Source: an uncultured Siphonobacter sp. (GTDB taxonomy: Bacteria; Bacteroidota; Bacteroidia; Cytophagales; Spirosomataceae). Taken from it: DNA of 64,000 bases. The translations under genes were made by a program, and so were the position numbers. This document shows positions 1-64,000 of this stretch, one piece after another (within the stretch, counting starts at the first letter, position 1; every line of letters begins with the position of its first letter). The notes under the pieces are model-generated. The model was not told the origin of the DNA. It ran no database searches and saw only the letters and a program-made list of their open reading frames with translations. The stretch is taken from contig CAJYHS010000240.1 in assembly GCA_913774715.1 (NCBI GenBank), positions 1 through 64,000 on the forward strand, given 5' to 3'.

Positions 1-1
1 T

Positions 2-697
2 GGTTCACTGGAAGATCTGTTGAAGGCGTGGAATGTTCCGGTATACGCTCATCCCCTGGAAATGCCCTTCCTCACGGGCAAGTCACATTACCCACCACCA
101 GATCCAACAGCAGGTAATGGAGCGATGTCGGCCTTTTCGTTTCTGTTCCCAACGAGTCCCCTCAACTTGAAGGATAAGGTTAAACCGATTCCTCACAATG
201 GATTTATCGATGAATTACCCGACTGGCGGTTCATTCATACCCCTGGTCATTCACCCGGTCACGTATCGTTGTTCCGGGATAAAGATAAAGTCCTGATTGC
301 GGGTGATGCTTTTGTGACTACCGATCAAAGTTCAGCCATAAGTGTCATGACGCAAAAACTCACGCTTCACGGACCCCCAACTTACTTTACCTGTGACTGG
401 CGGGCAGCTAAAAAATCCGTTCGGAAACTGGCAGAACTTAAGCCCAGTGCCGTCGGAACAGGACATGGTAAAGCTCTTCACGGAAAAGAATGGCGGGTCA
501 AAATTCAGGAGTTATCCGATGAATTTGACACCCGTGCCTTACCCTGGAGAAGCCGCTATATTAATAACCCCGCTCATACGGACGAAAACGGTATTGTTTC
601 CATGCCGAAACCCGTTTCTTACTGGGTTGCCAAAGGGCTTCTGTATGGAGCAGCAGCAGGTTTAGCTTTCTTTGCCTGGAATAAGTCTCGGAAGTAA
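2..697 (+). CDS. Metallo-beta-lactamase-fold hydrolase, 5' end outside the window
   Basis: The reading frame is already open at base 2, so the N-terminal part with the usual HxHxDH zinc motif lies upstream of the window. The visible part keeps the later metal-site motifs of the MBL fold: HTPGHSPGH, then AGDAF about 20 residues on, and a GTGHGKAL segment near the end. The C-terminus has a short hydrophobic stretch rich in Ala, Gly and Phe, followed by NKSRK, so it may be tethered to a membrane. Family members hydrolyse thioesters, lactones or phosphodiesters; the substrate cannot be told here. The gene converges on mutS and shares a strong hairpin with it. Confidence 0.8.
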   Translation, partial: GSLEDLLKAWNVPVYAHPLEMPFLTGKSHYPPPDPTAGNGAMSAFSFLFPTSPLNLKDKVKPIPHNGFIDELPDWRFIHTPGHSPGHVSLFRDKDKVLIAGDAFVTTDQSSAISVMTQKLTLHGPPTYFTCDWRAAKKSVRKLAELKPSAVGTGHGKALHGKEWRVKIQELSDEFDTRALPWRSRYINNPAHTDENGIVSMPKPVSYWVAKGLLYGAAAGLAFFAWNKSRK

Positions 698-721
698 TAT
701 ATAATGCTTATTTATATAAGA

Positions 722-765
722 AAGGAGTAGTGCTGCCAGCTTTTTCGCTGACAGCACTACTCCTT
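722..765. terminator. Bidirectional hairpin between MBL gene and mutS
   Basis: A 14-bp perfect stem (AAGGAGTAGTGCTG with its complement) is extended by an inner CAGC/GCTG pairing around a T-rich loop. It lies between two convergent stop codons, which suggests a shared terminator. The inner CTGCCAGC-T-run-GCTG core reappears near 54.3 kb. Confidence 0.7.
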
Positions 766-796
766 ATTAGAACACAATCTGACAGTTGAATCTTTA

Positions 797-3436
797 TTAC
801 TCCATGATCCTTTTTATCTCATTCAGCTTCAACAAAGCCTCGATCGGAGTTAAAGCATTAATATCAACACGAGACAATAACTCTTCAATCTTCTCAAATC
901 GTGGATCTTTCTCGGCTCCAAACAGGCTCATTTGAAAAGCAGGAATGGCTTTAGGCATTTCCCGAATCAATTCTTTGTTTTTCTCCTTGATATGATCCTG
1001 CTCCAGGTGAGCCAGAATTTCATTGGCCCGGTTTACAACTGCTCCCGGCATACCTGCCATTTGAGCTACGTGAATCCCAAAGCTGTGCTCGGAACCGCCC
1101 GGTTTTAACTTCCGCAGGAAGATCACCTTCGTTCCCGATTCTTTCACCGAAACGTTAAAGTTCTTAATTCTCGGAAAATCTTCTGCTAGTTGATTCAGTT
1201 CGTGGTAATGCGTGGCGAACAGCGTTTTGGGTCGGGCATTGGGTAAACTGTGCAGATACTCCGTAATTCCCCAGGCAATACTTACCCCGTCATAAGTGCT
1301 CGTCCCTCTACCGATTTCATCCATTAATACCAGACTTTTATCGCTCAGGTTATTAAGAATACTCGCCGTCTCGGTCATTTCTACCATAAAAGTACTCTCA
1401 CCGCGACTCAGGTTATCCGACGCTCCTACCCGGGTAAATACTTTGTCAACCAACCCGATTTCGGCAGTCGTAGCCGGAACGTAACTTCCCATTTGAGCCA
1501 TGAGTACAATCAAAGCCGTTTGCCGGAGTAAGGCAGATTTACCGGCCATATTAGGCCCCGTAATCATAATAATTTGCTGATCGTCATCATCCAGTCGGAC
1601 GTCGTTAGGAACGTAACTTTCGCCCAAGGGCAGTTGCTGTTCAATGACGGGGTGACGACCCGCCGTAATCTGAATTGCGTTTCCGTCATTCACCGACGGT
1701 TTGACGTAATTATTTTTCTGGGCTGTTTTAGAAAAACTAAGCAGAGCATCCAGTACGGCCAAGACCTGAGCATTCTGCTGAATGGGACCAACGTATTCAC
1801 TCGCCGTCTGTATTAAATCGTTAAAAATCCGTTGTTCGATCACAAAAATCTTATCCTCTGCATTCAGAATCTGATCTTCATATTCCTTTAGTTCAGGCGT
1901 GATGTAACGTTCGGCATTGACCAGAGTCTGCTTCCGAATCCATTCCGCCGGAACCCGGTTTTTGTGCGAGTTTGTAACTTCCAGGTAATAGCCAAATACT
2001 TTATTATAGGCAATCTTCAATGAAGTAATACCCGTATTAATGATCTCCCGATTTTGAATATTTACCAGAAAATCCTTTCCAGCATAGGCAATCTGATGTA
2101 ACTCATCCAGCTTCTCATCAATGCCGGATTTAATCATGTTCCCCAGATTCGTTACCAGTGGTGGATCTTCGCGTAATTCCTTCTCAATTTTATCCAGCAA
2201 AAACTCGCAGGGATTGAGTTGTTCGGCGTATTTCTTCAGTAAGGGTTGCGTTGCACTTTGTTGTAATAACCAGTTCCGAATCGGAGCAATATGCGTTAAA
2301 GCCCGCTTCAGAGCCTGCATTTCACGGGGATTAATCCGACGAACGGCTACCTTGGAAATCAGTCGCTCCAGATCACCTATCTGTTTTAAATGGAGGTCCA
2401 GCGTCTCGGCTAAGTCGGTATCATTCAGCAGTAACTCTACGGTATTCAGACGTTCCTGAATGGGTTTTAAATCCTTGAGTGGTAATACCAGCCACTTCCG
2501 TAACATCCGGGCTCCCATCGGCGTAAGCGTCTGATCTAGGATGTTAATCAGCGGAACCCCATTTTCCTGCTGAGCTGATACCAGCTCTAAATTGCGGATG
2601 GTAAAGCGATCCAGCCAGACGAACTTCTCCTCCTCTAAGCGATTGAGTTTGGTAATATGACTGATCTCCCGGTGCTCGGTTTCAGCTAGGTAGTGCAGAA
2701 TAACCCCTGCCGCCACAATGCCTTCAGACAGGTTCTCAACCCCGAAACCTTTTAATGTCGTTGTTTTGAAATGTCCGGTCAATAAGGGATAGGCAAAATC
2801 GTGGGTAAAAGCCCAGTCTTCGAGCTGATACGTATTAAACTGATCACCAAAATTTCCCTGAAAATCAGCTTTATTTTTCTTGCAGAATAATACCTCTGCC
2901 GGGATGAAACTTTGCAGTAACTTCTCAATATAAGCCGCATTTCCCTGCGTCGTAAGAAACTCGCCCGTCGACACATCCAGGAAAGCAATGCCAATGTTAT
3001 CCTTCTGAAAATGAACGGCAGCCAGGTAATTATTCCGCCGAACGTCCAGCACGTTATCATTGAAAGAAACGCCGGGAGTGACCAGTTCGGTTACCCCCCG
3101 CTTTACGATTCCTTTTACCGTCGCCGGGTCTTCCAGCTGATCGCAAATAGCTACCCGCTGCCCGGCTCTCACCAACTTCGGTAAATAGGTATCAAGCGAG
3201 TGATGGGGAAACCCCGCCAAGGGTGTCTCGCCCGAGCCGCCGTTATTCCGCTTGGTCAGGGTAATGCCCAGAATTTTGCTGGCCCGCACGGCATCTTCAC
3301 CAAACGTTTCGTAAAAATCACCCACCCGAAAGAGCAAAATAGCTCCTGGGTACTGGGCTTTAATCTGATTATACTGACGATTCAGAGGCGTTTCTTTCTC
3401 CTGCTTCACGGTACCTTCCTTCGCTGGACGAGCCAT
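797..3436 (-). CDS. mutS: DNA mismatch repair protein MutS
   Basis: 879 residues, the normal length for MutS. The mismatch-reading Phe-x-Glu is in GDFYETF (F41, E43). The ATPase has Walker A GPNMAGKS at about residues 626-633 and the Walker B/signature DEIGRGTSTYDG at about 705-716, followed by FATHYHEL. MutS recognises mismatches and small loops and recruits MutL. The gene stands alone on the minus strand with its own promoter (-7 TATCTTTG) about 85 bases upstream. The N-terminus starts with a short Lys/Glu-rich leader before the conserved domain, which is common. Confidence 0.97.
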   Translation of the reverse strand: MARPAKEGTVKQEKETPLNRQYNQIKAQYPGAILLFRVGDFYETFGEDAVRASKILGITLTKRNNGGSGETPLAGFPHHSLDTYLPKLVRAGQRVAICDQLEDPATVKGIVKRGVTELVTPGVSFNDNVLDVRRNNYLAAVHFQKDNIGIAFLDVSTGEFLTTQGNAAYIEKLLQSFIPAEVLFCKKNKADFQGNFGDQFNTYQLEDWAFTHDFAYPLLTGHFKTTTLKGFGVENLSEGIVAAGVILHYLAETEHREISHITKLNRLEEEKFVWLDRFTIRNLELVSAQQENGVPLINILDQTLTPMGARMLRKWLVLPLKDLKPIQERLNTVELLLNDTDLAETLDLHLKQIGDLERLISKVAVRRINPREMQALKRALTHIAPIRNWLLQQSATQPLLKKYAEQLNPCEFLLDKIEKELREDPPLVTNLGNMIKSGIDEKLDELHQIAYAGKDFLVNIQNREIINTGITSLKIAYNKVFGYYLEVTNSHKNRVPAEWIRKQTLVNAERYITPELKEYEDQILNAEDKIFVIEQRIFNDLIQTASEYVGPIQQNAQVLAVLDALLSFSKTAQKNNYVKPSVNDGNAIQITAGRHPVIEQQLPLGESYVPNDVRLDDDDQQIIMITGPNMAGKSALLRQTALIVLMAQMGSYVPATTAEIGLVDKVFTRVGASDNLSRGESTFMVEMTETASILNNLSDKSLVLMDEIGRGTSTYDGVSIAWGITEYLHSLPNARPKTLFATHYHELNQLAEDFPRIKNFNVSVKESGTKVIFLRKLKPGGSEHSFGIHVAQMAGMPGAVVNRANEILAHLEQDHIKEKNKELIREMPKAIPAFQMSLFGAEKDPRFEKIEELLSRVDINALTPIEALLKLNEIKRIME

Positions 3437-3521
3437 AATAATGGGTAATTAAGAGCGTTGTGCCCGATTTAATTTTCCTGATGGATTGCAGGAACGGACG
3501 AAATAAAAATAGGATAGAAAA

Positions 3522-3553
3522 CAAAGATAAGGCCTCATAGCCCTGCTTTACAA
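3522..3553 (-). promoter_or_regulatory. Promoter of mutS
   Basis: Read on the minus strand, a perfect Bacteroidota -7 box TATCTTTG (3522-3529) lies 21 bases downstream of a TTG (-33 element). This gives a 5' leader of about 80 bases for mutS. The rest of the 3437-3663 gap holds no gene I can see. Confidence 0.6.
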
Positions 3554-3644
3554 GGTCTTTTCCGGGTTATTCCTCCAAAACCTCCCCACAAATACTCTTT
3601 TTGAGTACCGCTGGATTCGTCTGATTTTTTTAGGAAAAGGGAAC

Positions 3645-3671
3645 TTGTTAGGGAATATTATTGTAATTTTG
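3645..3671 (+). promoter_or_regulatory. Promoter of the MerC-like/His-rich pair
   Basis: TTG at 3645-3647, a 16-base spacer and a perfect -7 box TAATTTTG at 3664-3671. The ATG is only 19 bases beyond the -7 box, so the leader is very short. A 15-bp palindrome overlaps the end of the -7 box. Confidence 0.65.
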
Positions 3672-3684
3672 CAACCAAGTTGCA
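3670..3684 (+). promoter_or_regulatory. Palindromic operator overlapping the -7 box
   Basis: TGCAAC-CAA-GTTGCA is a perfect 6+3+6 palindrome. It covers the last two bases of the -7 box and the expected transcription start, the classic position for a repressor. Its symmetric shape and the metal-related genes behind it point to a Fur-family (Zur-like) or other dimeric metalloregulator. No regulator gene lies next to it in this window. Confidence 0.55.
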
Positions 3685-3690
3685 GAAGCT

Positions 3691-4248
3691 ATGAAATCGA
3701 TTGTATATGCGTCCACCTCTTTAGTCACGATTATTGCTCACTGGCTATGTTGCTTACTGCCATTACTGGCAGCAGTAATGGGCCTGAGTGGTTCTTCGTC
3801 GATCTTAAAGTGGGCTTTGGATTATCGCTGGTATTTAGTGGGAGGTCAGGTTATCTTAATGACCTGGTCTTTCTATCATTTATATTTTCAACATAAGTCG
3901 GATACACGTTTGAAGTGGGAAAAAGCTACTTTTTGGATGCTGCTGGTCTTTTCAGTGGCTGCCTGGAGTATTCCTCACGAGTGGTTAATGTCCAACGATC
4001 AGAAAATGGCGACGGCTCAGGTACAACGGGTGTTTAATGCTCGTAAATTAACCTTGGCTCTGGATAATGATACTACGCCACAAATGGTTGAGAAAAGTCT
4101 CGAAAACGTTGATGGGGTGTTGCAACTGAAACCGCTGAATGAAGGCGTCGTTTCCGTTCGTTATGATTTCCGTCAGATTAGTAAAGACGAATTGCTGGAA
4201 CAACTTCGCCGGAAAGGCTTGCAGTTATCCGAAATAAGTTACCAGTAA
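3691..4248 (+). CDS. MerC/MerT-like membrane protein fused to an HMA-like domain
   Basis: 185 residues. The first ~110 carry three to four hydrophobic segments, with a paired cysteine C20-C21 (HWLCCLLP) in the first, as in MerC/MerT metal transporters. The last ~75 residues (from about KLTLALD) have the beta-alpha-beta-beta-alpha-beta layout of a heavy-metal-associated domain, but lack the CxxC metal site. The gene starts right behind a palindrome-controlled promoter and is followed 66 bases later by a His-rich lipoprotein. Role in metal uptake or export is inferred from fold and context; zinc is the best guess, not shown. Confidence 0.6.
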   Translation: MKSIVYASTSLVTIIAHWLCCLLPLLAAVMGLSGSSSILKWALDYRWYLVGGQVILMTWSFYHLYFQHKSDTRLKWEKATFWMLLVFSVAAWSIPHEWLMSNDQKMATAQVQRVFNARKLTLALDNDTTPQMVEKSLENVDGVLQLKPLNEGVVSVRYDFRQISKDELLEQLRRKGLQLSEISYQ

Positions 4249-4314
4249 TCGCTATCTCTGCTTAGCTTTGGTTTTCCCTTGCTATACATCGTTCATTCAT
4301 CCGAATCTCTGCTT

Positions 4315-4806
4315 ATGCGTAACATTTTTCTCCCCCTTTCAGCCCTGATGGTTGGGCTTATCATGGCATCTTGCCAGGAAAAAGAAAGTCCTCAACTCAA
4401 AGAAGCAGCGGCTATTCACAATGAGGCCCATGAAATCATGGAAAGCATTGAGCCTGAAATGGCTTCTTTAGATAGTCTTCAATCACAGTTATCCAATAAG
4501 AAAATTGCCGTTACAGACACTGCTGCTGTAGCTGCGGCTATTGCTTCTCTGGATAAAGTGAAGATGGATTTTAAAGCATGGGAAGAAAATCTGGTAACCG
4601 TTCCCGGTGTAGAGCATGATCATGAGCACGAACATGAACACAAAGACGGCGAGCACGAACATCACCACCATGAGCACAAAAAAGCTCCTGATGCTACGCC
4701 AGAACAACACCTGGAGATCCAGAAAGAAATCAAGAAAAACATCGAACAGATTCAAAGCGAACTGAAATCCGCCAAAACGCAGGCTGAATCTTTGCTGAAA
4801 CAATAG
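4315..4806 (+). CDS. His-rich lipoprotein, putative periplasmic metal binder
   Basis: 163 residues when started at the ATG that gives a clean lipoprotein signal (MRNIFLPL..., Cys at residue 20). A longer frame starting at 4279 would add 12 residues ahead of the signal and is rejected. The mature part is helical and Glu/Lys-rich. It contains a central cluster of alternating His, Asp and Glu at about residues 100-121 with around 13 His, typical of low-affinity zinc or nickel binding. It follows the MerC-like gene on the same strand and probably shares its promoter. No catalytic motif is visible. Confidence 0.65.
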   Translation: MRNIFLPLSALMVGLIMASCQEKESPQLKEAAAIHNEAHEIMESIEPEMASLDSLQSQLSNKKIAVTDTAAVAAAIASLDKVKMDFKAWEENLVTVPGVEHDHEHEHEHKDGEHEHHHHEHKKAPDATPEQHLEIQKEIKKNIEQIQSELKSAKTQAESLLKQ

Positions 4807-4859
4807 TCTGAAAAGGGCTGAGTACCCTAACATTTTCTCAAACTCTTTCAAATACTTTT

Positions 4860-4902
4860 AAAACGCTGACGCTATGGTTTTGCCATTGACTCAGCGTTTT
4901 TT
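4860..4902 (+). terminator. Terminator after the His-rich lipoprotein
   Basis: Stem AAAACGCTGA / TCAGCGTTTT with an inner TGG/CCA pairing, followed by a T run. Confidence 0.7.
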
Positions 4903-4934
4903 CGTTTGATACCTTAGCTTCGCAATTATTTTTG

Positions 4935-5972
4935 ATGATGAACCGGATGGACGAATTATATATGCAGCGAGCCCTGGAACTGGCTCAGTTAGGACAGGGC
5001 TCGGTCTCACCCAATCCAATGGTCGGTTGCGTTGTGGTTCATAACAACCGAATTATTGGAGAAGGCTGGCATCAGAAATATGGTCAGGCACACGCTGAAG
5101 TGAATGCGTTGAATAAAGTAACTGAACGGCATGTATTACCCGAATCTACGGTTTACGTAACGCTGGAACCCTGCTCTCATTACGGGAAAACGCCTCCCTG
5201 TGCAGATCGTTTGATTAGCGAAGGCGTGAAACGAGTGGTTATCTGTAATGATGATCCCAATCCGCTGGTTGCCGGACGAGGCATTCAAAAATTACGTGAC
5301 GCTGGTATTGCAGTGACAACGGGCGTATTAGCCGCTCAGGGACGACTCATAAACCGTCGATTTTTTACGTATTTTGAGAAAAACAGACCGTATATCATTC
5401 TGAAATGGGCCGAAACCGCTGATGGATTTCTGGCGGGACCGGATTATCAGCCTTTGCACATTTCCAATGCTCTGTCCAGAAGGCTACTCCACAAATGGCG
5501 AACCCAGGAAGATGCTTTTCTGGTCGGTACCAATACCGTTCGTTATGATGATCCCCAGCTGAATGTCAGACTCTGGCGGGGAAAAAATCCCGTTCGGATT
5601 ACCTTAGACCGGGCTTTAGCCTTACCTGGCAACGCTAAATTTTTCGACGATTCTCAGCCTACCTTCATTTATACCACTTCAGAACGTCAAGCTACATCAC
5701 ATACGCAATGGCTCATTCCAAAAGACTGGACGATCCATTCGATCATGCAGGACCTTCGAGAACGTTCCATTCAAAGTGTAGTCATTGAAGGAGGAACCCG
5801 ATTACTGGAGTCGTTCATTAACGAAAATCTTTGGGACGAAATTAGAATTTTTCGCAGTTCCAGTCGCATCCATGAAGGGATTGCGGCTCCTGTTTTTTCA
5901 GCGAAGCCGGCAAGTCACGAAGTGTTACTGGAAGACGAGTTGACAGTTTATTTTCAGGCACTCTCTACGTAA
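4935..5972 (+). CDS. ribD: Bifunctional riboflavin deaminase/reductase RibD
   Basis: About 345 residues with both RibD halves. The N-terminal zinc deaminase has HAEVNAL (zinc His, catalytic Glu) and PCSHYGKTPPC (two zinc Cys), and acts on the pyrimidine made by GTP cyclohydrolase II. The C-terminal half (from about residue 145) is the NADPH-dependent reductase, with VGTNTVRYDDPQLNVR and VIEGGTRLLESF. Starts at TTG 4932, ATG 4935, ATG 4938 and ATG 4947 are all in frame; 4947 (MDELYMQRALELA) also fits the family well. It converges on aroE with a shared hairpin. Confidence 0.95.
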   Translation: MMNRMDELYMQRALELAQLGQGSVSPNPMVGCVVVHNNRIIGEGWHQKYGQAHAEVNALNKVTERHVLPESTVYVTLEPCSHYGKTPPCADRLISEGVKRVVICNDDPNPLVAGRGIQKLRDAGIAVTTGVLAAQGRLINRRFFTYFEKNRPYIILKWAETADGFLAGPDYQPLHISNALSRRLLHKWRTQEDAFLVGTNTVRYDDPQLNVRLWRGKNPVRITLDRALALPGNAKFFDDSQPTFIYTTSERQATSHTQWLIPKDWTIHSIMQDLRERSIQSVVIEGGTRLLESFINENLWDEIRIFRSSSRIHEGIAAPVFSAKPASHEVLLEDELTVYFQALST

Positions 5973-5999
5973 AAAGCCTCAGGTATTCCCGAGGCTTTT
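5972..5999. terminator. Hairpin between ribD and aroE
   Basis: AAAAGCCTC / GAGGCTTTT stem with a 10-base loop, flanked by A and T runs. It serves two convergent genes. Confidence 0.7.
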
Positions 6000-6053
6000 C
6001 AATGATATTATTCTTTGTGGAGGAGGCACTGGTTTTCACTTTCCAGCGAAACC

Positions 6054-6800
6054 CTAACTATTCCAGATTTCCCAGGATTTCTCCGCCTGCAATTTCAGCA
6101 TTCGATAGCCATTATGCGTAGCGGCTCCCTGTTCGGCCCCTTTTTTCATAAACAAGGTTTCTTCTGGATTATATACCAGATCATATAACAGATTGCGATC
6201 GGTTAACCCTTCATAAGGTAAATCAGGACAAGCATCTACGTTTGGATAGGTTCCCAGCGGAGTTGAATTGATAATAAGCTGATATTCTGAAAGTAACCCT
6301 TCATTTAAATCAGCGTAATTAATGAATTCGATGGAATCTTTGCGGGAAACGGTCTTGTAAACAATTCCCAAATCTTCCAGTGCTACCCGAACGGCTTTCG
6401 TCGCACCGCCATCCCCCAGAATCAGGGCTTTATGAGGTTGCAACCGTTGAAAAGGCTCCCATTGCTCCAAGGAATCACGAAAACCCCAGTAGTCAGAGTT
6501 ATACCCCTTTAGATCCCCATTTGGCAATACTTTAATGACGTTTACTGCACCAATCCGTTCCGCTAAAGGATCCAGTTCTGATAAAAAAGGTAATACCGCT
6601 TTTTTATGGGGAATGGTAACATTCAGTCCCTTGAGTTCGGGCCATTGAGTTAACAAGGCGGGCAAACCCTCCGCTTCAGGCAATTCAAAAAGTTCGTAAA
6701 CGTGAGTTGCTGAAAGATCTTCTTGCTTAAATTTTTCGGTGAAGTACCGTTTTGAAAAGGAATGACCTAGCGGATAACCAATCAGTGCGTATACGTTCAT
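6054..6800 (-). CDS. aroE: Shikimate dehydrogenase AroE
   Basis: 248 residues, slightly short but normal for Bacteroidota. The N-terminus YALIGYPLGHSFSKRYF carries the shikimate-binding Ser pair, and NVTIPHKKAV holds the catalytic Lys. The NADP-binding loop is LILGDGGATKAV, and the C-terminal part has INSTPLGTYPN. The enzyme reduces 3-dehydroshikimate to shikimate in aromatic amino-acid and folate synthesis. It stands alone, separated from the DedA gene upstream by a terminator. Confidence 0.95.
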   Translation of the reverse strand: MNVYALIGYPLGHSFSKRYFTEKFKQEDLSATHVYELFELPEAEGLPALLTQWPELKGLNVTIPHKKAVLPFLSELDPLAERIGAVNVIKVLPNGDLKGYNSDYWGFRDSLEQWEPFQRLQPHKALILGDGGATKAVRVALEDLGIVYKTVSRKDSIEFINYADLNEGLLSEYQLIINSTPLGTYPNVDACPDLPYEGLTDRNLLYDLVYNPEETLFMKKGAEQGAATHNGYRMLKLQAEKSWEIWNS

Positions 6801-6831
6801 AATGCGTTTAGGGTTTTACTGTTCAGCTAAT

Positions 6832-6873
6832 AAAAAAGCGTAAAGACGAATGAAACATCCGGCCTTTACGCTT
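6832..6873 (-). terminator. Terminator of the DedA gene
   Basis: On the minus strand AAGCGTAAAG pairs with CTTTACGCTT and is followed by six Ts. It lies just past the DedA stop codon. Confidence 0.7.
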
Positions 6874-6888
6874 GAAGACTTTTGAGAA

Positions 6889-7545
6889 TTAGGCAGCTTT
6901 TTTCTTCAGGAATTTTTCTTTCACGATTCCCCAAAGGATAGGTAATACTGAAAGTCCAATGATACCGAAAACTACGATTTCAAAGTTTTTCTTTACAAAC
7001 TCCAGATTACCAAAGAAGTAACCTAGCAAACTAATACTTGTTACCCACAGAACAGCTCCCGATACACAGAAGAAGATGTAACGAGCATAAGTCATACTAC
7101 CCGCTCCGGCTACGAAAGGAGCAATCGTACGAACGATAGGAACGAAACGGGCAATGATTACCGTTTGACCACCGTATTTCGCGTAATACTCTTCCGTTTT
7201 ATAGAGATATTCCCGTTTGAAGAATAGAATTCGTTCCCGGGAGCGAATGATACCTGAGAAGTATTTTCCAATGAAGTAATTAACGTTATCACCCATGAGG
7301 GCGGCCACAATCAATAATGGAATAATAACCCAAACGGACAAGTCATTAGTATCACGGGCAGCCAGTGCACCTGCAGCGAACAATAAGGAATCGCCGGGTA
7401 ATAAAGGCATGACAATTAAACCCGTTTCGACAAATACAATCAGAAAAAGAATTCCGTACACTAGTAACCCATATTTCTGAATCCAAACATCCAGGTAGCG
7501 GTCCAGATGCAAAAGGAAGTCCAATAATCCTTTAATAATTTCCAT
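6889..7545 (-). CDS. DedA-family membrane protein
   Basis: 218 residues with about five hydrophobic segments. Family signatures are the early acid in FVETGLIVMPLLPGDSLL and the pair of arginines in IIARFVPIVRTIAPFVAGAG. DedA/VTT proteins act in the inner membrane, where members have been linked to lipid-carrier (undecaprenyl phosphate) or phospholipid flipping. The C-terminus ends in a Lys cluster. It is monocistronic between terminators; the upstream ComA gene ends 54 bases before it, so co-transcription with that gene is possible. Confidence 0.88.
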   Translation of the reverse strand: MEIIKGLLDFLLHLDRYLDVWIQKYGLLVYGILFLIVFVETGLIVMPLLPGDSLLFAAGALAARDTNDLSVWVIIPLLIVAALMGDNVNYFIGKYFSGIIRSRERILFFKREYLYKTEEYYAKYGGQTVIIARFVPIVRTIAPFVAGAGSMTYARYIFFCVSGAVLWVTSISLLGYFFGNLEFVKKNFEIVVFGIIGLSVLPILWGIVKEKFLKKKAA

Positions 7546-7599
7546 AAAGCTGAAAGACAGATAGTAGTAATATGAGTGGTAAATAAATAGTCTTATTCC

Positions 7600-8358
7600 C
7601 TATTTAAGGTATTGAGAGAACGTATCGCCGCGTAAACCCAGTCGAATGGTCTCTACCGAGATTACTTCATGCGGAGCAATATTGCCTAAGTTGACATTGG
7701 CTCCCAACAGTTGAACGAACCAGACCTGCTGAGCCTTTTGAGGAGCTTCCCAAATGACATTCTCCGCTGGAACCTGTGTTAAAATTTCTTCTACCAGTCC
7801 CTGACGAACTTCTCCTGAGGAACGGAACAGACCTACATTACCTCCTTCGCGGGCCTCACCGATGACCTTCCAGGCACCAGCAGCTAACTCGGCGTTCATA
7901 AGCTGAATCCATTTATAAGGAGGAATAATTTTAGCTTCATCTTTCGATCCTACTTCTGATAGAACCGTTACCTGCTTTGCCAAGGTGCTAATGTACTGAA
8001 GTTTCTCATCCTGAGGCATATCAATAGAACCATCAGAAACTTCAGCGTGGGATAAATCAAACTCATCCAGCAGGCGACGATAGTCTTCAAACTGACCACG
8101 GATCACGAAAGCTTCGAAAAGCGTTCCTCCAAAATAGACTGGAATACCCGCTTCCTTGTAAACTTTCAATTTCTCCTTGAGCTTCGGAGTAACATATGAA
8201 GTAGCCCAGCCTAGCTTTACAATATCTACATGGTCGGCGGCTACGTCCAGGAAATCTTCTGTCTGTCTGATACTTAACCCTTTATCCATAGCCATTGTCA
8301 GGCCATGAGTGCGGGGCTTCTGGGTGCGGTCAGGGATTTGATCTAAATGGTAATTCAT
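7600..8358 (-). CDS. Phosphosulfolactate synthase (ComA family)
   Basis: 252 residues from the ATG at 8358 (MNYHLDQIPDRTQKPR). The frame stays open 48 bases further, but a perfect -7 box lies inside that extension, so the shorter start is used. Recognisable ComA blocks are VDIVKLGWATSY, VYFGGTLFEAF, HAEVSDGS, EARE-GGNVGLF and WEAPQKAQQVWF, on a TIM-barrel pattern. The family adds sulfite to phosphoenolpyruvate to give phosphosulfolactate, the first step to coenzyme M in archaea. The Bacteroidota role is unsettled; a link to sulfonated metabolites is inference only. Confidence 0.85.
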   Translation of the reverse strand: MNYHLDQIPDRTQKPRTHGLTMAMDKGLSIRQTEDFLDVAADHVDIVKLGWATSYVTPKLKEKLKVYKEAGIPVYFGGTLFEAFVIRGQFEDYRRLLDEFDLSHAEVSDGSIDMPQDEKLQYISTLAKQVTVLSEVGSKDEAKIIPPYKWIQLMNAELAAGAWKVIGEAREGGNVGLFRSSGEVRQGLVEEILTQVPAENVIWEAPQKAQQVWFVQLLGANVNLGNIAPHEVISVETIRLGLRGDTFSQYLK

Positions 8359-8387
8359 ACGGCAAAGATTGCTTTCACGAGAAAGTG

Positions 8388-8417
8388 CAAAAGTAGCCTT
8401 GTACAAGCGATTGACAA
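8388..8417 (-). promoter_or_regulatory. Promoter of the ComA-family gene
   Basis: On the minus strand a perfect -7 box TACTTTTG (8388-8395) lies 19 bases downstream of TTG (8415-8417). It fixes the downstream start at 8358. Confidence 0.7.
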
Positions 8418-8804
8418 GTAAACATGAATAATTCTGTAGAAATGTTTTCGGGTTGCTCTTGTACTTAACTAGTAATGAGCCTGAGAGTTTACGAAATTAT
8501 GTTCTTTAACAATTTATTTATCTTCCTCACTATCAGAGATCTTTTCCGAAATTTCAGACGAAACTCTTTTCCCTACTTTAGAACCTATTCCTTGAATTAG
8601 GTTCAATTAAAATCTTTACGTTTCCCTCCCTTTTCGTTTTATAGCTCTACCAGTCATTCATCTTAAAGTATAATTATCTGGTTATCAACCTATATTGAGG
8701 ATAAAATCTACTCAAAGCTTCTTCTTATTTTCCTCAAAGCTCCCCATTTCTGACTTTGGAATGTTCTTTTTTCTATGAGAAGTACAACTCACCATTTTAA
8801 AGTC
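8418..8804. other. AT-rich divergent intergenic region
   Basis: About 390 bases between the ComA promoter and the lipoprotein start. I see no gene. A small hairpin GAACCTA/TAGGTTC lies at 8581-8604. TGACTTTG at about 8752, one base off the -7 consensus, may start the lipoprotein mRNA. Confidence 0.5.
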
Positions 8805-9584
8805 ATGAAAAAGAACATTATTATTATCTCAACTGCACTTGCATTTTTAGGGCTAAACGCCTGCCAAAGCACCCGGTCTACGCCCTCAGGCGACAGACGT
8901 ATGGATTCGTTGTCTACCGCATCTACTCAGATGAATAATGCCAGCAATTATAGTACGGCTCCGGGTTCCAGCACACCCGCTACGGCTAATACAGGAGTAA
9001 TCGAACAGACAGGCATGGTAGGTAATAACTCCTTCGCCGTTTCAGACAATCGTGATCGCAATACATCAGCTAATCAGCCTAACGTTAACACCACTACCAG
9101 AACGACTACAACTCCAGCTCAACCTAATAGGGTTGATCAAAATATGGTGAGCAAAGAATCGGCACCGACTGTTAATAGCTATTTGAGTCAGTCGTCCCGT
9201 TCCGGCAATACTTCCGGAAAATCGCTACCTAACAATCCCGAGAACAGCGTTGCTCCACCAACGGCTGATTCCTTACAACGTTCTCAGGCAATGACTACGC
9301 CCGGTCAACGGAACGGTGTTAACTCTACCGAAGCGATGACGGCGATGAATGTTAACACCGAGCGATCCATGGCAAATGCTTCGTCGGGGTCTGAAAATCT
9401 TATGAGTCGGGTAAGTCAGCAATTGGATATGGTAGACCGGGAACTGAAGAATTCACCTTCACAGGCTAGACGAATGGAGCTAAATAAAAGCCGCCAGGTT
9501 TTGGTGGGAGCCCTAAATAAACTCCAGGAAGTAGAACAAACCCTTTCTCAAATGGAGAAAAAATCTAGTGTAGGAAAAGAGTAA
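8805..9584 (+). CDS. Low-complexity lipoprotein with C-terminal coiled coil
   Basis: 259 residues from MKKNIIIIS. The lipobox LNAC puts the lipid Cys at residue 20; a frame start at 8775 would add 10 residues before the signal and is rejected. Residues 21 to about 190 are rich in Ser, Thr, Asn and Pro with no clear fold. The last ~65 residues (SRVSQQLDMVDREL... to the end) form a Lys/Glu/Leu-rich helical, coiled-coil-like segment. I do not recognise a family. It could span from the outer membrane to another envelope component, but that is speculation. It is flanked by long AT-rich spacers. Confidence 0.6.
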   Translation: MKKNIIIISTALAFLGLNACQSTRSTPSGDRRMDSLSTASTQMNNASNYSTAPGSSTPATANTGVIEQTGMVGNNSFAVSDNRDRNTSANQPNVNTTTRTTTTPAQPNRVDQNMVSKESAPTVNSYLSQSSRSGNTSGKSLPNNPENSVAPPTADSLQRSQAMTTPGQRNGVNSTEAMTAMNVNTERSMANASSGSENLMSRVSQQLDMVDRELKNSPSQARRMELNKSRQVLVGALNKLQEVEQTLSQMEKKSSVGKE

Positions 9585-9606
9585 ATCTGTCCACTGCCAA
9601 TACTCA

Positions 9607-9643
9607 AAACTTACGCTAGCGAAATACAGCTAGCGTAAGTTTT
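9607..9643 (+). terminator. Terminator of the low-complexity lipoprotein
   Basis: 14-bp perfect stem (AAACTTACGCTAGC and its complement) around GAAATACA, 22 bases past the stop codon. Confidence 0.65.
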
Positions 9644-9849
9644 AAGTATTTAGCAAACGGTTAACAGAATTTTATATTATATGTAACAACAATTATATCT
9701 ATTTTAAAAAGTAAATGCCAGTATAATCAATATATAATTTTAATTATCATACAATATTAAGTATAATATTCTATCAATATTTAAATTGACAGAATCATAC
9801 TTATTTACATACTATGGGTATTGGTAAACATTATTTAATAAAATTTATC

Positions 9850-9990
9850 TATTTTTGTAATGTTCGGATGTTTAACGACGTCTGAATGTCTGGTTGGGTT
9901 TGAGAGCAATCTCAATTCAATCCAAAACAGACAAAGGTTGAAGGTTGAACGTTATTGGGCAGTGGCTTTGCAACTGCCCAATTTTTTTTA
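9850..9990 (+). ncRNA. Candidate small structured RNA or leader
   Basis: A perfect -7 box TATTTTTG (9850-9857) is followed by about 130 bases with no credible start codon. It ends in a strong intrinsic terminator: TTGGGCAGT / ACTGCCCAA plus eight or more Ts at 9955-9989. A second stem-loop lies inside: GTCTG (9888-9892) pairs with CAGAC (9928-9932), and TTGAGA-GCAA-TCTCAA (9900-9915) forms its tip. No good -33 TTG is seen at the usual distance. It may be a free RNA or an attenuated leader of the DUF2141 gene 39 bases beyond. The spacer before it (9644-9849) is very AT-rich with nothing recognisable. Confidence 0.5.
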
Positions 9991-10028
9991 ATCTAAATCA
10001 GTGTGTTAACAGTACATTTTTTGCCGCT

Positions 10029-10451
10029 ATGAAAACAGTAGTCGTTTTTAGTCAGCTTATTTTAACGCTTGGGCTTACATCATTTTCCAAACAGGAACCT
10101 CTCGCCATTACGATCACCAATCTGAAGAATACGCGTGCTCCACTTAAAATTGCCGTTTTCAGAAAAAGTGACGCTTTCCTGAAAAGTCCTTTTAAAACGT
10201 ATACGTTAGAACCCAATGGCGGTTCTTCACCCACTCTCTTTGCGGATGATCTGCCTTATGGCGAATATGCTGCCGCTATCTTTCAGGACGAAAATGGAGA
10301 TGAAAAGCTCAATACGAATTTTCTGGGCATACCTAAAGAGCCATATTGTTTCTCTAAGAATTACCGCCCGCGGGTAAAGTCCCCTAAATTTGAAGAATGT
10401 AAATTCATCTACTCGGAGAAAGAAAATCGAATGTATCTACAATTGCTTTAA
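10029..10451 (+). CDS. DUF2141-family exported protein
   Basis: 140 residues from MKTVVVFSQ, which opens a signal peptide; the longer frame from 9945 runs through the upstream hairpin and is rejected. The mature part matches the DUF2141 pattern: ITNLKNTRAPLKIAVF, then LPYGEYAAAIFQDENGD and LNTNFLGIPKEPY. These are small beta-sandwich proteins of the envelope, widespread in Bacteroidota, with no assigned biochemical role. It lies directly behind the candidate structured RNA and 57 bases before prmA. Confidence 0.8.
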   Translation: MKTVVVFSQLILTLGLTSFSKQEPLAITITNLKNTRAPLKIAVFRKSDAFLKSPFKTYTLEPNGGSSPTLFADDLPYGEYAAAIFQDENGDEKLNTNFLGIPKEPYCFSKNYRPRVKSPKFEECKFIYSEKENRMYLQLL

Positions 10452-10508
10452 CGCTTTTGATTACTGGTCAGTACGACAAACGATTTTTCTTTTGCCTACC
10501 TTCGTCTT

Positions 10509-11348
10509 ATGAACTACTACGAACTACAGCTCCACGTCGCCCCCGGATTTGCGGATATCTTCGTGGCTGAACTATCAGAAATTGGTTTCGATTCTTTCGT
10601 AGAAGAAGATACCTATTTGCTGGCTTATATACCTGAAGAAGGGTTTCATCCCGAACCCATTCAGGAGATTCTTCAACGATACGAATCCATTACGGGTACA
10701 CTGGAGTATTCCATCAAATTCATTGAAAAAGAAAACTGGAATGCGGAATGGGAGAAAAATTACCCGCCTATTGACGTAGAAGGTCGCGTACTGGTACGGG
10801 CGAGTTTCCATGAAATGGATGCCACTGGCTTTGACTATCAGATTGTTATTAATCCTAAGATGTCCTTTGGCACGGGGCACCACGAGACCACCTGGATGAT
10901 GCTGGCCCATCAGCTGGAAATCAACCAGGAGGATAAACAAGTATTGGACGTAGGTTCGGGTACGGGCATTCTGGCCATCATGGCGGGTTTACGCGGAGCC
11001 GCTTATGTCTCAGCTTTTGATATTGAAGACTGGGCCACGGAAAATGCCATTGAAAACGTCGGTCTCAATCATTTAAATGATATTGTCAAGGTTCGTCAGG
11101 GTACTATTGAGGATGAACCTGCGGCCCTGTATGATGTAGTTCTTGCGAACATTAATCGCAATATTTTATTACGGGAAATCCCTATTTATAAGGAATTTAT
11201 GAAACCCGGTGGTATACTGGTTGTCAGTGGTTTTTACGAACAGGATTTACCTGAAATCGAAACCGTTGCTCAATCCGTTGGGCTGGAACTGAGCGTTACC
11301 AAAACCCGGAATGGGTGGGCAGCCGCTCGATTTACCTATGCGGTTTAA
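10509..11348 (+). CDS. prmA: Ribosomal protein L11 methyltransferase PrmA
   Basis: 279 residues. The SAM-binding motif I is VLDVGSGTGILAIMAG, preceded by the substrate-side loop PKMSFGTGHHETT. The NxxY-like motif IV appears as LANINRNILL. PrmA trimethylates ribosomal protein L11 in the cytoplasm. The N-terminal ~100 residues form the L11-recognition domain. A TACCTTCG box (10497-10504) ends 4 bases before the ATG, so the message may be nearly leaderless. Confidence 0.95.
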   Translation: MNYYELQLHVAPGFADIFVAELSEIGFDSFVEEDTYLLAYIPEEGFHPEPIQEILQRYESITGTLEYSIKFIEKENWNAEWEKNYPPIDVEGRVLVRASFHEMDATGFDYQIVINPKMSFGTGHHETTWMMLAHQLEINQEDKQVLDVGSGTGILAIMAGLRGAAYVSAFDIEDWATENAIENVGLNHLNDIVKVRQGTIEDEPAALYDVVLANINRNILLREIPIYKEFMKPGGILVVSGFYEQDLPEIETVAQSVGLELSVTKTRNGWAAARFTYAV

Positions 11349-11367
11349 CTTTGTTTAGCACTTATTT

Positions 11368-11400
11368 AAAAGCTTCAATTTTGGAATTGAAGCTTTTTTT
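11368..11400 (+). terminator. Terminator of prmA
   Basis: 13-bp perfect stem around loop TTGG, followed by a T run. Confidence 0.8.
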
Positions 11401-11513
11401 ATTGCCTCTTTGGCGAAAACCATCCAGTTTCACGTTTAAGAAAAGAATAGGAATGGAGAACAGAAACCTGTTTCAACTGTTCCTACCATATTGGCGGCCA
11501 ACCCTTTAGTCTT

Positions 11514-14500
11514 ATGCGATTAGCACTACTTTTTATTTTTTGCCTGACCGTGCAACTCACGTTCGCTCAGCAGGTTAAGTTTTCCGATCAGCCCGATCAA
11601 TTTGTTCAGGATGTTCAGACCGTGACTACTGCTTTCGGACAAACTCAACTGGGAGCTGACTTTAACACGGCTTGGGCCAGCATGGGGTCGGATCAGAAAA
11701 CGCAGGTAATGGCGATTACCAGAGCCATGATTGCGAAAAACATGAAGCAACCGCCCTATTTATTACCCTGGTTTCAGGCTTTGAATGGAGCGGTGCAGAC
11801 GCAGCAAATGAGTGGCAACGATTTCAGTAACTTCCTCACTGTCACGGATAAAACATTTAAATCCAGTGACAGCAAAGGCTATTTGAGTTACCTGAATTTC
11901 TCCCGGTTGTTTTTAACTTCCCGCCAGCTCTTCACTTCGAATTTCAATAAGCTTTATACCTCCGGCGGCAAGTTCAATTTCCGCTTCATTGATCAGCCTT
12001 TTGATTACCGTACTTCAAAAACGGAGGAAATTAAAACCGCTACTCCTACCGAAACTAAACCTACCGACGAACCCACGGACGACGGGTGGGGTACTAATAA
12101 CAGCTGGGACAATTCCAGTTGGGATACCCCCGTAGCTGTTACTGAAACCGTTAAAGCGATTCCCCAGCCTCAAACTTTAGCCGCTGGTCCGTTGCTTGAG
12201 TTACAGGATGTGTCTTTTTCTATAGTGACCGCTCAGGATTCTTTCGCGGTTGATAAAGCAACGCTGACTTTAGGTATTAAAGAAGGTTTAGTATATGGAA
12301 AATCAGGAAGTTATACCTGGAATATTGGAGAATTAAGTCAGGCTACTGTCGACTTGAAATCCTACAAAATTCTATTAAAAACGCCCCGATTATTCGCCGA
12401 TGAAGCTAATCTTACCTATAAAGAACGGCTTAGTGGCCCGGTTAAAGGTAATTTTCGCTTTGAAAGCCGGAAGCGTCCGGCGAATGCTCCCGTTACTCAA
12501 CCCCAGTTTCAGTCAGAAGACGCGGACGTAGAAATTAAGAATCTGGGCAAAGACCTCACCTATCGCGGTGGGTTTGCTCTCATTGGCCCCAAAGTATACG
12601 GAGCAGCTGCCAATGGTAAACGGGCCGTTATTACCGTTCAGCAGGATGGTCAGGTAGCTTTTAGAGCTCAGAGTAAGGGCTTTGAATTAAGTGATTCACT
12701 CATTTACAGTCCAGCCGTTCAATTTACAGGTTATTACCCTACCGGTGACACGCTCACCCACCCCTCCATCCGTATGACGTATAACTCCCAGACCAAGCAG
12801 TTACGTCTGGCTCGTCAGGAACGCGGTGGGTATCGCAGTGCTTCGTTTAGCGATGGCTACCACGGCTTTGCCATTCGGGCCGACGCAGCGAAGTGGAGCT
12901 TACCTAGTAAACACCTGGAGTTTGATATTATTTCGGGACAGAATGCCGTTCCCGCCCGCTTTGAATCAGTTGATTATTATGAATCAACGCAGTACGAAAA
13001 ATTAACGAGTCCACAGGGCTTCCATCCCGTAACAATTCTGGCGAATTGTCTAAAACAGAAGGGCGTCTCAGCCATTACGGTTGACGAACTTGCGGCTCAT
13101 TACAAACGGGATGGTAAGCTTATGCGGGATGCTCTCGTTCCCCCTATTGAACAAGGATTTATCGATTATAATCCGGATACTGATCAGGTACGATTAAGTT
13201 CAAAAGGTCAGCATTACCTGCAGGTAGCTCTGGCCAAAAAGGATTTTGACAATCTTGCCATTCTTTCGACACAGGCAGGTTCTGATCGGGACAGCTTAGC
13301 CAATGCTTCGATTAATTTCAAAGATAATTACCTGACTATCCGTGGTGTTGCTCCTTTCAAAGTCAGTGATTCCCTGAAAATTTTTATTCGCCCTGCCGAT
13401 AAAGTAGTTCGGGTTGGGAAGAACCGCTCCTTTGTGTTTAACGGAGAAATGAAGCTTGATAACTTCCGCTTTAAAGGCCGCGATCTCAATTTCAATTACG
13501 AGCAGTTTTACGTAAATCTAGACAAACTGGATACCGTGACTTTCATTCCTCAGCAAATGAAAGGGAAGAAAAACTCGAAGGAAATCGGTCAGGATTTGAA
13601 GTACGGTTCGGGTAAGCTTTATCTGGGCAAGCCTAATAATAAATCAGGGAAAAAACCCAGTGCTCCGCGACTCGTCGTGCAGGATGGGGTTAATATTTAC
13701 TTTGATGATACCACTCGTCTCGCTGGAGCCTATAACCGAAAGGTTTATTTTAAAATCCCCAAAATTGATCAGGATAGTTTGACCAGTAAAGACATTGAGT
13801 TTTTAGGAACCTTCTATTCTGATGGGGTTCTTCCCCCCATTCAAACCAAGCTGATTACCATGCCCGATAACTCTCTCGGCTTTACCTATAAAGTCCCCGA
13901 AGCAGGCCTGAAACTGTACGAAGGCAAGGGTAATCTGAAAGTAACCGGCACGCTAACGATGGATAATGAGGGTCTGAAAGCGGATGGTATACTAAGCACC
14001 TTGACTACGTCACTGGAAGCCAAGCAATTGATCCTAACGCCCGATTCAGTCATTAGCTTAAACGGAACATCTGGCCGAATTAAAGAAGGCTTGGTAGGAA
14101 AAGCATATTTCCCGGAAGTTGCTTTAAAATCGTACGAAGTTAAATGGTTACCTAAAGTTGATAGTCTGATTATCAGAGATAAAGAAAGTTCACTGGATTT
14201 TTATAACGGAAGCTCACAACTCAAAGGTAGCCTACTGGTTCGTTCGACAGGTTTATACGGAGAAGGAGTTATGAAGCGGAAAGACTCAGAAATCAGCTCA
14301 AAGGATTTCTCTTTTAATAAAAACCAGTTCATTGCCCAACGCTCTCAAATTCAGATTGGTAATGCTGAAAAACCAGCTTTATTAGGTCGCATGGTGGACG
14401 TTACCTTCAATACTGCGGCTCAGAATGCAGTCATCCAAACACCAAAAAATGCTACGCTGGAGGATTCATCCAGTCTCTTCTTCCCTTATGCGGCGTATAC

Positions 14501-16514
14501 CACGACCATTAACCGGGCCGACTGGGACATTGCCAAGAAGACGATTTCCATGAAAGGTAATGTTAATAGCTCCACCTTCATTTCGACCAACCCGTCCCAG
14601 GAAGGGCTGGCCTTTAACGGAGCCGAAGCTCTTTACGAGATTGATAAAATGACACTGAATATCAAAGGTGTACCTTATATCAAATCGGCAGACGCGAAGA
14701 TTATTCCTAACAAAGGGCTGGTGTCGATCAAGCAGGATGCTGAAATGATCCCGTTGAAAAAAGCTCGTGTGGTGGCGGATACGGTAAATGAATTTCACCA
14801 TTTATCCGACGGTAATATTCAGATTCTTTCAGCTAAAAAATTCGAAGGCGACGCGATTTACCAATACATTCGCTCGAAAGGAGATACAACCAAGCTAAAG
14901 ATTGATGCTTTTGAGTTCCGGGAGGTAACCACTACTCAAGCCGTTGCCTCCGCAAAAACGGGCCGGAAAAACAAAATGGAAAAAGCTACCAGCCCCGGTC
15001 TGAGTTACGGCACGATAGCTCGTTCGGGGGTTAGCGAAGATAATAATTTCCTGCTTACGCCTCGTTTGGCGTATAAGGGTGATATTACCATGGTAGCGGC
15101 CAATCCGGGTTTAACCTTCAAAGGAGCCATCCAGACCCGGCTGAAAAGTAAAATTGCAGAACCCTCCTGGATTCCTTTCGAAGGGTCTACTGGCGACAGT
15201 TTGAGCCTAAGCGTGGATGGTTTGAAAGCAGAAGACGGACAAACGCCGTTATTTACGGGTCTGCATTTTGGGGGCGAAGGCTTATACCTGAGTTTCCTCT
15301 CTCCAAAAGTAAACCCTCAGGATGCTGATATTTTTACCGCCAGCGGTCGTTTGCGGGATGACGTAAAGACCAATCAGCTGACCATCGCCAGTGATGTTCG
15401 GGCCAACGACGAAACCCTGGAAGGCCCTAAATACGTGCTTAACGACAATAGGAAAGTCATCACTTTTGAAGGACCTATCCAGTTATTCACGCCCGCCACA
15501 GTCGTACAATCCGCTGGTTTTGCCCGCCTGGTACCTGATTCTGCTAAATATCTATTCAATACGCTGTTGGTACTGAATACGTCTATTCCACCAGCAGTCA
15601 TGAATATTGCGGGAGATAAGATTGTCAAAACCAATCTGGATGAAAAAATCAGTGAAGAAGCTGCCGAACCTGATTTTGATCGCTTATTACTAAAAATAGC
15701 TAATGTAGCGGGCGGCAAAGCAGCTGAGCAATTCAGTCAAAAATCGACGAACGGAGCTAATGTCCCCTTACCTTCTATTTCGCCCAAATTTGCTGCTACT
15801 GCGGTTTTATCCAATTTAAGTATGCGGTATAACCCGGAGAACCAGGCCTTCTACAGCATAGGTAAGATTGGTATTTCGAACCTGGGAACAACGGACATTA
15901 ACGGCCAGTTTGATGGAGCTCTTGAAATCCGAAAAAATCCTGGCGGCCCCGATGATCTTTTTTGCTATCTGGAAATTAGCCCGGACGTATGGTATTACGT
16001 CGCTTCGATTCAGGGTACTACGGAAGTCTTCAGTTCCGATCAGGATTTCAACGGTCAGTTACAGGCTAAGACGGGTAAGGATAACAAGATTCGGCTGGTA
16101 TCAGAAGAAGATAAAAATAACTTCGTGGATCGTTTCAGTACGATGTACCGCCCCCGTTCCAGCAGTCAGCCCCGCAAACCTAAACCTATTGTAGCGGCTC
16201 AGCCTAAAGAGGAAAAACCAAACACGCCAGCAACAACCGAAGAGGTTACTAAAGAGCAGAAGCAGGCCGCTAAAAAAGAGGCGACTAGTGAAGAACAACT
16301 AGCAGGAGAATCGGCGGATCAGCCCGTTGAAGAAATTCTGGACGATCCGAAGGGGAAGAAAACGAAGTCTAAAGATAAAAAAGCAATCGTGAAAGCTCCA
16401 GTGAAAAAGCCCGTAGCAAGCGATTCGACCAAAACGAAGAAGATTACTTCACTTTCAGAAACGGAAGAAGCGGCTCCGGTAAAGAAACCAGCGGAAAAGA
16501 AAACAGGTTTTTAA
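11514..16514 (+). CDS. Very large exported beta-rich protein of unknown function
   Basis: 1666 residues with a clear signal peptide (MRLALLFIFCLTVQLTFAQ, leaving N-terminal Q). A helical N-terminal part (to about 170) is followed by an acidic Thr/Trp/Asn-rich linker (about 170-225). The long body has repeated short beta units that alternate tracts such as 'KGNFRFES', 'KGSLLVRSTGLYGEG' and 'MKGNVNSSTF', reminiscent of OstA/LptA-like or AsmA-like strands. Around residues 490-570 sits a helical insert (PVTILANCLKQKG... GFIDYNPDTDQV) like a winged-helix. The last ~120 residues are Lys/Glu/Pro-rich and disordered. No enzyme motif and no type IX CTD is visible. It is flanked by terminators, so it is transcribed alone. 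Confidence 0.6.
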   Translation: MRLALLFIFCLTVQLTFAQQVKFSDQPDQFVQDVQTVTTAFGQTQLGADFNTAWASMGSDQKTQVMAITRAMIAKNMKQPPYLLPWFQALNGAVQTQQMSGNDFSNFLTVTDKTFKSSDSKGYLSYLNFSRLFLTSRQLFTSNFNKLYTSGGKFNFRFIDQPFDYRTSKTEEIKTATPTETKPTDEPTDDGWGTNNSWDNSSWDTPVAVTETVKAIPQPQTLAAGPLLELQDVSFSIVTAQDSFAVDKATLTLGIKEGLVYGKSGSYTWNIGELSQATVDLKSYKILLKTPRLFADEANLTYKERLSGPVKGNFRFESRKRPANAPVTQPQFQSEDADVEIKNLGKDLTYRGGFALIGPKVYGAAANGKRAVITVQQDGQVAFRAQSKGFELSDSLIYSPAVQFTGYYPTGDTLTHPSIRMTYNSQTKQLRLARQERGGYRSASFSDGYHGFAIRADAAKWSLPSKHLEFDIISGQNAVPARFESVDYYESTQYEKLTSPQGFHPVTILANCLKQKGVSAITVDELAAHYKRDGKLMRDALVPPIEQGFIDYNPDTDQVRLSSKGQHYLQVALAKKDFDNLAILSTQAGSDRDSLANASINFKDNYLTIRGVAPFKVSDSLKIFIRPADKVVRVGKNRSFVFNGEMKLDNFRFKGRDLNFNYEQFYVNLDKLDTVTFIPQQMKGKKNSKEIGQDLKYGSGKLYLGKPNNKSGKKPSAPRLVVQDGVNIYFDDTTRLAGAYNRKVYFKIPKIDQDSLTSKDIEFLGTFYSDGVLPPIQTKLITMPDNSLGFTYKVPEAGLKLYEGKGNLKVTGTLTMDNEGLKADGILSTLTTSLEAKQLILTPDSVISLNGTSGRIKEGLVGKAYFPEVALKSYEVKWLPKVDSLIIRDKESSLDFYNGSSQLKGSLLVRSTGLYGEGVMKRKDSEISSKDFSFNKNQFIAQRSQIQIGNAEKPALLGRMVDVTFNTAAQNAVIQTPKNATLEDSSSLFFPYAAYTTTINRADWDIAKKTISMKGNVNSSTFISTNPSQEGLAFNGAEALYEIDKMTLNIKGVPYIKSADAKIIPNKGLVSIKQDAEMIPLKKARVVADTVNEFHHLSDGNIQILSAKKFEGDAIYQYIRSKGDTTKLKIDAFEFREVTTTQAVASAKTGRKNKMEKATSPGLSYGTIARSGVSEDNNFLLTPRLAYKGDITMVAANPGLTFKGAIQTRLKSKIAEPSWIPFEGSTGDSLSLSVDGLKAEDGQTPLFTGLHFGGEGLYLSFLSPKVNPQDADIFTASGRLRDDVKTNQLTIASDVRANDETLEGPKYVLNDNRKVITFEGPIQLFTPATVVQSAGFARLVPDSAKYLFNTLLVLNTSIPPAVMNIAGDKIVKTNLDEKISEEAAEPDFDRLLLKIANVAGGKAAEQFSQKSTNGANVPLPSISPKFAATAVLSNLSMRYNPENQAFYSIGKIGISNLGTTDINGQFDGALEIRKNPGGPDDLFCYLEISPDVWYYVASIQGTTEVFSSDQDFNGQLQAKTGKDNKIRLVSEEDKNNFVDRFSTMYRPRSSSQPRKPKPIVAAQPKEEKPNTPATTEEVTKEQKQAAKKEATSEEQLAGESADQPVEEILDDPKGKKTKSKDKKAIVKAPVKKPVASDSTKTKKITSLSETEEAAPVKKPAEKKTGF

Positions 16515-16523
16515 TTCATACGG

Positions 16524-16556
16524 AAAAAGACGAGTGGACACTCGTCTTTTTTTTAT
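16524..16556 (+). terminator. Terminator of the giant exported protein gene
   Basis: Stem AAAGACGAGTG / CACTCGTCTTT with a tiny loop, followed by a run of eight Ts. Confidence 0.8.
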
Positions 16557-16612
16557 AGGTAAAAAACGGTTCGTTTCTATATTTACGGGCTTCAAAATTC
16601 CTCTCTACCACT

Positions 16613-17356
16613 ATGAATGTTATTGTTACCGGAGCCGCCCAGGGTATTGGTTTCGAAATTTGTCGCCAGCTGGCTCTTCGTGGAGCCAGGATTTTACTCA
16701 ATGATATTGACGAAAATCTGGCACAGCAGGCGGCGGCTCAAATTCAGACTGCTGGCGGCAACTGCCAGTCGATCGCGGGAGATGCCTCTGATGTAGCGTT
16801 TATCAAGCAGTTGGTGGAAAAGGCGGTTACCGAATTCGGCTCGCTGGATATCTTAGTAGCTAACGCTGGTATTACGACCTTCGGTGACTTTTTTGACTAT
16901 CAGCCGGAATCGCTTCAGCAGCTATTAGATCTTAACATCCGAGGTAACTTTTTTCTGACGCAGCAGGCGGCATTACAAATGCGAAAACAAGGTCAGGGCG
17001 GACGAATTTTATTAATGTCTTCCGTAACCGGGCAACAGGCTCATGCCTACCTTGCTGCCTACGGCATGACCAAAGCGGCTCTTCAAATGCTGGCAAAATC
17101 GCTGGTACCGGAACTTTCGCCCTTGGGCATAACGATCAACTGCGTAGCCCCAGGAGCCACCTTAACGGAGCGAACACTCGACGATCCGGATTATATCTCT
17201 ACCTGGTCTCGTATAACACCACTGGGCAAACCTGCTACCGTTGCCGACATTGCCTCGGCTGTAGTATTCCTGACCTCTCCTGAGGCAGGTCATATTACGG
17301 GTCAGACACTCGTGGTAGATGGTGGCTGGACGAGCGTGAGTCCGTCTCCTTATTAA
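16613..17356 (+). CDS. Short-chain dehydrogenase/reductase (FabG-like)
   Basis: 247 residues, classical SDR length. The cofactor loop is TGAAQGIG (6-13), followed by NAG in VANAGIT. The catalytic set is S137, Y150 and K154 (YGMTK). The C-terminal GHITGQTLVVDGGW is typical of FabG/glucose-dehydrogenase-like members. Substrate is not predictable from the sequence: it could be a 3-oxoacyl or sugar/polyol dehydrogenase. It stands 54 bases ahead of the acetyltransferase gene on the same strand. Confidence 0.88.
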   Translation: MNVIVTGAAQGIGFEICRQLALRGARILLNDIDENLAQQAAAQIQTAGGNCQSIAGDASDVAFIKQLVEKAVTEFGSLDILVANAGITTFGDFFDYQPESLQQLLDLNIRGNFFLTQQAALQMRKQGQGGRILLMSSVTGQQAHAYLAAYGMTKAALQMLAKSLVPELSPLGITINCVAPGATLTERTLDDPDYISTWSRITPLGKPATVADIASAVVFLTSPEAGHITGQTLVVDGGWTSVSPSPY

Positions 17357-17410
17357 TGCTTCGGCACTGTCTTTTTAGAATCGGTTATTCTTAACGTATA
17401 TTCTCAATCT

Positions 17411-17878
17411 ATGCAATTTGTCTTAAAGCAGTTTCACGAACTCACTGTCCAGGAATTATATGAAATTTTAGCACTTCGTTCCGAAGTGTTTGTTGTAGAA
17501 CAAAATTGCCCCTATCAGGACATCGACGGCAATGATCCCAAAGCCTGGCACTGCATGGGTAAAGATGACGATACCGGCCAATTGATTGCTTATACCCGTC
17601 TTTTTGATCGCGACGCCTGTTATGCAGGTTATACTGCAATTGGTCGCGTTGTTACTTCCCCCGCCGTTCGCAGCACCGGTTTAGGCAAACGGTTAATGGA
17701 AGCTTCGATTGCGTACTGCCGCCGACTGTTTGGCCCTCGCATGATTAAAATCGGAGCTCAAACCCATCTGGTCAAGTTTTATAATTCACTGGGCTTTATT
17801 TCTACGGGAGACGAATACGTAGAAGACGGCATTCCTCACACGTACATGACGTACCAGCATCATTCGAAGATTTCGTAA
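17411..17878 (+). CDS. ElaA-type GNAT acetyltransferase
   Basis: 155 residues with the ElaA pattern LYEILALRSEVFVVEQNCPYQDIDGND at the start. The acetyl-CoA loop is IGRVVTSPAVRSTGLGKRLM, and the C-terminal part is AQTHLVKFYNSLGF. GNAT enzymes move an acetyl group from acetyl-CoA to an amine; the ElaA substrate is unknown. A perfect 46-bp palindrome begins 4 bases past the stop codon. Confidence 0.88.
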   Translation: MQFVLKQFHELTVQELYEILALRSEVFVVEQNCPYQDIDGNDPKAWHCMGKDDDTGQLIAYTRLFDRDACYAGYTAIGRVVTSPAVRSTGLGKRLMEASIAYCRRLFGPRMIKIGAQTHLVKFYNSLGFISTGDEYVEDGIPHTYMTYQHHSKIS

Positions 17879-17881
17879 ATA

Positions 17882-17927
17882 GCTAATTAACTGTAGGCTG
17901 ACTCGAGTCAGCCTACAGTTAATTAGC
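17882..17927. repeat. Perfect 46-bp palindrome without loop
   Basis: Two 23-base arms meet at CTCGAG with no mismatch and no spacer. There is no T run on either side, so it is not a standard intrinsic terminator, although it could still end transcription of the acetyltransferase gene. Confidence 0.85.
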
Positions 17928-17992
17928 CATATTTAGTATTGCCTGTTTTAAACAGAGCTGTGTAGATTTAATAAGTATTATTTATCCCAAAC

Positions 17993-18025
17993 AAAAAAAT
18001 CCCGAAAGCAAAGCTTCCGGGATTC
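17993..18025 (-). terminator. Terminator of the calcineurin-like phosphoesterase gene
   Basis: On the minus strand an AATCCCGGAAGC / GCTTTCGGGATT stem with one imperfect pair and loop TTT is followed by seven Ts. Confidence 0.75.
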
Positions 18026-18047
18026 TGGTTTTCACACTAGACTTTAA

Positions 18048-19616
18048 TTATTCAGCCGAGGCAATTACCTGCATCTTTTGTGTATTCGTGAATGTACGAC
18101 CGTAGGCATCTTTCGCCCGAACTTCAATCGTATAATTTCCTTCCTTCATGTTACCAGGCAAAGAAGCCTTCCATAAATGCGTACAGGTTACCGGATTAGA
18201 CGGACGTGTACCCTTCAGCGGTTCCGTAGCTTCATCCCAGCGTAAGCGGGTCTTCAACATCATAGGATCTGGTTCTGCTACCTTCTCCATGGCTTTCCAG
18301 CTGCCACTATCAATGCGGTATTCCAGCTGATCTTTTTCACTGCCCTGGAAGAAGTTAGCGTACACCTCCCCTTTCGCTGACTGCCGACGAGCAATCACTT
18401 TCGGAGCATGAATACCAATTTTATACTCCTCTGGCTGACCAGCAACGCGGTAGTCAAACGCGTATTCATTTCCTTTGAATGAAAGGAACATGTAGCCTTT
18501 CGGTGTGCCATCCCGCATCATCGAAACTGGTACGCCTTTCTCATTCAGTTCGCCGGAGTACCAGTCACCTGAAGTGGTGCCTACGTTATACTCGTGGTGA
18601 GGTTTCTCGCGGGTAAATCCTTCTTCCTTGCCAAAGAAATGGTGCAACTGAAAGTGGGTGTGGGCCGAAAGGGATAAGGTATGAGGAAAATCCTTCAAAG
18701 CATTAAACATTCGCTGACGATCTTCCTGACGGAATTCTTCAAAGGGAGGAATATGGTAACAAAACACAATCAGCTTTTCCTTGGGTACCAATTTCAGGTC
18801 GTTCTCAATGAAATCCAGCTGATCAGGACGTAATCCACCCTGATAGCCTTTTCCATCCCGAGGATCAGGATATAAAATGTTATCCAACACAACAAAGTGA
18901 ACATCACCACTGTTGAAAGCAAAGTTGTTAGGTCCAAAAGCAGCTTCAAAACTTTCATCAGAAAGACTATCTGCCTGAGCATCGTAGTTCATGTCGTGGT
19001 TACCCATCACATGGAACCAAGGCAACCCTATCTGCTGAATGGCCTTCTTATAAGAAGGATACAGCTCAGGGTTATCTCCTACTTCATCCCCCATGCTGAT
19101 CCCGAAACGAACACCAGTGGTTTTGCTTTTTACTTCATCAATAATTCCTTTCTGGAAAAAACCAACCTGCTCTTCGGAATATACCTGAGGATCTCCGAAA
19201 ACCAGGATTTTGAAATCAGCAGGTTCGTCCTGTTTAATAACCGCAAAGTCTACCGACTTAGGAATTTCTCCCGTTGCCGCAACACCCGCAAATTTCGTCT
19301 TAGGTGACCCTTTGGGTTTATGATGGCGGTAAAATTGTGGCAGGTTAAACTCATTCACAGGCAAACGATACCCCGAAGGTTTAATCACGAAGATCGTCTG
19401 ATCCTGACCTAAAGGCAATTCATATTTACCCTGAGCATCGGTTAATACTACTTCACGACCATTAGAAACGGCTACTTTGGGCAGGCCCGTTTCCTTTTTA
19501 TCTTTCTTACCATTGCCGTTCTGATCTTCGTATACAAAGCCTCTTACCTGGCCCTGTGCAAATACTGAACCGCATAAGAGCGTACCGATTCCGCACGCAA
19601 TCAGTTTATTTAACAT
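18048..19616 (-). CDS. Exported calcineurin-like phosphoesterase with N- and C-terminal beta domains
   Basis: 522 residues. A signal peptide (ends FAQ, leaving Q) is followed by an SdrD/CnaB-like domain of about 75 residues (VRGFVYEDQNGNGKKDKKETGL). The metallophosphatase core has FGDPQVY, SMGDEVGDN, VMGNHDMNYD and SLSAHTHFQLHH as the metal-site motifs. The C-terminal ~150 residues form the MetallophosC-type domain (KVIARRQSAKGEVYANFF...). Three-domain proteins of this kind are common in Bacteroidota and act outside the cytoplasm on phosphoesters; the substrate is unknown. The small acidic gene upstream ends 30 bases before it. Confidence 0.9.
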   Translation of the reverse strand: MLNKLIACGIGTLLCGSVFAQGQVRGFVYEDQNGNGKKDKKETGLPKVAVSNGREVVLTDAQGKYELPLGQDQTIFVIKPSGYRLPVNEFNLPQFYRHHKPKGSPKTKFAGVAATGEIPKSVDFAVIKQDEPADFKILVFGDPQVYSEEQVGFFQKGIIDEVKSKTTGVRFGISMGDEVGDNPELYPSYKKAIQQIGLPWFHVMGNHDMNYDAQADSLSDESFEAAFGPNNFAFNSGDVHFVVLDNILYPDPRDGKGYQGGLRPDQLDFIENDLKLVPKEKLIVFCYHIPPFEEFRQEDRQRMFNALKDFPHTLSLSAHTHFQLHHFFGKEEGFTREKPHHEYNVGTTSGDWYSGELNEKGVPVSMMRDGTPKGYMFLSFKGNEYAFDYRVAGQPEEYKIGIHAPKVIARRQSAKGEVYANFFQGSEKDQLEYRIDSGSWKAMEKVAEPDPMMLKTRLRWDEATEPLKGTRPSNPVTCTHLWKASLPGNMKEGNYTIEVRAKDAYGRTFTNTQKMQVIASAE

Positions 19617-19646
19617 AGAATTTTAGTCAGAATTCAGAGGAAATTA

Positions 19647-19919
19647 TTATTCAATCCAGTCTTCTTCGTCGGAAATGAAGTCGTATTCTTCCAGGAGAAA
19701 CTCCATCATATCTTCGAAAATAGCATCCAGCACACCCGACTGAGCAGGTTTGGAATCATACCAGCGAATGATTGATTTTTCAGAAAGCACGGGCTGATCT
19801 TCATCGTTTTTATCAACGCGAATCAGAAAAGAAGGTTGCTCGGTATGCAGAACGAAATCATCGTCTGAATCAGCGGGCATGGATAAAAGAAACTTGGGAA
19901 GCATGGCGTAATGATGCAT
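19647..19919 (-). CDS. Small acidic protein of unknown function
   Basis: 90 residues from MHHYAMLPKFLL. The frame could begin 5 residues earlier at 19934, but a -7-like box (CAAATTTG, 19932-19939, with TTG about 20 bases upstream) overlaps that codon. The C-terminal half is strongly acidic (DAIFEDMMEFLLEEYDF, then DEEDW). There is no signal peptide, so it is cytoplasmic. I do not recognise a family. It precedes the phosphoesterase gene by 30 bases and may be co-transcribed with it. Confidence 0.65.
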   Translation of the reverse strand: MHHYAMLPKFLLSMPADSDDDFVLHTEQPSFLIRVDKNDEDQPVLSEKSIIRWYDSKPAQSGVLDAIFEDMMEFLLEEYDFISDEEDWIE

Positions 19920-20026
19920 GTGTTTACGTCGCAAATTTGAAGCGTTTGAATAGGCTTAACCAAGTTATTTTTTCGTTAAGCCACTTCATAATCTGTTAAT
20001 ATTGAATCAGTTCCATTTTTTACATT

Positions 20027-20057
20027 AAAAAAAATACCCCGGATGTTTATCCGGGGT
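20027..20057 (-). terminator. Terminator of the outer-membrane barrel gene
   Basis: 9-bp stem ACCCCGGAT / ATCCGGGGT around GTTT, followed on the minus strand by an eight-base T run. Confidence 0.8.
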
Positions 20058-20082
20058 TATGCTTCTCAATGATCTGCACCTC

Positions 20083-20817
20083 TTATAGTTCGACGACAAT
20101 TCCCACCGAAGCATAGTTAATCCAGTTGAAGGTATATACCCGATCAACATCCGCTCCGCCTTCTACTACGCGGTAACCCAGTTTCAGATTTGCCTGCTCA
20201 CCCAATGCGTACGTAATGCCACCGAAAATATCCTCAGCACGACCCTGTTTCGAGCCTAAAGCATCTCCCTCAATCAGTAGCCCCCAGCGTTGGGTAGGTT
20301 TCCAGCCCGCGTAAAAATTAATAAGCGGTACGAAGCCAAAGTTGTCGAAGTTCGTATCCTGCTCATTGTTCTTAAAGCGAACGTTGGCATCCCGAATTTT
20401 TGCAGTAACCCCGGCCCCAATCCGCCAGTGCTCATTGGCTACAAAGTCATATCGATACGTCAGACGATAAGAATTAAATTTATAATCAACTGAAACCGGG
20501 CGGTTAGCGGCGAAAACAACATTGTTAAAACGCACATCTTCTGAGAAATTACCGTCATAGCGAACCGTCAATGGAGCATATAAAGCCGAAATATGATGAC
20601 GATTATTAATAATATAATCGGCTCGCAGACGGAAAAACACTTTAGGTTTTACGTCCAGCTCTTTAGCAATATCCACTAGCGTGCCACCTGCGTTAGGAAT
20701 TCGGATTTTGTTGTAATTAGTACCCAAAACCAGCCCGGATTCAAGATCCAAACGAATTTGAGCCTGTGCTTTACCTAGGCATAAAAGGATGAAGACGAAC
20801 AAATAGATTTTTCTCAT
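20083..20817 (-). CDS. Outer-membrane beta-barrel protein
   Basis: 244 residues with a signal peptide cut after AQA to give Q. The rest is a series of amphipathic strands with aromatic girdles (FRLRADYI, YRLTYRYDF, VPLINFYAGWK, LKLGYRVVEGG), ending VGIVVEL, a typical C-terminal barrel strand. Size fits an 8- to 10-strand barrel. No specific family or ligand is recognisable. It is monocistronic, with its own terminator. Confidence 0.75.
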   Translation of the reverse strand: MRKIYLFVFILLCLGKAQAQIRLDLESGLVLGTNYNKIRIPNAGGTLVDIAKELDVKPKVFFRLRADYIINNRHHISALYAPLTVRYDGNFSEDVRFNNVVFAANRPVSVDYKFNSYRLTYRYDFVANEHWRIGAGVTAKIRDANVRFKNNEQDTNFDNFGFVPLINFYAGWKPTQRWGLLIEGDALGSKQGRAEDIFGGITYALGEQANLKLGYRVVEGGADVDRVYTFNWINYASVGIVVEL

Positions 20818-21004
20818 GGCTTGAAGTATTTATAGGTCATGTCTTACCTTCACTATCTAAAAACTTCGGCCAGGGTTTATGATTTTCGGAATTATACAGA
20901 ACGAATCATTTCTGAAATCTATTAATATACCACAAGAAGGTTAAAGGTTAAAACCTGTTCTCTACGCTTTTGCGTACATTATTACCTTACCGTTTTCCAA
21001 AAAT

Positions 21005-21889
21005 ATGCAGTACAGCGATGTGATTTATGGTACCCACACAATAGAGGGGGTCTGTGAAAAAATTATTGAAAGCAAGTTATTTCAACGACTAAAAACCATT
21101 CATCAGGGAGGGGCTAACTATTTAATAGATAGCCGACTACAACATACCCGTTTCGAACACTCCGTTGGGGTTATGCTGCTAACAAAAATGATAGGTGCCA
21201 GTGAGCTGGAACAGGTGGCAGCCTTACTGCACGATATTTCGCACACGGCTTTTTCTCACGTAATTGACTATGTGCTGAATATTGCAGATGAATCTTTTCA
21301 TGAACAATGGTATGAAACCTTCATTCGCTATCCCGAAATTTCCTCTATTCTGAATGCTCACGGGTACTCCTCTCAGCAGTTGATTGATGGAATATTCTCC
21401 ATACTTGAGCAACCCTTACCTCTATTATGTGCTGACCGTCTGGACTATACGTTGAGAGATCTTCACCATGCTGAACTTATTACACTTCAGGAGATTCAGT
21501 TTTTTCTCTCTCATATAAGTGTATTTGAAGGTCGAATGGTTGCTACTTCGAGAGAAGCAGGACAATGGATTAAAAATGCATATGCCCTTCTTAATAGCGA
21601 CTATTTTCATAAAAAAGAGCACCTGTTTGTCAACCAGAAATTAGCAGAATTACTCAAGGAATCTCTGGATCGAAAGCTCTTACTGGAAAGTGATTTTTTT
21701 CAGGATGATCAACACATTATTAATGTATTGGAATTCAATATGTATACTAAATTAAAACTGGAAAGAATTATACAGATGACCGATTTTGATCCCACTATTC
21801 CTAGTACTATTATCCTAAAAAAAAGAGAGTTAAATCCTGAAATAGTAGAGAATAATACATCTACTTACCTAAGTAGTTTAAATAAATAA
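21005..21889 (+). CDS. HD-superfamily phosphohydrolase
   Basis: 294 residues. HD-domain ligands are visible in RFEHSVGVMLL (H52), ALLHDISHTAFSH (H76, D77) and CADRLDYTLRD. The overall pattern matches the COG1078/YdhJ group related to dNTP triphosphohydrolases and SAMHD1, but it is shorter than most members (often 400 or more residues), lacking much of the C-terminal part. It is cytoplasmic. The gene is AT-richer than those before 20 kb and abuts the chaperone-usher-like locus. Substrate is unknown. Confidence 0.85.
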   Translation: MQYSDVIYGTHTIEGVCEKIIESKLFQRLKTIHQGGANYLIDSRLQHTRFEHSVGVMLLTKMIGASELEQVAALLHDISHTAFSHVIDYVLNIADESFHEQWYETFIRYPEISSILNAHGYSSQQLIDGIFSILEQPLPLLCADRLDYTLRDLHHAELITLQEIQFFLSHISVFEGRMVATSREAGQWIKNAYALLNSDYFHKKEHLFVNQKLAELLKESLDRKLLLESDFFQDDQHIINVLEFNMYTKLKLERIIQMTDFDPTIPSTIILKKRELNPEIVENNTSTYLSSLNK

Positions 21890-21909
21890 ATCTCTTTTAA
21901 AAGATAAAA

Positions 21910-22446
21910 CTACAAGCCTGATGCACTATAGGTTAACGTTGTCGTGTAAGTACCTGCCGGCTTTAAATAAGCTGATCCTCCAGAAGCAGTGTATCTTAAA
22001 TTTATACGGATACCTAATTCAACCAGTGACAGCAAACCGGTCATCAAAGTCTGGTTGGCCGTTGATAAAACCAGAGAACTATTCTGGCTTAGTATCACAC
22101 TGACTCCTGTGCCACTAACCCCCTGAACACCCATATTTATAGTACCGATGGGAATGGTATTGCTACCATTCTGCAAATCTCCGCTAGCTCTCACTGACAA
22201 ACCCCAAAGTACACCTATAGTTCCTGACAGAACTACCGCAGACGTCTGATTAACAGTTACTCCACTGGTATAGTGGCTAACGTTTGAAAAGTCAATGGAC
22301 GGAGGTGGGTTTGCCACTATTGCCAATGCCCAATACGATTCATCTTTACCTGGATGCACTGGTTCACGAGCATCTGCCCATAATTCCTGAGCGAGTCCTG
22401 GCAGACTACATAAGATCAGGAAAAGAGTAATATAACTTTTTATCAT
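21910..22446 (-). CDS. DUF4402-like surface subunit, second copy
   Basis: 178 residues: signal peptide (ends GLAQ, leaving Q), a Pro/Asp-rich N-terminal stretch, then a single beta-sandwich domain. The C-terminal strand AGTYTTTLTYSAS is nearly identical to the end of the other subunit at 23342. That AGTY..T.TY ending resembles DUF4402/spore-coat-U subunits of archaic chaperone-usher fibres. The start codon overlaps the chaperone stop (TGATG), so the two are translationally coupled. Only one Ig-like domain is present, so it is probably a fibre or tip subunit; that is inference. Confidence 0.65.
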   Translation of the reverse strand: MIKSYITLFLILCSLPGLAQELWADAREPVHPGKDESYWALAIVANPPPSIDFSNVSHYTSGVTVNQTSAVVLSGTIGVLWGLSVRASGDLQNGSNTIPIGTINMGVQGVSGTGVSVILSQNSSLVLSTANQTLMTGLLSLVELGIRINLRYTASGGSAYLKPAGTYTTTLTYSASGL

Positions 22447-23255
22447 CAGTCGATTTTCATTTCAATTTCAACAACCTGAAGGGATAAATCCGGACCACTG
22501 TCTGCGATCGCTGAAATTAAATATTTTCCCGGCTCTACTTTATCCGGGACGTCTGCAATTACCCAAAATGCTTCACCTGGTAAAGAATTAAAAGGAACAG
22601 CATCCAATTTTATTTCTTCATCAGTATCTGAATTCATTAACTCCAGGCGAAGAAAGCTTTCCATCGGTAATTGACCGTCATTTTTAATCCATACTTTCAG
22701 CTTACGTTTTCCATCTTTCTTAGCAAGAGTAATATCAGTAACCTGAATGGATTTTTTTTGCAAAGAAGTAGGAATAATATAGGCATGAACCCCTAATTGA
22801 ACCCGTATAATAAAGCCTGAACTTTGAAGGTTTTGGGCAGCTAATTCCTTTTCATTAGTTTGAGTAAGAAATATCATGCCATTTCTGAGTATATTCTGAT
22901 TTCCGGACGGCATCTTTAGTGTAGTCAGAACCTGTGCTTCCTGCCCTGGCATTAGGGTAATGAATTCTGGATTAAAACTCAGATAAGGACACGATGAATT
23001 CAGTTGAGAACTAGCCTTATAATATTGTTTTTCACCTAATGTATCTCTTTTCCAGTCAGCACAACTTACCTGCAAAACTACTTTTTGTTGGGATGGATTT
23101 CCTACCCGAATGATAGCCGTTTGTGTACTCCCATCCCGTTCAGGAAAGAATAATCGAACCGGACTTACCTGTAAACCAGTCTGAGCATTAGCAAAGGTAA
23201 TTATACCTAATAGAAACACACACGTAAGTGTATACCTCGTCATTTTTATAATCAT
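22446..23255 (-). CDS. PapD-like periplasmic chaperone
   Basis: 269 residues with a signal peptide (ends NAQ). Two Ig-like domains are visible. The first has GLQVSPVRLFFPE as strand A1, AIIRVGNPSQQKVVLQVS, and the chaperone hallmark LSFNPEFITLMPGQEAQV. The second starts near ITLAKKDGKRKLKVWIKNDG. Two Cys (CADW and SSCPYL) could pair. PapD-like chaperones cap fibre subunits in the periplasm before handing them to an usher. The gene sits between two DUF4402-like subunit genes and overlaps the second. ATG 23243 is an alternative start. Confidence 0.75.
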   Translation of the reverse strand: MIIKMTRYTLTCVFLLGIITFANAQTGLQVSPVRLFFPERDGSTQTAIIRVGNPSQQKVVLQVSCADWKRDTLGEKQYYKASSQLNSSCPYLSFNPEFITLMPGQEAQVLTTLKMPSGNQNILRNGMIFLTQTNEKELAAQNLQSSGFIIRVQLGVHAYIIPTSLQKKSIQVTDITLAKKDGKRKLKVWIKNDGQLPMESFLRLELMNSDTDEEIKLDAVPFNSLPGEAFWVIADVPDKVEPGKYLISAIADSGPDLSLQVVEIEMKID

Positions 23256-23341
23256 TTATTAGCGGATTGTACAAAGATAAAAGGGTTCATTGCAAAAACA
23301 ATGAACCCGTCAATACCTGGTATTCTCAGTAGTCCTAATTA

Positions 23342-23893
23342 TTAAGGAACAGATGCCGTATAAGTTAATGTAGTGGTGTAAGTTCCTGCTCTTTTAGCAA
23401 AATCAGAATCATTAGCTGGTGTTTGGTATTGCATATTAAAAGATTTTGCAATACCAGCGGGTGCACCGGCTATTAAGCTCTGATCTGCATTCGATAAAGC
23501 GACGGTACTAGCCGTTCCTCCGATCGCAGCAGCGTTGGCAACACTAACCGATATTTTGTTCACAGGAATAACATCTGTATTACCTGCATCTGAACTAGAC
23601 AAGTTACCAGCAGCCCGTATTTTAAGAGAAAAAGCACGATTACTGGTTACTGTTAACTGCCCGGTAAGTGCGGCAGTAACTCCTGTTTGATACGATGTTG
23701 CTCCAGTAAAGTTCAAGTTTACCGTTTGGTTATTCACCGTTAAAACTAGTACATCAACGAGCGTTACGTTTAAGGTAGCTGTTCCAGTAGCTGTTGCTTG
23801 AGCCTGAGCTTTCGAAGTAAAGAAAACCGAAAACAATAACGTAGTAGTAAATAAGCATACTACTTTTAAAAGGCGTTTAGAAAAGTTTTTCAT
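23342..23893 (-). CDS. DUF4402-like surface subunit, first copy
   Basis: 183 residues. A signal peptide ends at SKAQAQ. The mature protein starts with a Thr/Ala-rich strand (TATGTATLNVTL) that could act as a donor strand. One beta-sandwich domain follows and ends in AGTYTTTLTYTAS. It is low in charge and has no Cys. It is first in the minus-strand operon, 86 bases upstream of the chaperone and divergent from the usher-like gene. A major fibre subunit is the most likely role; an adhesin is the alternative. Confidence 0.65.
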   Translation of the reverse strand: MKNFSKRLLKVVCLFTTTLLFSVFFTSKAQAQATATGTATLNVTLVDVLVLTVNNQTVNLNFTGATSYQTGVTAALTGQLTVTSNRAFSLKIRAAGNLSSSDAGNTDVIPVNKISVSVANAAAIGGTASTVALSNADQSLIAGAPAGIAKSFNMQYQTPANDSDFAKRAGTYTTTLTYTASVP

Positions 23894-23979
23894 TCGTGGT
23901 GGATTTTTGTTTGAAAGTGTATTACTTTGAAACCAAGTATTGACTCCGTAAGAATAAATAATAAATCCAACTCCGCCTA

Positions 23980-26733
23980 ATGATTTATCGAATTTTTTAC
24001 CTGATACTCATCTGTTTACCTACTTTTGGACAGCAATCTACAGCAGAATTACTTAGGGTAAGATTGAAAAAAGACAGCTTAAATTGCGAGCTGGGAAGCA
24101 CTTTTTCAAATCGACTACTAATTCAAAATAACGCTAACCAAGTAATATATACGCATATTGATTGGAAATACTCATCCGATCTGTACTCCATCAGTTCTTT
24201 ACCCGAACGTATGGAGATTAACCCCCGGGAAATTGCCAGTATTCCGATAAAATTTTTAGTTCAGCCTACTGCAAAAGATGGAATTCTGGAACTGTCGTTA
24301 GCCGTGTCAATTGAAGGGGAACCTAACCGTAAACCCACAAATATTACTAGCAGAATTTATTTAAAAGATAGAAACGATTACTGGCAGATTAACACAGATC
24401 AAGATCAACCTCAGTTTACCTCTGAATCAGAAGGTTTAAAAATGTCAGTTCGTATTAAAAATCCTTCTTTTAATGCGGAAACTATAAAGCTGGATATGGC
24501 TTCTTATCCGGCAGGTTTTGAATTAGCCGATAAAAATCAAATTCTTTCCTTATCTCCTCGATCCGATACCACTATTTCGATCCAATGTCGTGCTACCAGT
24601 GACCTAAATAGGAATGCTAACTATAACCTAACGTTATGGCTTAAAGACAAAGACGACAACATTAAAAGTACATTATCTTTTAAACCCATTTTCCTAAGTC
24701 ATACCAGACGTTACATCAGTGCTGACAGAATTGGCATATACCAAAACATGATTCAATTATCACACGCCTGGCTAGGACCAGGTTTGTCAACATTTGAAGG
24801 GCTTATTTTAGGAGAAGAAACCATAAAAAACGGACGAATTAGATACGCAGCTCATTACCTCAATTATCAACCCATTAATAGACATGAATTAAGAAATACT
24901 TTTATTGATTATCAAAAAGGAAATTTCTCTACCCGTCTTGGTAATATTAATGATTATCATGAGCTTGCGATGATTGGAAGGGGCATTCACGTTCAGCAAC
25001 GTTTCAATAAGCATCGATTAAATGCCTGGGCTTACCGCGAAGGATGGAATCTGGTTGGCCCCTATAGTCAGGACACTCTTCAAAGCTCCGTGATTTCCGT
25101 TTTGTCCGAGGGAATGATTAATGGGAAGGGAAATATGACTTATAATGCCTCGCTCAATTACATTCAGGGATACAACTATCGAACGGGACTTACCTTTGGC
25201 ACTTTTTCTTTTCAGCCTAATGAAAAGCATTTCTTCCGTTTTTTACTAGGAGCGAATAGAACGGATGTCGATCTGGAAAAACGTTACGGTGGAGCGGCGG
25301 GGCTTGATTATACTTACTATTCTTCCAAAGTAGAGTTCAGAAATCGCGTCTATTTCAGTACTCCTACTTACGCGGGCTTTCAGAAAGGCAGTCAGAACGT
25401 GGATACTTGGCTGGCTCAAAAATCCAGTTCATCCCATCGATTTGCCTTTCACGCTAATAATTTCAAATATAAAGAGACGCCTCTTTTGCCTAATCGCCCG
25501 CTCTACGAGTACGGGATGACTACCATTGAAGGCATTTATACGCGATCAGCCAATCGTTTTTCAGTGAACCTTAAGCCTTATTATCTCGCTCAGGCCATGA
25601 GAGATTCTACCTTCAATCGTTCACAGTCCTACCGGATTTCGACTCATCTGGCGTTACAATTGAACCGAATTAGAGTAGAAGGCACCTACGATCCTGGGCT
25701 TTTCTCGGCCACAGTTCACGAACAGAACTACGCTCCTTCTTTTAGTCAGCGTGCTACGTTTACTTTTTCCTCGCAATACTTTAATCTGTTTTCACTCTAT
25801 CAGAAAGGAGCTTATTTCGTTACGGATTTACTAATGACACCGATAAGCCCGGAGAAATTCGAAATGCTCAGCACCACACCCAGCATAAACCTGAACTTCA
25901 AAAAAATAAGAGGGCATATTGGGGTAAACATCTTATACATGAGTACGCTGAATTTTTGGAATACTCAGGTGGTGGGTTCTTTAAGTACTGATTTTTTGCG
26001 TTCCTGGACGCTTCGGGCGGAGGCAGTGTCCTTTACCAACCAGCCCGCTCGTGTCTTTCAACCTGAAACGTATACGCAGGGCATGCAGCAATATCGTTTT
26101 GATTTGATTAAGAATCTGGGAAGTCTGACTAAAAGCCAGAGCCATCAGCTTCGGCTTCGGTTCTTTGAGGATATAAACCAGGATGGGCAGCGGGATAAGG
26201 ACGAACCCTGGATGGCCAATCTTTTCGTGAAGCTTAAAGGTTCTACGCTTGTCACGGATGAAAACGGCGAGATTATTTATAAAAATATACCGGAAGGTCC
26301 CTGCGAAGTTCAGGCTTACGGCTCCTTTCAATCGGGTAATCCGGCTTTATTTAATGAGACTATTCAGTTGAAGAAAAATGTCCGTCGGGATATCCCTCTC
26401 CAGCGTATTTTTCAGGTTACCGGCGTGATCCACTTTCCCAGCAAACGCTACCTGACCGACAAAATCGATTTGACTCAGTTCAAACTGGAAGCCCGCGGTG
26501 CCGACGGGAAAAATTATTCGGGTTACCCTGATGCTGAAGGCAAATTCAATCTTTACGTTCCTAAAGGCGATTATCAGATTTTTGTATTAGATCTGAAAAA
26601 ATCCCAGTCCGAAAATGTCATTCAAAGCATACGGTATCTGGTTTCCAGCATGGGCGAAAATGAACCCTTGCAGATTATGCTGGAACAAAAGCAGCGAAAC
26701 GTAGAAGTACGGAAACTTCAAAGTAGAATGTAA
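23980..26733 (+). CDS. Usher-like outer-membrane protein with C-terminal SdrD/CnaB domain
   Basis: 917 residues. After a signal peptide (ends FGQ) come two Ig-like domains (about 25-235). A long array of barrel-type strands follows (about 250-690: RYAAHYLNYQ, GNFSTRLGNINDYHELAMIGRGIHVQQ, LNAWAYREGW and so on). Then comes an SdrD/CnaB-like domain (RLRFFEDINQDGQRDKDEP, about 715-800) and a C-terminal beta domain. The barrel, its size and the divergent chaperone/subunit operon suggest an usher. Sequence similarity to classical FimD/PapC is not obvious by eye. The first ~1 kb is AT-richer than the 3' end. Its last 16 bases overlap the convergent lipocalin gene. Confidence 0.6.
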   Translation: MIYRIFYLILICLPTFGQQSTAELLRVRLKKDSLNCELGSTFSNRLLIQNNANQVIYTHIDWKYSSDLYSISSLPERMEINPREIASIPIKFLVQPTAKDGILELSLAVSIEGEPNRKPTNITSRIYLKDRNDYWQINTDQDQPQFTSESEGLKMSVRIKNPSFNAETIKLDMASYPAGFELADKNQILSLSPRSDTTISIQCRATSDLNRNANYNLTLWLKDKDDNIKSTLSFKPIFLSHTRRYISADRIGIYQNMIQLSHAWLGPGLSTFEGLILGEETIKNGRIRYAAHYLNYQPINRHELRNTFIDYQKGNFSTRLGNINDYHELAMIGRGIHVQQRFNKHRLNAWAYREGWNLVGPYSQDTLQSSVISVLSEGMINGKGNMTYNASLNYIQGYNYRTGLTFGTFSFQPNEKHFFRFLLGANRTDVDLEKRYGGAAGLDYTYYSSKVEFRNRVYFSTPTYAGFQKGSQNVDTWLAQKSSSSHRFAFHANNFKYKETPLLPNRPLYEYGMTTIEGIYTRSANRFSVNLKPYYLAQAMRDSTFNRSQSYRISTHLALQLNRIRVEGTYDPGLFSATVHEQNYAPSFSQRATFTFSSQYFNLFSLYQKGAYFVTDLLMTPISPEKFEMLSTTPSINLNFKKIRGHIGVNILYMSTLNFWNTQVVGSLSTDFLRSWTLRAEAVSFTNQPARVFQPETYTQGMQQYRFDLIKNLGSLTKSQSHQLRLRFFEDINQDGQRDKDEPWMANLFVKLKGSTLVTDENGEIIYKNIPEGPCEVQAYGSFQSGNPALFNETIQLKKNVRRDIPLQRIFQVTGVIHFPSKRYLTDKIDLTQFKLEARGADGKNYSGYPDAEGKFNLYVPKGDYQIFVLDLKKSQSENVIQSIRYLVSSMGENEPLQIMLEQKQRNVEVRKLQSRM

Positions 26734-27188
26734 GGCAAATCCTTCAACGAAGGAATATGCGACTTTAACACTGAATCCGTTGCCATCTGGCCTTTAATCT
26801 TCTGTAGTAACTTCGGCGAAAGCCGGGGTTGCCGACTAATGATGTCTACTCCTGCGGGCGTAAATAAGGTTTTTGAAAAGTAAATCACGGCCCATTCACC
26901 CTTAGGATCCAGTAACCGCACCTGCCATTTGCTTTTCAAGAAGCCCAATATTCCTTTTCCCCGCCAGACAAACGCCTGAGGTTTACTGGCATCAGGATAA
27001 TCGTAACCGATAATCTTTTTTTCTTTACCTTTTTGCTGATACGTCACTTCATCGAGTAGTACTCCGGGCTTTTCTGCCAGGGGAGTATAGGTAAAGGTTG
27101 GGTTCTGTTTGTTCCCTTTCAGCCACATGGGAAAATTAGTGCTACAGATAAACCAGGTCCCGGCGATTACTTTCAATAAGGAATCCAT
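26718..27188 (-). CDS. Lipocalin-family protein
   Basis: 156 residues with the lipocalin first motif GTWFICSTNFPMWLKG, a middle strand set KSKWQVRLLDPKGEWAVIYF, and the C-terminal segment GVDIISRQPRLSPKLLQKI typical of bacterial lipocalins (Blc group). No signal peptide is visible, unlike Blc itself, so its location is uncertain. Lipocalins bind small hydrophobic ligands in a beta-barrel. Its 3' end overlaps the usher-like gene by 16 bases in convergent orientation. Confidence 0.82.
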   Translation of the reverse strand: MDSLLKVIAGTWFICSTNFPMWLKGNKQNPTFTYTPLAEKPGVLLDEVTYQQKGKEKKIIGYDYPDASKPQAFVWRGKGILGFLKSKWQVRLLDPKGEWAVIYFSKTLFTPAGVDIISRQPRLSPKLLQKIKGQMATDSVLKSHIPSLKDLPYILL

Positions 27189-27301
27189 ACATGATTACAT
27201 TTCGGATAAAACAGGGCGGACGGATTGCTACGAAAAGGCAAAAGGAATGCAAGCCTAAACAAATTTAGATCGTAGATTCGCCCATCATTCAAACTTCCCT
27301 T

Positions 27302-28828
27302 ATGAAAAAACGATACCTGACCCTTCTTCTCTTCGGTTCAGTTTTTACCAGCAAGGCTCAGAGTTTATACCAGCCCGCGGTGTTCACGGACGAAAACCGG
27401 CTCGAAAAAATTAAAAGTGCATTACCTGCCATCGAAAAGCTGGTAGCGGAGGAATGTAAGAAAAATAACTTCCCGGGTTTAACCTATGGAATTGTGGTAG
27501 ATGGGCAATTAGTAGACAGCCATAGTTTTGGATCTACCAATCTCGCTCAAAAGACGGCCGTCAGCTCTAAATCGCTGTTCAGAATTGCTTCCATGACCAA
27601 AAGTATTACGGCCATGGCCATTCTCAAGCTTCGGGATGAGGGAAAGCTTCGCCTCGATGACCCGGTTCAGCAATACATTCCTGAGATCAAAAAAACGCCT
27701 GCCTTAACCGTAGATGCTCCGGTCATTACCATTCGGCATTTGTTAACCCACGCAGCTGGTTTCCCGGAGGATAACCCCTGGGGCGACCGTCAATTAGCCA
27801 TTGCAGATGCCTATTTTCTAAAAATGCTGGGTAAAGGCGTTTCCATGTCGAATACCCCGGGCATAGCTTATGAATACAGTAATATGGGATTTACCATGTT
27901 AGGCCGCATCATTACCGTTGTTACGCAAACCCCGTATCAGGAGTATATCACCAAGGAAATTCTCAAACCATTGGGCATGAACCATACGGTTTGGGATTTC
28001 ACGAAAGTACAGCCTGATTTGCTGGCTCATGGCTACCGCTGGGAAAATGAAAAATTTCAGGAAGAAAAGCTTTTAGCAGACGGAGCCTATGGAGCCATGG
28101 GTGGCCTGCTAACGTCAATAGAAGATTTCAGTAAGTATGTCTCTTTTCACTTGGCGGCCTGGCCTGCTCGAAGTGAAGCGGGCAATGGACCCATTAGTCG
28201 GAGTTCAGTGCGAGAAATGCAGCAGCCCGCTAATTTTGCAGGCCTGAATACTTCCTTAAAAGCCGATGGTAAGCCTTATTCCATCTCTTCGGCGTACGCC
28301 TACGGACTTCGCTGGACTCGTGATTCAGACGCCATCACTACCGTTGGACACAGTGGTGGATTACCTGGCTTTGGTAGTAACTGGCGAATTTTACCCGATT
28401 ACGGCATTGGTGTGATTACCTACGTCAACCTTACCTATGCCAATGCAGGTATGGTCAACACTAAAATCATTGATGTTCTAATGGCCTCGGCTGATTTGAA
28501 AAAACGGCAATTGCCTGTCTCCAAGATTTTACAACAGCGAAAACAGGAATTGATATCCGTTCTCAAAGACTGGAATCAGGCCAGCCGCTACCCCATTTTC
28601 GCCGAAAACTTTTTCCCAGACAAGTCGCTGGCATTACGAAAAAAAGCTTCTGAGGAGTTATTTACCAAAGCAGGCAAGATTGTTAAAATAAGCGATCTAA
28701 TTCCTGAAAATCAGTTACGTGGGTCTTTCCTCATGGAAGGAGAACGGGGAAACATTCAGGTATACTTCACCTTATCTCCTGAAAACCCGGCTCTCATTCA
28801 ACAACTGGATTTACGGGAAGTGAACTGA
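27302..28828 (+). CDS. Serine hydrolase of the beta-lactamase/class C family
   Basis: 508 residues with a signal peptide (SKAQ). Active-site motifs are SMTK (S97, K100), YSN in YEYSNMGFTMLG, and HSGG near residue 350. The first ~380 residues form the catalytic domain; the last ~110 are an extra domain. Such exported enzymes include esterases, D-aminopeptidases and penicillin-binding-protein relatives, so lactamase activity cannot be claimed. It diverges from the lipocalin gene. Confidence 0.9.
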   Translation: MKKRYLTLLLFGSVFTSKAQSLYQPAVFTDENRLEKIKSALPAIEKLVAEECKKNNFPGLTYGIVVDGQLVDSHSFGSTNLAQKTAVSSKSLFRIASMTKSITAMAILKLRDEGKLRLDDPVQQYIPEIKKTPALTVDAPVITIRHLLTHAAGFPEDNPWGDRQLAIADAYFLKMLGKGVSMSNTPGIAYEYSNMGFTMLGRIITVVTQTPYQEYITKEILKPLGMNHTVWDFTKVQPDLLAHGYRWENEKFQEEKLLADGAYGAMGGLLTSIEDFSKYVSFHLAAWPARSEAGNGPISRSSVREMQQPANFAGLNTSLKADGKPYSISSAYAYGLRWTRDSDAITTVGHSGGLPGFGSNWRILPDYGIGVITYVNLTYANAGMVNTKIIDVLMASADLKKRQLPVSKILQQRKQELISVLKDWNQASRYPIFAENFFPDKSLALRKKASEELFTKAGKIVKISDLIPENQLRGSFLMEGERGNIQVYFTLSPENPALIQQLDLREVN

Positions 28829-28869
28829 TTAGTAATTAAATAAGCGGTTGCCGTTTGATACCCGGTTGA

Positions 28870-28918
28870 AAAGTTAAAGAGGAAGTCATACGCGTGCAAA
28901 GACTTGCTCTTTAACTTT
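28870..28918 (+). terminator. Long stem-loop after the serine hydrolase gene
   Basis: AAAGTTAAAGAG pairs with CTCTTTAACTTT, extended by an inner AAGTC/GACTT. There is only a weak T run after it, so it is a possible terminator or RNA-stability element. Confidence 0.5.
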
Positions 28919-29031
28919 CATTACATCGGCTTAAACCACCTCTAACTCATGAATCGGTCATCAGCCCAATTCACATTTTCTCAAACCATACTCCTATCTA
29001 AAGCGTTAAACCTGAAACTATTCCAATTTCC

Positions 29032-30024
29032 ATGAAGTATAGAGAATTAGGCGAATCAGCATTACAGGTATCAGCCATTACGTTTGGTGCCTGGGCCATT
29101 GGCGGATGGATGTGGGGTGGAGCCGACCGTAAGGAAGCTGTCGAGGCCATCAAAGTATCGCTTGACGAGGGCGTTACCTCCATTGACACCGCTCCTGTAT
29201 ATGGCATGGGCGTAAGCGAGGAAATTGTAGCCGAAGCTCTTCAAGGCGTTCCCCGTGATAAAGTTCAGATTCTGACCAAATTTGGAATGCGTTGGGATGT
29301 ACAGAAAGGCGATTTCGCTTTTCATACGAAAAACAATGACGGTCAGGAAATTGATGTATATAAATACGCCAGTAAGGATAGCATTATTGAGGAATGTGAA
29401 AACAGCCTTCGCCGCCTGAAAACCGATTATATTGACCTGTATCAGATTCACTGGCCCGATAGTACTACGCCGATCAGTGAAACGATGGAAGCACTGGATC
29501 TTTTACAAAAACAGGGAAAAATTCGGGCTGCTGGTGTTTGTAATTATTCAACAGCTCAGTTTATGGAGGCGGAAGAAAGTCTCTCACTTGCTTCCAATCA
29601 GGTTCCTTACAGTATGGTGGAACGTTCCATTGAAAAGGATCTGGTTCCCTATGCCATGGCCCGGCAAAAAGCAATTATTGCCTATAGTCCTTTACAACGC
29701 GGAATCCTGACGGGTAAAATTAAGCCCGGCCATCAATTTGGAGAGGGAGATACCCGCTCAGGATCCAGATTCTATCAGCCTGAAAATCTGGTAAAAATCA
29801 ATGCCTTTTTAGACGAAATTCGTCCGATTGCGGAAGATAAAGGAGCTACCTTATCTCAGTTAGTCATTCGCTGGACTATCGAACAACCCGGTATTACCGT
29901 GGCTTTGGTAGGTGCCCGCAACGCCGAGCAAGCCATCCAGAATGCTCAGTCTATTCACATTTCATTATCTCAGGAAGAAATGGGTCTTATCCATAAGCAC
30001 CTTGCTAATCTAAGCCTGATTTAG
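29032..30024 (+). CDS. Aldo/keto reductase
   Basis: 330 residues on a TIM-barrel pattern. The catalytic tetrad is visible as D52 and Y57 (IDTAPVYG), K83 (LTKFG) and H140 (YQIHWPD). The NADP-binding C-terminal part has AYSPLQRGILTGK and VALVGARNAEQAIQNA. It resembles YajO/tas-like or YghZ-type reductases of unknown physiological substrate. It stands alone between two hairpins. Confidence 0.92.
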   Translation: MKYRELGESALQVSAITFGAWAIGGWMWGGADRKEAVEAIKVSLDEGVTSIDTAPVYGMGVSEEIVAEALQGVPRDKVQILTKFGMRWDVQKGDFAFHTKNNDGQEIDVYKYASKDSIIEECENSLRRLKTDYIDLYQIHWPDSTTPISETMEALDLLQKQGKIRAAGVCNYSTAQFMEAEESLSLASNQVPYSMVERSIEKDLVPYAMARQKAIIAYSPLQRGILTGKIKPGHQFGEGDTRSGSRFYQPENLVKINAFLDEIRPIAEDKGATLSQLVIRWTIEQPGITVALVGARNAEQAIQNAQSIHISLSQEEMGLIHKHLANLSLI

Positions 30025-30041
30025 ATAGAATTACGTCTCTT

Positions 30042-30076
30042 AAGCCGAAGTTGATACGTATCAACTTCGGCTTTTT
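30042..30076 (+). terminator. Terminator of the aldo/keto reductase gene
   Basis: 32-bp perfect palindrome (AAGCCGAAGTTGATAC and its complement) followed by six Ts. Confidence 0.8.
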
Positions 30077-30345
30077 TATGCCCTGCAGGACTCTTTTCTA
30101 TCTTTAGTCCAATTCTTATTTATATCCATTCTATTCTTGCACATTTGCAAAAAAACTGCCTAATAAGCTCACTGAGCATTGCGACGGTTTGGGGAAAACT
30201 ACTATTTTTGCCACATCACTATTCAAAGTGTAGTTATAACAATTCCAGTTTGTAACTTCTCATTGAGAAAAACCTCTACCCGTTGCAACGTATCCAGGGC
30301 TGTATTATAAGAGCCTGATACGGAGTAACCTCAATTAGCGAAGGC
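30077..30345 (+). promoter_or_regulatory. Promoter and leader of the nuoKLMN operon
   Basis: TTG at 30179-30181, a 21-base spacer and a perfect -7 box TATTTTTG at 30203-30210 give a leader of about 130 bases before nuoK. No remnant of nuoJ or another nuo gene is visible upstream. I see nothing recognisable in 30077-30178. Confidence 0.6.
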
Positions 30346-30669
30346 ATGATCCCAGAAGTTGTCCAGAAAATTCCGCTTCAATATTACATTTACCTCGCTT
30401 CGGCTTTATTCATTATTGGCATTATTGGAGTGCTTACTCGTCGCAACGCCATCATCATTTTTATGTCGGTGGAATTAATGCTGAATGCCGTCAATCTGTT
30501 ACTCATCGCTTTTTCGACGTATCGTTCCGACCCCAATGGTCAGGTGTTCGTCTTTTTCATTATGGCCGTTGCTGCTGCGGAAGTAGCCATTGGTCTGGCC
30601 ATTATTGTTATGCTGTATCGAAACGTTCGTTCGCTGGATGTAGGCTTGATGAATAAAATCAGGTGGTAA
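30346..30669 (+). CDS. nuoK: NADH-quinone oxidoreductase subunit K
   Basis: 107 residues, three membrane helices. The two conserved buried glutamates are in [12 protein letters not shown] and [11 protein letters not shown], both needed for proton pumping in complex I. It is first of four adjacent membrane-arm genes (K, L, M, N). Its own promoter lies about 140 bases upstream, so in this genome the operon breaks between nuoJ and nuoK. Confidence 0.96.
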
Positions 30670-30729
30670 TCCATCGGCTTGCAGCCCATTAACAACGAGT
30701 TACAGGTACGTTTCTACCTCCCTTGAACT

Positions 30730-32649
30730 ATGAATTTAGCCTTATTCATTCCTCTATTACCCTTCCTCGGTTTCCTGATCAATGGATTAGGCTTCCGGCG
30801 GATCCCCAAATCACTGGTGGGTCTGGTTGGCACGGGAGCTTCTCTGGCTTCTTTTGCCATTGTACTGAGTCTATTTTTTAACTTTTCAGGCGAAGCCCAG
30901 ACAGTTCCCTTATACGACTGGTTTACTGTTGGTAGTCTGAGTATTTCCTTTGCCTTCCAGATTGATCAGCTTTCTTTGATCATGATGCTGATTATTACCG
31001 GAATTGGATCACTGATCCATCTGTACAGCATCGGTTACATGCACCATGATGAAGGGTTTGGTAAGTTTTTCGCTTTTCTAAACCTCTTTCTTTTCTTTAT
31101 GCTTCTGCTGGTGATGGGTTCTAATTACCTCATCATGTTCATTGGCTGGGAAGGTGTGGGTCTTTGTTCATATCTGCTTATTGGCTTCTGGAACCAGAAT
31201 CCTAATTACGGTTATGCGGCTCGCAAAGCCTTTGTTATGAACCGAATTGGAGATCTGGGTTTTCTGATCGGTATCTTTTTGATTATCAATCAATTCGGCA
31301 GTCTTGAATTCGCAAGTGTTTTTCCAGCCGCCGCTCAGCTAAACATCGGCGATCAAAGTATTTTCTGGATTACCTTCTGCCTGTTCATTGGAGCTATGGG
31401 TAAATCCGCCCAGATTCCGCTGTACACCTGGTTACCCGATGCCATGGCAGGTCCAACGCCCGTGTCTGCTCTGATCCACGCAGCGACCATGGTAACCGCC
31501 GGTATTTACATGATTGTGCGGTCCAACATTCTTTATACCCTTGCTCCTGATACGCTTCATATCATCGCCTGGGTAGCTCTGGCAACAGCCTTATTAGCTG
31601 CGTCCATTGGTCTGTTTCAGAATGATATTAAGAAAGTGCTGGCTTACTCTACCGTCTCACAGCTGGGATATATGTTCCTGGGTTTAGGCGTTGGAGCGTA
31701 TAGCTCGGGGTTCTTCCATGTAATGACCCACGCTTTTTTCAAAGCTTTGTTATTCCTCGGAGCTGGTTCAGTTATTCATGCCATGAGCGATGAGCAGGAT
31801 ATTCGGTATATGGGCGGGCTTCGTAAGAAATTACCCATTACCTTCCTGACTTTCTTACTCGGAACCATCGCCATTTCAGGCATTCCTCCCTTCGCAGGTT
31901 TTTTCTCAAAAGATGAGATTCTGGCTCACGTTTTCGAGCACAGCCCCTTGATGTGGGGACTAGCCGTTTTCGGATCAATGATGACGGCATTTTACATGTT
32001 CCGTCTGTTATTCCTGACTTTCTTTGGAGAATTCCGAGGTACGCATGAGCAGGAACATCACCTGCATGAGTCCCCTCTTACCATGACATTACCTTTAATG
32101 GTATTGGCCGTATTATCCGTTTTGGGTGGCTTCCTGAATGTTCCGGCTATTTTGGGAGGTTCAGCAAAACTAGATGCCTTCCTGGACCCCATTTTCGAGC
32201 TCTCCAAGCAGGCAAATCCCGGAGCTTTTGCGGGCGTTCACCTGGATCATTCAACGGAGTTAACACTCATGGGTGTTTCAGTAGTAGGAGCCGTACTTTC
32301 AATCATTGCAGCGTTTGTCTTATACGTGAGTCGTAACGCCGTTCCTGAACCTGATGAAGAAATTACAGGTGTTAAGAAACTCATCTACAACAAATACTAC
32401 GTTGATGAGATCTACAATGCTGTTTTTGTTAAGCCAATCCAGGCGTTATCAGGCTTTTTCTACCGCGTTACGGATCAGATTATTTTAAACAAAGGGGGTG
32501 TTGAAGGTCTGGGCAATTTTGTCAAAGGCCTTTCCAATGAGTTTCGGTTATTACAAACGGGTACCACCAGCTTCTACGTCTTCATCATGGTGACGGGCAT
32601 TGCTGCCATTCTCATTTATAGCCTTCGGTCTCTGATTTTCAACGCATAA
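30730..32649 (+). CDS. nuoL: NADH-quinone oxidoreductase subunit L
   Basis: 639 residues. Antiporter-like subunit with the pumping-channel glutamate in FIGWEGVGLCSYLL. The signature reads PLYTWLPDAMAGPTPVSALIHAATMVTAGIY, split here by motif: TWLPDAMAGPTPVSALIHA then TMVTAGIYM. The C-terminal ~120 residues supply the lateral helix and its anchor (VYVSRNAVPEPDEE region onward). It is followed 12 bases later by nuoM. Confidence 0.97.
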   Translation: MNLALFIPLLPFLGFLINGLGFRRIPKSLVGLVGTGASLASFAIVLSLFFNFSGEAQTVPLYDWFTVGSLSISFAFQIDQLSLIMMLIITGIGSLIHLYSIGYMHHDEGFGKFFAFLNLFLFFMLLLVMGSNYLIMFIGWEGVGLCSYLLIGFWNQNPNYGYAARKAFVMNRIGDLGFLIGIFLIINQFGSLEFASVFPAAAQLNIGDQSIFWITFCLFIGAMGKSAQIPLYTWLPDAMAGPTPVSALIHAATMVTAGIYMIVRSNILYTLAPDTLHIIAWVALATALLAASIGLFQNDIKKVLAYSTVSQLGYMFLGLGVGAYSSGFFHVMTHAFFKALLFLGAGSVIHAMSDEQDIRYMGGLRKKLPITFLTFLLGTIAISGIPPFAGFFSKDEILAHVFEHSPLMWGLAVFGSMMTAFYMFRLLFLTFFGEFRGTHEQEHHLHESPLTMTLPLMVLAVLSVLGGFLNVPAILGGSAKLDAFLDPIFELSKQANPGAFAGVHLDHSTELTLMGVSVVGAVLSIIAAFVLYVSRNAVPEPDEEITGVKKLIYNKYYVDEIYNAVFVKPIQALSGFFYRVTDQIILNKGGVEGLGNFVKGLSNEFRLLQTGTTSFYVFIMVTGIAAILIYSLRSLIFNA

Positions 32650-32661
32650 GTTCAAAAAGAT

Positions 32662-34107
32662 ATGCTTACCCTCATTCTTATACTCATTCCTCTCGTACTG
32701 GCTATTGTTTTGCTGGGCTTACGTGGCGGAGCCGTCAAACGAGTGGCGTTGATTACTTCACTGGTTGAGTTTGGTTTAGCGATTTACGTTCTTTCCATCT
32801 ATAAGGCTGATACTTCCAGCCAGTTTGCATTAAGCTACGACTGGATTAAGTCCGCTGGCGTTCAGTTTGCCATTGGGATTGATGGCATTAGCGTACTGCT
32901 CGTATTACTAAGCACGTTACTAGTTCCGTTGATTATTCTTTCAACGTTCAATCACAGTTACCGCAATCCTTCCGCTTTTTATGCCCTCATTTTGATGATG
33001 CAATCGGCTCTGGTAGGTGTATTTGTGGCAAAAGATGCTTTCCTGTTTTATTTTTTCTTCGAAGCAGCCCTGATTCCCATTTACTTCATCGCGGCTTCCT
33101 GGGGCGGAGAAAACAGTATTTCGGTTACTTTCAAGTTTTTTCTCTATACGATTTTCGGTTCCCTGTTTATGTTGCTGGGTCTGGTTTACCTATACCTGCA
33201 AACACCCGGTTCACACAGCTCATTACTCTCGGCTTTTTATGAATTGAAGCTTTCTGCTGCTCAGCAAAGCGTATTATTCTGGGCTCTGTTCATCGGCTTT
33301 GCTATTAAAATGCCAGTGTTCCCCTTCCATACCTGGCAACCAGATACGTACGTGGAATCGCCTACTCCGGCGACCATGCTACTGGCCGGAATTATGCTAA
33401 AAATGGGAACCTATGGACTGATCCGAATTGTATTACCCATTGTTCCCGAAGGCGTTCAGGAATGGGGATTAGTAGCGGTGATCTTATCCGTAATTGGGAT
33501 TATTTACGGCTCAATCATTGCCATTCAGCAACAGGATATGAAACGGCTCGTAGCCTATTCCTCCTTCGCACACGTAGGACTAATGGCCGCGGGTATCTTT
33601 TCATTAACTCTCGACGGATTACAAGGTTCACTCATTCAAATGCTGGCTCACGGTATTAACGTAGTGGGATTGTTTTTCATCATCGAAATCATTTTCAGTC
33701 GTACCCAAAGTCGTGATTTGAGTCAGTTGGGTGGTATTACCCAGAACTCACCTGTGTTGAGCGTATTTTTCATCATCATGGTATTAGGTAGTGTAGCACT
33801 GCCTTTAACTAATGGATTTATTGGTGAATTCCTGCTCTTAAAAGGAGTCTTTACTTACAATACCTGGATTGGTATCGTTGCTGGTACAACCATTATTTTC
33901 GGTGCGGTATATATGCTTCGTATGGTTCAAAAATCTATGTTCGGTTTACAGACCACTGCTACTGAGCAATTCACGGATTTGAATCTCAATGAAATTCTGG
34001 TATTAGTTCCGCTTGCCTTCTTTGTATTCTGGATTGGTTTATTTCCAAATGCATTTCTGCAATTAACCGAGCCAGCCGTGGCTGAATTGCTGCGAACCCT
34101 GAAGTAA
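32662..34107 (+). CDS. nuoM: NADH-quinone oxidoreductase subunit M
   Basis: 481 residues, about 14 membrane helices. The conserved glutamate sits in YFFFEAALIPIYF, and the antiporter signature in FPFHTWQPDTYVESPTP with ATMLLAGIMLKMGTYG. It pumps protons in the distal membrane arm of complex I. Tightly spaced to nuoL (12 bases) and 41 bases ahead of nuoN. Confidence 0.97.
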   Translation: MLTLILILIPLVLAIVLLGLRGGAVKRVALITSLVEFGLAIYVLSIYKADTSSQFALSYDWIKSAGVQFAIGIDGISVLLVLLSTLLVPLIILSTFNHSYRNPSAFYALILMMQSALVGVFVAKDAFLFYFFFEAALIPIYFIAASWGGENSISVTFKFFLYTIFGSLFMLLGLVYLYLQTPGSHSSLLSAFYELKLSAAQQSVLFWALFIGFAIKMPVFPFHTWQPDTYVESPTPATMLLAGIMLKMGTYGLIRIVLPIVPEGVQEWGLVAVILSVIGIIYGSIIAIQQQDMKRLVAYSSFAHVGLMAAGIFSLTLDGLQGSLIQMLAHGINVVGLFFIIEIIFSRTQSRDLSQLGGITQNSPVLSVFFIIMVLGSVALPLTNGFIGEFLLLKGVFTYNTWIGIVAGTTIIFGAVYMLRMVQKSMFGLQTTATEQFTDLNLNEILVLVPLAFFVFWIGLFPNAFLQLTEPAVAELLRTLK

Positions 34108-34148
34108 GAAGAAGCGGTATTTTTCATTTACTCTCAAGCATTCAAGAC

Positions 34149-35549
34149 ATGCTATCGATCATATCTCTGTCCATCTTCGGAATTTTAAACTTATTCCTTG
34201 GCTTCCTGAAATCCCGCAAGGTCTTACTGCCGTCTGCGATTATCTTCCTACTCGTAGCTCTGGGATTAATGGTTCAGGACTGGAATCAGCAGGCTCTCTA
34301 TTTTTCGGATATGCTGCGGGTCAATAACCTCTTTGTCAGCTTTTCAGTCATTGTTATTTTGACTAGTCTGCTTGTGGTAGGCATTTCCAGAAACTTTGGA
34401 GACGATTTAGAATATACGCATCCAGCGGAGTATTACTCCATTATTTTATTTTCCATAACGGGAGCGTTAATGATGATTGGATTTGAAAACCTCATCATGC
34501 TTTTTATTGGGGTAGAAATCCTTTCGGTGGCCATGTATGTTCTTACCGGAACGGATAAACGAAACCTTCGGTCCAATGAAGCAGCTCTGAAATACTTTCT
34601 GATGGGAGCCTTTGCTACCGGTATTTTACTCTTCGGAATTGCGATGATTTATGGAGCAACGGGGTCTTTCAAACTCGGAGGGATCGCTACTTATGTGCAA
34701 ACAGCCACCCAATACCGCTCCGTTTCTCCATTATTATATATTGGATTACTACTGTTGTTTTTTGGAATGTTATTTAAAGTCTCGGTAGCCCCCTTCCACT
34801 TCTGGACTCCCGATGTATACGAAGGAGCACCTACCATTTTTACGGCGTATATGTCTACCGTTGTAAAAACAGCTGGATTTGCGGCTCTGTATAAGCTGGC
34901 ATCGGTGGCTTTTAACAGTGCCTATGGCTTCTGGGCTCAGACGCTGGCGGTACTGGCTATCCTGACTTTATTAATCGGAAATATCACTGCTGTCTATCAG
35001 GTTAGCTTTAAACGCATGATGGCTTATTCCAGCATTTCTCATGCGGGTTATCTATTACTAGCGGTCGTTGCGAAAGTTCCTTCTTCGCAGTCCGCCATTC
35101 TCTTTTATTCGTTAGCGTATTCACTGGCTACCATTTCTGCCTTTGGCGTATTAATTATTGTTTCTGAACGGAAACCTTTCGAGGGAAGTCCAGACGAGCG
35201 TTACGAAGCCTTCAATGGCCTGGCTAAAACCAATCCGTTACTAGCTTTCATCATGACTATTTCGATGCTCTCTCTGGCCGGCATTCCATTGACGGCCGGA
35301 TTCTGGGGGAAATTTTTTATTTTTTCTGCAGCCGTTCAGTCTAACCTTACAGCCCTGTTAGTCATCGCAGTATTAATGTCATGTGTCGGCATTTATTACT
35401 ACTTCAGGGTAATAATTGCTATGTATTTAAAACCAAGTGACAACGATGGTGTTATCGTTAGCAACGGATTTAAATTAACTTTGCTGCTCACTACGGTTCT
35501 GACGCTCCTACTTGGGCTATTCCCGGACCTGGTGAATAGATTCTTTTAG
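34149..35549 (+). CDS. nuoN: NADH-quinone oxidoreductase subunit N
   Basis: 466 residues, about 14 membrane helices. Key parts are the acidic residue in FIGVEILSVAMYVL, the loop APFHFWTPDVYEGAPT, and KRMMAYSSISHAGYLLLA. It is the last nuo gene here. The GtrA-like gene begins 21 bases later and is probably on the same message. Confidence 0.96.
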   Translation: MLSIISLSIFGILNLFLGFLKSRKVLLPSAIIFLLVALGLMVQDWNQQALYFSDMLRVNNLFVSFSVIVILTSLLVVGISRNFGDDLEYTHPAEYYSIILFSITGALMMIGFENLIMLFIGVEILSVAMYVLTGTDKRNLRSNEAALKYFLMGAFATGILLFGIAMIYGATGSFKLGGIATYVQTATQYRSVSPLLYIGLLLLFFGMLFKVSVAPFHFWTPDVYEGAPTIFTAYMSTVVKTAGFAALYKLASVAFNSAYGFWAQTLAVLAILTLLIGNITAVYQVSFKRMMAYSSISHAGYLLLAVVAKVPSSQSAILFYSLAYSLATISAFGVLIIVSERKPFEGSPDERYEAFNGLAKTNPLLAFIMTISMLSLAGIPLTAGFWGKFFIFSAAVQSNLTALLVIAVLMSCVGIYYYFRVIIAMYLKPSDNDGVIVSNGFKLTLLLTTVLTLLLGLFPDLVNRFF

Positions 35550-35570
35550 TACTAACGTCAATTTTCAATC

Positions 35571-36113
35571 TTGAAACCGACCCTCGAACAGCCTTTGCAG
35601 AAGCCAAAGTCTAAATTGCTGAATATCCGTGATTTAGTTGCTTATTTTCTAGTTGCCGGAACCGGAGCCGCCGTACAGATTATCGCTGGTGGCTATTTCC
35701 GGGAATTTATGAGCTACAATGCTTCCGTTGCCTGTGGCTATGTCGTTTCTTTTGTCGTAGGATTCACCCTTACCAAACTTTTCGCATTTGATGCCAAGAA
35801 ATCTGGCCAGACCCGTCGGGAAATGGTCAAATTTGGAATCGTTGCCGTTTGCTCCTTTTTTATTACCGTAGGTGGCTCTAGCTTAGGCTTTCACCTACTG
35901 GATTCTTTTCACCCCGGAGATCTCTTTTACCGTCTACCACTGGATTTTCTTTCTGAAAAATCTCGCAACATTAATGTAAAAGAGTTTGGCGGCTTGCTGG
36001 TAGGGATGGGACTTAGCTTCGTGACTAATTACATCCTGCACAAAACCTTCACGTTCAAATCAACGGGCTTCTACGATCGCATCAAAGATTATCTGAAGGG
36101 CATTCCTGAATAA
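35571..36113 (+). CDS. GtrA-family membrane protein, TTG start
   Basis: 180 residues with four hydrophobic segments and the GtrA layout (YFLVAGTGAAVQIIAGG, GYVVSFVVGFTLTKLFAF, FVTNYILHKTFTF). The only sensible start is TTG; the next ATG would remove the first helix. GtrA proteins help flip lipid-linked sugars for cell-surface glycans. No glycosyltransferase lies beside it, so its partner is elsewhere. It trails nuoN by 21 bases and may be expressed with the operon. Confidence 0.85.
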   Translation: MKPTLEQPLQKPKSKLLNIRDLVAYFLVAGTGAAVQIIAGGYFREFMSYNASVACGYVVSFVVGFTLTKLFAFDAKKSGQTRREMVKFGIVAVCSFFITVGGSSLGFHLLDSFHPGDLFYRLPLDFLSEKSRNINVKEFGGLLVGMGLSFVTNYILHKTFTFKSTGFYDRIKDYLKGIPE

Positions 36114-36173
36114 ATCCGATCAGTGGTATTCAATTATTAATGCAGCTTTGAAATAATTTATAACATTTTAAGG

Positions 36174-36203
36174 TTTAATAGCGTATTTAATTGAACTATT
36201 AAA
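36174..36203 (+). terminator. Weak hairpin after the GtrA gene
   Basis: TTTAATAG / CTATTAAA stem in a very AT-rich spacer. It may end the nuo-gtrA transcript; no strong T run follows. Confidence 0.3.
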
Positions 36204-36275
36204 ATAAAACATATGGTTTTTTAATGTTTTTAGGGTCTTTTTGTTAAAATCCTTAAAAAAACCTTAAAAGCCTGC

Positions 36276-36306
36276 TTGCATAATTCAGAATTCGGATTCA
36301 ACTTTG
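36276..36306 (+). promoter_or_regulatory. Putative promoter of the small lipoprotein
   Basis: TTG (36276-36278), a 20-base spacer and CAACTTTG (36299-36306, one base off consensus). It lies 33 bases before the ATG. Confidence 0.45.
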
Positions 36307-36338
36307 TCCCGGCAATAAACCCTAAAATCATCACAAAA

Positions 36339-36515
36339 ATGAAAAAATTGTTCGCCCTGTTCCTTCTTGGCACAATGGTTTCTCTGGCAGCTTGCCAAGA
36401 AAAGAAAACTGAGTCTACTGAGTCTGCTGATTCTTCTGCTGTAGTTGTTGATACTACTACTGCTGTTGATACAGTACTTGCAGTTGACACTACTGCTGCT
36501 GATTCTGCAAAATAA
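36339..36515 (+). CDS. Very small Thr/Val/Asp-rich lipoprotein
   Basis: 58 residues. The signal peptide MKKLFALFLLGTMVSLAAC has lipobox LAAC with the lipid Cys at 19. The mature ~40 residues are imperfect repeats of the type VDTT-A (VDTTTAVDTV, AVDTTAADS), acidic and unstructured. I do not recognise a family. It is monocistronic, with a near-consensus promoter and a strong terminator, a pattern often seen for abundant small envelope lipoproteins. The longer frame from 36276 covers the promoter and is rejected. Confidence 0.75.
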   Translation: MKKLFALFLLGTMVSLAACQEKKTESTESADSSAVVVDTTTAVDTVLAVDTTAADSAK

Positions 36516-36538
36516 TTTTTGTAGTTTAGGAACACAGC

Positions 36539-36575
36539 CAAAGCCTTGCCAAATGGCAAGGCTTTGTCGTTTTTT
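36539..36575 (+). terminator. Terminator of the small lipoprotein
   Basis: 12-bp perfect stem CAAAGCCTTGCC / GGCAAGGCTTTG with loop AAAT, then a T run. Confidence 0.85.
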
Positions 36576-36580
36576 GTAGG

Positions 36581-37189
36581 ATGGAATCTCTCTTACGCCA
36601 GTATCTTCCCCCTCTTGCGGTTACTTATTGCCTGCAGCTCTGGCAGGAGCATCCCTTTCAGTTTCACGTTTCCCGTCCCCGCCGTACCAAGTTTGGCGAT
36701 TATCAGTATTGTTCAGCTAAAGGACATCGCATTTCCATCAATGGGAATATGAATCCTTACGCATTCCTCATCACTTATTTACACGAGGTCGCCCATCAGC
36801 GAGTGTGTCTTCAATGGGGAACTCGCGTAGCTCCTCATGGACGTTCCTGGAAAAAAACGTTTCGAGAATTACTTAAACCCGTAATGACCGACTCCGTTTT
36901 CCCCTCCGATATTCTAGAGCCTTTATTAGGTTATTCCCGCGATCCGAAAGCAGCGACGGCTTCCCATGCTCCTTTGTATCAGTCATTGCGACGCTACGAC
37001 CCGCATCCCGAAGGAACATTGAGGCTATCAGAAGTTCCCGAAAATCAGATTTTCGTATTAGGAAACCGAACGTTTATTAAGCATCAGCGAAGAAGAACCC
37101 GATTTCTATGTACAGATCAGCAAAACGGTCGTCAATATACTGTTCCTGCGGAAGCGATGGTTCAGCTATTGAATGTACGCCCTGAGTGA
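36581..37189 (+). CDS. SprT-like zinc metalloprotease domain protein
   Basis: 202 residues. The metal motif HEVAH (H68, E69, H72) is followed by HGRSWK around residue 86, which offers the third ligand position of SprT-like domains. SprT-like proteins include the DNA-protein crosslink protease SPRTN; bacterial SprT is uncharacterised. The C-terminal ~60 residues look like the usual zinc-ribbon position, but only one Cys (FLCTD) remains, so that ribbon appears lost. It ends 37 bases before porU. Confidence 0.85.
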   Translation: MESLLRQYLPPLAVTYCLQLWQEHPFQFHVSRPRRTKFGDYQYCSAKGHRISINGNMNPYAFLITYLHEVAHQRVCLQWGTRVAPHGRSWKKTFRELLKPVMTDSVFPSDILEPLLGYSRDPKAATASHAPLYQSLRRYDPHPEGTLRLSEVPENQIFVLGNRTFIKHQRRRTRFLCTDQQNGRQYTVPAEAMVQLLNVRPE

Positions 37190-37226
37190 AATCAACGTTA
37201 TCTGTAAGTCGGTTTTCCTGCCTTTT

Positions 37227-40200
37227 ATGATTCGAGTCTTTACTACATTATTTTTTATACTGCTACTGAGCTCGACGGTCCGAGGTCAGTCTTCCGTGCT
37301 AGCTACGGGCTCCTGGCTAAAAATCGGAGTCGTTCAGGAAGGTGTGTACAAGATTGACGCCGCTACTTTAAAAAAAGCAGGCTGGCAGCCCGAACGCCTT
37401 AACCCTCAAATGCTTCAGCTATACGGAAATGGCGGAGCACCCTTACCCCAGGCAAACCAGACAAAACGCCCAGTTGATTTACTGGAAAATGCCATTATTG
37501 TAACGGGTGAAAATGATGGATCATTTAATGGCAATGACGCTATTTACTTCTTTGGAAAAAGTCCGCATGAAGTAAGACTGGATACGCTCGCTGGAAAATT
37601 TTCACATCAGATAAACCCTTACTCCGATACTACATTCTATTTTCTGACGGTTGGAAGCAGTCCAGGTAAACGGGTTTCTACTTCCGCTTCGTCAGGAACG
37701 GGTTCGGTTATTACCAGCTATGATGACTATATTTTCCATGAAGTAGAGGAAATCAATCGGGTTAAATCAGGTCGCATCTGGTACGGCGAAAGTTTCTATG
37801 TCTATACGGATCGGACCATTCCGTTTACTATTCCCGGAGCATTACCTAACCAGCCCATCTGGCTTACCATGGCTACGATGGGATATGCTTCCGTACCCAC
37901 AAGCTTCTATTTCTCCTGGAATAATCAGCCCATCGGCTCACAAACCATTCCTGCCACCACCTATGAACGTTATGACTATAAAGGCATTGATGCGGTGAAT
38001 ACCTTTCAAACTACCTTAAGCACCGTTCCGAACGATGGCAAACTACCCTTATTGATTACTTACAACCGAAACGGAGATAATGCCGCTCAGGGCATTTTAA
38101 ATTACGTCGGAATTCAGTTGCAGCGTTCGCTCAGTTGGCAGGGCGAAAACTTTTCGTTTCGATCGCTGCCAAGCAGACGTCTACCTTCTGTACAGATGAC
38201 GGTTGCTAATGCTCCGGCTGATCTGCAAGTCTGGGATCTTGGTAAGCAAACCTTAATGAGCATTTCCAATGGGACGTTTAGTTACCCGCCTACGGGTCAA
38301 GTTCACGAGTTTGTAGCTTTTACAACCGCCAAAAGCCTTACTCCTGCCTCTGTTCTTACAGTAGCTAATCAGAACCTTCGTCAGCAGGAAACGCCCGAAT
38401 TACTCCTGGTTACGGCCCCTGCCTTACGGGCAGAAGCGGAACGGCTGGCTGCATTTCGCCGCGAAAATGATCAGTTACGCATACAGGTAGTTTCGACGGA
38501 AGAAGTCTTCAATGAATTTTCTTCCGGCAAGCTCGACCCAACGGCTCTGCGGGATTATGTTAGATACTTATATCAGAAAAAACCGGGTACGTTAAAGTAT
38601 CTTCTTCTTTTTGGCGATGCTACTTTCGATTACAAAAATATTCTTAAAGAAAACCAGGGAAAGTCGTTCGTACCCGTTTATGAAAGCCGGGAGTCGCTGC
38701 ACCCGATTTACAGTTACTCTTCAGACGATTATTTTGGATTTCTGAAAACTACCGAAGGCGAATGGATCGAGGATTATGCGGGAGACCAGACCCTTGATAT
38801 AGGCATAGGCCGTTTACCCGTTAAGTACCTCTCTGAAGCCAAACAAGTTGTAGATAAGCTAATCCATTACGAAGATCCAAGCACCCGAGGAACCTGGCAA
38901 AGTAAGGTTACCTTCGTTGCCGATGATGGTGACTATAATGTGCACGCAGAAGATGCCGAGCGACTGGTTCAACTCATCAGTCAAACGCCCTATCAATCCG
39001 AAAAAATTTATCTGGATGCCTATCCACAAACCGGAACGGGATTAGATCAGAAAAGTCCTGAAACGAATCAGGCCATTACTTCAGCCATGAATGACGGGCG
39101 TTTGCTCGTGACCTTTGCCGGGCACGGGGGCGTTTCGGGCTGGACTCAGGAGCAAATCCTGATGCTACGGGATATCCTGGGCTGGAGAAATCGCGATCAT
39201 ATGCCCTTGTTTTTAACAGCTACCTGCGAATTTGGTCGTTATGATGACCCCGGAACTGTTTCGGGAGCCGAGCTAGCCTTATTAAATGCTCAGGGTGGTG
39301 CTATTGGCTTGCTTACCACTACTCGTCCAGTCTTTGCCAGTTCTAATTCACTGGTTAGTGAGGCATTCATGAAAACAGCCTTCCAGCCTGTCAACGGCAC
39401 AATGCCACGCTTGGGAGATATTATTCGTCAAACGAAAAATAATAGTCTAGCGGGCAGAATCAATCGCAATTTCGCCCTTTTGGGAGATCCTTCCATGCGA
39501 CTGGCCTACCCTTCTGACTCTATTAAATTGAATACTCCTGATACCTTACAAGGGGGTACCCTACTCACCATAAGCGGTTCGGCTCCCTTCAATGGCGAAG
39601 GCTGGCTGGAGGTATTTGATCAGGAAAAAACGTATCAGACGCTCGGCGATGAAAACCCCAGGTACAGTTATAAGGATCGCAAAAGTCTGCTTTATCAAGG
39701 AAAGATAACCTTAAGCCAAAATCAATTCAGCAGCTCTTTTATCTTACCTACCTCACTGGAAGCAGGCTCTGGTCGGGCGTTGGTTCGCGTATACGCCCAA
39801 TCTGCCACAGGAAACAAAAGTGCATTGGGAATAGCGAAGCCTTTCCTTGATGGCGTCAGTACGGCCCCGATTACGGACACCAAAGCTCCTCAGTTAAGGG
39901 CATTCATGAATACTACTGATTTTGTAAATGGAGGCGAGACGGATCCTAATCCTACTTTATTGGTTCAACTAAGCGATGAATCCGGCATCGCTTATACCGA
40001 GTCAAGTCCGATTTCAGCCACGTTAAATGATACTTTGACGCTACGCCTGAATTCCTATTACTTACCCAGCGATCCCAAATCGGGTCTGGTTAGCTATCCT
40101 TTCAAGAATTTACCTAATGGCTCCCATCGTTTAAAGGTGCAGGCGTACGACGTTTTTGGCCATAGCAGTAATCAAAGCATAGATTTTTACGTAGTTCCGA

Positions 40201-40505
40201 GTACGAAAACGTACCTTCGCAACGTTAGGGCTATGCCGAATCCTTTTAGCAGGCAGGCACGTTTTACCTTCGAACATGATTTTCAGGACGATGACACCGA
40301 AATTGCATTCTATCTGTACGATCTTTCCGGTCGATTACTGCACCAGCAACACCTCCAGAGTTACGTTATGCCATCCCCCTACGAAGATTTAGTACTTGAA
40401 AACCCAGAATTGAATACGGGTTTGTACATTTATCGTATTTTTGTACGCTCTCTCTCTACGGGTCGTACCTTGGCTGGAAGCGGAAAGATTTCCTACATTA
40501 AATGA
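37227..40505 (+). CDS. porU: Type IX secretion C-terminal signal peptidase PorU
   Basis: 1092 residues from MIRVFTTLFF, which opens a signal peptide (ends VRGQ); the frame from 37173 adds 18 unlikely residues. The gingipain-type C25 domain has catalytic H633 (FAGHGGVSGW) and C667 (LTATCEFGRYDDP). A C-terminal ~90-residue beta domain (MPNPFSRQARFTFEH..., YIYRIF) is the type IX CTD, which PorU keeps. PorU cuts the CTD from cargo at the outer membrane and joins it to A-LPS or another anchor. porV follows. Confidence 0.95.
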   Translation: MIRVFTTLFFILLLSSTVRGQSSVLATGSWLKIGVVQEGVYKIDAATLKKAGWQPERLNPQMLQLYGNGGAPLPQANQTKRPVDLLENAIIVTGENDGSFNGNDAIYFFGKSPHEVRLDTLAGKFSHQINPYSDTTFYFLTVGSSPGKRVSTSASSGTGSVITSYDDYIFHEVEEINRVKSGRIWYGESFYVYTDRTIPFTIPGALPNQPIWLTMATMGYASVPTSFYFSWNNQPIGSQTIPATTYERYDYKGIDAVNTFQTTLSTVPNDGKLPLLITYNRNGDNAAQGILNYVGIQLQRSLSWQGENFSFRSLPSRRLPSVQMTVANAPADLQVWDLGKQTLMSISNGTFSYPPTGQVHEFVAFTTAKSLTPASVLTVANQNLRQQETPELLLVTAPALRAEAERLAAFRRENDQLRIQVVSTEEVFNEFSSGKLDPTALRDYVRYLYQKKPGTLKYLLLFGDATFDYKNILKENQGKSFVPVYESRESLHPIYSYSSDDYFGFLKTTEGEWIEDYAGDQTLDIGIGRLPVKYLSEAKQVVDKLIHYEDPSTRGTWQSKVTFVADDGDYNVHAEDAERLVQLISQTPYQSEKIYLDAYPQTGTGLDQKSPETNQAITSAMNDGRLLVTFAGHGGVSGWTQEQILMLRDILGWRNRDHMPLFLTATCEFGRYDDPGTVSGAELALLNAQGGAIGLLTTTRPVFASSNSLVSEAFMKTAFQPVNGTMPRLGDIIRQTKNNSLAGRINRNFALLGDPSMRLAYPSDSIKLNTPDTLQGGTLLTISGSAPFNGEGWLEVFDQEKTYQTLGDENPRYSYKDRKSLLYQGKITLSQNQFSSSFILPTSLEAGSGRALVRVYAQSATGNKSALGIAKPFLDGVSTAPITDTKAPQLRAFMNTTDFVNGGETDPNPTLLVQLSDESGIAYTESSPISATLNDTLTLRLNSYYLPSDPKSGLVSYPFKNLPNGSHRLKVQAYDVFGHSSNQSIDFYVVPSTKTYLRNVRAMPNPFSRQARFTFEHDFQDDDTEIAFYLYDLSGRLLHQQHLQSYVMPSPYEDLVLENPELNTGLYIYRIFVRSLSTGRTLAGSGKISYIK

Positions 40506-40636
40506 CTTTTGTTAGTTTTGCGATCAAATACATCCCACGAATGCGTAGTTATCATCGCCTAAAAACAGGTCCATTCCCTATTGCCCCTACACCGGAACCT
40601 TTAACCCCGGAAAATCAACGTTTAACCCAATCTCGG

Positions 40637-41848
40637 ATGAAAAGACTTAAAACCCGTATCCTGACCGTTGCCGCATTAGTTAGCTCCTCAACCTTAGCAA
40701 TGGCTCAAAGCGGTAGCACAGTGATTGGGCAAGTCAACAGTGATCGCATTCCTATTCCTGCTGTTCCTTTCGTAAATATTACCCCCGATGCTCGCTCAGC
40801 AGCTCTCGGTGATGCGGGCGTAGCTCTTAGTCCTAACGATCCCAGCGGTACCTACTGGAACGTATCCAAACTGGTTTACGCCGAACGCGACGCCGGTGTT
40901 TCTGTTTCATACACCCCATGGCTTCGTAACCTGATCGGAGATATGTGGTTAGGACATTTTACAGGATACAAGAAAATTGGTAAAAACCAGGTTATTGGTC
41001 TTTCTCTCCAGTATTTCAACCAGGGTAATATCATCTTTACCAACGACCAGGGCGTTACTACCGGTAATTTTGACTCAAAAGAATACGCAGCTACGGGTTC
41101 TTACGCCCTGAAACTGTCCGATCAGTTATCACTGGGTATCAACCTGAAATATATCAACTCTAACCTCACTGGCGATCAGGTAGTGGCTGGTGTTGCTTTA
41201 CGTCCCGGCCAAACGGTCGCTGGTGATATTGCGTTATTCCGCAATGGCTATAGTCCTGAAAAAAAGTGGTTCGCTAACTATGGTTTGGTGATTCAAAACC
41301 TGGGTGGTAAAATCAATTACGGTGGCACAGCTCAGGCTCCTTACTTCATTCCTACGAACCTGAAGTTAGGTACTGCTATTACCAACCGTCTGGATGATAA
41401 AAACTCCTTAACTCTTACCGTTGATTTAAATAAATTAATGGTTCCAACGCCTCCTCGCTATGACGCCACGACAGGCCAACCTCTGGATGGCAAAAAAGCC
41501 GTTGGAGATCGTGGTTTATTCGAAGGCGTATTCGGTTCGTTTGCAGATGCTCCCGGTGGATTGAAAGAAGAGTTACAGGAAGTTACGGTTTCAGCGGGTC
41601 TTGAGTATAGCTGGAACAAAATTCTGGCGGCTCGTCTGGGTTACTTCTATGAAAACCCTAATAAAGGAAATCGTAGTTATGTAACGGCAGGTTTTGGGGT
41701 TAACTACCAGCGTATGGGTCTTGATTTTGCGTACCTTTTTCAAGGCGGCGGTCAGATCAATCCGCTCAACAACACCCTTCGTGTGACATTATCGTATATG
41801 TTTGATAAAAAGCAAAGCATCGGAGAAGCTCCCCGGGATAACTTCTAG
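40637..41848 (+). CDS. porV: Type IX secretion outer-membrane protein PorV (LptO)
   Basis: 403 residues from MKRLKTRILTV; the signal peptide ends AMAQ, leaving Q. The longer frame from 40502 overlaps the porU stop and is rejected. It is a FadL-like 14-strand barrel with the PorV N-terminal block VPFVNITPDARSAALGDAGVA. PorV shuttles cargo from the Sov translocon to PorU in the attachment complex. A -7 box TAGTTTTG (40513-40520) at the end of porU suggests an additional promoter. Confidence 0.94.
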   Translation: MKRLKTRILTVAALVSSSTLAMAQSGSTVIGQVNSDRIPIPAVPFVNITPDARSAALGDAGVALSPNDPSGTYWNVSKLVYAERDAGVSVSYTPWLRNLIGDMWLGHFTGYKKIGKNQVIGLSLQYFNQGNIIFTNDQGVTTGNFDSKEYAATGSYALKLSDQLSLGINLKYINSNLTGDQVVAGVALRPGQTVAGDIALFRNGYSPEKKWFANYGLVIQNLGGKINYGGTAQAPYFIPTNLKLGTAITNRLDDKNSLTLTVDLNKLMVPTPPRYDATTGQPLDGKKAVGDRGLFEGVFGSFADAPGGLKEELQEVTVSAGLEYSWNKILAARLGYFYENPNKGNRSYVTAGFGVNYQRMGLDFAYLFQGGGQINPLNNTLRVTLSYMFDKKQSIGEAPRDNF

Positions 41849-41869
41849 GAAATTTTCCTTCTTTTTTTG

Positions 41870-41899
41870 AAAATGGCATTCTACGGGGTGCCATTTTTT
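41870..41899 (+). terminator. Terminator of porV
   Basis: AAAATGGCA / TGCCATTTT stem with a 10-base loop, followed by Ts. Confidence 0.75.
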
Positions 41900-41993
41900 A
41901 TTATATCCAGTATTTTCTATTTCAATAGAAGTAGTACCTTGGCTTTTTGCCCGCAGGAAACTCAGCAGTGAATCTTCCTGACGAGAATAATTA

Positions 41994-43283
41994 ATGATGA
42001 TGATGAATTTAGATCGCACGCAAGTTCCCGACTTTCACCTTACCGATACTGTTTCACTTCTTCCCGTTCAGGCCTATACGCTCGATAACGGAGTTCCCGT
42101 ATATATGATTGATGCGGGAGCCCAGCCCGTTACCCGAGTGGAGTGGGTGTTTGAAGCCGGAGGCTGGGACGAGGCTTTACCTAACGTTTCTACGTTTACG
42201 CTTCGGATGCTGAATGAAGGAACTCAGCAATATACAGGAGCCGAACTAGCCGAATTCTTCGATCAGTACGGTTCTTTTCTCGAATTTAACGCCTCTTCTG
42301 ACCGCTCGACAGTAACGCTTTATGCCCTGCGTAAGCATCTGCCCGTGTTGCTACCCCGCATTCAGGAGTTATTACAGGAAGCTACTTTTCCAGCAGAAGA
42401 GTTAGAGGTGCAGCGAACCATCGCTTTACAGAACCTTCAGGTAAACGAAGAAAAAACGTCCTTTCTGGCTTCCCGGGGTTTTCGGGAAAGTTTGTTTGGG
42501 AAAGATCACCCCTACGGTAAAAATCAGACTCAGGAAAATTTAAAGGCTTTTAGCCGGGACGATCTGGTTGGGTTTTACGAAAAGCATATCGTTGGCCATA
42601 CCTTTCAGCTCTTTATCTCCGGACAGGTGGATGAACGGGAAATTGCCTTACTCAATGAGGTGTTTGGTCAGCAGGAATTACTCCCCCAGCCCGAACGCCG
42701 GACTTTCGCTATTCCTTCGACGAAACAGAAAGCGGCTGTTCTGATTGAGTTACCTGAAAAAACGCAATCTACCATTCGTTTGGGCAGGCACATCATTAAC
42801 CGTATTCACCCGGATTACTATAAAGTGATGGTTACCAATGAAATTTTCGGCGGTTACTTTGGCTCGCGTTTAATGAAAAACATCCGGGAAGAAAAGGGCT
42901 TTACCTACGGCATTTATTCTCAGATGAATAATTTCGCTCAGGCTAGTCAGCTGGTCATTGGAACAGACGTTAATAAAGAATTTACAACGCAAACGCTTGC
43001 AGAAATCAGAAAAGAGTTAGAACGTTTGCAGACTGAATTAGTCCCCGTAACTGAACTGCAAACGGCTCAGAATTACATGATCGGGCAATTCATTGGTTCG
43101 CTGAATACCCCATTTGAAATCGCTGATCGGCATAAGGTTCGCATTCTGAATAATCTGCCTGACGATTATCATTTACGTTTCATTGAACGGATTAAGGCTG
43201 TTACGCCGGAAGATGTATTGGCGATGGCTCAGACGTACTTTACATGGGAAGACTTGATTGAAGTAGTGGCTGGAGGTAAATAG
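41994..43283 (+). CDS. M16-family protein lacking the HxxEH zinc site
   Basis: 429 residues with the M16 fold. At the place where active members have HxxEH, the sequence reads STFTLRMLNEGTQ, so the zinc ligands are missing. The C-terminal half keeps the substrate-side R/Y pattern GGYFGSRLMKNIREEKGFTYGI. Active M16B enzymes work with such inactive partners, but no active partner gene lies next to it. No signal peptide is seen. It starts with four ATG codons in a row, so the exact start is uncertain within 9 bases. Confidence 0.88.
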   Translation: MMMMNLDRTQVPDFHLTDTVSLLPVQAYTLDNGVPVYMIDAGAQPVTRVEWVFEAGGWDEALPNVSTFTLRMLNEGTQQYTGAELAEFFDQYGSFLEFNASSDRSTVTLYALRKHLPVLLPRIQELLQEATFPAEELEVQRTIALQNLQVNEEKTSFLASRGFRESLFGKDHPYGKNQTQENLKAFSRDDLVGFYEKHIVGHTFQLFISGQVDEREIALLNEVFGQQELLPQPERRTFAIPSTKQKAAVLIELPEKTQSTIRLGRHIINRIHPDYYKVMVTNEIFGGYFGSRLMKNIREEKGFTYGIYSQMNNFAQASQLVIGTDVNKEFTTQTLAEIRKELERLQTELVPVTELQTAQNYMIGQFIGSLNTPFEIADRHKVRILNNLPDDYHLRFIERIKAVTPEDVLAMAQTYFTWEDLIEVVAGGK

Positions 43284-43302
43284 CCACTACTTCAGTTCTT
43301 AC

Positions 43303-43716
43303 TTATCGGTCGAGCTTGCCGGTTCGAAATAATTCGTAGAGACTCTGAGCAAAAATCAGGATAAGAATGCTGGGTAACAGATGAGCTCCCCAGATGAATC
43401 CTTTTCCGGTAAACTGGTACGTTCCTGAAGAAAACTGAATAAACACATTCAGAAAAATCATGGACGAAATGACCAGCATCAATGCCAGCACCAGTACTCC
43501 TGTTCGAACGGGTAAATACTTTTTCACCAGTTCACTGGCCAGAATTCCCAATCCTACCAGGACTAATACAAAAACCAGAGCCCGTGGGAAGTTTTTAATG
43601 TACGCGTACTTATACAACCAGATTCCCACGCGACCAATCAGATTGGGATGAGAAAGCAACCAGGCATCAGTGACAGCAAGGACCAGATAAAGCAGGTAAT
43701 GGGAACGGAAACGCAT
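43303..43716 (-). CDS. Four-helix membrane protein of unknown function
   Basis: 137 residues from MRFRSHYLLY. The start 11 residues upstream (43749) would place the N-terminus inside a stem-loop repeat and is less likely. Four hydrophobic stretches are visible (YLLYLVLAVTDAWLL, ALVFVLVLVGLGILASEL, VLVLALMLVISSMIFLNVFI, SILILIFAQSLYELF). I recognise no family. It converges on the M16 gene with 19 bases between stops. Confidence 0.7.
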   Translation of the reverse strand: MRFRSHYLLYLVLAVTDAWLLSHPNLIGRVGIWLYKYAYIKNFPRALVFVLVLVGLGILASELVKKYLPVRTGVLVLALMLVISSMIFLNVFIQFSSGTYQFTGKGFIWGAHLLPSILILIFAQSLYELFRTGKLDR

Positions 43717-43732
43717 TTTAGTTTTCAATTTT

Positions 43733-43780
43733 CTGTTTGCAGTTGTCAATTATCCACGGAAAACTGACAACTGCAAACAG
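43733..43780. repeat. 16-bp inverted repeat with CAACTG core
   Basis: CTGTTTGCAGTTGTCA (43733-43748) is mirrored exactly at 43765-43780. Its TGACAACTG core is the same as the 7-bp tandem repeat unit at 60977-61100. Confidence 0.8.
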
Positions 43781-43789
43781 ACAACTTGT

Positions 43790-44803
43790 TTATTCTTCCT
43801 GATAAAGCACCTGGGTAACGGTTTGACCAACGGCTTTCATGACGTTTTTGTCAATGACTTCCATGTTATCCTTATGCGTATGGTGATAATCTCCGAAAGT
43901 CTTCGGATTGTTTACTTTCATTTCAACAATATCTACCATTGGAATCTTGGCCACTTCATTCACTGCTACGTGATCATCGGTCAATCCGCCTCCCTGCACA
44001 GGCAGAAAGTATTGATTATATCCTAAACGACCAGCCATATTCCAAATATTCTGAACTACCGTAGGAGCATATTGGACCGAGTAACTCTCTTGCGGAAATT
44101 GTGCTCCTTTGGCTCCTACCAGATCCAGCAGAATGCCATAATAAGCCGAATAACCCGGCTTATGCGGATTTTTCGCCCAGTACTGCGAACCTAAGGCCCA
44201 GTTTGATCGCTCCTGCGAAGGCGTCATTCCTTCTTTTTCGCCCCAGTCTTCAATGTCAAAGAAAATAATATCGATACCCACGTTTTGTAAGGGTTTCGCC
44301 TGAAGGTTACGGGCAATTTCCAGTAACACGCCTACCCCACTTCCGCCGTCATTGGCTCCGTCGAAAGGTTTGTTTTTGTATTGAGCCACGGTGTCTTTAT
44401 CCGCAAAAGGGCGGGTATCCCAGTGAGCCGTCAGCAGAATGCGTTTGGCCGCATCGGGGTTAATGCTCCCGATGATGTTACGGGCATTGAGCTTGGTTCC
44501 GTCAAAAGCCGTTTCGGTAAATTTCTGTTCGATAACGGCAAATCCGTATCCTTTGAGTTTGGCTACCAGCCAGTCACCGCAGGCCTGATGAGCTTTAGAG
44601 TTAGGAACCCGCGGGCCAAAATCTACCTGCTTCTGAACGAAAGCATAGGCGGAATCAGCGTTGAAAGTAGGAGCCGGAACTAACTTAGACTCCTGTGTGC
44701 TGGTGTTGCTTTCGCTCTTTCCTGATTTATCGTCACAGGACTGAACCAGTAAGCCCGTTGCTCCCAGAGCGATGAGCAGAGCCAGAGTTGATAAACGTTT
44801 CAT
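43790..44803 (-). CDS. M28-family lipoprotein, glutaminyl-cyclase-like
   Basis: 337 residues from MKRLSTLALL with lipid Cys at 23 (VQSC). The frame from 44875 overlaps cysS and is rejected. Metal and active-site motifs are AHWDTRPFAD, GANDGGSGVGVLLE, FFDIEDWG and TDDHVAVNEV. The layout fits type II glutaminyl cyclases of Bacteroidota as well as M28 aminopeptidases. Cyclases convert N-terminal Gln to pyroglutamate in the periplasm, which fits the many exported proteins here that begin with Gln. Peptidase function is the alternative. Confidence 0.8.
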   Translation of the reverse strand: MKRLSTLALLIALGATGLLVQSCDDKSGKSESNTSTQESKLVPAPTFNADSAYAFVQKQVDFGPRVPNSKAHQACGDWLVAKLKGYGFAVIEQKFTETAFDGTKLNARNIIGSINPDAAKRILLTAHWDTRPFADKDTVAQYKNKPFDGANDGGSGVGVLLEIARNLQAKPLQNVGIDIIFFDIEDWGEKEGMTPSQERSNWALGSQYWAKNPHKPGYSAYYGILLDLVGAKGAQFPQESYSVQYAPTVVQNIWNMAGRLGYNQYFLPVQGGGLTDDHVAVNEVAKIPMVDIVEMKVNNPKTFGDYHHTHKDNMEVIDKNVMKAVGQTVTQVLYQEE

Positions 44804-44819
44804 GAGGTATGGTTTGAAA

Positions 44820-44848
44820 ATCGGCGTAGAGAGTTTCCCTACGCCGAT
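44820..44848 (-). terminator. Hairpin between cysS and the M28 lipoprotein gene
   Basis: ATCGGCGTAG / CTACGCCGAT stem just past the cysS stop, with a short T run on the minus strand. Confidence 0.55.
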
Positions 44849-44852
44849 GCCT

Positions 44853-46343
44853 TTATTCTTCGTAAGCCCAGTCAATCTTGTGTTTCAGGTCTTTAATAAC
44901 CAGACCATTCTGTTTAAATACGGAACGAACCTGATCGACTTTATCGTATTGTTTCTGCGTTTTGAAGTCGCGATACAAATCCAGCAGACCATCAATCAAG
45001 GGCTCGAACGCCTGATTACGCTCTTCTTCCAGACCCAGAATATCCGATAAAAAGGTCATATAGCTGGTCTTCAGTTTGTTGAAAACCTCTTCACCCAACT
45101 GAGCGGGCTTCACCTGAAGCATATATAACTGGTTGATTTTCTTCAGCAGAGCAAACAAATGAGCAATAGCGACGGCCGTATTCAGATCGTCATTCATGCC
45201 TTCGTAAGCTCCTTCGATGGCCTTTTCTACTTCTTCAATCTGTTTGCTATCAATAGTGACCGTTTCATCCGCCACAAATTCCATATCACGAACCAGACGC
45301 AGACCATTAATCAGTCGTTTGTATCCTTTCTGAGCCGCTTTCAGAGCCTCATTCGAAAAGTCCAGCGTTGAGCGATACTGACTTTGCAACATGAAGAACC
45401 GAACCGTCATGGGCGAATACGCCTGCTCAAGCAAGTGGTGACTTCCGGCAAATAATTCATTAGGTAAAAACGAGTTACCCAGAGATTTGGACATTTTCTG
45501 CCCATTTACCGTCAGCATGTTCGAGTGCATCCAGTACTTTACGGGAGATACGTCATTCAGTCCTGTGCCCTGAGCAATCTCGCATTCATGGTGCGGAAAT
45601 TTCAGGTCCATCCCCCCACCGTGAATATCAAACTGCTTACCTAAGTATTTGGTACTCATGCAGGTACATTCCAGGTGCCAGCCGGGAAAACCAGCACCCC
45701 AAGGACTTGGCCAACGCATGAGGTGATCAGGAGCGGCTTTTTTCCAGATGGCAAAATCCAGCGGACTCTTCTTTTCACCAACCCCGTCTAGATCGCGGGT
45801 TTCGGTTAACAGGTCCTCCAGAATCCGGCCCGAAAGTTTGCCATAATCCTGATGCTGCTGATTGTATTTTTCAATATCGAAGTAAACCGAGCCATTCGAT
45901 TCATACGCCAGGCCCTTGCCCAGCAAATCCTTCACTGCTTCGATTTGTTCGACAATATGACCCGTAGCGGTCGGCTCGATGCTGGGAGGCAGGAAGTTGA
46001 ATTTCGACAACACCTGATGGAAATCATCCGTGTAACGGTGCACGATTTCCATCGGCTCCAGCTTCTCCAGACGGGCCATCCGGCCAATTTTGTCTTCACC
46101 TTCGTCGCTATCGCCAGTCAGGTGCCCCACATCCGTCAGGTTACGAACATATCGAACCTTATACCCGATGTGCCGCAGGTAACGCACCAGCACGTCGAAG
46201 GTCAGAAACGTACGAACATTTCCCAGGTGCACATAATTGTAGACCGTAGGACCACAGACGTACAGACCCACGTGGGTCGGATGAAGGGGTTGAAAAACTT
46301 CTTTCTCCCGGCTAAGGGTATTGTAGATTTTCAGGGATTGCAT
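44853..46343 (-). CDS. cysS: Cysteinyl-tRNA synthetase
   Basis: 496 residues. The class I signatures are HLGN (39-42, HIGH type) in [15 protein letters not shown] and KMSKSLGN at about 283-290. Zinc ligands are C30, the CTC segment of LECTCMS, and HHECEIAQG. The enzyme charges tRNA-Cys in the cytoplasm. It diverges from the GNAT-like gene across a 340-base spacer with inverted repeats. A -7 box TACTTTTG lies on the minus strand at 46482-46489. Confidence 0.97.
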
Positions 46344-46683
46344 GCAAAAAATAATTGAATGAGATCAGTACTGAAGAATCAGCACGTGCGAATAAGAACC
46401 GTCGAAGATTACAGACCGTTCCAACATCGTAATACGCGGTAAGAAAAAGAAGCTTGTGCCACGTCATAAAAGGTTAGATTGCAAAAGTAAGGAAAAGAGT
46501 TTAGGGTTTTGAGTTTTGAGTCCAGAGTTTCAGAGAATTTGAAGTACGAAGCTCATTCACAGAATTTTAACTTACACGTAAAGCGATTTACTTTCCTAGT
46601 TACTCAACGCAAAAACCCAAAACTCTAAACCCAAAACCCAAAACTCCCCTATCTTTGACCCACGTTTCTTTCCCGATATTGCT
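46344..46683. repeat. Divergent spacer with inverted GTTTTGGG-type repeats
   Basis: A block of TTTAGGG/TTTTGAG repeats at about 46499-46533 is mirrored by CTAAACCCAAAACCC-type repeats at 46609-46646, so the two can form a long stem. On the minus strand a -7 box TACTTTTG (46482-46489) serves cysS. On the plus strand TATCTTTG (46650-46657) serves the GNAT-like gene. Both boxes sit right at the outer edge of the repeats. No gene is visible. Confidence 0.65.
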
Positions 46684-47859
46684 ATGCTTTTGTTTGAAGT
46701 CGGTACTAATCCCAGTGCCCAGCGTGAGTTTTTGATGTTTCCCGTTCGTTTATATCGCAACAATCCGAACTGGATTCGCCCCTTGGATCAGGACATTGAA
46801 GATGTGTTCAATCCGAAGAAAAACAAGATGTTCAAACACGGTGAATGCATTCGCTGGATTTTACAGAACGAAGCCGGACAAACCATCGGTCGCGTAGCCG
46901 CTTTTATTGATCATGACAAAGCTCACAAAGAAGACCAGCCCACGGGCGGCATGGGCTTTTTTGAATGCATTGAAGATGAAAAAGCAGCCTTTCTGCTTTT
47001 CCAGGCCTGCAAAGACTGGCTCGAAAGTAAAGGCATGGAGGCGATGGACGGCCCCATTAACTTTGGTGAACGCGAAGCCTGGTGGGGACTAATGGTGCAG
47101 GGCTGGGACTTCGAACCTACTTATAAAATGCCCTGGACGAAGGAGTATTATATTCCTTACTTCGAAAAATACGGTTTTCAGGATTACTTCAAGCAATTCG
47201 TTTATACTTCTCCCATTCGGGAAGTAGTCGTTTCTCCTAATGTGGAAGAAAAAGCTCAGCGGGTCTATGCAAACCCCGAGTTTACCTTTCAGCACATCGA
47301 AAAGAAAGATCTGGCTAAATACACCGAAGATTTCCGCAGTATCTATAATAAAGCCTGGGCCAAGTTTCCGGGCGTGAAGGAAATGAGCATCGAACAGGCC
47401 CGCTCGCTGGTGAATTCGATGAAGCCCATCATTGATGAACAGCTCATCTGGTTCGCTTACGCGGGTGGTGAGGCCGTTGCTTTCTTCATCGTAATCCCTG
47501 ATTTGAACCAGATCGTCAAGCATTTAGATGGCAAATTCGGGTTATTACAGAAACTGAAACTTTTGTACCTGCTGAAGTGGAAGAAAGTAGTTACCCGAAC
47601 CTGTGGCCTTATTTTCGGGGTTATTCCTGATTACCAGGGTAAAGGCGTAGAATCGGCCATCGCTCTACGTTTCCGTCAGGCGGGTCGCGATAATCCTGAT
47701 TACCAATACGATACCATTGATATGAACTGGGTGGGTGATTTCAATCCCCGCATGAATCGTTTCGTTTCGCAATTGGGCACCCGCATTGATAAGAGTTACA
47801 TTACCTATCGTTACCTCTTTGATCGCACAAAAGAATTCAAACGTTGCCCACGGGTTTAG
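46684..47859 (+). CDS. GNAT-like protein, conserved in Bacteroidota
   Basis: 391 residues. An N-terminal block (LYRNNPNWIRPLDQDIEDVFNPKKN) and a central GAREAWWG-type segment (NFGEREAWWGLMVQGWD) lead into a C-terminal acetyl-CoA-like fold (FGVIPDYQGKGVESAIALRF, then MNWVGDFNPRMNRF). I recognise the general GNAT-superfamily pattern but not a specific activity. No signal peptide. It has a perfect -7 box 26 bases before the ATG and a strong terminator after it. Confidence 0.72.
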   Translation: MLLFEVGTNPSAQREFLMFPVRLYRNNPNWIRPLDQDIEDVFNPKKNKMFKHGECIRWILQNEAGQTIGRVAAFIDHDKAHKEDQPTGGMGFFECIEDEKAAFLLFQACKDWLESKGMEAMDGPINFGEREAWWGLMVQGWDFEPTYKMPWTKEYYIPYFEKYGFQDYFKQFVYTSPIREVVVSPNVEEKAQRVYANPEFTFQHIEKKDLAKYTEDFRSIYNKAWAKFPGVKEMSIEQARSLVNSMKPIIDEQLIWFAYAGGEAVAFFIVIPDLNQIVKHLDGKFGLLQKLKLLYLLKWKKVVTRTCGLIFGVIPDYQGKGVESAIALRFRQAGRDNPDYQYDTIDMNWVGDFNPRMNRFVSQLGTRIDKSYITYRYLFDRTKEFKRCPRV

Positions 47860-47882
47860 TTTGGTTCAGAAGCACCGAAATG

Positions 47883-47919
47883 AAGGTTACTTCCCTGAGA
47901 CGGAGGTAACCTTTTTTTT
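47883..47919 (+). terminator. Terminator of the GNAT-like gene
   Basis: AAGGTTACtTCC / GGAgGTAACCTT stem with eight Ts following. Confidence 0.8.
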
Positions 47920-48048
47920 ATGGCTTATTCATCAACATTAAAATTTACCTCACTCATTAAACCTCTTCCCTTGTAAATCCATCTCAACGCCATATCATCT
48001 CCCTGGCTATGAGCTCATTCTTTACTACCTCTCGTTTTTAATAAATCG

Positions 48049-49479
48049 ATGAAAAGTAACCTCAGTCAGCTAAAGCATTTATACCTGCGGGCGGGTTTCG
48101 GAGCCAGCCCGGCAGCGTTACAGGAAGCCAGCCGCCATTCGCTTTCCAAAGCAGTGAATCGTCTTTTTGAAGATTCCCAAACCAGTTCTCCGCTGCATGT
48201 GGCAGATCCCCAGCAGTTGGGTTACACCCGCCAAACGCTGCTCGAAATGGTTATGCAAAAAGATAGTTTATCACAGGATCAGCGAAAGCAGATGACCCAG
48301 CAGATTCAGCGGGAAAACCGGGAACAGATTGGGGACCTCAACTACGCCTGGGTGAATCAAATGGGTTCGGGGAAAGAAGCGTTACGGGAAAAAATGACGC
48401 TTTTCTGGCATGGCCATTTCGCCTGCCGCAGCCTGAATCCAGCTTATGTTCAAAAGCAGAATAATATTCTTCGTGAAAATGCTCTGGGCAAATTTGGGGA
48501 CTTGCTCGGAGCCATCTCCAAAGATCCTGCCATGCTTCAGTTTCTGAATAACCAGCAGAATCGCAAGCAGAGTCCAAACGAAAATTTTGCCCGGGAAGTC
48601 ATGGAGTTATTTACGCTGGGCCGGGGTAACTATACTGAAAAAGACATCAAGGAAGCCGCCCGCAGCTTTACGGGTTGGGGTTTTAATGGCCGGGGCGAAT
48701 TCGTTTTTCGGAAAAATCAGCACGACGATGGCCCGAAAACCATCTTCGGAAAAACCGGAAATTTCAGCGGAGAAGATACCCTGAATTTATTACTGGAGCG
48801 GCCCGAAACGGCTACTTTTCTGGTAACTAAAATCTATCGCTTTTTTGTAAATGACCAACCCGACCAGGCCATTATCAATCAATTAGCTCCGCGTTTTCAT
48901 CAAAAGGAGTACGACATCAGTTGGCTAATGAAGGAGATTTTTTCTTCCGACTGGTTATACGACCCCAGGAATATCGGTACAAAAATTAAATCTCCCGTGG
49001 AGTTTCTGGTCGGCTTGCAACGCACGTTTGGATTAACCTACGGTAGCAAGCAGTCCGTCTTATACATTCAGAAAGCTCTGGATCAGGTACTTTTTTATCC
49101 ACCTAATGTAGCAGGCTGGCCGGGAGGCACGGCCTGGATTGATTCTTCCAGCTTGCTTCTTCGAATGAAGTTACCCGAAGTCATTTTCAATTCGGCTGAG
49201 CTAAACTTCAAAGCAAAAGCCGACGGCGATGTAAATACCGATTACCTCACGCAAAAAAAAGGACGACAGTTTGCACAGGCCGAACTCAACTGGCAGGATT
49301 TCGGCACCGCCTTCGAAGGCCTTCAGAGTGAAGCTTTGGTAACTGCTTTAAGTACACACTTACTGCAACGTCCGCTTCGCTCAGCTCAGCAAAGTCTGAT
49401 TCTGAAACGAAAAAAAGAATCGGAGTTAAAAGACTATACGCTGGCTTTACTTACCCTGCCAGAGTACCAATTGTGTTAG
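48049..49479 (+). CDS. DUF1800 protein
   Basis: 476 residues with DUF1800 blocks LREKMTLFWHGHFACR, NENFAREVMELFTLG, EAARSFTGWGFN and FYPPNVAGWPGG. No signal peptide is obvious. DUF1800 genes nearly always precede a DUF1501 gene, as here 27 bases later. The pair is thought to act together in export or processing of surface material, but the activity is unknown. No terminator separates the two genes. Confidence 0.92.
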   Translation: MKSNLSQLKHLYLRAGFGASPAALQEASRHSLSKAVNRLFEDSQTSSPLHVADPQQLGYTRQTLLEMVMQKDSLSQDQRKQMTQQIQRENREQIGDLNYAWVNQMGSGKEALREKMTLFWHGHFACRSLNPAYVQKQNNILRENALGKFGDLLGAISKDPAMLQFLNNQQNRKQSPNENFAREVMELFTLGRGNYTEKDIKEAARSFTGWGFNGRGEFVFRKNQHDDGPKTIFGKTGNFSGEDTLNLLLERPETATFLVTKIYRFFVNDQPDQAIINQLAPRFHQKEYDISWLMKEIFSSDWLYDPRNIGTKIKSPVEFLVGLQRTFGLTYGSKQSVLYIQKALDQVLFYPPNVAGWPGGTAWIDSSSLLLRMKLPEVIFNSAELNFKAKADGDVNTDYLTQKKGRQFAQAELNWQDFGTAFEGLQSEALVTALSTHLLQRPLRSAQQSLILKRKKESELKDYTLALLTLPEYQLC

Positions 49480-49506
49480 ATGTTCCACCCCTAGACCTAA
49501 TACTTT

Positions 49507-50703
49507 ATGAATCGTAAAGAATTTCTTCGTCAATCGGCTCTGGCTACAGTGGGCACCTGGCTTATTCCCGACTTTGTTAAAGCGTATGAACAGCATCAAT
49601 TGGGACAGACGCCTACTTCCCGGAAAACGCTGGTAATCATTCAATTTTCTGGTGGTAATGATGGGCTAAATACCATCATTCCTTACCGCAACGATATTTA
49701 TTACCGCGAGCGGCCCAAACTGGCGATTCCGGAGGGTAAGGTTCTGAAAATTAACGACGAGTTAGCCTTTCATCCGGCTCTGGAAAAACTTCGCCGTTGG
49801 TACGATGACGGGCGTTTTTCCATTCTCAATAATGTGGGTTACCCCAACCCTGATCGTTCACACTTTCGGTCGATGGACATCTGGCATACCGCCAGTAACT
49901 CCAATGAGTACCTGAAAACAGGCTGGATTGGGCGTTACCTTGATTCCCAGTGTTCGGGTCAATGTCAGCCGTATCAGGCTCTGGAAATTGACGATCAGTT
50001 AAGTCTCTCCATGAAGGGTGATCAGGTAAAAGGCTTAGCGGTGTCAGACCCGAAACGCCTGTACAATCAGACGCAAAACAGTTTTTATCAGCAACTGGCC
50101 CGAGTTAATCACGAAGAATATGAAAACGTGGATTACCTCTACAAAACGCTGGCTGAAACGATTTCTTCCGCCGATTATATCCATGCCAAGACGAAAGTGG
50201 CCAGCTCTTCCACTACCTATCCATCTCACGAATTAGGTCGCCGAATGAAAACCATTGCTAACTTTATTCGCACGGGCGTGGATTCTCGTGTCTATTACGT
50301 ATCGCACGGCAGTTTTGATACGCATGTGAATCAACAACCTCAGCAGCATAACTTATTAACTCAATACGCCGAAGCTCTTGACTCCTTCTTACAGGATTTA
50401 AAATCGCAGGGTCAGCTTGATAACGTGGTCGTTATGACTTTCAGCGAGTTTGGTCGCAGGATTAAACAAAATGCGTCGAACGGAACGGATCACGGAGCCG
50501 CCAATGTGCTATTTCTAGCGGGCTCTCTGCTGAAACCAGACTCTAGTCTGACGGCTTCCCCTAACCTGACGGACACGGATCAGGGAGATTTGAAATACAC
50601 CATTGACTTCCGCGATGTGTATGCCACTTTGCTGGATCGCTGGTTAGACGTTCCGTCGGAAGCAATTTTGGGACGAAAATTTGCAGGTCTGAAAACGGGG
50701 TAA
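49507..50703 (+). CDS. DUF1501 protein
   Basis: 398 residues. The N-terminus MNRKEFLRQSALATVGTWL is Tat-like but lacks a true twin Arg. The body has IQFSGGNDGLNTIIPY, NNVGYPNPDRSHFRSMDIWHTA, VSHGSFDTH, TFSEFGRRIKQNASNGTDHGAAN, the metal-binding pattern of the alkaline-phosphatase-like fold seen in this family. It is the partner of the DUF1800 gene and 38 bases ahead of recO. Confidence 0.92.
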   Translation: MNRKEFLRQSALATVGTWLIPDFVKAYEQHQLGQTPTSRKTLVIIQFSGGNDGLNTIIPYRNDIYYRERPKLAIPEGKVLKINDELAFHPALEKLRRWYDDGRFSILNNVGYPNPDRSHFRSMDIWHTASNSNEYLKTGWIGRYLDSQCSGQCQPYQALEIDDQLSLSMKGDQVKGLAVSDPKRLYNQTQNSFYQQLARVNHEEYENVDYLYKTLAETISSADYIHAKTKVASSSTTYPSHELGRRMKTIANFIRTGVDSRVYYVSHGSFDTHVNQQPQQHNLLTQYAEALDSFLQDLKSQGQLDNVVVMTFSEFGRRIKQNASNGTDHGAANVLFLAGSLLKPDSSLTASPNLTDTDQGDLKYTIDFRDVYATLLDRWLDVPSEAILGRKFAGLKTG

Positions 50704-50730
50704 TTTCCTCTAAATCGCCTCAAAAAATCG

Positions 50731-50738
50731 TATTTTTG
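50731..50738 (+). promoter_or_regulatory. -7 box of recO
   Basis: A perfect TATTTTTG ends three bases before the ATG at 50742, so the transcript may be leaderless. No good -33 TTG is seen at the usual distance. Confidence 0.5.
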
Positions 50739-50741
50739 TAC

Positions 50742-51419
50742 ATGCTTCAAAAAACCCGCGGCTTAGTTCTTAATTACCTGCGTTACCGAGAAACGTCGAT
50801 CATCGTCAAGATTTATACCGAGGAGTTCGGCGTTCAGACGTATATCGAAAATGGGGTTCGGAGCAGTAAAGGCAAAAATAAAATTGCTCTTTTTCAGCCC
50901 CTTACCTTATTGGATTTAGTTGTCTATTTCAAAGACAGTGCCGGAATTCAGCGGATTTCCGAAATTAAGGTCAACCACCCGTACAGTACCATTCCTTTTG
51001 ATATTACCAAGTCAACCATTGCTCTTTTTATTACCGAAGTACTCAGCAAAACGCTGAAGGAAGAAGCGGGTAATCCACGGTTATTTCAATTTCTTCGGGA
51101 AAGCCTAATCTGGCTGGATCAGGCCACCGAAGGATACGAAAATTTTCACCTCTGGTTTTTGCTTCGGCTAAGTTTTTATCTGGGGTTTGAACCTACCACG
51201 GGCCAACAACTGGCTCAGGAGTTAAAGCTGGCAGGTTATCCCATCCACGACGAGTCGGAATTACGGAAATTGGATGAGTTGAATGTGAACCCGGAAATCC
51301 GCCTGGGCCGGTCCTCCCGGAACTATTTACTGGAAATGGTATTAAAGTTTTATGAGCTTCACGTCGATGGTATGGGCGAAGTTCGGTCCCTGGAAATTCT
51401 TCGCACCGTTTTTTCCTAA
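50742..51419 (+). CDS. recO: DNA repair protein RecO
   Basis: 225 residues from MLQKTRGLVLN; an in-frame TTG two codons upstream is inside the -7 box and is rejected. The OB-fold start (GLVLNYLRYRETSIIVKIYTEEFG) and GVRSSKGKNKIALFQPLTLLDL match RecO. The zinc-ribbon cysteines of some RecO proteins are absent, as usual in Bacteroidota. RecO loads RecA on gapped DNA with RecF/RecR. Confidence 0.9.
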   Translation: MLQKTRGLVLNYLRYRETSIIVKIYTEEFGVQTYIENGVRSSKGKNKIALFQPLTLLDLVVYFKDSAGIQRISEIKVNHPYSTIPFDITKSTIALFITEVLSKTLKEEAGNPRLFQFLRESLIWLDQATEGYENFHLWFLLRLSFYLGFEPTTGQQLAQELKLAGYPIHDESELRKLDELNVNPEIRLGRSSRNYLLEMVLKFYELHVDGMGEVRSLEILRTVFS

Positions 51420-51525
51420 TATTATTTACATTGCTTAACAATCTATAAATCAGCCTATTTAGTCGTTATTAATCTAAATATTGTCACGCCTTGATAGAAA
51501 CGTAAAACAAATTTCAACAGTAAGC

Positions 51526-51556
51526 TTGTCCGCACGCCGAAATATTGCTACTTTTG
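51526..51556 (+). promoter_or_regulatory. Promoter of rpmG
   Basis: TTG (51526-51528), a 20-base spacer and a perfect TACTTTTG (51549-51556) give a leader of about 40 bases. The spacer 51420-51525 holds no rpmB or other gene. Confidence 0.7.
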
Positions 51557-51602
51557 CGTTCCAATTTTTGAAAAGCACTGATTTAAATAACGCAATAAGC
51601 TC

Positions 51603-51785
51603 ATGGCTAAGAAAGGCAACCGCATTCAGGTAATCCTCGAGTGCACCGAGCAAAAGACTTCTGGCGTTCCTGGCATGTCACGATATGTCACGATGAAAAA
51701 CCGGAAGAATACTACGGCTCGTATTGAACTCCAGAAGTACAACCCTTTCCTGAAAAAGCATACGCTTCACAAGGAAATCAAGTAA
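51603..51785 (+). CDS. rpmG: 50S ribosomal protein L33, zinc-free form
   Basis: 60 residues, typical of Bacteroidota L33 ([18 protein letters not shown], then [22 protein letters not shown]). Only one Cys is present, so the CxxC pairs of the zinc form are missing. It is followed by DUF4295 and ftsY as usual in the phylum, but rpmB is not directly upstream. Confidence 0.96.
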
Positions 51786-51877
51786 TTTCAGACCCCAGTT
51801 ATTCGTTGTTTAGGTGGTTCCTAGTCCGGCGATAACTGTCCACTGGTTAGTGATCCACTGTATAACATTTTACTGAA

Positions 51878-52030
51878 ATGGCAAAGAAAGTAGTAGCGAC
51901 CCTGAAAAAAGAAGGTGGCGTTAAATACGCTAAAATCATCAAGGCGGTGAAAAACCCAACCACAGGTGCTTATACCTTCAAAGAAGAAATCGTTCTTCAG
52001 GACGAAGCTCAAGCAGCTCTGAAAAACTAG
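51878..52030 (+). CDS. DUF4295 small basic protein
   Basis: 50 residues: MAKKVVATLKKEGGVKYAKI to AQAALKN. It is too short for many ORF finders but always sits between rpmG and ftsY in Bacteroidota. It is Lys-rich and probably ribosome-associated; that is inferred from position and charge, and no function is established that I can name. Confidence 0.93.
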   Translation: MAKKVVATLKKEGGVKYAKIIKAVKNPTTGAYTFKEEIVLQDEAQAALKN

Positions 52031-52060
52031 TCTGCTGAGACGCAAAAGTCTTATTATGAT

Positions 52061-52088
52061 CCTCCGAACGTTCTTCGGGGGATTTTTT
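52061..52088 (+). terminator. Terminator of rpmG-DUF4295
   Basis: CCTCCGAA / TTCGGGGG stem with one G-U pair, loop CGTTC, then six Ts. A -7 box TAGATTTG follows at 52093-52100 and may start ftsY on its own. Confidence 0.7.
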
Positions 52089-52173
52089 GTTGTAGATTTG
52101 GAGCATTAGTGATCCAGGTTTCTTCGGTATACTATAAATAGCTGGATCCTAAGCATAGATAATCAAACCAAAA

Positions 52174-53151
52174 ATGGGCTTATTCGATTTTTTCACGAAG
52201 AAAAAGGAGCAAATCCAGGAAGAACAGGCCGAGTCACTGGACAAAGGTCTGGAAAAAACCAAAGATGGCTTTTTCTCTAAACTCAGCCGGGCTGTCGTCG
52301 GAAAATCCAAAGTAGATGACGAAGTACTGGATGAACTGGAAGAAATTCTCATTTCTTCGGACGTAGGGGTAGAAACCACCGTCAACATTATTCGCCGGAT
52401 TGAAGCCCGCGTTGCTAAAGATAAATTCATGAGTACCAGCGAACTGGATTCGATCCTTCGGGAAGAAATCGCTGCTTTGCTGTCTGAAAACCAGTCTACC
52501 GATATTTCGGGAGATTTTGAAACGCCCTTGGGCACCAAACCCTACGTCATCATGGTAGTGGGGGTTAATGGTGTAGGCAAAACGACAACCATTGGTAAAC
52601 TGGCCGCCCAGTATCATAAAGCTGGAAAGAAAGTGGTGCTAGGGGCCGGTGATACCTTCCGGGCCGCCGCTGTAGACCAGTTGAAGTTATGGGGTGAACG
52701 CGTAGGCGTGCCCGTGATTGACCACGGCATGAACACCGATCCTGCTTCGGTAGCTTACGATGCCGTAAAACAGGGCACCGAAACCGGTGCAGACGTGGTT
52801 ATCGTCGATACCGCCGGACGTTTACATACGAAGGTGAATCTGATGAACGAGCTTTCGAAGATCAAGCGGGTGATGCAGAAATTCTCAGTAGAAGCTCCGC
52901 ACGAGGTATTACTCGTACTCGACGGCTCGACCGGGCAAAATGCATTTATCCAGGCTCAGGAGTTTACGAAAGCTACTGAAGTGACTTCGCTGGCCATTAC
53001 CAAGCTCGACGGTACCGCTAAAGGCGGCGTAGTGATTGGTATTTCTGATCAGTTTAAAATTCCGGTGAAGTACATTGGCGTAGGTGAGCGAATTGAGGAT
53101 TTACAGGTATTCAATAAAAAGACCTTCGTCGAGAGTTTATTCAAGAAATAA
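52174..53151 (+). CDS. ftsY: Signal recognition particle receptor FtsY
   Basis: 325 residues with the short N-terminal lead of Bacteroidota FtsY rather than the long acidic domain of enterics. GTPase motifs are GVNGVGKT (130-137), DTFRAAAVDQL, DTAGRL and TKLDGTAKGG. FtsY docks ribosome-SRP complexes at the membrane. It is probably expressed from its own -7 box at 52093-52100. Confidence 0.97.
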   Translation: MGLFDFFTKKKEQIQEEQAESLDKGLEKTKDGFFSKLSRAVVGKSKVDDEVLDELEEILISSDVGVETTVNIIRRIEARVAKDKFMSTSELDSILREEIAALLSENQSTDISGDFETPLGTKPYVIMVVGVNGVGKTTTIGKLAAQYHKAGKKVVLGAGDTFRAAAVDQLKLWGERVGVPVIDHGMNTDPASVAYDAVKQGTETGADVVIVDTAGRLHTKVNLMNELSKIKRVMQKFSVEAPHEVLLVLDGSTGQNAFIQAQEFTKATEVTSLAITKLDGTAKGGVVIGISDQFKIPVKYIGVGERIEDLQVFNKKTFVESLFKK

Positions 53152-53171
53152 CTCCCATTACGAAAACCACG

Positions 53172-53202
53172 AAAGCTGCCGGATAACCTGGCAGCTTTTT
53201 TT
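53172..53202 (+). terminator. Terminator of ftsY
   Basis: AAAGCTGCC / GGCAGCTTT stem with T run. Confidence 0.8.
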
Positions 53203-53219
53203 AGTTTTGAATCACAGCT

Positions 53220-54248
53220 ATGAAAATTCCGGTTCAAAATATCTACTATCTGCTTTGTTACGCCTGGGACAAACTCGAAGAACGTGAATTGGTTCATGTC
53301 ACCGCTGACGACCAGATTAGTTTGCTGGATCTATTAATCGAAATATTAATCACAGCCACTCATCGCCTCTTCAGGCAGGGTTTGTTTCATGCCTATCAAT
53401 CAGAAAAAGTACAACTGGCGGGCATTCGTGGGAAGTTATTACTGACGGAAAGCTTACAGAAAAATGAATTCCGGCAGGGAAGAGCCATTTGTGAGCAGGA
53501 TGTTTATTCAGCGAATCAGCCGGTAAATCAGATTCTAAAGACAACGCTCAACTCTTTATTACGTCTCCCCTCTTTACCGCAACAGTCCCGCATTCGTCAT
53601 CTGCACTTCCGCATGACAGATGTCGAGGAAATCAAACTCAACGAAACGATTTTTACTAAGGCAAGCATTCCAAGGCATCCTTCTACCTATCGTTTTGTGC
53701 TGAATGTGTGTGAGTTACTTTACAAAAACTTACTAGTTAACGAAGAAAAGGGTACCTACCAGTTCAAGGATTTCTGGCGGGACGAGCGGCAAATGGCGGT
53801 TCTTTTTGAAGCATTCGTTCGAAATTTCTATCGCCACGAGTTACCGCAATGGAAAGTACGACGGGAAACTATTCACTGGAAATTAACCGCCACTGCACAG
53901 GATCGCACGTTGTTACCCCTCATGCAAACCGATTTAACGCTGGAGCAAAAAGATCAGAAGATCATTCTGGATACGAAGTATTACGCCGAAACGTTTCAAC
54001 GACACTTTGAATCGCGTAAGGTTCATTCGCCGCATTTATACCAGTTGTTTGCGTATCTGAAAAACTACCCGGCTACCGGCAAGCTTCGGGGCATCTTACT
54101 GTATCCAACGGTTACGCAATCCGTTTCCGCTTTCTTTTCCGACGAAGCTCACCAAATTCAGGTGCAAACGCTGGATTTGAATCAGCACTGGTCGGGCATT
54201 CACAGGGATTTATTGGAGTTAGTTGATCCGAAACTTGAAATAGTTTAA
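53220..54248 (+). CDS. McrC-like nuclease component without McrB
   Basis: 342 residues. The start MKIPVQNIYYLLCYAWDKL and the middle KLLLTESLQKN match McrC-family proteins of Bacteroidota. A PD-(D/E)xK nuclease site is visible as MQTDLTLEQKDQKIILDTKYY, with the Asp in MQTDL and DTKYY as acid and Lys. McrC normally works with the GTPase McrB to cut modified DNA, but the gene before it is ftsY and the next is unrelated. It may be an orphan or have its partner elsewhere. Confidence 0.82.
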   Translation: MKIPVQNIYYLLCYAWDKLEERELVHVTADDQISLLDLLIEILITATHRLFRQGLFHAYQSEKVQLAGIRGKLLLTESLQKNEFRQGRAICEQDVYSANQPVNQILKTTLNSLLRLPSLPQQSRIRHLHFRMTDVEEIKLNETIFTKASIPRHPSTYRFVLNVCELLYKNLLVNEEKGTYQFKDFWRDERQMAVLFEAFVRNFYRHELPQWKVRRETIHWKLTATAQDRTLLPLMQTDLTLEQKDQKIILDTKYYAETFQRHFESRKVHSPHLYQLFAYLKNYPATGKLRGILLYPTVTQSVSAFFSDEAHQIQVQTLDLNQHWSGIHRDLLELVDPKLEIV

Positions 54249-54301
54249 GCTCGATAGACCGCTTTTCCCTGACAGCAGTGACTTGAAGACTTCTAGCTCA
54301 T

Positions 54302-54325
54302 GCTGCCAGCAAAAAAGCTGGCAGC
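54302..54325. repeat. CTGCCAGC-A6-GCTGGCAG stem-loop
   Basis: GCTGCCAGC and GCTGGCAGC flank six As, with a third CGCTGGCAGC preceded by six Ts at 54362-54377. The same core occurs in the hairpin at 731-755. It may terminate the mcrC-like and VOC genes, which converge here. Confidence 0.6.
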
Positions 54326-54419
54326 GGCATCCTCAACGATTAAGCAACGCAACCCGGCCAATTTTTTCGCTGGCAGCTCTCCCTTACAGCTAACCCATTC
54401 AAATAGCTAACTGATTAAA

Positions 54420-54872
54420 TCATTTCTTAGCCGGATCTTTCCACTCATTCAGTTCCACCAGATACCCATCGGGATCGGGTAAGTAAATCTGTTTCACTCC
54501 ATCGAATCGTACTTGAGCGTGATAAGACAGCCCCTTCCCTTTTAGAAACGCTTCTGCCTGATCCATTGACTTCACAAACACGGCAAAATGAGAGCCATTC
54601 CGATCATTATTTACCGGAATCGTGCGACCGGCCAGTAAATGTATTTGCTGATCCGTACCAATTTTAAACCAGGAACGAATGGCTTTGAGATTGTCAGGGA
54701 CTTCCAGTTGCTCAAGACCCAGAATTTCGGAATAAAATTTGGTAGAAGCTGGTAGGTCAGCCACCTGCAAAGCCAAGTGATTATGTTTGACAATGCCCAA
54801 TTTCTCCTGAGCAAAAGCAGCCCTATTCATACCTGTAAAGCAAATGATGATAAAAAGGAAACGAAATAACAT
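54420..54872 (-). CDS. Exported VOC (glyoxalase-like) protein
   Basis: 150 residues: signal peptide MLFRFLFIIICFTGMNRAAFAQ (leaving E), then one VOC half-fold module pair (HLALQVADLPASTKFYSEILGL; VRFDGVKQIYLPDPDGYLVELNEW). Metal ligands of glyoxalases would be the His in NHLAL and the Glu of LVELNEW. Periplasmic VOC proteins of this type are common in Bacteroidota; the substrate is unknown. It is transcribed away from the Lrp gene's terminator. Confidence 0.85.
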   Translation of the reverse strand: MLFRFLFIIICFTGMNRAAFAQEKLGIVKHNHLALQVADLPASTKFYSEILGLEQLEVPDNLKAIRSWFKIGTDQQIHLLAGRTIPVNNDRNGSHFAVFVKSMDQAEAFLKGKGLSYHAQVRFDGVKQIYLPDPDGYLVELNEWKDPAKK

Positions 54873-54894
54873 GTAGCTATAGATTTGAGAGGTA

Positions 54895-54934
54895 TAAAAA
54901 AAATCGTTACCTGAATTTTGACTCTCAGATAACG
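54895..54934 (-). terminator. Terminator of the Lrp/AsnC gene
   Basis: CGTTATCTGA / TCAGGTAACG stem (one mismatch) followed on the minus strand by eight Ts. Confidence 0.7.
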
Positions 54935-54963
54935 ACTTTGTAAAAAACTAAAACGCTTACTTA

Positions 54964-55437
54964 TCAAGGAATAGGTAACACTTTGCTTTCTTTGAATGTC
55001 GACAGAATTACCATCGTTTGTGTGCTGGCTACTTCTTCAATTTCATTGATTTTTTCCAACATTAGACGTTGGTACGAAGCAATATCCTTTGAAATTACCT
55101 TTAATAGGAAATCTCCGGAACCCGTGATGTGGTGACATTCCACTACTTCAGGAATTTCATTGATCTTCTCAACAAAAGAATCCGTTACCTGCTTTTTGTG
55201 ACCCACCAGGGTAATCTGAACAAAGGTAGTAACGCCCAGACCTACTTTCTCACGATCGAGTTGAGCGTGGTAGCTCTGAATAATTCCTGACGTTTCTAAT
55301 TTCTTTACACGTTCCAGGGTTGGAGCGGGCGATAAGCCAATTTCTTTCGAAAGTTGAGCATTGGTAATTTTTGCGTTGGATTGCAGTATTTCAAGGACTT
55401 TGCGGTCGATGTGATCCAGTTTCTGAAGTGTGTTCAT
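54964..55437 (-). CDS. Lrp/AsnC-family transcriptional regulator
   Basis: 157 residues with an N-terminal winged helix-turn-helix (LDHIDRKVLEILQSNAKITNAQLSKEIGLSP; recognition helix PTLERVKKLE) and a C-terminal RAM domain (VVECHHITGSGDFLLKVI). It senses amino acids or related metabolites. It stands alone on the minus strand and targets cannot be read from context. A TATTTTCG box (55456-55463, minus strand) lies just upstream. Confidence 0.95.
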   Translation of the reverse strand: MNTLQKLDHIDRKVLEILQSNAKITNAQLSKEIGLSPAPTLERVKKLETSGIIQSYHAQLDREKVGLGVTTFVQITLVGHKKQVTDSFVEKINEIPEVVECHHITGSGDFLLKVISKDIASYQRLMLEKINEIEEVASTQTMVILSTFKESKVLPIP

Positions 55438-55849
55438 AGGGTAGTACGCAGTAAGCGAAAATATTATTTGGTGGATAGCTTAACTTTCGCTGACAAATTT
55501 CATAAAAATACCGCGAATAAGCACAATCGTAAAATATAATTTTTTTTAATCCTCAAAAATTAGTGTAAAATCTCAATAAAAAAGCCATCTACTAAACAAA
55601 TGGATTTCTGTTATGAAGTTGATTTACAGCCTCAAAGGCCCATTTTTATGTAAAGGGGTGCAAATGTCGTCTATTTCTATCGGCTTTTCATAGCATTTCG
55701 CGGAATAATTATTTGTCAGGCTTTTAGTGCCTTCTTTTTTATTTGGTTACCTAATTATTAAAAAATTAAGGTTTTCTCTTTATTCTTTTCCGTGCCAACA
55801 TGCGGGCCTCAGGCCTTACCTTTGCAGGGATCATCTATTTAGTATACCC
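55438..55849 (+). promoter_or_regulatory. Spacer with the holB promoter
   Basis: The first ~370 bases are AT-rich without a visible gene or clear structure. A perfect -7 box TACCTTTG lies at 55817-55824, 26 bases before the TTG start of holB. Confidence 0.6.
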
Positions 55850-56977
55850 TTGTTTTTTCGAGAAGTCCCCGGTTTATCAAATTTAAAAGACACCCTGATT
55901 CAGTCCGTTAAGAGTCAGCACGTAGCTCATGCCCAATTATTTCATGGCCCATCGGGTAGTGGTAATCTGGCTTTAGCACTGGCTTATGCTACGTATCTGA
56001 ACTGCGAAGACCGGCAGGAGAACGATTCCTGCGGACGTTGTGCGTCCTGCGTGAAGATGAAAAAACTGGCTCACCCGGATGTACATTACATCTTTCCGGT
56101 AGCGGTGACCAAGAAGATCAAGGATAATGAGTCGGATGCTTTTATGCCGTTGTGGCGGGAGTTTATCGACGCTCATCCTTTCGGCACACTGTCCGACTGG
56201 TTGACGTTTATTGGGGTTGAAGGAAATCGACAGGGCAATATTTCGGCCGAAGAAGCCCGCAATGTGATCAAGAAAATTGCCCTGAAAGCTTACGAAGGCG
56301 AATACAAAATTCTCATTCTCTGGCAACCCGAGTTACTAAATGTCTATTCGGCTAATGCTCTGCTGAAAATTCTGGAAGAGCCCCCTGCTAAAACGATTTT
56401 TTTGCTGGTTTGTACGGATGCCAATCGTCTGCTTACCACCATTATTTCCCGTACCCAACGCATTGGCGTTCCCGCTTTTACCGAAGCAGAAGTATCCTCT
56501 TATATTCAGCAAAAACTGGGAACGGAAGAAAAGCAGGCTCGTCACGTAGCCTACCTTTCGGAGGGAAATCTGGGTTATGCTCTGGAATTAGCCAAAGGGG
56601 AAGGCAACGAACAACATCCCTGGTTTGCTCAGTGGATGCGGCATTGTTACCGGGGCATTCCAGCCTTTGGTGATTTGTTGAAATTGGCCGATGAATTTGA
56701 TAGTCAGCCCAAAGAGCAGCAAAAGGGCATGATGGAATATAGCCTGAGCGTCTTTCGGGATCTGATGCTCTGGCAAAATGGCGTGGAAGCTCTCGTGCGA
56801 CTGGAAGGGGATGAACTGACCTTTGTCCAGAATTTCTCGAAAGTAATACCACCCGAACGATTACCTCTGATTACGGAGGAGTTGAACACGGCCTTTTTCC
56901 AATTGGAAAGAAATGTACGGGCCAAAATGATTTTTCTGGATTTATCATTAACAATGGCTCGACTTCTGCGGAAGTAA
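55850..56977 (+). CDS. holB: DNA polymerase III delta' subunit, TTG start
   Basis: 375 residues. The frame is open from 55727, but the first 41 residues are unlike the family and precede the -7 box TACCTTTG; the start is therefore the TTG at 55850 (MFFREVPGLSNLKDTLIQ). The AAA+ core has HGPSGSGNLALALAYA, a zinc module CGRCASC, YSANALLKILEEPP and SRTQRI. The Walker A Lys is replaced (GSGN), as in non-ATPase delta' subunits. It sits 23 bases before hemC. Confidence 0.92.
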   Translation: MFFREVPGLSNLKDTLIQSVKSQHVAHAQLFHGPSGSGNLALALAYATYLNCEDRQENDSCGRCASCVKMKKLAHPDVHYIFPVAVTKKIKDNESDAFMPLWREFIDAHPFGTLSDWLTFIGVEGNRQGNISAEEARNVIKKIALKAYEGEYKILILWQPELLNVYSANALLKILEEPPAKTIFLLVCTDANRLLTTIISRTQRIGVPAFTEAEVSSYIQQKLGTEEKQARHVAYLSEGNLGYALELAKGEGNEQHPWFAQWMRHCYRGIPAFGDLLKLADEFDSQPKEQQKGMMEYSLSVFRDLMLWQNGVEALVRLEGDELTFVQNFSKVIPPERLPLITEELNTAFFQLERNVRAKMIFLDLSLTMARLLRK

Positions 56978-57000
56978 AGCTTACATTATAGCATACGCGT

Positions 57001-57924
57001 ATGAAAGTTAGAATTGGATCACGGGGATCGAAGCTGGCCCTCTGGCAGGCTGAATACGTGGCCGAACAACTCCGGCTGGGTGGCATGGAGCCCGAAATCG
57101 TGATTATTGATACCAAAGGCGACAAAATACTGGATCGCTCTTTATCGAAAATTGGTTCCAAAGGCGTTTTTACAGAAGAACTGGAAGAGCAGCTCCGTAC
57201 GGGTGAAATTGATATTGCCCAGCACTCCGCCAAAGACTTACAATCGTCATTGGCGGATGATCTGGAAATCATTGCCTTCACGCCCCGCGAAGCCGTTAAC
57301 GATGTATTAGTTAGCTTCAACCCGGAGTTATCGCTGGAATCGGGTGAAACGTTTGTGGTAGGCACGTCCAGTACGCGTCGCGTGGCGACTCTGAAACGGC
57401 ATTACCCACATATTCAAGTGGTAGACATGCGGGGTAACCTGCAAACCCGTCTGGAAAAACTGAAAAGTGGGGTTTGTGATGCCCTGATTCTCGCTTATGC
57501 CGGTGTTCATCGTATGGGCTACGAAGAATACATTGCCGAGCATTTATCAACGGAAACCTTCACGCCCGCCGTGGGTCAGGGTAGCGTAGCTATTGAATGT
57601 GCTACTAGCCTAGACATAGATAAAAAGGCACGCATTCGCGAGTTGCTAAATGATCCCGTAACGGAAAGCTGCATTCGGGCCGAACGTATTTTCCTGGCTA
57701 CCCTACAGGGCGGTTGCAGCATTCCGGTGTTTGGACTGGCCTCGCACTTTAATGGTCGCATTAGCTTAACGGCTGGAATTGTTTCACTGGATGGTCAGAA
57801 AGAATTACGCCGCACCGAAATTTCTGATACTGCTCAGGCAAATGTTATGGCTCAAAAACTAGCCGATAAAATCGCCTCTCAGGGAGGGAATGAGATGGTA
57901 CGGGAAATCCGGGCTAACCTGTAA
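57001..57924 (+). CDS. hemC: Porphobilinogen deaminase
   Basis: 307 residues. Key blocks are RIGSRGSKLALWQAE, GDKILDRSL, FTEELEEQL, and QHSAKDLQ; the dipyrromethane cofactor Cys is C239 in LQGGCSIPV. The enzyme joins four porphobilinogens into hydroxymethylbilane in haem synthesis. It is cytoplasmic and lies between holB and the cyclophilin gene, probably in one operon. Confidence 0.97.
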   Translation: MKVRIGSRGSKLALWQAEYVAEQLRLGGMEPEIVIIDTKGDKILDRSLSKIGSKGVFTEELEEQLRTGEIDIAQHSAKDLQSSLADDLEIIAFTPREAVNDVLVSFNPELSLESGETFVVGTSSTRRVATLKRHYPHIQVVDMRGNLQTRLEKLKSGVCDALILAYAGVHRMGYEEYIAEHLSTETFTPAVGQGSVAIECATSLDIDKKARIRELLNDPVTESCIRAERIFLATLQGGCSIPVFGLASHFNGRISLTAGIVSLDGQKELRRTEISDTAQANVMAQKLADKIASQGGNEMVREIRANL

Positions 57925-57928
57925 TCGC

Positions 57929-58627
57929 ATGCGAACATCATTCCTTAGTACAGCACTAGTTTTGTTACTCGCTCTTCCGAGCTTTGCCCAACGCAAAGAG
58001 AAACTGATAACCATTGAAACGAAATACGGCCCCATCCGGCTCATTCTGTTTGATCAGACGCCTAAGCACAAAGCAAATTTTCTGAAGTTAACGAAAGAGC
58101 ATTTTTACGATGGTGTATTATTTCACCGCGTCATTCCAGCGTTTATGATTCAGGGCGGTGATCCTGAATCGAAAAAAGCGACTTCCGATGCTATGCTTGG
58201 CTCGGGTGATGTGGGGTACACCATTCCGGCTGAATTTGTGCCTGAGTTATTTCATCAACGGGGTGCTGTAGCCGCCGCCCGGGATAATAATCCTGCGAAA
58301 GCCTCTTCAGGTTGCCAGTTTTACATTGTTCAGGGAAAGACCTATGATGATGTTACCCTGGAAACGCAGGCTAAGCGGGCAGGCCGTCCTTTTACTGAGA
58401 CCCAGAAAGAAGTCTATAAAACCAAGGGAGGTACTCCCTGGTTAGATGGAAATTATACCGTGTTCGGACAAGTAATCGATGGGATGGCAGCCGTGGATAG
58501 CATCGCAGCTCAGCCGCGAAATGAAGCCAATCGACCCGATATTAATATTTCGATGATGAAAGTTACGGCCCAAAAAATGAGTAAGAAAAAAATAACCCGT
58601 CGGTATGGTTATGTTTTTGCCCGTTAA
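57929..58627 (+). CDS. Periplasmic cyclophilin-type peptidyl-prolyl isomerase
   Basis: 232 residues from MRTSFLSTAL; the signal peptide ends SFAQ, leaving Q. The frame from 57890 overlaps hemC and is rejected. Cyclophilin motifs are YDGVLFHRVIPAFMIQGGDP, ASSGCQFYIVQG and VFGQVIDGM. It assists folding of exported proteins. Its ATG lies 4 bases after the hemC stop, so the two are co-transcribed. Confidence 0.94.
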   Translation: MRTSFLSTALVLLLALPSFAQRKEKLITIETKYGPIRLILFDQTPKHKANFLKLTKEHFYDGVLFHRVIPAFMIQGGDPESKKATSDAMLGSGDVGYTIPAEFVPELFHQRGAVAAARDNNPAKASSGCQFYIVQGKTYDDVTLETQAKRAGRPFTETQKEVYKTKGGTPWLDGNYTVFGQVIDGMAAVDSIAAQPRNEANRPDINISMMKVTAQKMSKKKITRRYGYVFAR

Positions 58628-58666
58628 CTTCTCTACTTTGTACATCTTTCTCCGCTTTCTTCAATC

Positions 58667-59581
58667 ATGACGCCAAAAAAGATTTTAATTACCGGAACCA
58701 ATGGCCTGTTAGGTCAGAAACTGATTACACTTCTCCATAATAATCCAGACGTTCAACTCATTGCCACCGCCCGTGGAGCGAATCGTCTGCCCTTTACGGA
58801 AGGTTATGAATACCGGGAAATGGACATTACCGATGCCGCTCAGGTAGCTGAAGTAATGGAAGCTGTTCAGCCCCACGCGGTTATTCATGCGGCAGCCATG
58901 ACGAACGTAGACCAGTGTGAATTCGAAAAAGAGTTATGCTGGAAAATGAACGTACTGGCAGTAGAATACCTGGTAGAGGCTTGTAAAAAGTATGATACCT
59001 TTTTATGCCACGTTTCTACTGATTTCATCTTTGATGGTGAAAATGGTCCTTATCCTGAGGATGCGGTACCTAGCCCCTTAAGCTTTTACGGCTGGAGCAA
59101 ATATGCTGCCGAAGAAGTAGTAAAACGCTCGGATATTCGCTGGGGCATTGCCCGGACGGTTCTTGTCTACGGCATTGCGGCGGATATGAGCCGAAGTAAC
59201 ATCATCCTTTGGGTGAAAAAATCACTCGAAGATGGTAAAACCATTAAGGTAGTTACCGATCAGTTCCGCTCGCCAACACTGGCTGAAGACTTAGCGATGG
59301 GCTGCTGGCTGATTGCAGATAAAGAAGCTTTAGGCATTTATAACATTTCCGGCAAAGAAGTAATGACGCCTTACGAAATGGCGATTGCCACGGCGGATTA
59401 CTTCGGACTGGATAAATCGTTTATCACCGAAGCCGATTCGAGTACCTTCACGCAACCCGCGAAGCGTCCTCCCCGTACAGGATTCATCCTTGATAAAGCT
59501 CGGAATATACTGAGTTACGAACCTCGTAGCTTTACCGAAGGTATTGCGATTTTAGCCGAACAAACCGCTGAACGCGTATAA
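58667..59581 (+). CDS. RmlD-like extended SDR (sugar-nucleotide reductase)
   Basis: 304 residues. The NAD-binding loop is ITGTNGLLGQKL; the catalytic YxxxK is in FYGWSKYAAEE, after STDFIFDG. Family members include dTDP-4-dehydrorhamnose reductase, but no other rml genes lie near, so a different substrate is possible. It follows the cyclophilin gene by 39 bases. Confidence 0.88.
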   Translation: MTPKKILITGTNGLLGQKLITLLHNNPDVQLIATARGANRLPFTEGYEYREMDITDAAQVAEVMEAVQPHAVIHAAAMTNVDQCEFEKELCWKMNVLAVEYLVEACKKYDTFLCHVSTDFIFDGENGPYPEDAVPSPLSFYGWSKYAAEEVVKRSDIRWGIARTVLVYGIAADMSRSNIILWVKKSLEDGKTIKVVTDQFRSPTLAEDLAMGCWLIADKEALGIYNISGKEVMTPYEMAIATADYFGLDKSFITEADSSTFTQPAKRPPRTGFILDKARNILSYEPRSFTEGIAILAEQTAERV

Positions 59582-59595
59582 TATAGACTGAATTA

Positions 59596-59649
59596 CTAAC
59601 GCGGATGAAACAGGGTATTCGGAACGGAATCCTGCTTCATCCGCGTTAG
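59596..59649 (+). promoter_or_regulatory. 19-bp stem-loop ahead of pabB
   Basis: CTAACGCGGATGAA/TTCATCCGCGTTAG arms, 19 bases long with one mismatch, end 9 bases before the pabB ATG. There is no T run. It may terminate the RmlD gene or affect pabB translation. Confidence 0.6.
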
Positions 59650-59658
59650 GTTTATACC

Positions 59659-60645
59659 ATGAAAACCATCGAAGAGCAACTGAACCTCTGGGGCCGCCAG
59701 CGTCGCCCCTGTTTGTTTGTGCTTGATTTTGAATTGCAGCGTCCTCTACTCTGGCCGCTGGATGAAGTACCGCAGGATTCGGTTTGGTATAATCTGAACG
59801 GAATTTCAAATGCCTCAGAAAACATCTCCGCTTCTTCGGATTTTTACTTTCATAAGTTCCCCCTCTCTTTTCAGAAGTTTGATCAGAAGTTTCAAAAAGT
59901 ACATCGTGAATTATTAGCCGGAAATTCATTTCTGACGAATCTGACGGCCCGTACCCGCGTGGAGACCAACCTGATTTTTCAGGAGATTTTCCAGCGAAGT
60001 GAGGCGAAGTATAAGGTATGGTTACGTCTTCCCGATGGGTCTGACGTAGAAGAAATCGTTTGTTTTTCGCCGGAAATCTTTGTTCGCATTCAGGGTGATT
60101 TTATTTCCAGTTACCCCATGAAAGGAACGCTGAATGCAGCCTTGCCTAATGCCCGGGAACACTTGTTAGCCGACGAAAAAGAACGCTACGAACATGCCAC
60201 TATCGTGGATTTGATTCGGAATGATCTGGCTCAGGTAACCACCGAACGTTGGGTGGAACGTTTTCGCTACATTGATGAAGTGCAAACGCACGATAAAACC
60301 TTGTTGCAAGTAAGCTCGGAAATCAAAGGTCGGTTACCCGAAAACTGGCAGGAAGAGCTAGGCACTTTACTCTTTCGCTTGTTACCTGCCGGTTCGATTA
60401 CCGGAGCCCCTAAACCCAAGACGGTAGAAATTATCCAGCAAGCCGAAGCCGAACCACGCGGGTATTACACGGGAATTGTTGGTATTTTTGATGGGAAGAA
60501 TCTGGATACGGGCGTAATGATTCGTTTTCTGGAACGAACTTCAGAAGGTACTTTTTTCCGCTCTGGCGGCGGTATTACCTTCCGCAGTGAATCGCTGAAG
60601 GAATATCAGGAACTAATTGATAAGGTATACGTACCGATTTGGTGA
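59659..60645 (+). CDS. pabB: Aminodeoxychorismate synthase component I
   Basis: 328 residues, matching only the catalytic chorismate-binding domain; the N-terminal ~120 residues of longer PabB/TrpE proteins are missing. Motifs are SYPMKGTLNA, LLADEKERYEHATIVDLIRNDLAQV, SSEIKGRL, LPAGSITGAPKPKTVEII, and GYYTGIVGIFDG. With PabC this makes 4-aminobenzoate for folate. No pabA glutaminase is in the window. The next gene pabC lies 459 bases on. Confidence 0.9.
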   Translation: MKTIEEQLNLWGRQRRPCLFVLDFELQRPLLWPLDEVPQDSVWYNLNGISNASENISASSDFYFHKFPLSFQKFDQKFQKVHRELLAGNSFLTNLTARTRVETNLIFQEIFQRSEAKYKVWLRLPDGSDVEEIVCFSPEIFVRIQGDFISSYPMKGTLNAALPNAREHLLADEKERYEHATIVDLIRNDLAQVTTERWVERFRYIDEVQTHDKTLLQVSSEIKGRLPENWQEELGTLLFRLLPAGSITGAPKPKTVEIIQQAEAEPRGYYTGIVGIFDGKNLDTGVMIRFLERTSEGTFFRSGGGITFRSESLKEYQELIDKVYVPIW

Positions 60646-60976
60646 TTTTTCTGTTTACAATCAAGGTAACCTTGGATTAACATCCGGGGCCATCCCTATT
60701 GGATCCTGCCGGAGTTACCTATTTCATTTCAAAACGGGTTCCCTACCTTTCCGCCGTGGTTGATGTCCTCACCAACCATTTTCTTTACAACTGACTGGTA
60801 ATGGGTGGTGAAGCTACCAGCCATGGAGGGAGAGTTTTAAATAGACAAAAGCTTATAAAGTCTGCCATGTTGAGGAAACCCCGGATTGTCATCCAGATCC
60901 TATTTAGGTAGAACCCAGATAGGGTTATGGTTCCCATGTCCAAAATACTCTCCTACCTTTACGGGTTTTCACTTTT
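60646..60976. other. Noncoding spacer before the CAACTGA repeat
   Basis: About 330 bases without a visible gene. A short palindrome CAAGGTAACCTTG lies at 60662-60674. GGAGGGAGAG-type and CTCTCC-type segments (around 60825 and 60948) are partly complementary. TACCTTTA (60954-60961) is a near-consensus -7 box for pabC. Confidence 0.5.
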
Positions 60977-61100
60977 CAACTGACAACTGACAACTGACAA
61001 CTGACAACTGACAACTGACAACTGACAACTGACAACTGACAACTGACAACTGACAACTGACAACTGACAACTGACAACTGACAACTGACAACTGACAACT
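60977..61100. repeat. Tandem repeat of CAACTGA, 17 full copies
   Basis: Seventeen uninterrupted copies of the 7-base unit CAACTGA plus a partial copy, ending 4 bases before the pabC ATG. All copies look identical. The unit contains TGA, so no frame reads through more than three copies. Confidence 0.95.
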
Positions 61101-61104
61101 AAAC

Positions 61105-61698
61105 ATGCTTCTAGAGACCATTCGCTTTCATCAAGGAGAACTGGAAAATCTATATTACCACCAGCAACGAATTCATCGAAGTCGGAAGGAATTGTTTGGT
61201 TTGCATGATCGCTGGGATTTAGAGGAGATGATTACCATTCCTGAAAGCCTTGATTGCGAACAAACCTACCGATGCCGGGTAATTTATGGGTCAGAAGGGA
61301 TTACACTGGTTGAATTCATTCCTTATACCATCCGCCCCATTCAAAGTTTGGAGTTAGTTACTGCTGATGCACTAGAGTATAACCACAAATTTTCGGATCG
61401 TACCTCTTTGAACGCCTTGACTGCTCAAGCCAAAGCTGATGAGGTTTTGATTGTTAAAAATGGGTTAATTACTGACACTAGTTATACGAATATTGCGTTG
61501 TCCGATGGTCAGGAATGGTATACTCCTCACCAGCCCTTGCTGTTAGGGACGCGTCGGGCAGCCTTATTAGCTAACGGAACCATTATTCCTGAACGGCTCG
61601 CCGCTGATGATTTACGTTACTTTAAAGAAATTCGCCTGTTCAACGCCATGATTGAATGGAACCAGGCTCCTACCCTACCGATTTCAGCCATACGTTAG
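61105..61698 (+). CDS. pabC: Aminodeoxychorismate lyase (PabC-like)
   Basis: 197 residues, class IV PLP aminotransferase fold. The PLP Lys is in ALEYNHKFSDRT, followed by ADEVLIVKNGLITDTSYTNIAL and a cofactor loop LLLGTRRAALL. It splits aminodeoxychorismate into 4-aminobenzoate and pyruvate. Short compared with E. coli PabC (about 270), as is common in Bacteroidota. The start lies right behind a 7-bp tandem repeat. Confidence 0.85.
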   Translation: MLLETIRFHQGELENLYYHQQRIHRSRKELFGLHDRWDLEEMITIPESLDCEQTYRCRVIYGSEGITLVEFIPYTIRPIQSLELVTADALEYNHKFSDRTSLNALTAQAKADEVLIVKNGLITDTSYTNIALSDGQEWYTPHQPLLLGTRRAALLANGTIIPERLAADDLRYFKEIRLFNAMIEWNQAPTLPISAIR

Positions 61699-61761
61699 TT
61701 TTCAGTTTGCGATTGTCTGTTTCCAGTTATGCCAGGTATTATAACTAGTATGAAACCCAGT

Positions 61762-61882
61762 TGTCATTCAGAGCGGAGCGAAGAACCTTCGCCGGTATTA
61801 GATTTCACTTGCCAGCTTAATGGGTTCTCCGAAAAATTCGCCTCATTCCCCTATAAGTTCTCTCACTTCGTTCAAGATGACA
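61762..61882. repeat. MITE-like element with 28-base imperfect terminal inverted repeats
   Basis: The left end TGTCATTCAGAGCGGAGCGA is partly mirrored at the right end (TTCGTTCAAGATGACA). The ends resemble the widespread TGTCATtCTGAGCGgAGCGAAGAA class of dispersed repeats. No ORF is inside. Confidence 0.7.
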
Positions 61883-61924
61883 GGCTGGAATAGATGACTC
61901 ATTACAATGCTCTGCTTTTCTACC

Positions 61925-62734
61925 CTATTTACGTTTCTTAGGCTCGTAGATGACCCGAACGAAAGAACTGACCGGATCGGAATTTTTCAGCGAGAAACTG
62001 CTTACCAAACCTACCAATAGATTATTTTTCAGAGCAATCCGCACCTGCGGACGAATGACGTTTTCATACACGGGGCCATTCTGGCTGTGGTATAACTCTA
62101 CACCCACGAAAGCCTTGCTGTGCGGAATGACGTAATGCAAAGCCAGGTTCACTTCATATCCCGTGGGTTCCAGCGATTTCCCCCACTTTTTCTCCCCGCC
62201 CAGAGCTGCGTAGACCAGCGTGTGTACTTGTGATCCCCACTTTTTGGCCGCAACCATGAAAGGAAATCCCATTTCAGCTGAAAATAACTTTCCTGACTCA
62301 TGATTAATTAATAATTCATTGGTATAGCCCACCGCCAGCGACGTTTGCCAGGGCTCTATCACCGCATAAGTCCATTGCAGGGACGTTTTTAGACTTTTCA
62401 TATGCAAGCTACTACTCGGAATGTCATCTGCTATAGGAACCTGAGCCTGTAAGGGCACTTCAACTTCCAGCCCCAGACGGTTTATGGGAGCAAACTCATA
62501 TTCAACGAACGGATGCCAGTGAGCGGCCCCGCCGTGCTTGCTGTAGGATGTTCCTACGTTCCATTCCCGTTCGCCTTTGCGAGCTCCTAGATCACGTACC
62601 AGGTCCAGGTATAAAGGTTCGGCATGAGAGATTTTGACGGGCTTTACCGGCGACGGGACTTTCGTAGAATCCGCTGTCTGAGCCTGAGCGATACCGGCTA
62701 GAAACAGGGCAAAGAAGGTGAACAGCTTTTTCAT
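61925..62734 (-). CDS. Exported envelope protein, probably outer-membrane
   Basis: 269 residues with a signal peptide (ends IAQA, leaving Q). A conserved-looking start HAEPLYLDLVRDLGARKGE is followed by amphipathic strands (HPFVEYEFAPINRLGLEVEVPL, LAVGYTNELLI, NLALHYVIPHSKAFVGVELYH, LVGLVSSFSL), which suggests a beta-barrel. I do not recognise a named family. The C-terminus ends in a Lys/Arg cluster (YEPKKRK), unlike typical barrel ends. It is transcribed in the same direction as the histidine kinase gene upstream, 62 bases apart. Confidence 0.7.
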   Translation of the reverse strand: MKKLFTFFALFLAGIAQAQTADSTKVPSPVKPVKISHAEPLYLDLVRDLGARKGEREWNVGTSYSKHGGAAHWHPFVEYEFAPINRLGLEVEVPLQAQVPIADDIPSSSLHMKSLKTSLQWTYAVIEPWQTSLAVGYTNELLINHESGKLFSAEMGFPFMVAAKKWGSQVHTLVYAALGGEKKWGKSLEPTGYEVNLALHYVIPHSKAFVGVELYHSQNGPVYENVIRPQVRIALKNNLLVGLVSSFSLKNSDPVSSFVRVIYEPKKRK

Positions 62735-62796
62735 GGCTTTGTGGATTATACCGACAAAGCTCAGGCTGCTTTCTGGAACGAATCTGGAATGAAATA

Positions 62797-64000
62797 CTAG
62801 AATTGAATACGAATCATAAATTCCTCGTTAGCAGAAGCTATTTCGGGCTGATACCCGTACGCATCACAGATGGATTTAACAATGGACAATCCTAAGCCCA
62901 ACGACTGACGATGGGTGCTTTGTTTGGTAAATCGATTGAATAAAGCTTCCGTTTTCCCTTCAATGGTGGTAGCTGTATTCCTAATTTCCAGTTGATTTGA
63001 ATTCATCCGAACCTGAATCAAACCACTTTCCGGCGTATGTACATAAGCATTGCGAATGAGGTTACGGACCAGAATTTCAATCAGGTACTCATTCGCCTGA
63101 ACGATAATAGCTTCTTCATCCTTTACCTGAATATCCAGCTGTTTATCTTCCGCCAGAAATTCACACTCATTAATCAGACGAATAACCATTGGATTTACCT
63201 CCACCGATTCACGTTCGCCAAATTGCTGATTATTAATCTTTGTGATGAGTAATAACGCTTTATTTAAAGCCGATAAACGTTCGAGCTGTTCGGTTAATAA
63301 CCCAATCGTGAGAGCGTCCTCTTCCTTTAAGTCCGGGTTTTGTATCAACTGCTCGGTCTGATTCAGGGCAATCGCCAGAGGTGTCTGAATTTCGTGGGAA
63401 GCATTCTCTACGAACTGCTTTTGCTGCTGATACGATTTTCGGTTTACCTCGGCCAGCGTACTCACGGTCTGTGCTAATTCCTGAAATTCATAAATCGAAC
63501 TTTGAGGGATTACCAAGGGGTCCTGACGGTCCACCCGAAAGTTCCGTAACTGCTCCAATGTTTGATAAAAGGATCGCCAGAGTCTTTTTTGAAGAAGAAG
63601 ATTAACAAGAAAAGCCAGCAAAACCAACCCCAGACAAACCCAGGCCGTACTGCGGGTAATGACCTCACCCATATCCTCTAAATCCAGTAAAGAGGTTTCG
63701 ATCTGTAATCGGTAATAGTTACCCTGGTGCTTAAATTTAGTAATCAGCTGCCGGTGTGGTTCGACTTCTTTTTCAATCAGTTCGTAGACTTCAATGTCCT
63801 CGTAATGCTCTTTTAGCTTTTTATAGTCCGAATGACTGATGGGTTCGATTCGAAAATCCGCTTTGACTATCGAATTTTCCGGTGTCCCCTGAGTGGGCAA
63901 GCTCGCTAGTATTTCCAGCTTCCGATTCTGTAATTCTTCATCAATTTCATCCCGTACTTCTTCACATACCTGATCATATATATATAATCCACTAACAACC
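62797..64000 (-). CDS. Sensor histidine kinase, N-terminal end outside the window
   Basis: The frame is open to base 64000, so the true start lies beyond the window. Visible parts: a periplasmic-looking region starting GLYIYDQVCEEVRDEIDEEL; one membrane segment (AWVCLGLVLLAFLVNLLL); a linker with HAMP-like features; the phosphate-accepting His in FVENASHEIQTPLAIALNQ; and the ATP site (NAYVHTPESGLIQV, GLGLSIVKSICDAYG). It likely forms a two-component pair with a response regulator upstream on the minus strand, outside the window. Confidence 0.92.
   Translation of the reverse strand, partial: VVSGLYIYDQVCEEVRDEIDEELQNRKLEILASLPTQGTPENSIVKADFRIEPISHSDYKKLKEHYEDIEVYELIEKEVEPHRQLITKFKHQGNYYRLQIETSLLDLEDMGEVITRSTAWVCLGLVLLAFLVNLLLQKRLWRSFYQTLEQLRNFRVDRQDPLVIPQSSIYEFQELAQTVSTLAEVNRKSYQQQKQFVENASHEIQTPLAIALNQTEQLIQNPDLKEEDALTIGLLTEQLERLSALNKALLLITKINNQQFGERESVEVNPMVIRLINECEFLAEDKQLDIQVKDEEAIIVQANEYLIEILVRNLIRNAYVHTPESGLIQVRMNSNQLEIRNTATTIEGKTEALFNRFTKQSTHRQSLGLGLSIVKSICDAYGYQPEIASANEEFMIRIQF

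Follow-up and report, generated by a model that had tools for sequence, protein, structure and literature searches.

A candidate chaperone-usher-like fibre locus of Siphonobacter (Bacteroidota) with a predicted usher that lacks a plug and a PF00577 match

We describe a four-gene locus from an uncultured Siphonobacter sp. that probably encodes a chaperone-usher-like fibre system, known from its genes and models, whose usher would belong to a diverged, plug-less and PF00577-negative class. The locus lies within a 64,000-nucleotide stretch of DNA, analysed as a whole and here called the window. The four genes named in a preliminary description of the locus were all found as open reading frames, and its features are as follows.

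21910..22446, minus strand: subunit A, putative tip or initiator (178 aa ORF; no alternating N-terminal strand)
22446..23255, minus strand: periplasmic chaperone, PapD-type, two Ig-like domains (269 aa; profile, AlphaFold2, Foldseek and VIA)
23283..23308, minus strand: terminator- or attenuator-like hairpin from shaft gene to chaperone gene (pattern scan and fold; putative role)
23342..23893, minus strand: subunit B, putative polymerising shaft subunit (183 aa ORF; signal peptide; alignments)
23753..23800, minus strand: putative N-terminal donor-strand segment (Nte), subunit B residues 32-47, QATATGTATLNVTLVD
23894..23979, no strand: intergenic region between the divergent shaft and usher genes (86 bp, from ORF coordinates)
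23980..26733, plus strand: usher-like outer-membrane protein (917 aa ORF; model, Foldseek, VIA and homology chain)
24046..24723, plus strand: two N-terminal Ig-like domains, residues about 23-248 (DSSP of the model; Cep192_D3)
24727..26124, plus strand: predicted beta-barrel of 26 strands without plug insertion, residues about 250-715 (DSSP, VIA, insertion lengths)
26125..26730, plus strand: two C-terminal Ig/CnaB-like domains, residues about 716-917 (Pfam, DSSP, FimD/PapC alignment)

The four genes form a conserved cassette whose recurrence goes beyond chance: the set recurs across the compared loci, and for each of the 17 barrel loci one of the 17 strongest chaperone matches lies no more than 2 kb away. 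The divergent arrangement of shaft and usher genes is also present in loci L008 and L009, and the 86-bp region between them presumably houses both promoters; promoter-like sites occurred at chance level in a pattern scan (8 found, 5.6 expected). The TGATG coupling of the chaperone gene to subunit A was confirmed, the junction reading GACTGATGATAA. The three minus-strand genes had been described as one operon, which holds only loosely because a terminator-like hairpin separates subunit B from the chaperone gene. While the scan for terminator-like patterns was likewise at chance level (1 found, 1.3 expected), the fold of the hairpin (23308-23283) is unusually stable (z -4.2, with 0 of 200 shuffles equally stable). 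Inspected without shuffle control, L008 carries a hairpin of different sequence in the same position and L009 no equally strong one between the shaft and chaperone genes.

A search with PF00577 at E <= 1e-5 gave no match in 395 Bacteroidota genomes, with the E. coli control positive, nor any in the genome of the window itself. Our profile survey of these 395 genomes located the barrel in 12, at no fewer than 17 loci; copy numbers are lower bounds, as the best two barrel and six chaperone candidates per genome were scored. An initial barrel survey had returned 52 of the 395 genomes, mostly for the SdrD_B-like domain alone, and a stricter one 13, among them G392 with the SdrD_B-like domain only, leaving 12. 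Eleven of these had contributed rows to the survey profile; G470 and second copies in G149, G348 and G444 were new. Loci L005, L006 and L007 were taken as the same contigs as L009, L014 and L019 and counted once. Furthermore, the weaker chaperone matches, 28 of which were fetched out of 80 (mostly the stronger ones), uncovered two further families of large proteins, G2 and G3. Such a protein adjoins the chaperone at 24 of the 28 loci (11 of G2 type and 13 of G3 type), being cut by the contig end at L071. Of the other four, L102 shows a weak G2 match, and no G2- or G3-type protein was found within the fetched stretches of L073, L100 and L101. Of the 24 loci, 22 went into the G2 and G3 models, so that L071 and L098 are the independent ones.

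Both its profile and its predicted fold place the chaperone among the two-domain PapD-type proteins, in agreement with the preliminary description. Compared by hhalign with nine E. coli K-12 chaperones, its family matched at 96.6% (E 6.5e-10) over 208 columns that span both domains and the C-terminal DYG region of PapD-type chaperones; part of this score is generic, since the profile also matches the N-terminal Ig domain of the barrel protein (92.5%). The two-Ig layout was borne out by the AlphaFold2 model (mean pLDDT 85.8), Foldseek and VIA. The closest structure was WxLIP (Foldseek ranks 1-3; VIA Z 16.2, 6.8 A, 231 residues), whose two rows in the VIA list were followed by FimC (Z 13.8, 4.3 A, 185 residues), Caf1M (Z 13.7, 4.3 A, 195 residues), SfaE (Z 13.7, 3.7 A, 176 residues) and CsuC (Z 13.6, 4.0 A, 195 residues). 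The VIA lists for both chaperone and barrel served as second looks, and families missing there are not thereby excluded. The window chaperone stayed below the Pfam cut-offs for PapD_N (14.6 against 23 bits) and WxLIP_PGBD (16.4 against 27.3 bits), and among 13 family members PapD_N matched at E <= 1 in four. Single-sequence PDB searches with the chaperone and the barrel protein gave nothing useful. The classical cleft pair of such chaperones is, we assume, Arg8/Lys112 in PapD numbering; in our alignment the Arg of an SPxRL motif is present in 18 of 21 members and no matching Lys was seen. Archaic chaperones are described, in an excerpt of one article, as lacking analogues of the classical pair (PMC4654587).

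For the 917-residue protein we predict a large barrel in the outer membrane, flanked on either side by Ig-like domains; in the predicted model (pTM 0.48) the protein shows the layout of an usher, with a periplasmic N-terminal domain, a large barrel and two C-terminal Ig-like domains. An Ig-like N-terminus and an SdrD/CnaB-like C-terminus had been proposed before; in the window protein alone the Pfam matches are weak (Cep192_D3 E 0.0019, SdrD_B E 0.017), and across the family they are clear, the matches listed including SdrD_B in 12 of 14 members (best 5.4e-9) and CarboxypepD_reg in 13 of 14. Whether the barrel has an unrelated fold was a question set beforehand: FimD entries led in Foldseek, holding ranks 1-6 (E 1.1e-12 to 2.2e-11; TM-scores to ushers 0.1-0.3 on the query), ahead of ciliary Ig-repeat proteins from rank 7 (E 2.5e-11), and the best VIA match was MtrB (Z 20.5, 5.2 A, 421 residues), aligned over the barrel only, residues 250..713. 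As MtrB scores best and porins reach Z of about 14-17, similarity of the barrel alone is weak. Among the 50 VIA rows shown, only the eight FimD/PapC rows (Z 14.2-17.7, rmsd 11-14 A, 411-448 residues) span residues about 250-902, that is, barrel and C-terminal domains. A plug domain is absent from the barrel in all 22 members compared, in which the barrel spans 455-500 aa and the longest insertion relative to the window protein is 22 aa.

Usher-family Pfam models, recommended earlier as a check, did not match the window protein or any of 22 relatives scanned singly at E <= 1, and direct hhalign comparison of the barrel family with K-12 ushers gave no match (0.3%; 6.3% for G2). Nevertheless, the proposal that this protein is the usher gained support both from the FimD entries in Foldseek and from a chain of profile matches, in which the intermediate families G2 and G3 connect the window family to E. 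coli ushers. The window barrel family matches G2 at 100% (E 1.3e-40, 862 columns), G2 matches G3 at 96.6% (E 5.6e-10, 254 columns), and G3 matches six K-12 ushers at 88.7% (E 2.6e-6, 254 columns). This last stretch presumably holds the FimD plug, and a plug-like stretch of the G3 relatives aligns with FimD. Common types of C-terminal domain carry the A7-G3 link and much of the G2-G3 one. Three control sets of other large proteins reached at most 18.1% over 39 columns; they comprised TonB receptors (one of three Pfam-confirmed), two SusC-like proteins labelled by eye and six DUF5916 proteins (one Pfam-confirmed) whose barrel nature is presumed. In addition, single members show traces of usher domains, CooC_C in L072 of G2 (E 1.3e-5, below the cut-off) and a TcfC E-set domain in L083 of G3 (E 0.094).

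The two subunits had been called paralogous and DUF4402-like. They are indeed a similar pair (30% identical in a nine-sequence alignment), and the motif AGTYTTTLTY was found near the C-terminus of each; however, DUF4402, which we take to be PF14352, was rejected as their family, as none of 26 subunits matched the Pfam model at E <= 1. With the cleavage site judged by eye, the mature subunit B was taken to start at Q32, which like A31 is nearly invariant in 15 shafts. Along its residues 32-47 hydrophobic positions alternate in step with those of the other aligned shaft subunits, which carry the same donor-strand-like sequence pattern, and this segment may act as a donor strand. The N-terminal segment of subunit A is charged and contains proline, and this subunit would be the tip or initiator. 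Exactly one recognised subunit per locus is without an Nte (22 of 22 loci, in fetched stretches), as a donor-strand fibre with a single tip would predict. This count comes from an alignment read by eye with the L013 shaft added, a scripted alternation test being too strict. L051 has two 196-aa shafts that are almost identical, of which the subunit alignment keeps one. The alignment also omits the additional small proteins (143-144 aa) of L054, L057 and L058, uses the last 190 residues of two-domain proteins and a later start codon for the L018 shaft; L016, nearly identical to L015, was excluded from it and from A7 and A10.

MtrB was weighed as the true relative of the barrel and retained as a rival. 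The 917-residue protein could be an unrelated, MtrB- or LptD-like outer-membrane barrel with another anchoring or export role, the chaperone and subunits building a fibre or coat otherwise. We hold this to be unlikely: it would account for the leading VIA match, for the missing plug and for the failure of the direct sequence comparison with ushers, but the MtrB alignment stops with the barrel whereas the FimD/PapC rows continue into the C-terminal domains, no cytochrome gene, decahaem or other, was recognised by eye among the window ORFs, all 17 barrel loci adjoin a chaperone, and the homology chain reaches ushers. The two-Ig protein, in turn, might be no assembly chaperone but an adaptor at the cell surface, similar to WxLIP, to which the Ig-like subunits are bound in a static adhesive complex. 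Against this distinctly improbable reading, which draws on the top structural match and on weak WxLIP_PGBD matches in 6 of 13 family members, stand the profile match, over the full length and with the DYG region, to PapD-type chaperones, the donor-strand-like segments of the shafts that one subunit per locus is without, and the lack of any WxL domain at E <= 1 in eight window proteins scanned. By the title of one article, WxLIP of the Gram-positive WxL clusters is a protein that binds WxL and connects the surfaces of bacterium and host (PMC10599100).

A fibre of the type V (FimA/Mfa1) or type IX-dependent kind is very improbable, even though excerpts from the literature give both as known fibre or export routes in Bacteroidota, the phylum of the window locus. 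No type IX C-terminal sorting-domain model matches the window proteins. The subunits of type V fimbriae are lipoproteins; both window signal peptides carry a Cys at residue 13, which, judged by eye, does not appear to lie in a canonical lipobox. We know of no PapD-type chaperone in type V or type IX-dependent fibre systems, nor of a chaperone-usher pair in type V fimbriae. Donor-strand complementation is discussed for type V fimbriae, as the title of one article indicates (PMC4789730).

For the chaperone-usher-like system that we favour, we infer polymerisation, secretion through the barrel, any role in adhesion or biofilm formation, and regulation; assembly would run along the following lines. 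Signal peptides would take both subunits into the periplasm, where the PapD-type chaperone would cap and stabilise their incomplete Ig-like folds. The periplasmic Ig-like domains of the barrel protein may serve to recruit the complexes of chaperone and subunit. Subunit A, having no donor-strand segment, would begin the fibre as its tip, followed by copies of subunit B, whose N-terminal strand TATLNVTLVDV would enter the groove of the preceding subunit and displace the chaperone. The growing fibre would pass to the surface through the outer-membrane barrel, and the hairpin 3' of the shaft gene might hold the mRNA level of the shaft above those of chaperone and tip.

Such a system would resemble the archaic and alternative chaperone-usher pili (Csu, ECP, CFA/I) in its PapD-type chaperone, Ig-like subunits with N-terminal donor strands, single tip subunit and outer-membrane barrel flanked by periplasmic domains. 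In contrast to those pili, the window barrel family has neither a usher Pfam match nor a plug, its N-terminal domains are Ig-like, and 26 strands are predicted where usher barrels have 24. In nine loci of the same class (L051-L059) and in L019 the tip subunit is two-domain, like CsuE as described in an excerpt (PMC9452303). The phyla that an excerpt gives for archaic systems do not include Bacteroidota (PMC4654587), and we found no description of the present system among the matches listed from open-licence PubMed Central papers.

A survey based on PF00577 would come out negative for this phylum and miss the system: none of the 395 genomes matches that model, even though the remaining components make the cassette easy to recognise. 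We put at even chances the wider proposal that Bacteroidota hold a phylum-wide, PF00577-invisible chaperone-usher radiation with at least three usher groups (G3 plugged, the window family unplugged and G2 its relatives), that the unplugged usher of about 26 strands gates export plug-free, and that this radiation built the orphan TLP-1 and TLP-2 fibrils. A plug-less usher would make gating, that is, how an idle pore stays shut, testable in a natural variant. TLP-1 and TLP-2 (PDB 9ikj and 9ikk, 16 chains each) are presumably the CryoSeek pond-water fibrils of Wang et al. 2024. The window shaft searched alone gave no TLP match; its family profile, however, matched TLP-2/TLP-1 at E 2.6e-8 over its N-terminal half, and one shaft relative at E 4.5e-14 over residues 29-234 of 236. 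This homology includes the N-terminal segment and first strands, and the shaft family supplies TLP-1 and TLP-2 with gene context and cultured relatives.

From sequence and predicted structures, we propose that the following four genes, all present as the preliminary description had them, probably work like a chaperone-usher system.

21910-22446, minus strand, subunit A (putative tip)
22446-23255, minus strand, chaperone
23342-23893, minus strand, subunit B (putative shaft)
23980-26733, plus strand, usher-like barrel protein of 917 residues, predicted to be in the outer membrane

The TGATG junction and the AGTYTTTLTY ending common to both subunits were likewise confirmed. NuoL from the genome containing the window (5.73 Mb) shares 85.6% identity with its Siphonobacter aquaeclarae counterpart. 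The cassette is present in that species too and adjoins the same downstream genes, with identities of 41.7% for the barrel, 55.8% for the chaperone, 42.7% for the shaft and 46.3% for the tip. One barrel, one chaperone and two subunits were found in the window's own genome, all inside the window, and no PF00577 usher. The gap between the shaft and chaperone genes contains a hairpin with a T-rich tail after it; in the same place locus L008 carries a hairpin of other sequence and L009 none of such strength. Such a hairpin would hold shaft transcripts in excess. Nearby, a lipocalin-like gene (26718-27188, minus strand; Pfam Lipocalin_2, E 0.0035, under the cut-off) shares its last 16 bases with the 3' end of the barrel gene. 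The product of 18048-19616 is a calcineurin-like phosphoesterase that contains MetallophosN/C domains and, at its N-terminus, an SdrD_B-like match (E 5e-6, under the cut-off).

Archaic chaperone-usher systems are described from Proteobacteria, Cyanobacteria and Deinococcus-Thermus, whereas beta- and gamma-proteobacteria are given as the hosts of the classical and alternate types (PMC4654587). PF00577 was found at E <= 1e-5 in none of 395 Bacteroidota genomes (E. coli control positive), and searches of open-licence literature gave no description of this system among the matches listed.

Contig searches of public genomes identified 13 barrel relatives, in Siphonobacter, Fibrella, Roseivirga, Litoribacter and MAGs. 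The gene set proved to be conserved across these loci, with a chaperone gene in the cassette in 12 of the 13 and subunit genes recognised in all; no chaperone was recognised among the ORFs of the 9.8-kb L020 contig. In Roseivirga, barrel, chaperone, shaft and tip follow one another on a single strand. Nine loci (L051-L059), from seven genomes that belong to the window's taxonomic class but to a different taxonomic order, contain shaft(s), chaperone, a two-domain protein of 341-478 aa and barrel. The barrel profile matched 13 of the 395 genomes (E <= 1e-12), one through an SdrD-type domain only; the remaining 12, of which 11 had contributed sequences to the profile, hold at least 17 barrel loci, a lower bound because two candidates were scored per genome. 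The top 17 chaperone matches (E <= 5.4e-68) all lie within 2 kb of these 17 barrels, and the next best reaches E 4.4e-35. The relative at L020:4681-8265 carries an OmpA domain as a C-terminal fusion (Pfam OmpA, E 3.9e-19); such a domain could tether the pore to peptidoglycan.

Pfam PapD_N matched the window chaperone weakly (14.6 bits, cut-off 23), and 4 of 13 family members had a match of this type. Profile-profile comparison with nine K-12 chaperones gave 96.6% (E 6.5e-10) over 208 columns, covering both domains and ending at the DYG region. Control comparisons of the chaperone profile gave 0.2% with ushers, 10.7% with subunits (17 signal-peptide columns) and 92.5% with the N-terminal Ig domain of the barrel protein, so the chaperone score partly reflects features that Ig domains have in general. 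The fold nearest to the structure model (pLDDT 85.8) was WxLIP (Z 16.2, 6.8 A, 231 residues), ranking above a long run of chaperones from chaperone-usher systems, which spanned both domains and reached Z 13.8 at best.

We aligned 49 subunits from 22 loci. The shafts have in common an N-terminal alternating strand preceding the Ig-like domain (TATLNVTLVDV in the window; VTLNVRL, VYVAMDL and TVNITL elsewhere). Exactly one recognised subunit per locus lacks this strand in 22 of 22 loci, a count judged by eye, the scripted test being too crude, and including the L013 shaft, which was added from outside the alignment. In 10 loci the strand-less subunit opens with the first domain strand itself; in two (the window and L008) a charged, proline-containing segment takes the strand's place, and in 10 an extra N-terminal domain does. 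One such subunit per locus would be expected of a donor-strand fibre that has a single tip. The 26-subunit profile matched, chiefly through its N-terminal half, TLP-2 (PDB 9ikk, E 2.6e-8) and TLP-1 (9ikj, E 6e-8), presumably the CryoSeek pond fibrils, whereas the likeness of the L013 shaft is near full length (E 4.5e-14, residues 29-234 of 236). Shafts excluding Roseivirga and L013 still ranked TLP first (E 0.0065), and the window shaft as lone query gave no TLP match. The two shaft groups matched each other at 96.9% (E 1.9e-10).

The usher role suggested for the barrel found no support from Pfam, whose usher models matched none of 23 family members at E <= 1, the window protein included; direct profile comparison of the window family with K-12 ushers gave 0.3%. 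The AlphaFold2 model from 14 sequences (mean pLDDT 77.3, pTM 0.48) predicts two N-terminal Ig-like domains, 26 strands (residues 257-712) and two C-terminal Ig-like domains. With VIA, MtrB was the best match (Z 20.5, 5.2 A), but over the barrel portion only, whereas FimD/PapC came next (up to Z 17.7, 11.2 A, 443 residues) and resemble the protein in overall layout; porins reached Z of about 14-17. Foldseek ranked FimD entries 1-6 at low TM-scores, followed from rank 7 by ciliary Ig-repeat proteins. The case for an usher comes from the predicted layout and not from the barrel score. The N-terminal Ig-like domains (23980-24723) also resemble eukaryotic Cep192 in Pfam and ciliary Ig-like domains in Foldseek. 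Across 22 members the barrel is 455-500 residues long, and none has an insertion of more than 22 residues when compared with the window protein, hence a barrel without a plug. Since an usher signature and a plug were both sought and neither was found, we file the protein as a diverged relative of the usher family, outside the family itself.

An indirect connection was obtained through large proteins from loci with weaker chaperone homologues (G2, 9 sequences; G3, 13 sequences). G2 matched both the window family, over 862 columns (E 1.3e-40), and G3, over 254 (E 5.6e-10); G3 in turn matched six K-12 ushers at 88.7% (E 2.6e-6, 254 columns) across the first barrel strands and a stretch which we take to be the FimD plug; the highest value with other large proteins, of which three sets served as controls, was 18.1% over 39 columns. 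One G2 member matches the CooC_C domain of CS1-type ushers (E 1.3e-5, under the cut-off), and one G3 member the TcfC E-set domain (E 0.094) within the plug-like stretch. The steps to G3 from G2 and from the window family depend on C-terminal domains of a common type, and the G3-usher sequence link, at 88.7%, is suggestive and short of final. Among 28 weaker loci fetched, out of 80 weaker matches, a large G2 or G3 protein adjoins the chaperone in 24; L073, L100 and L101 have PapD-like chaperone genes and no large protein of either type in the stretch examined. Three G3 proteins end in SPOR domains (L084:7200-10919, E 1.7e-8; L087:7197-10712, E 1.3e-16; L078:7898-11449, E 0.0011), and those of L083 and L089 have TPR-like C-terminal matches instead.
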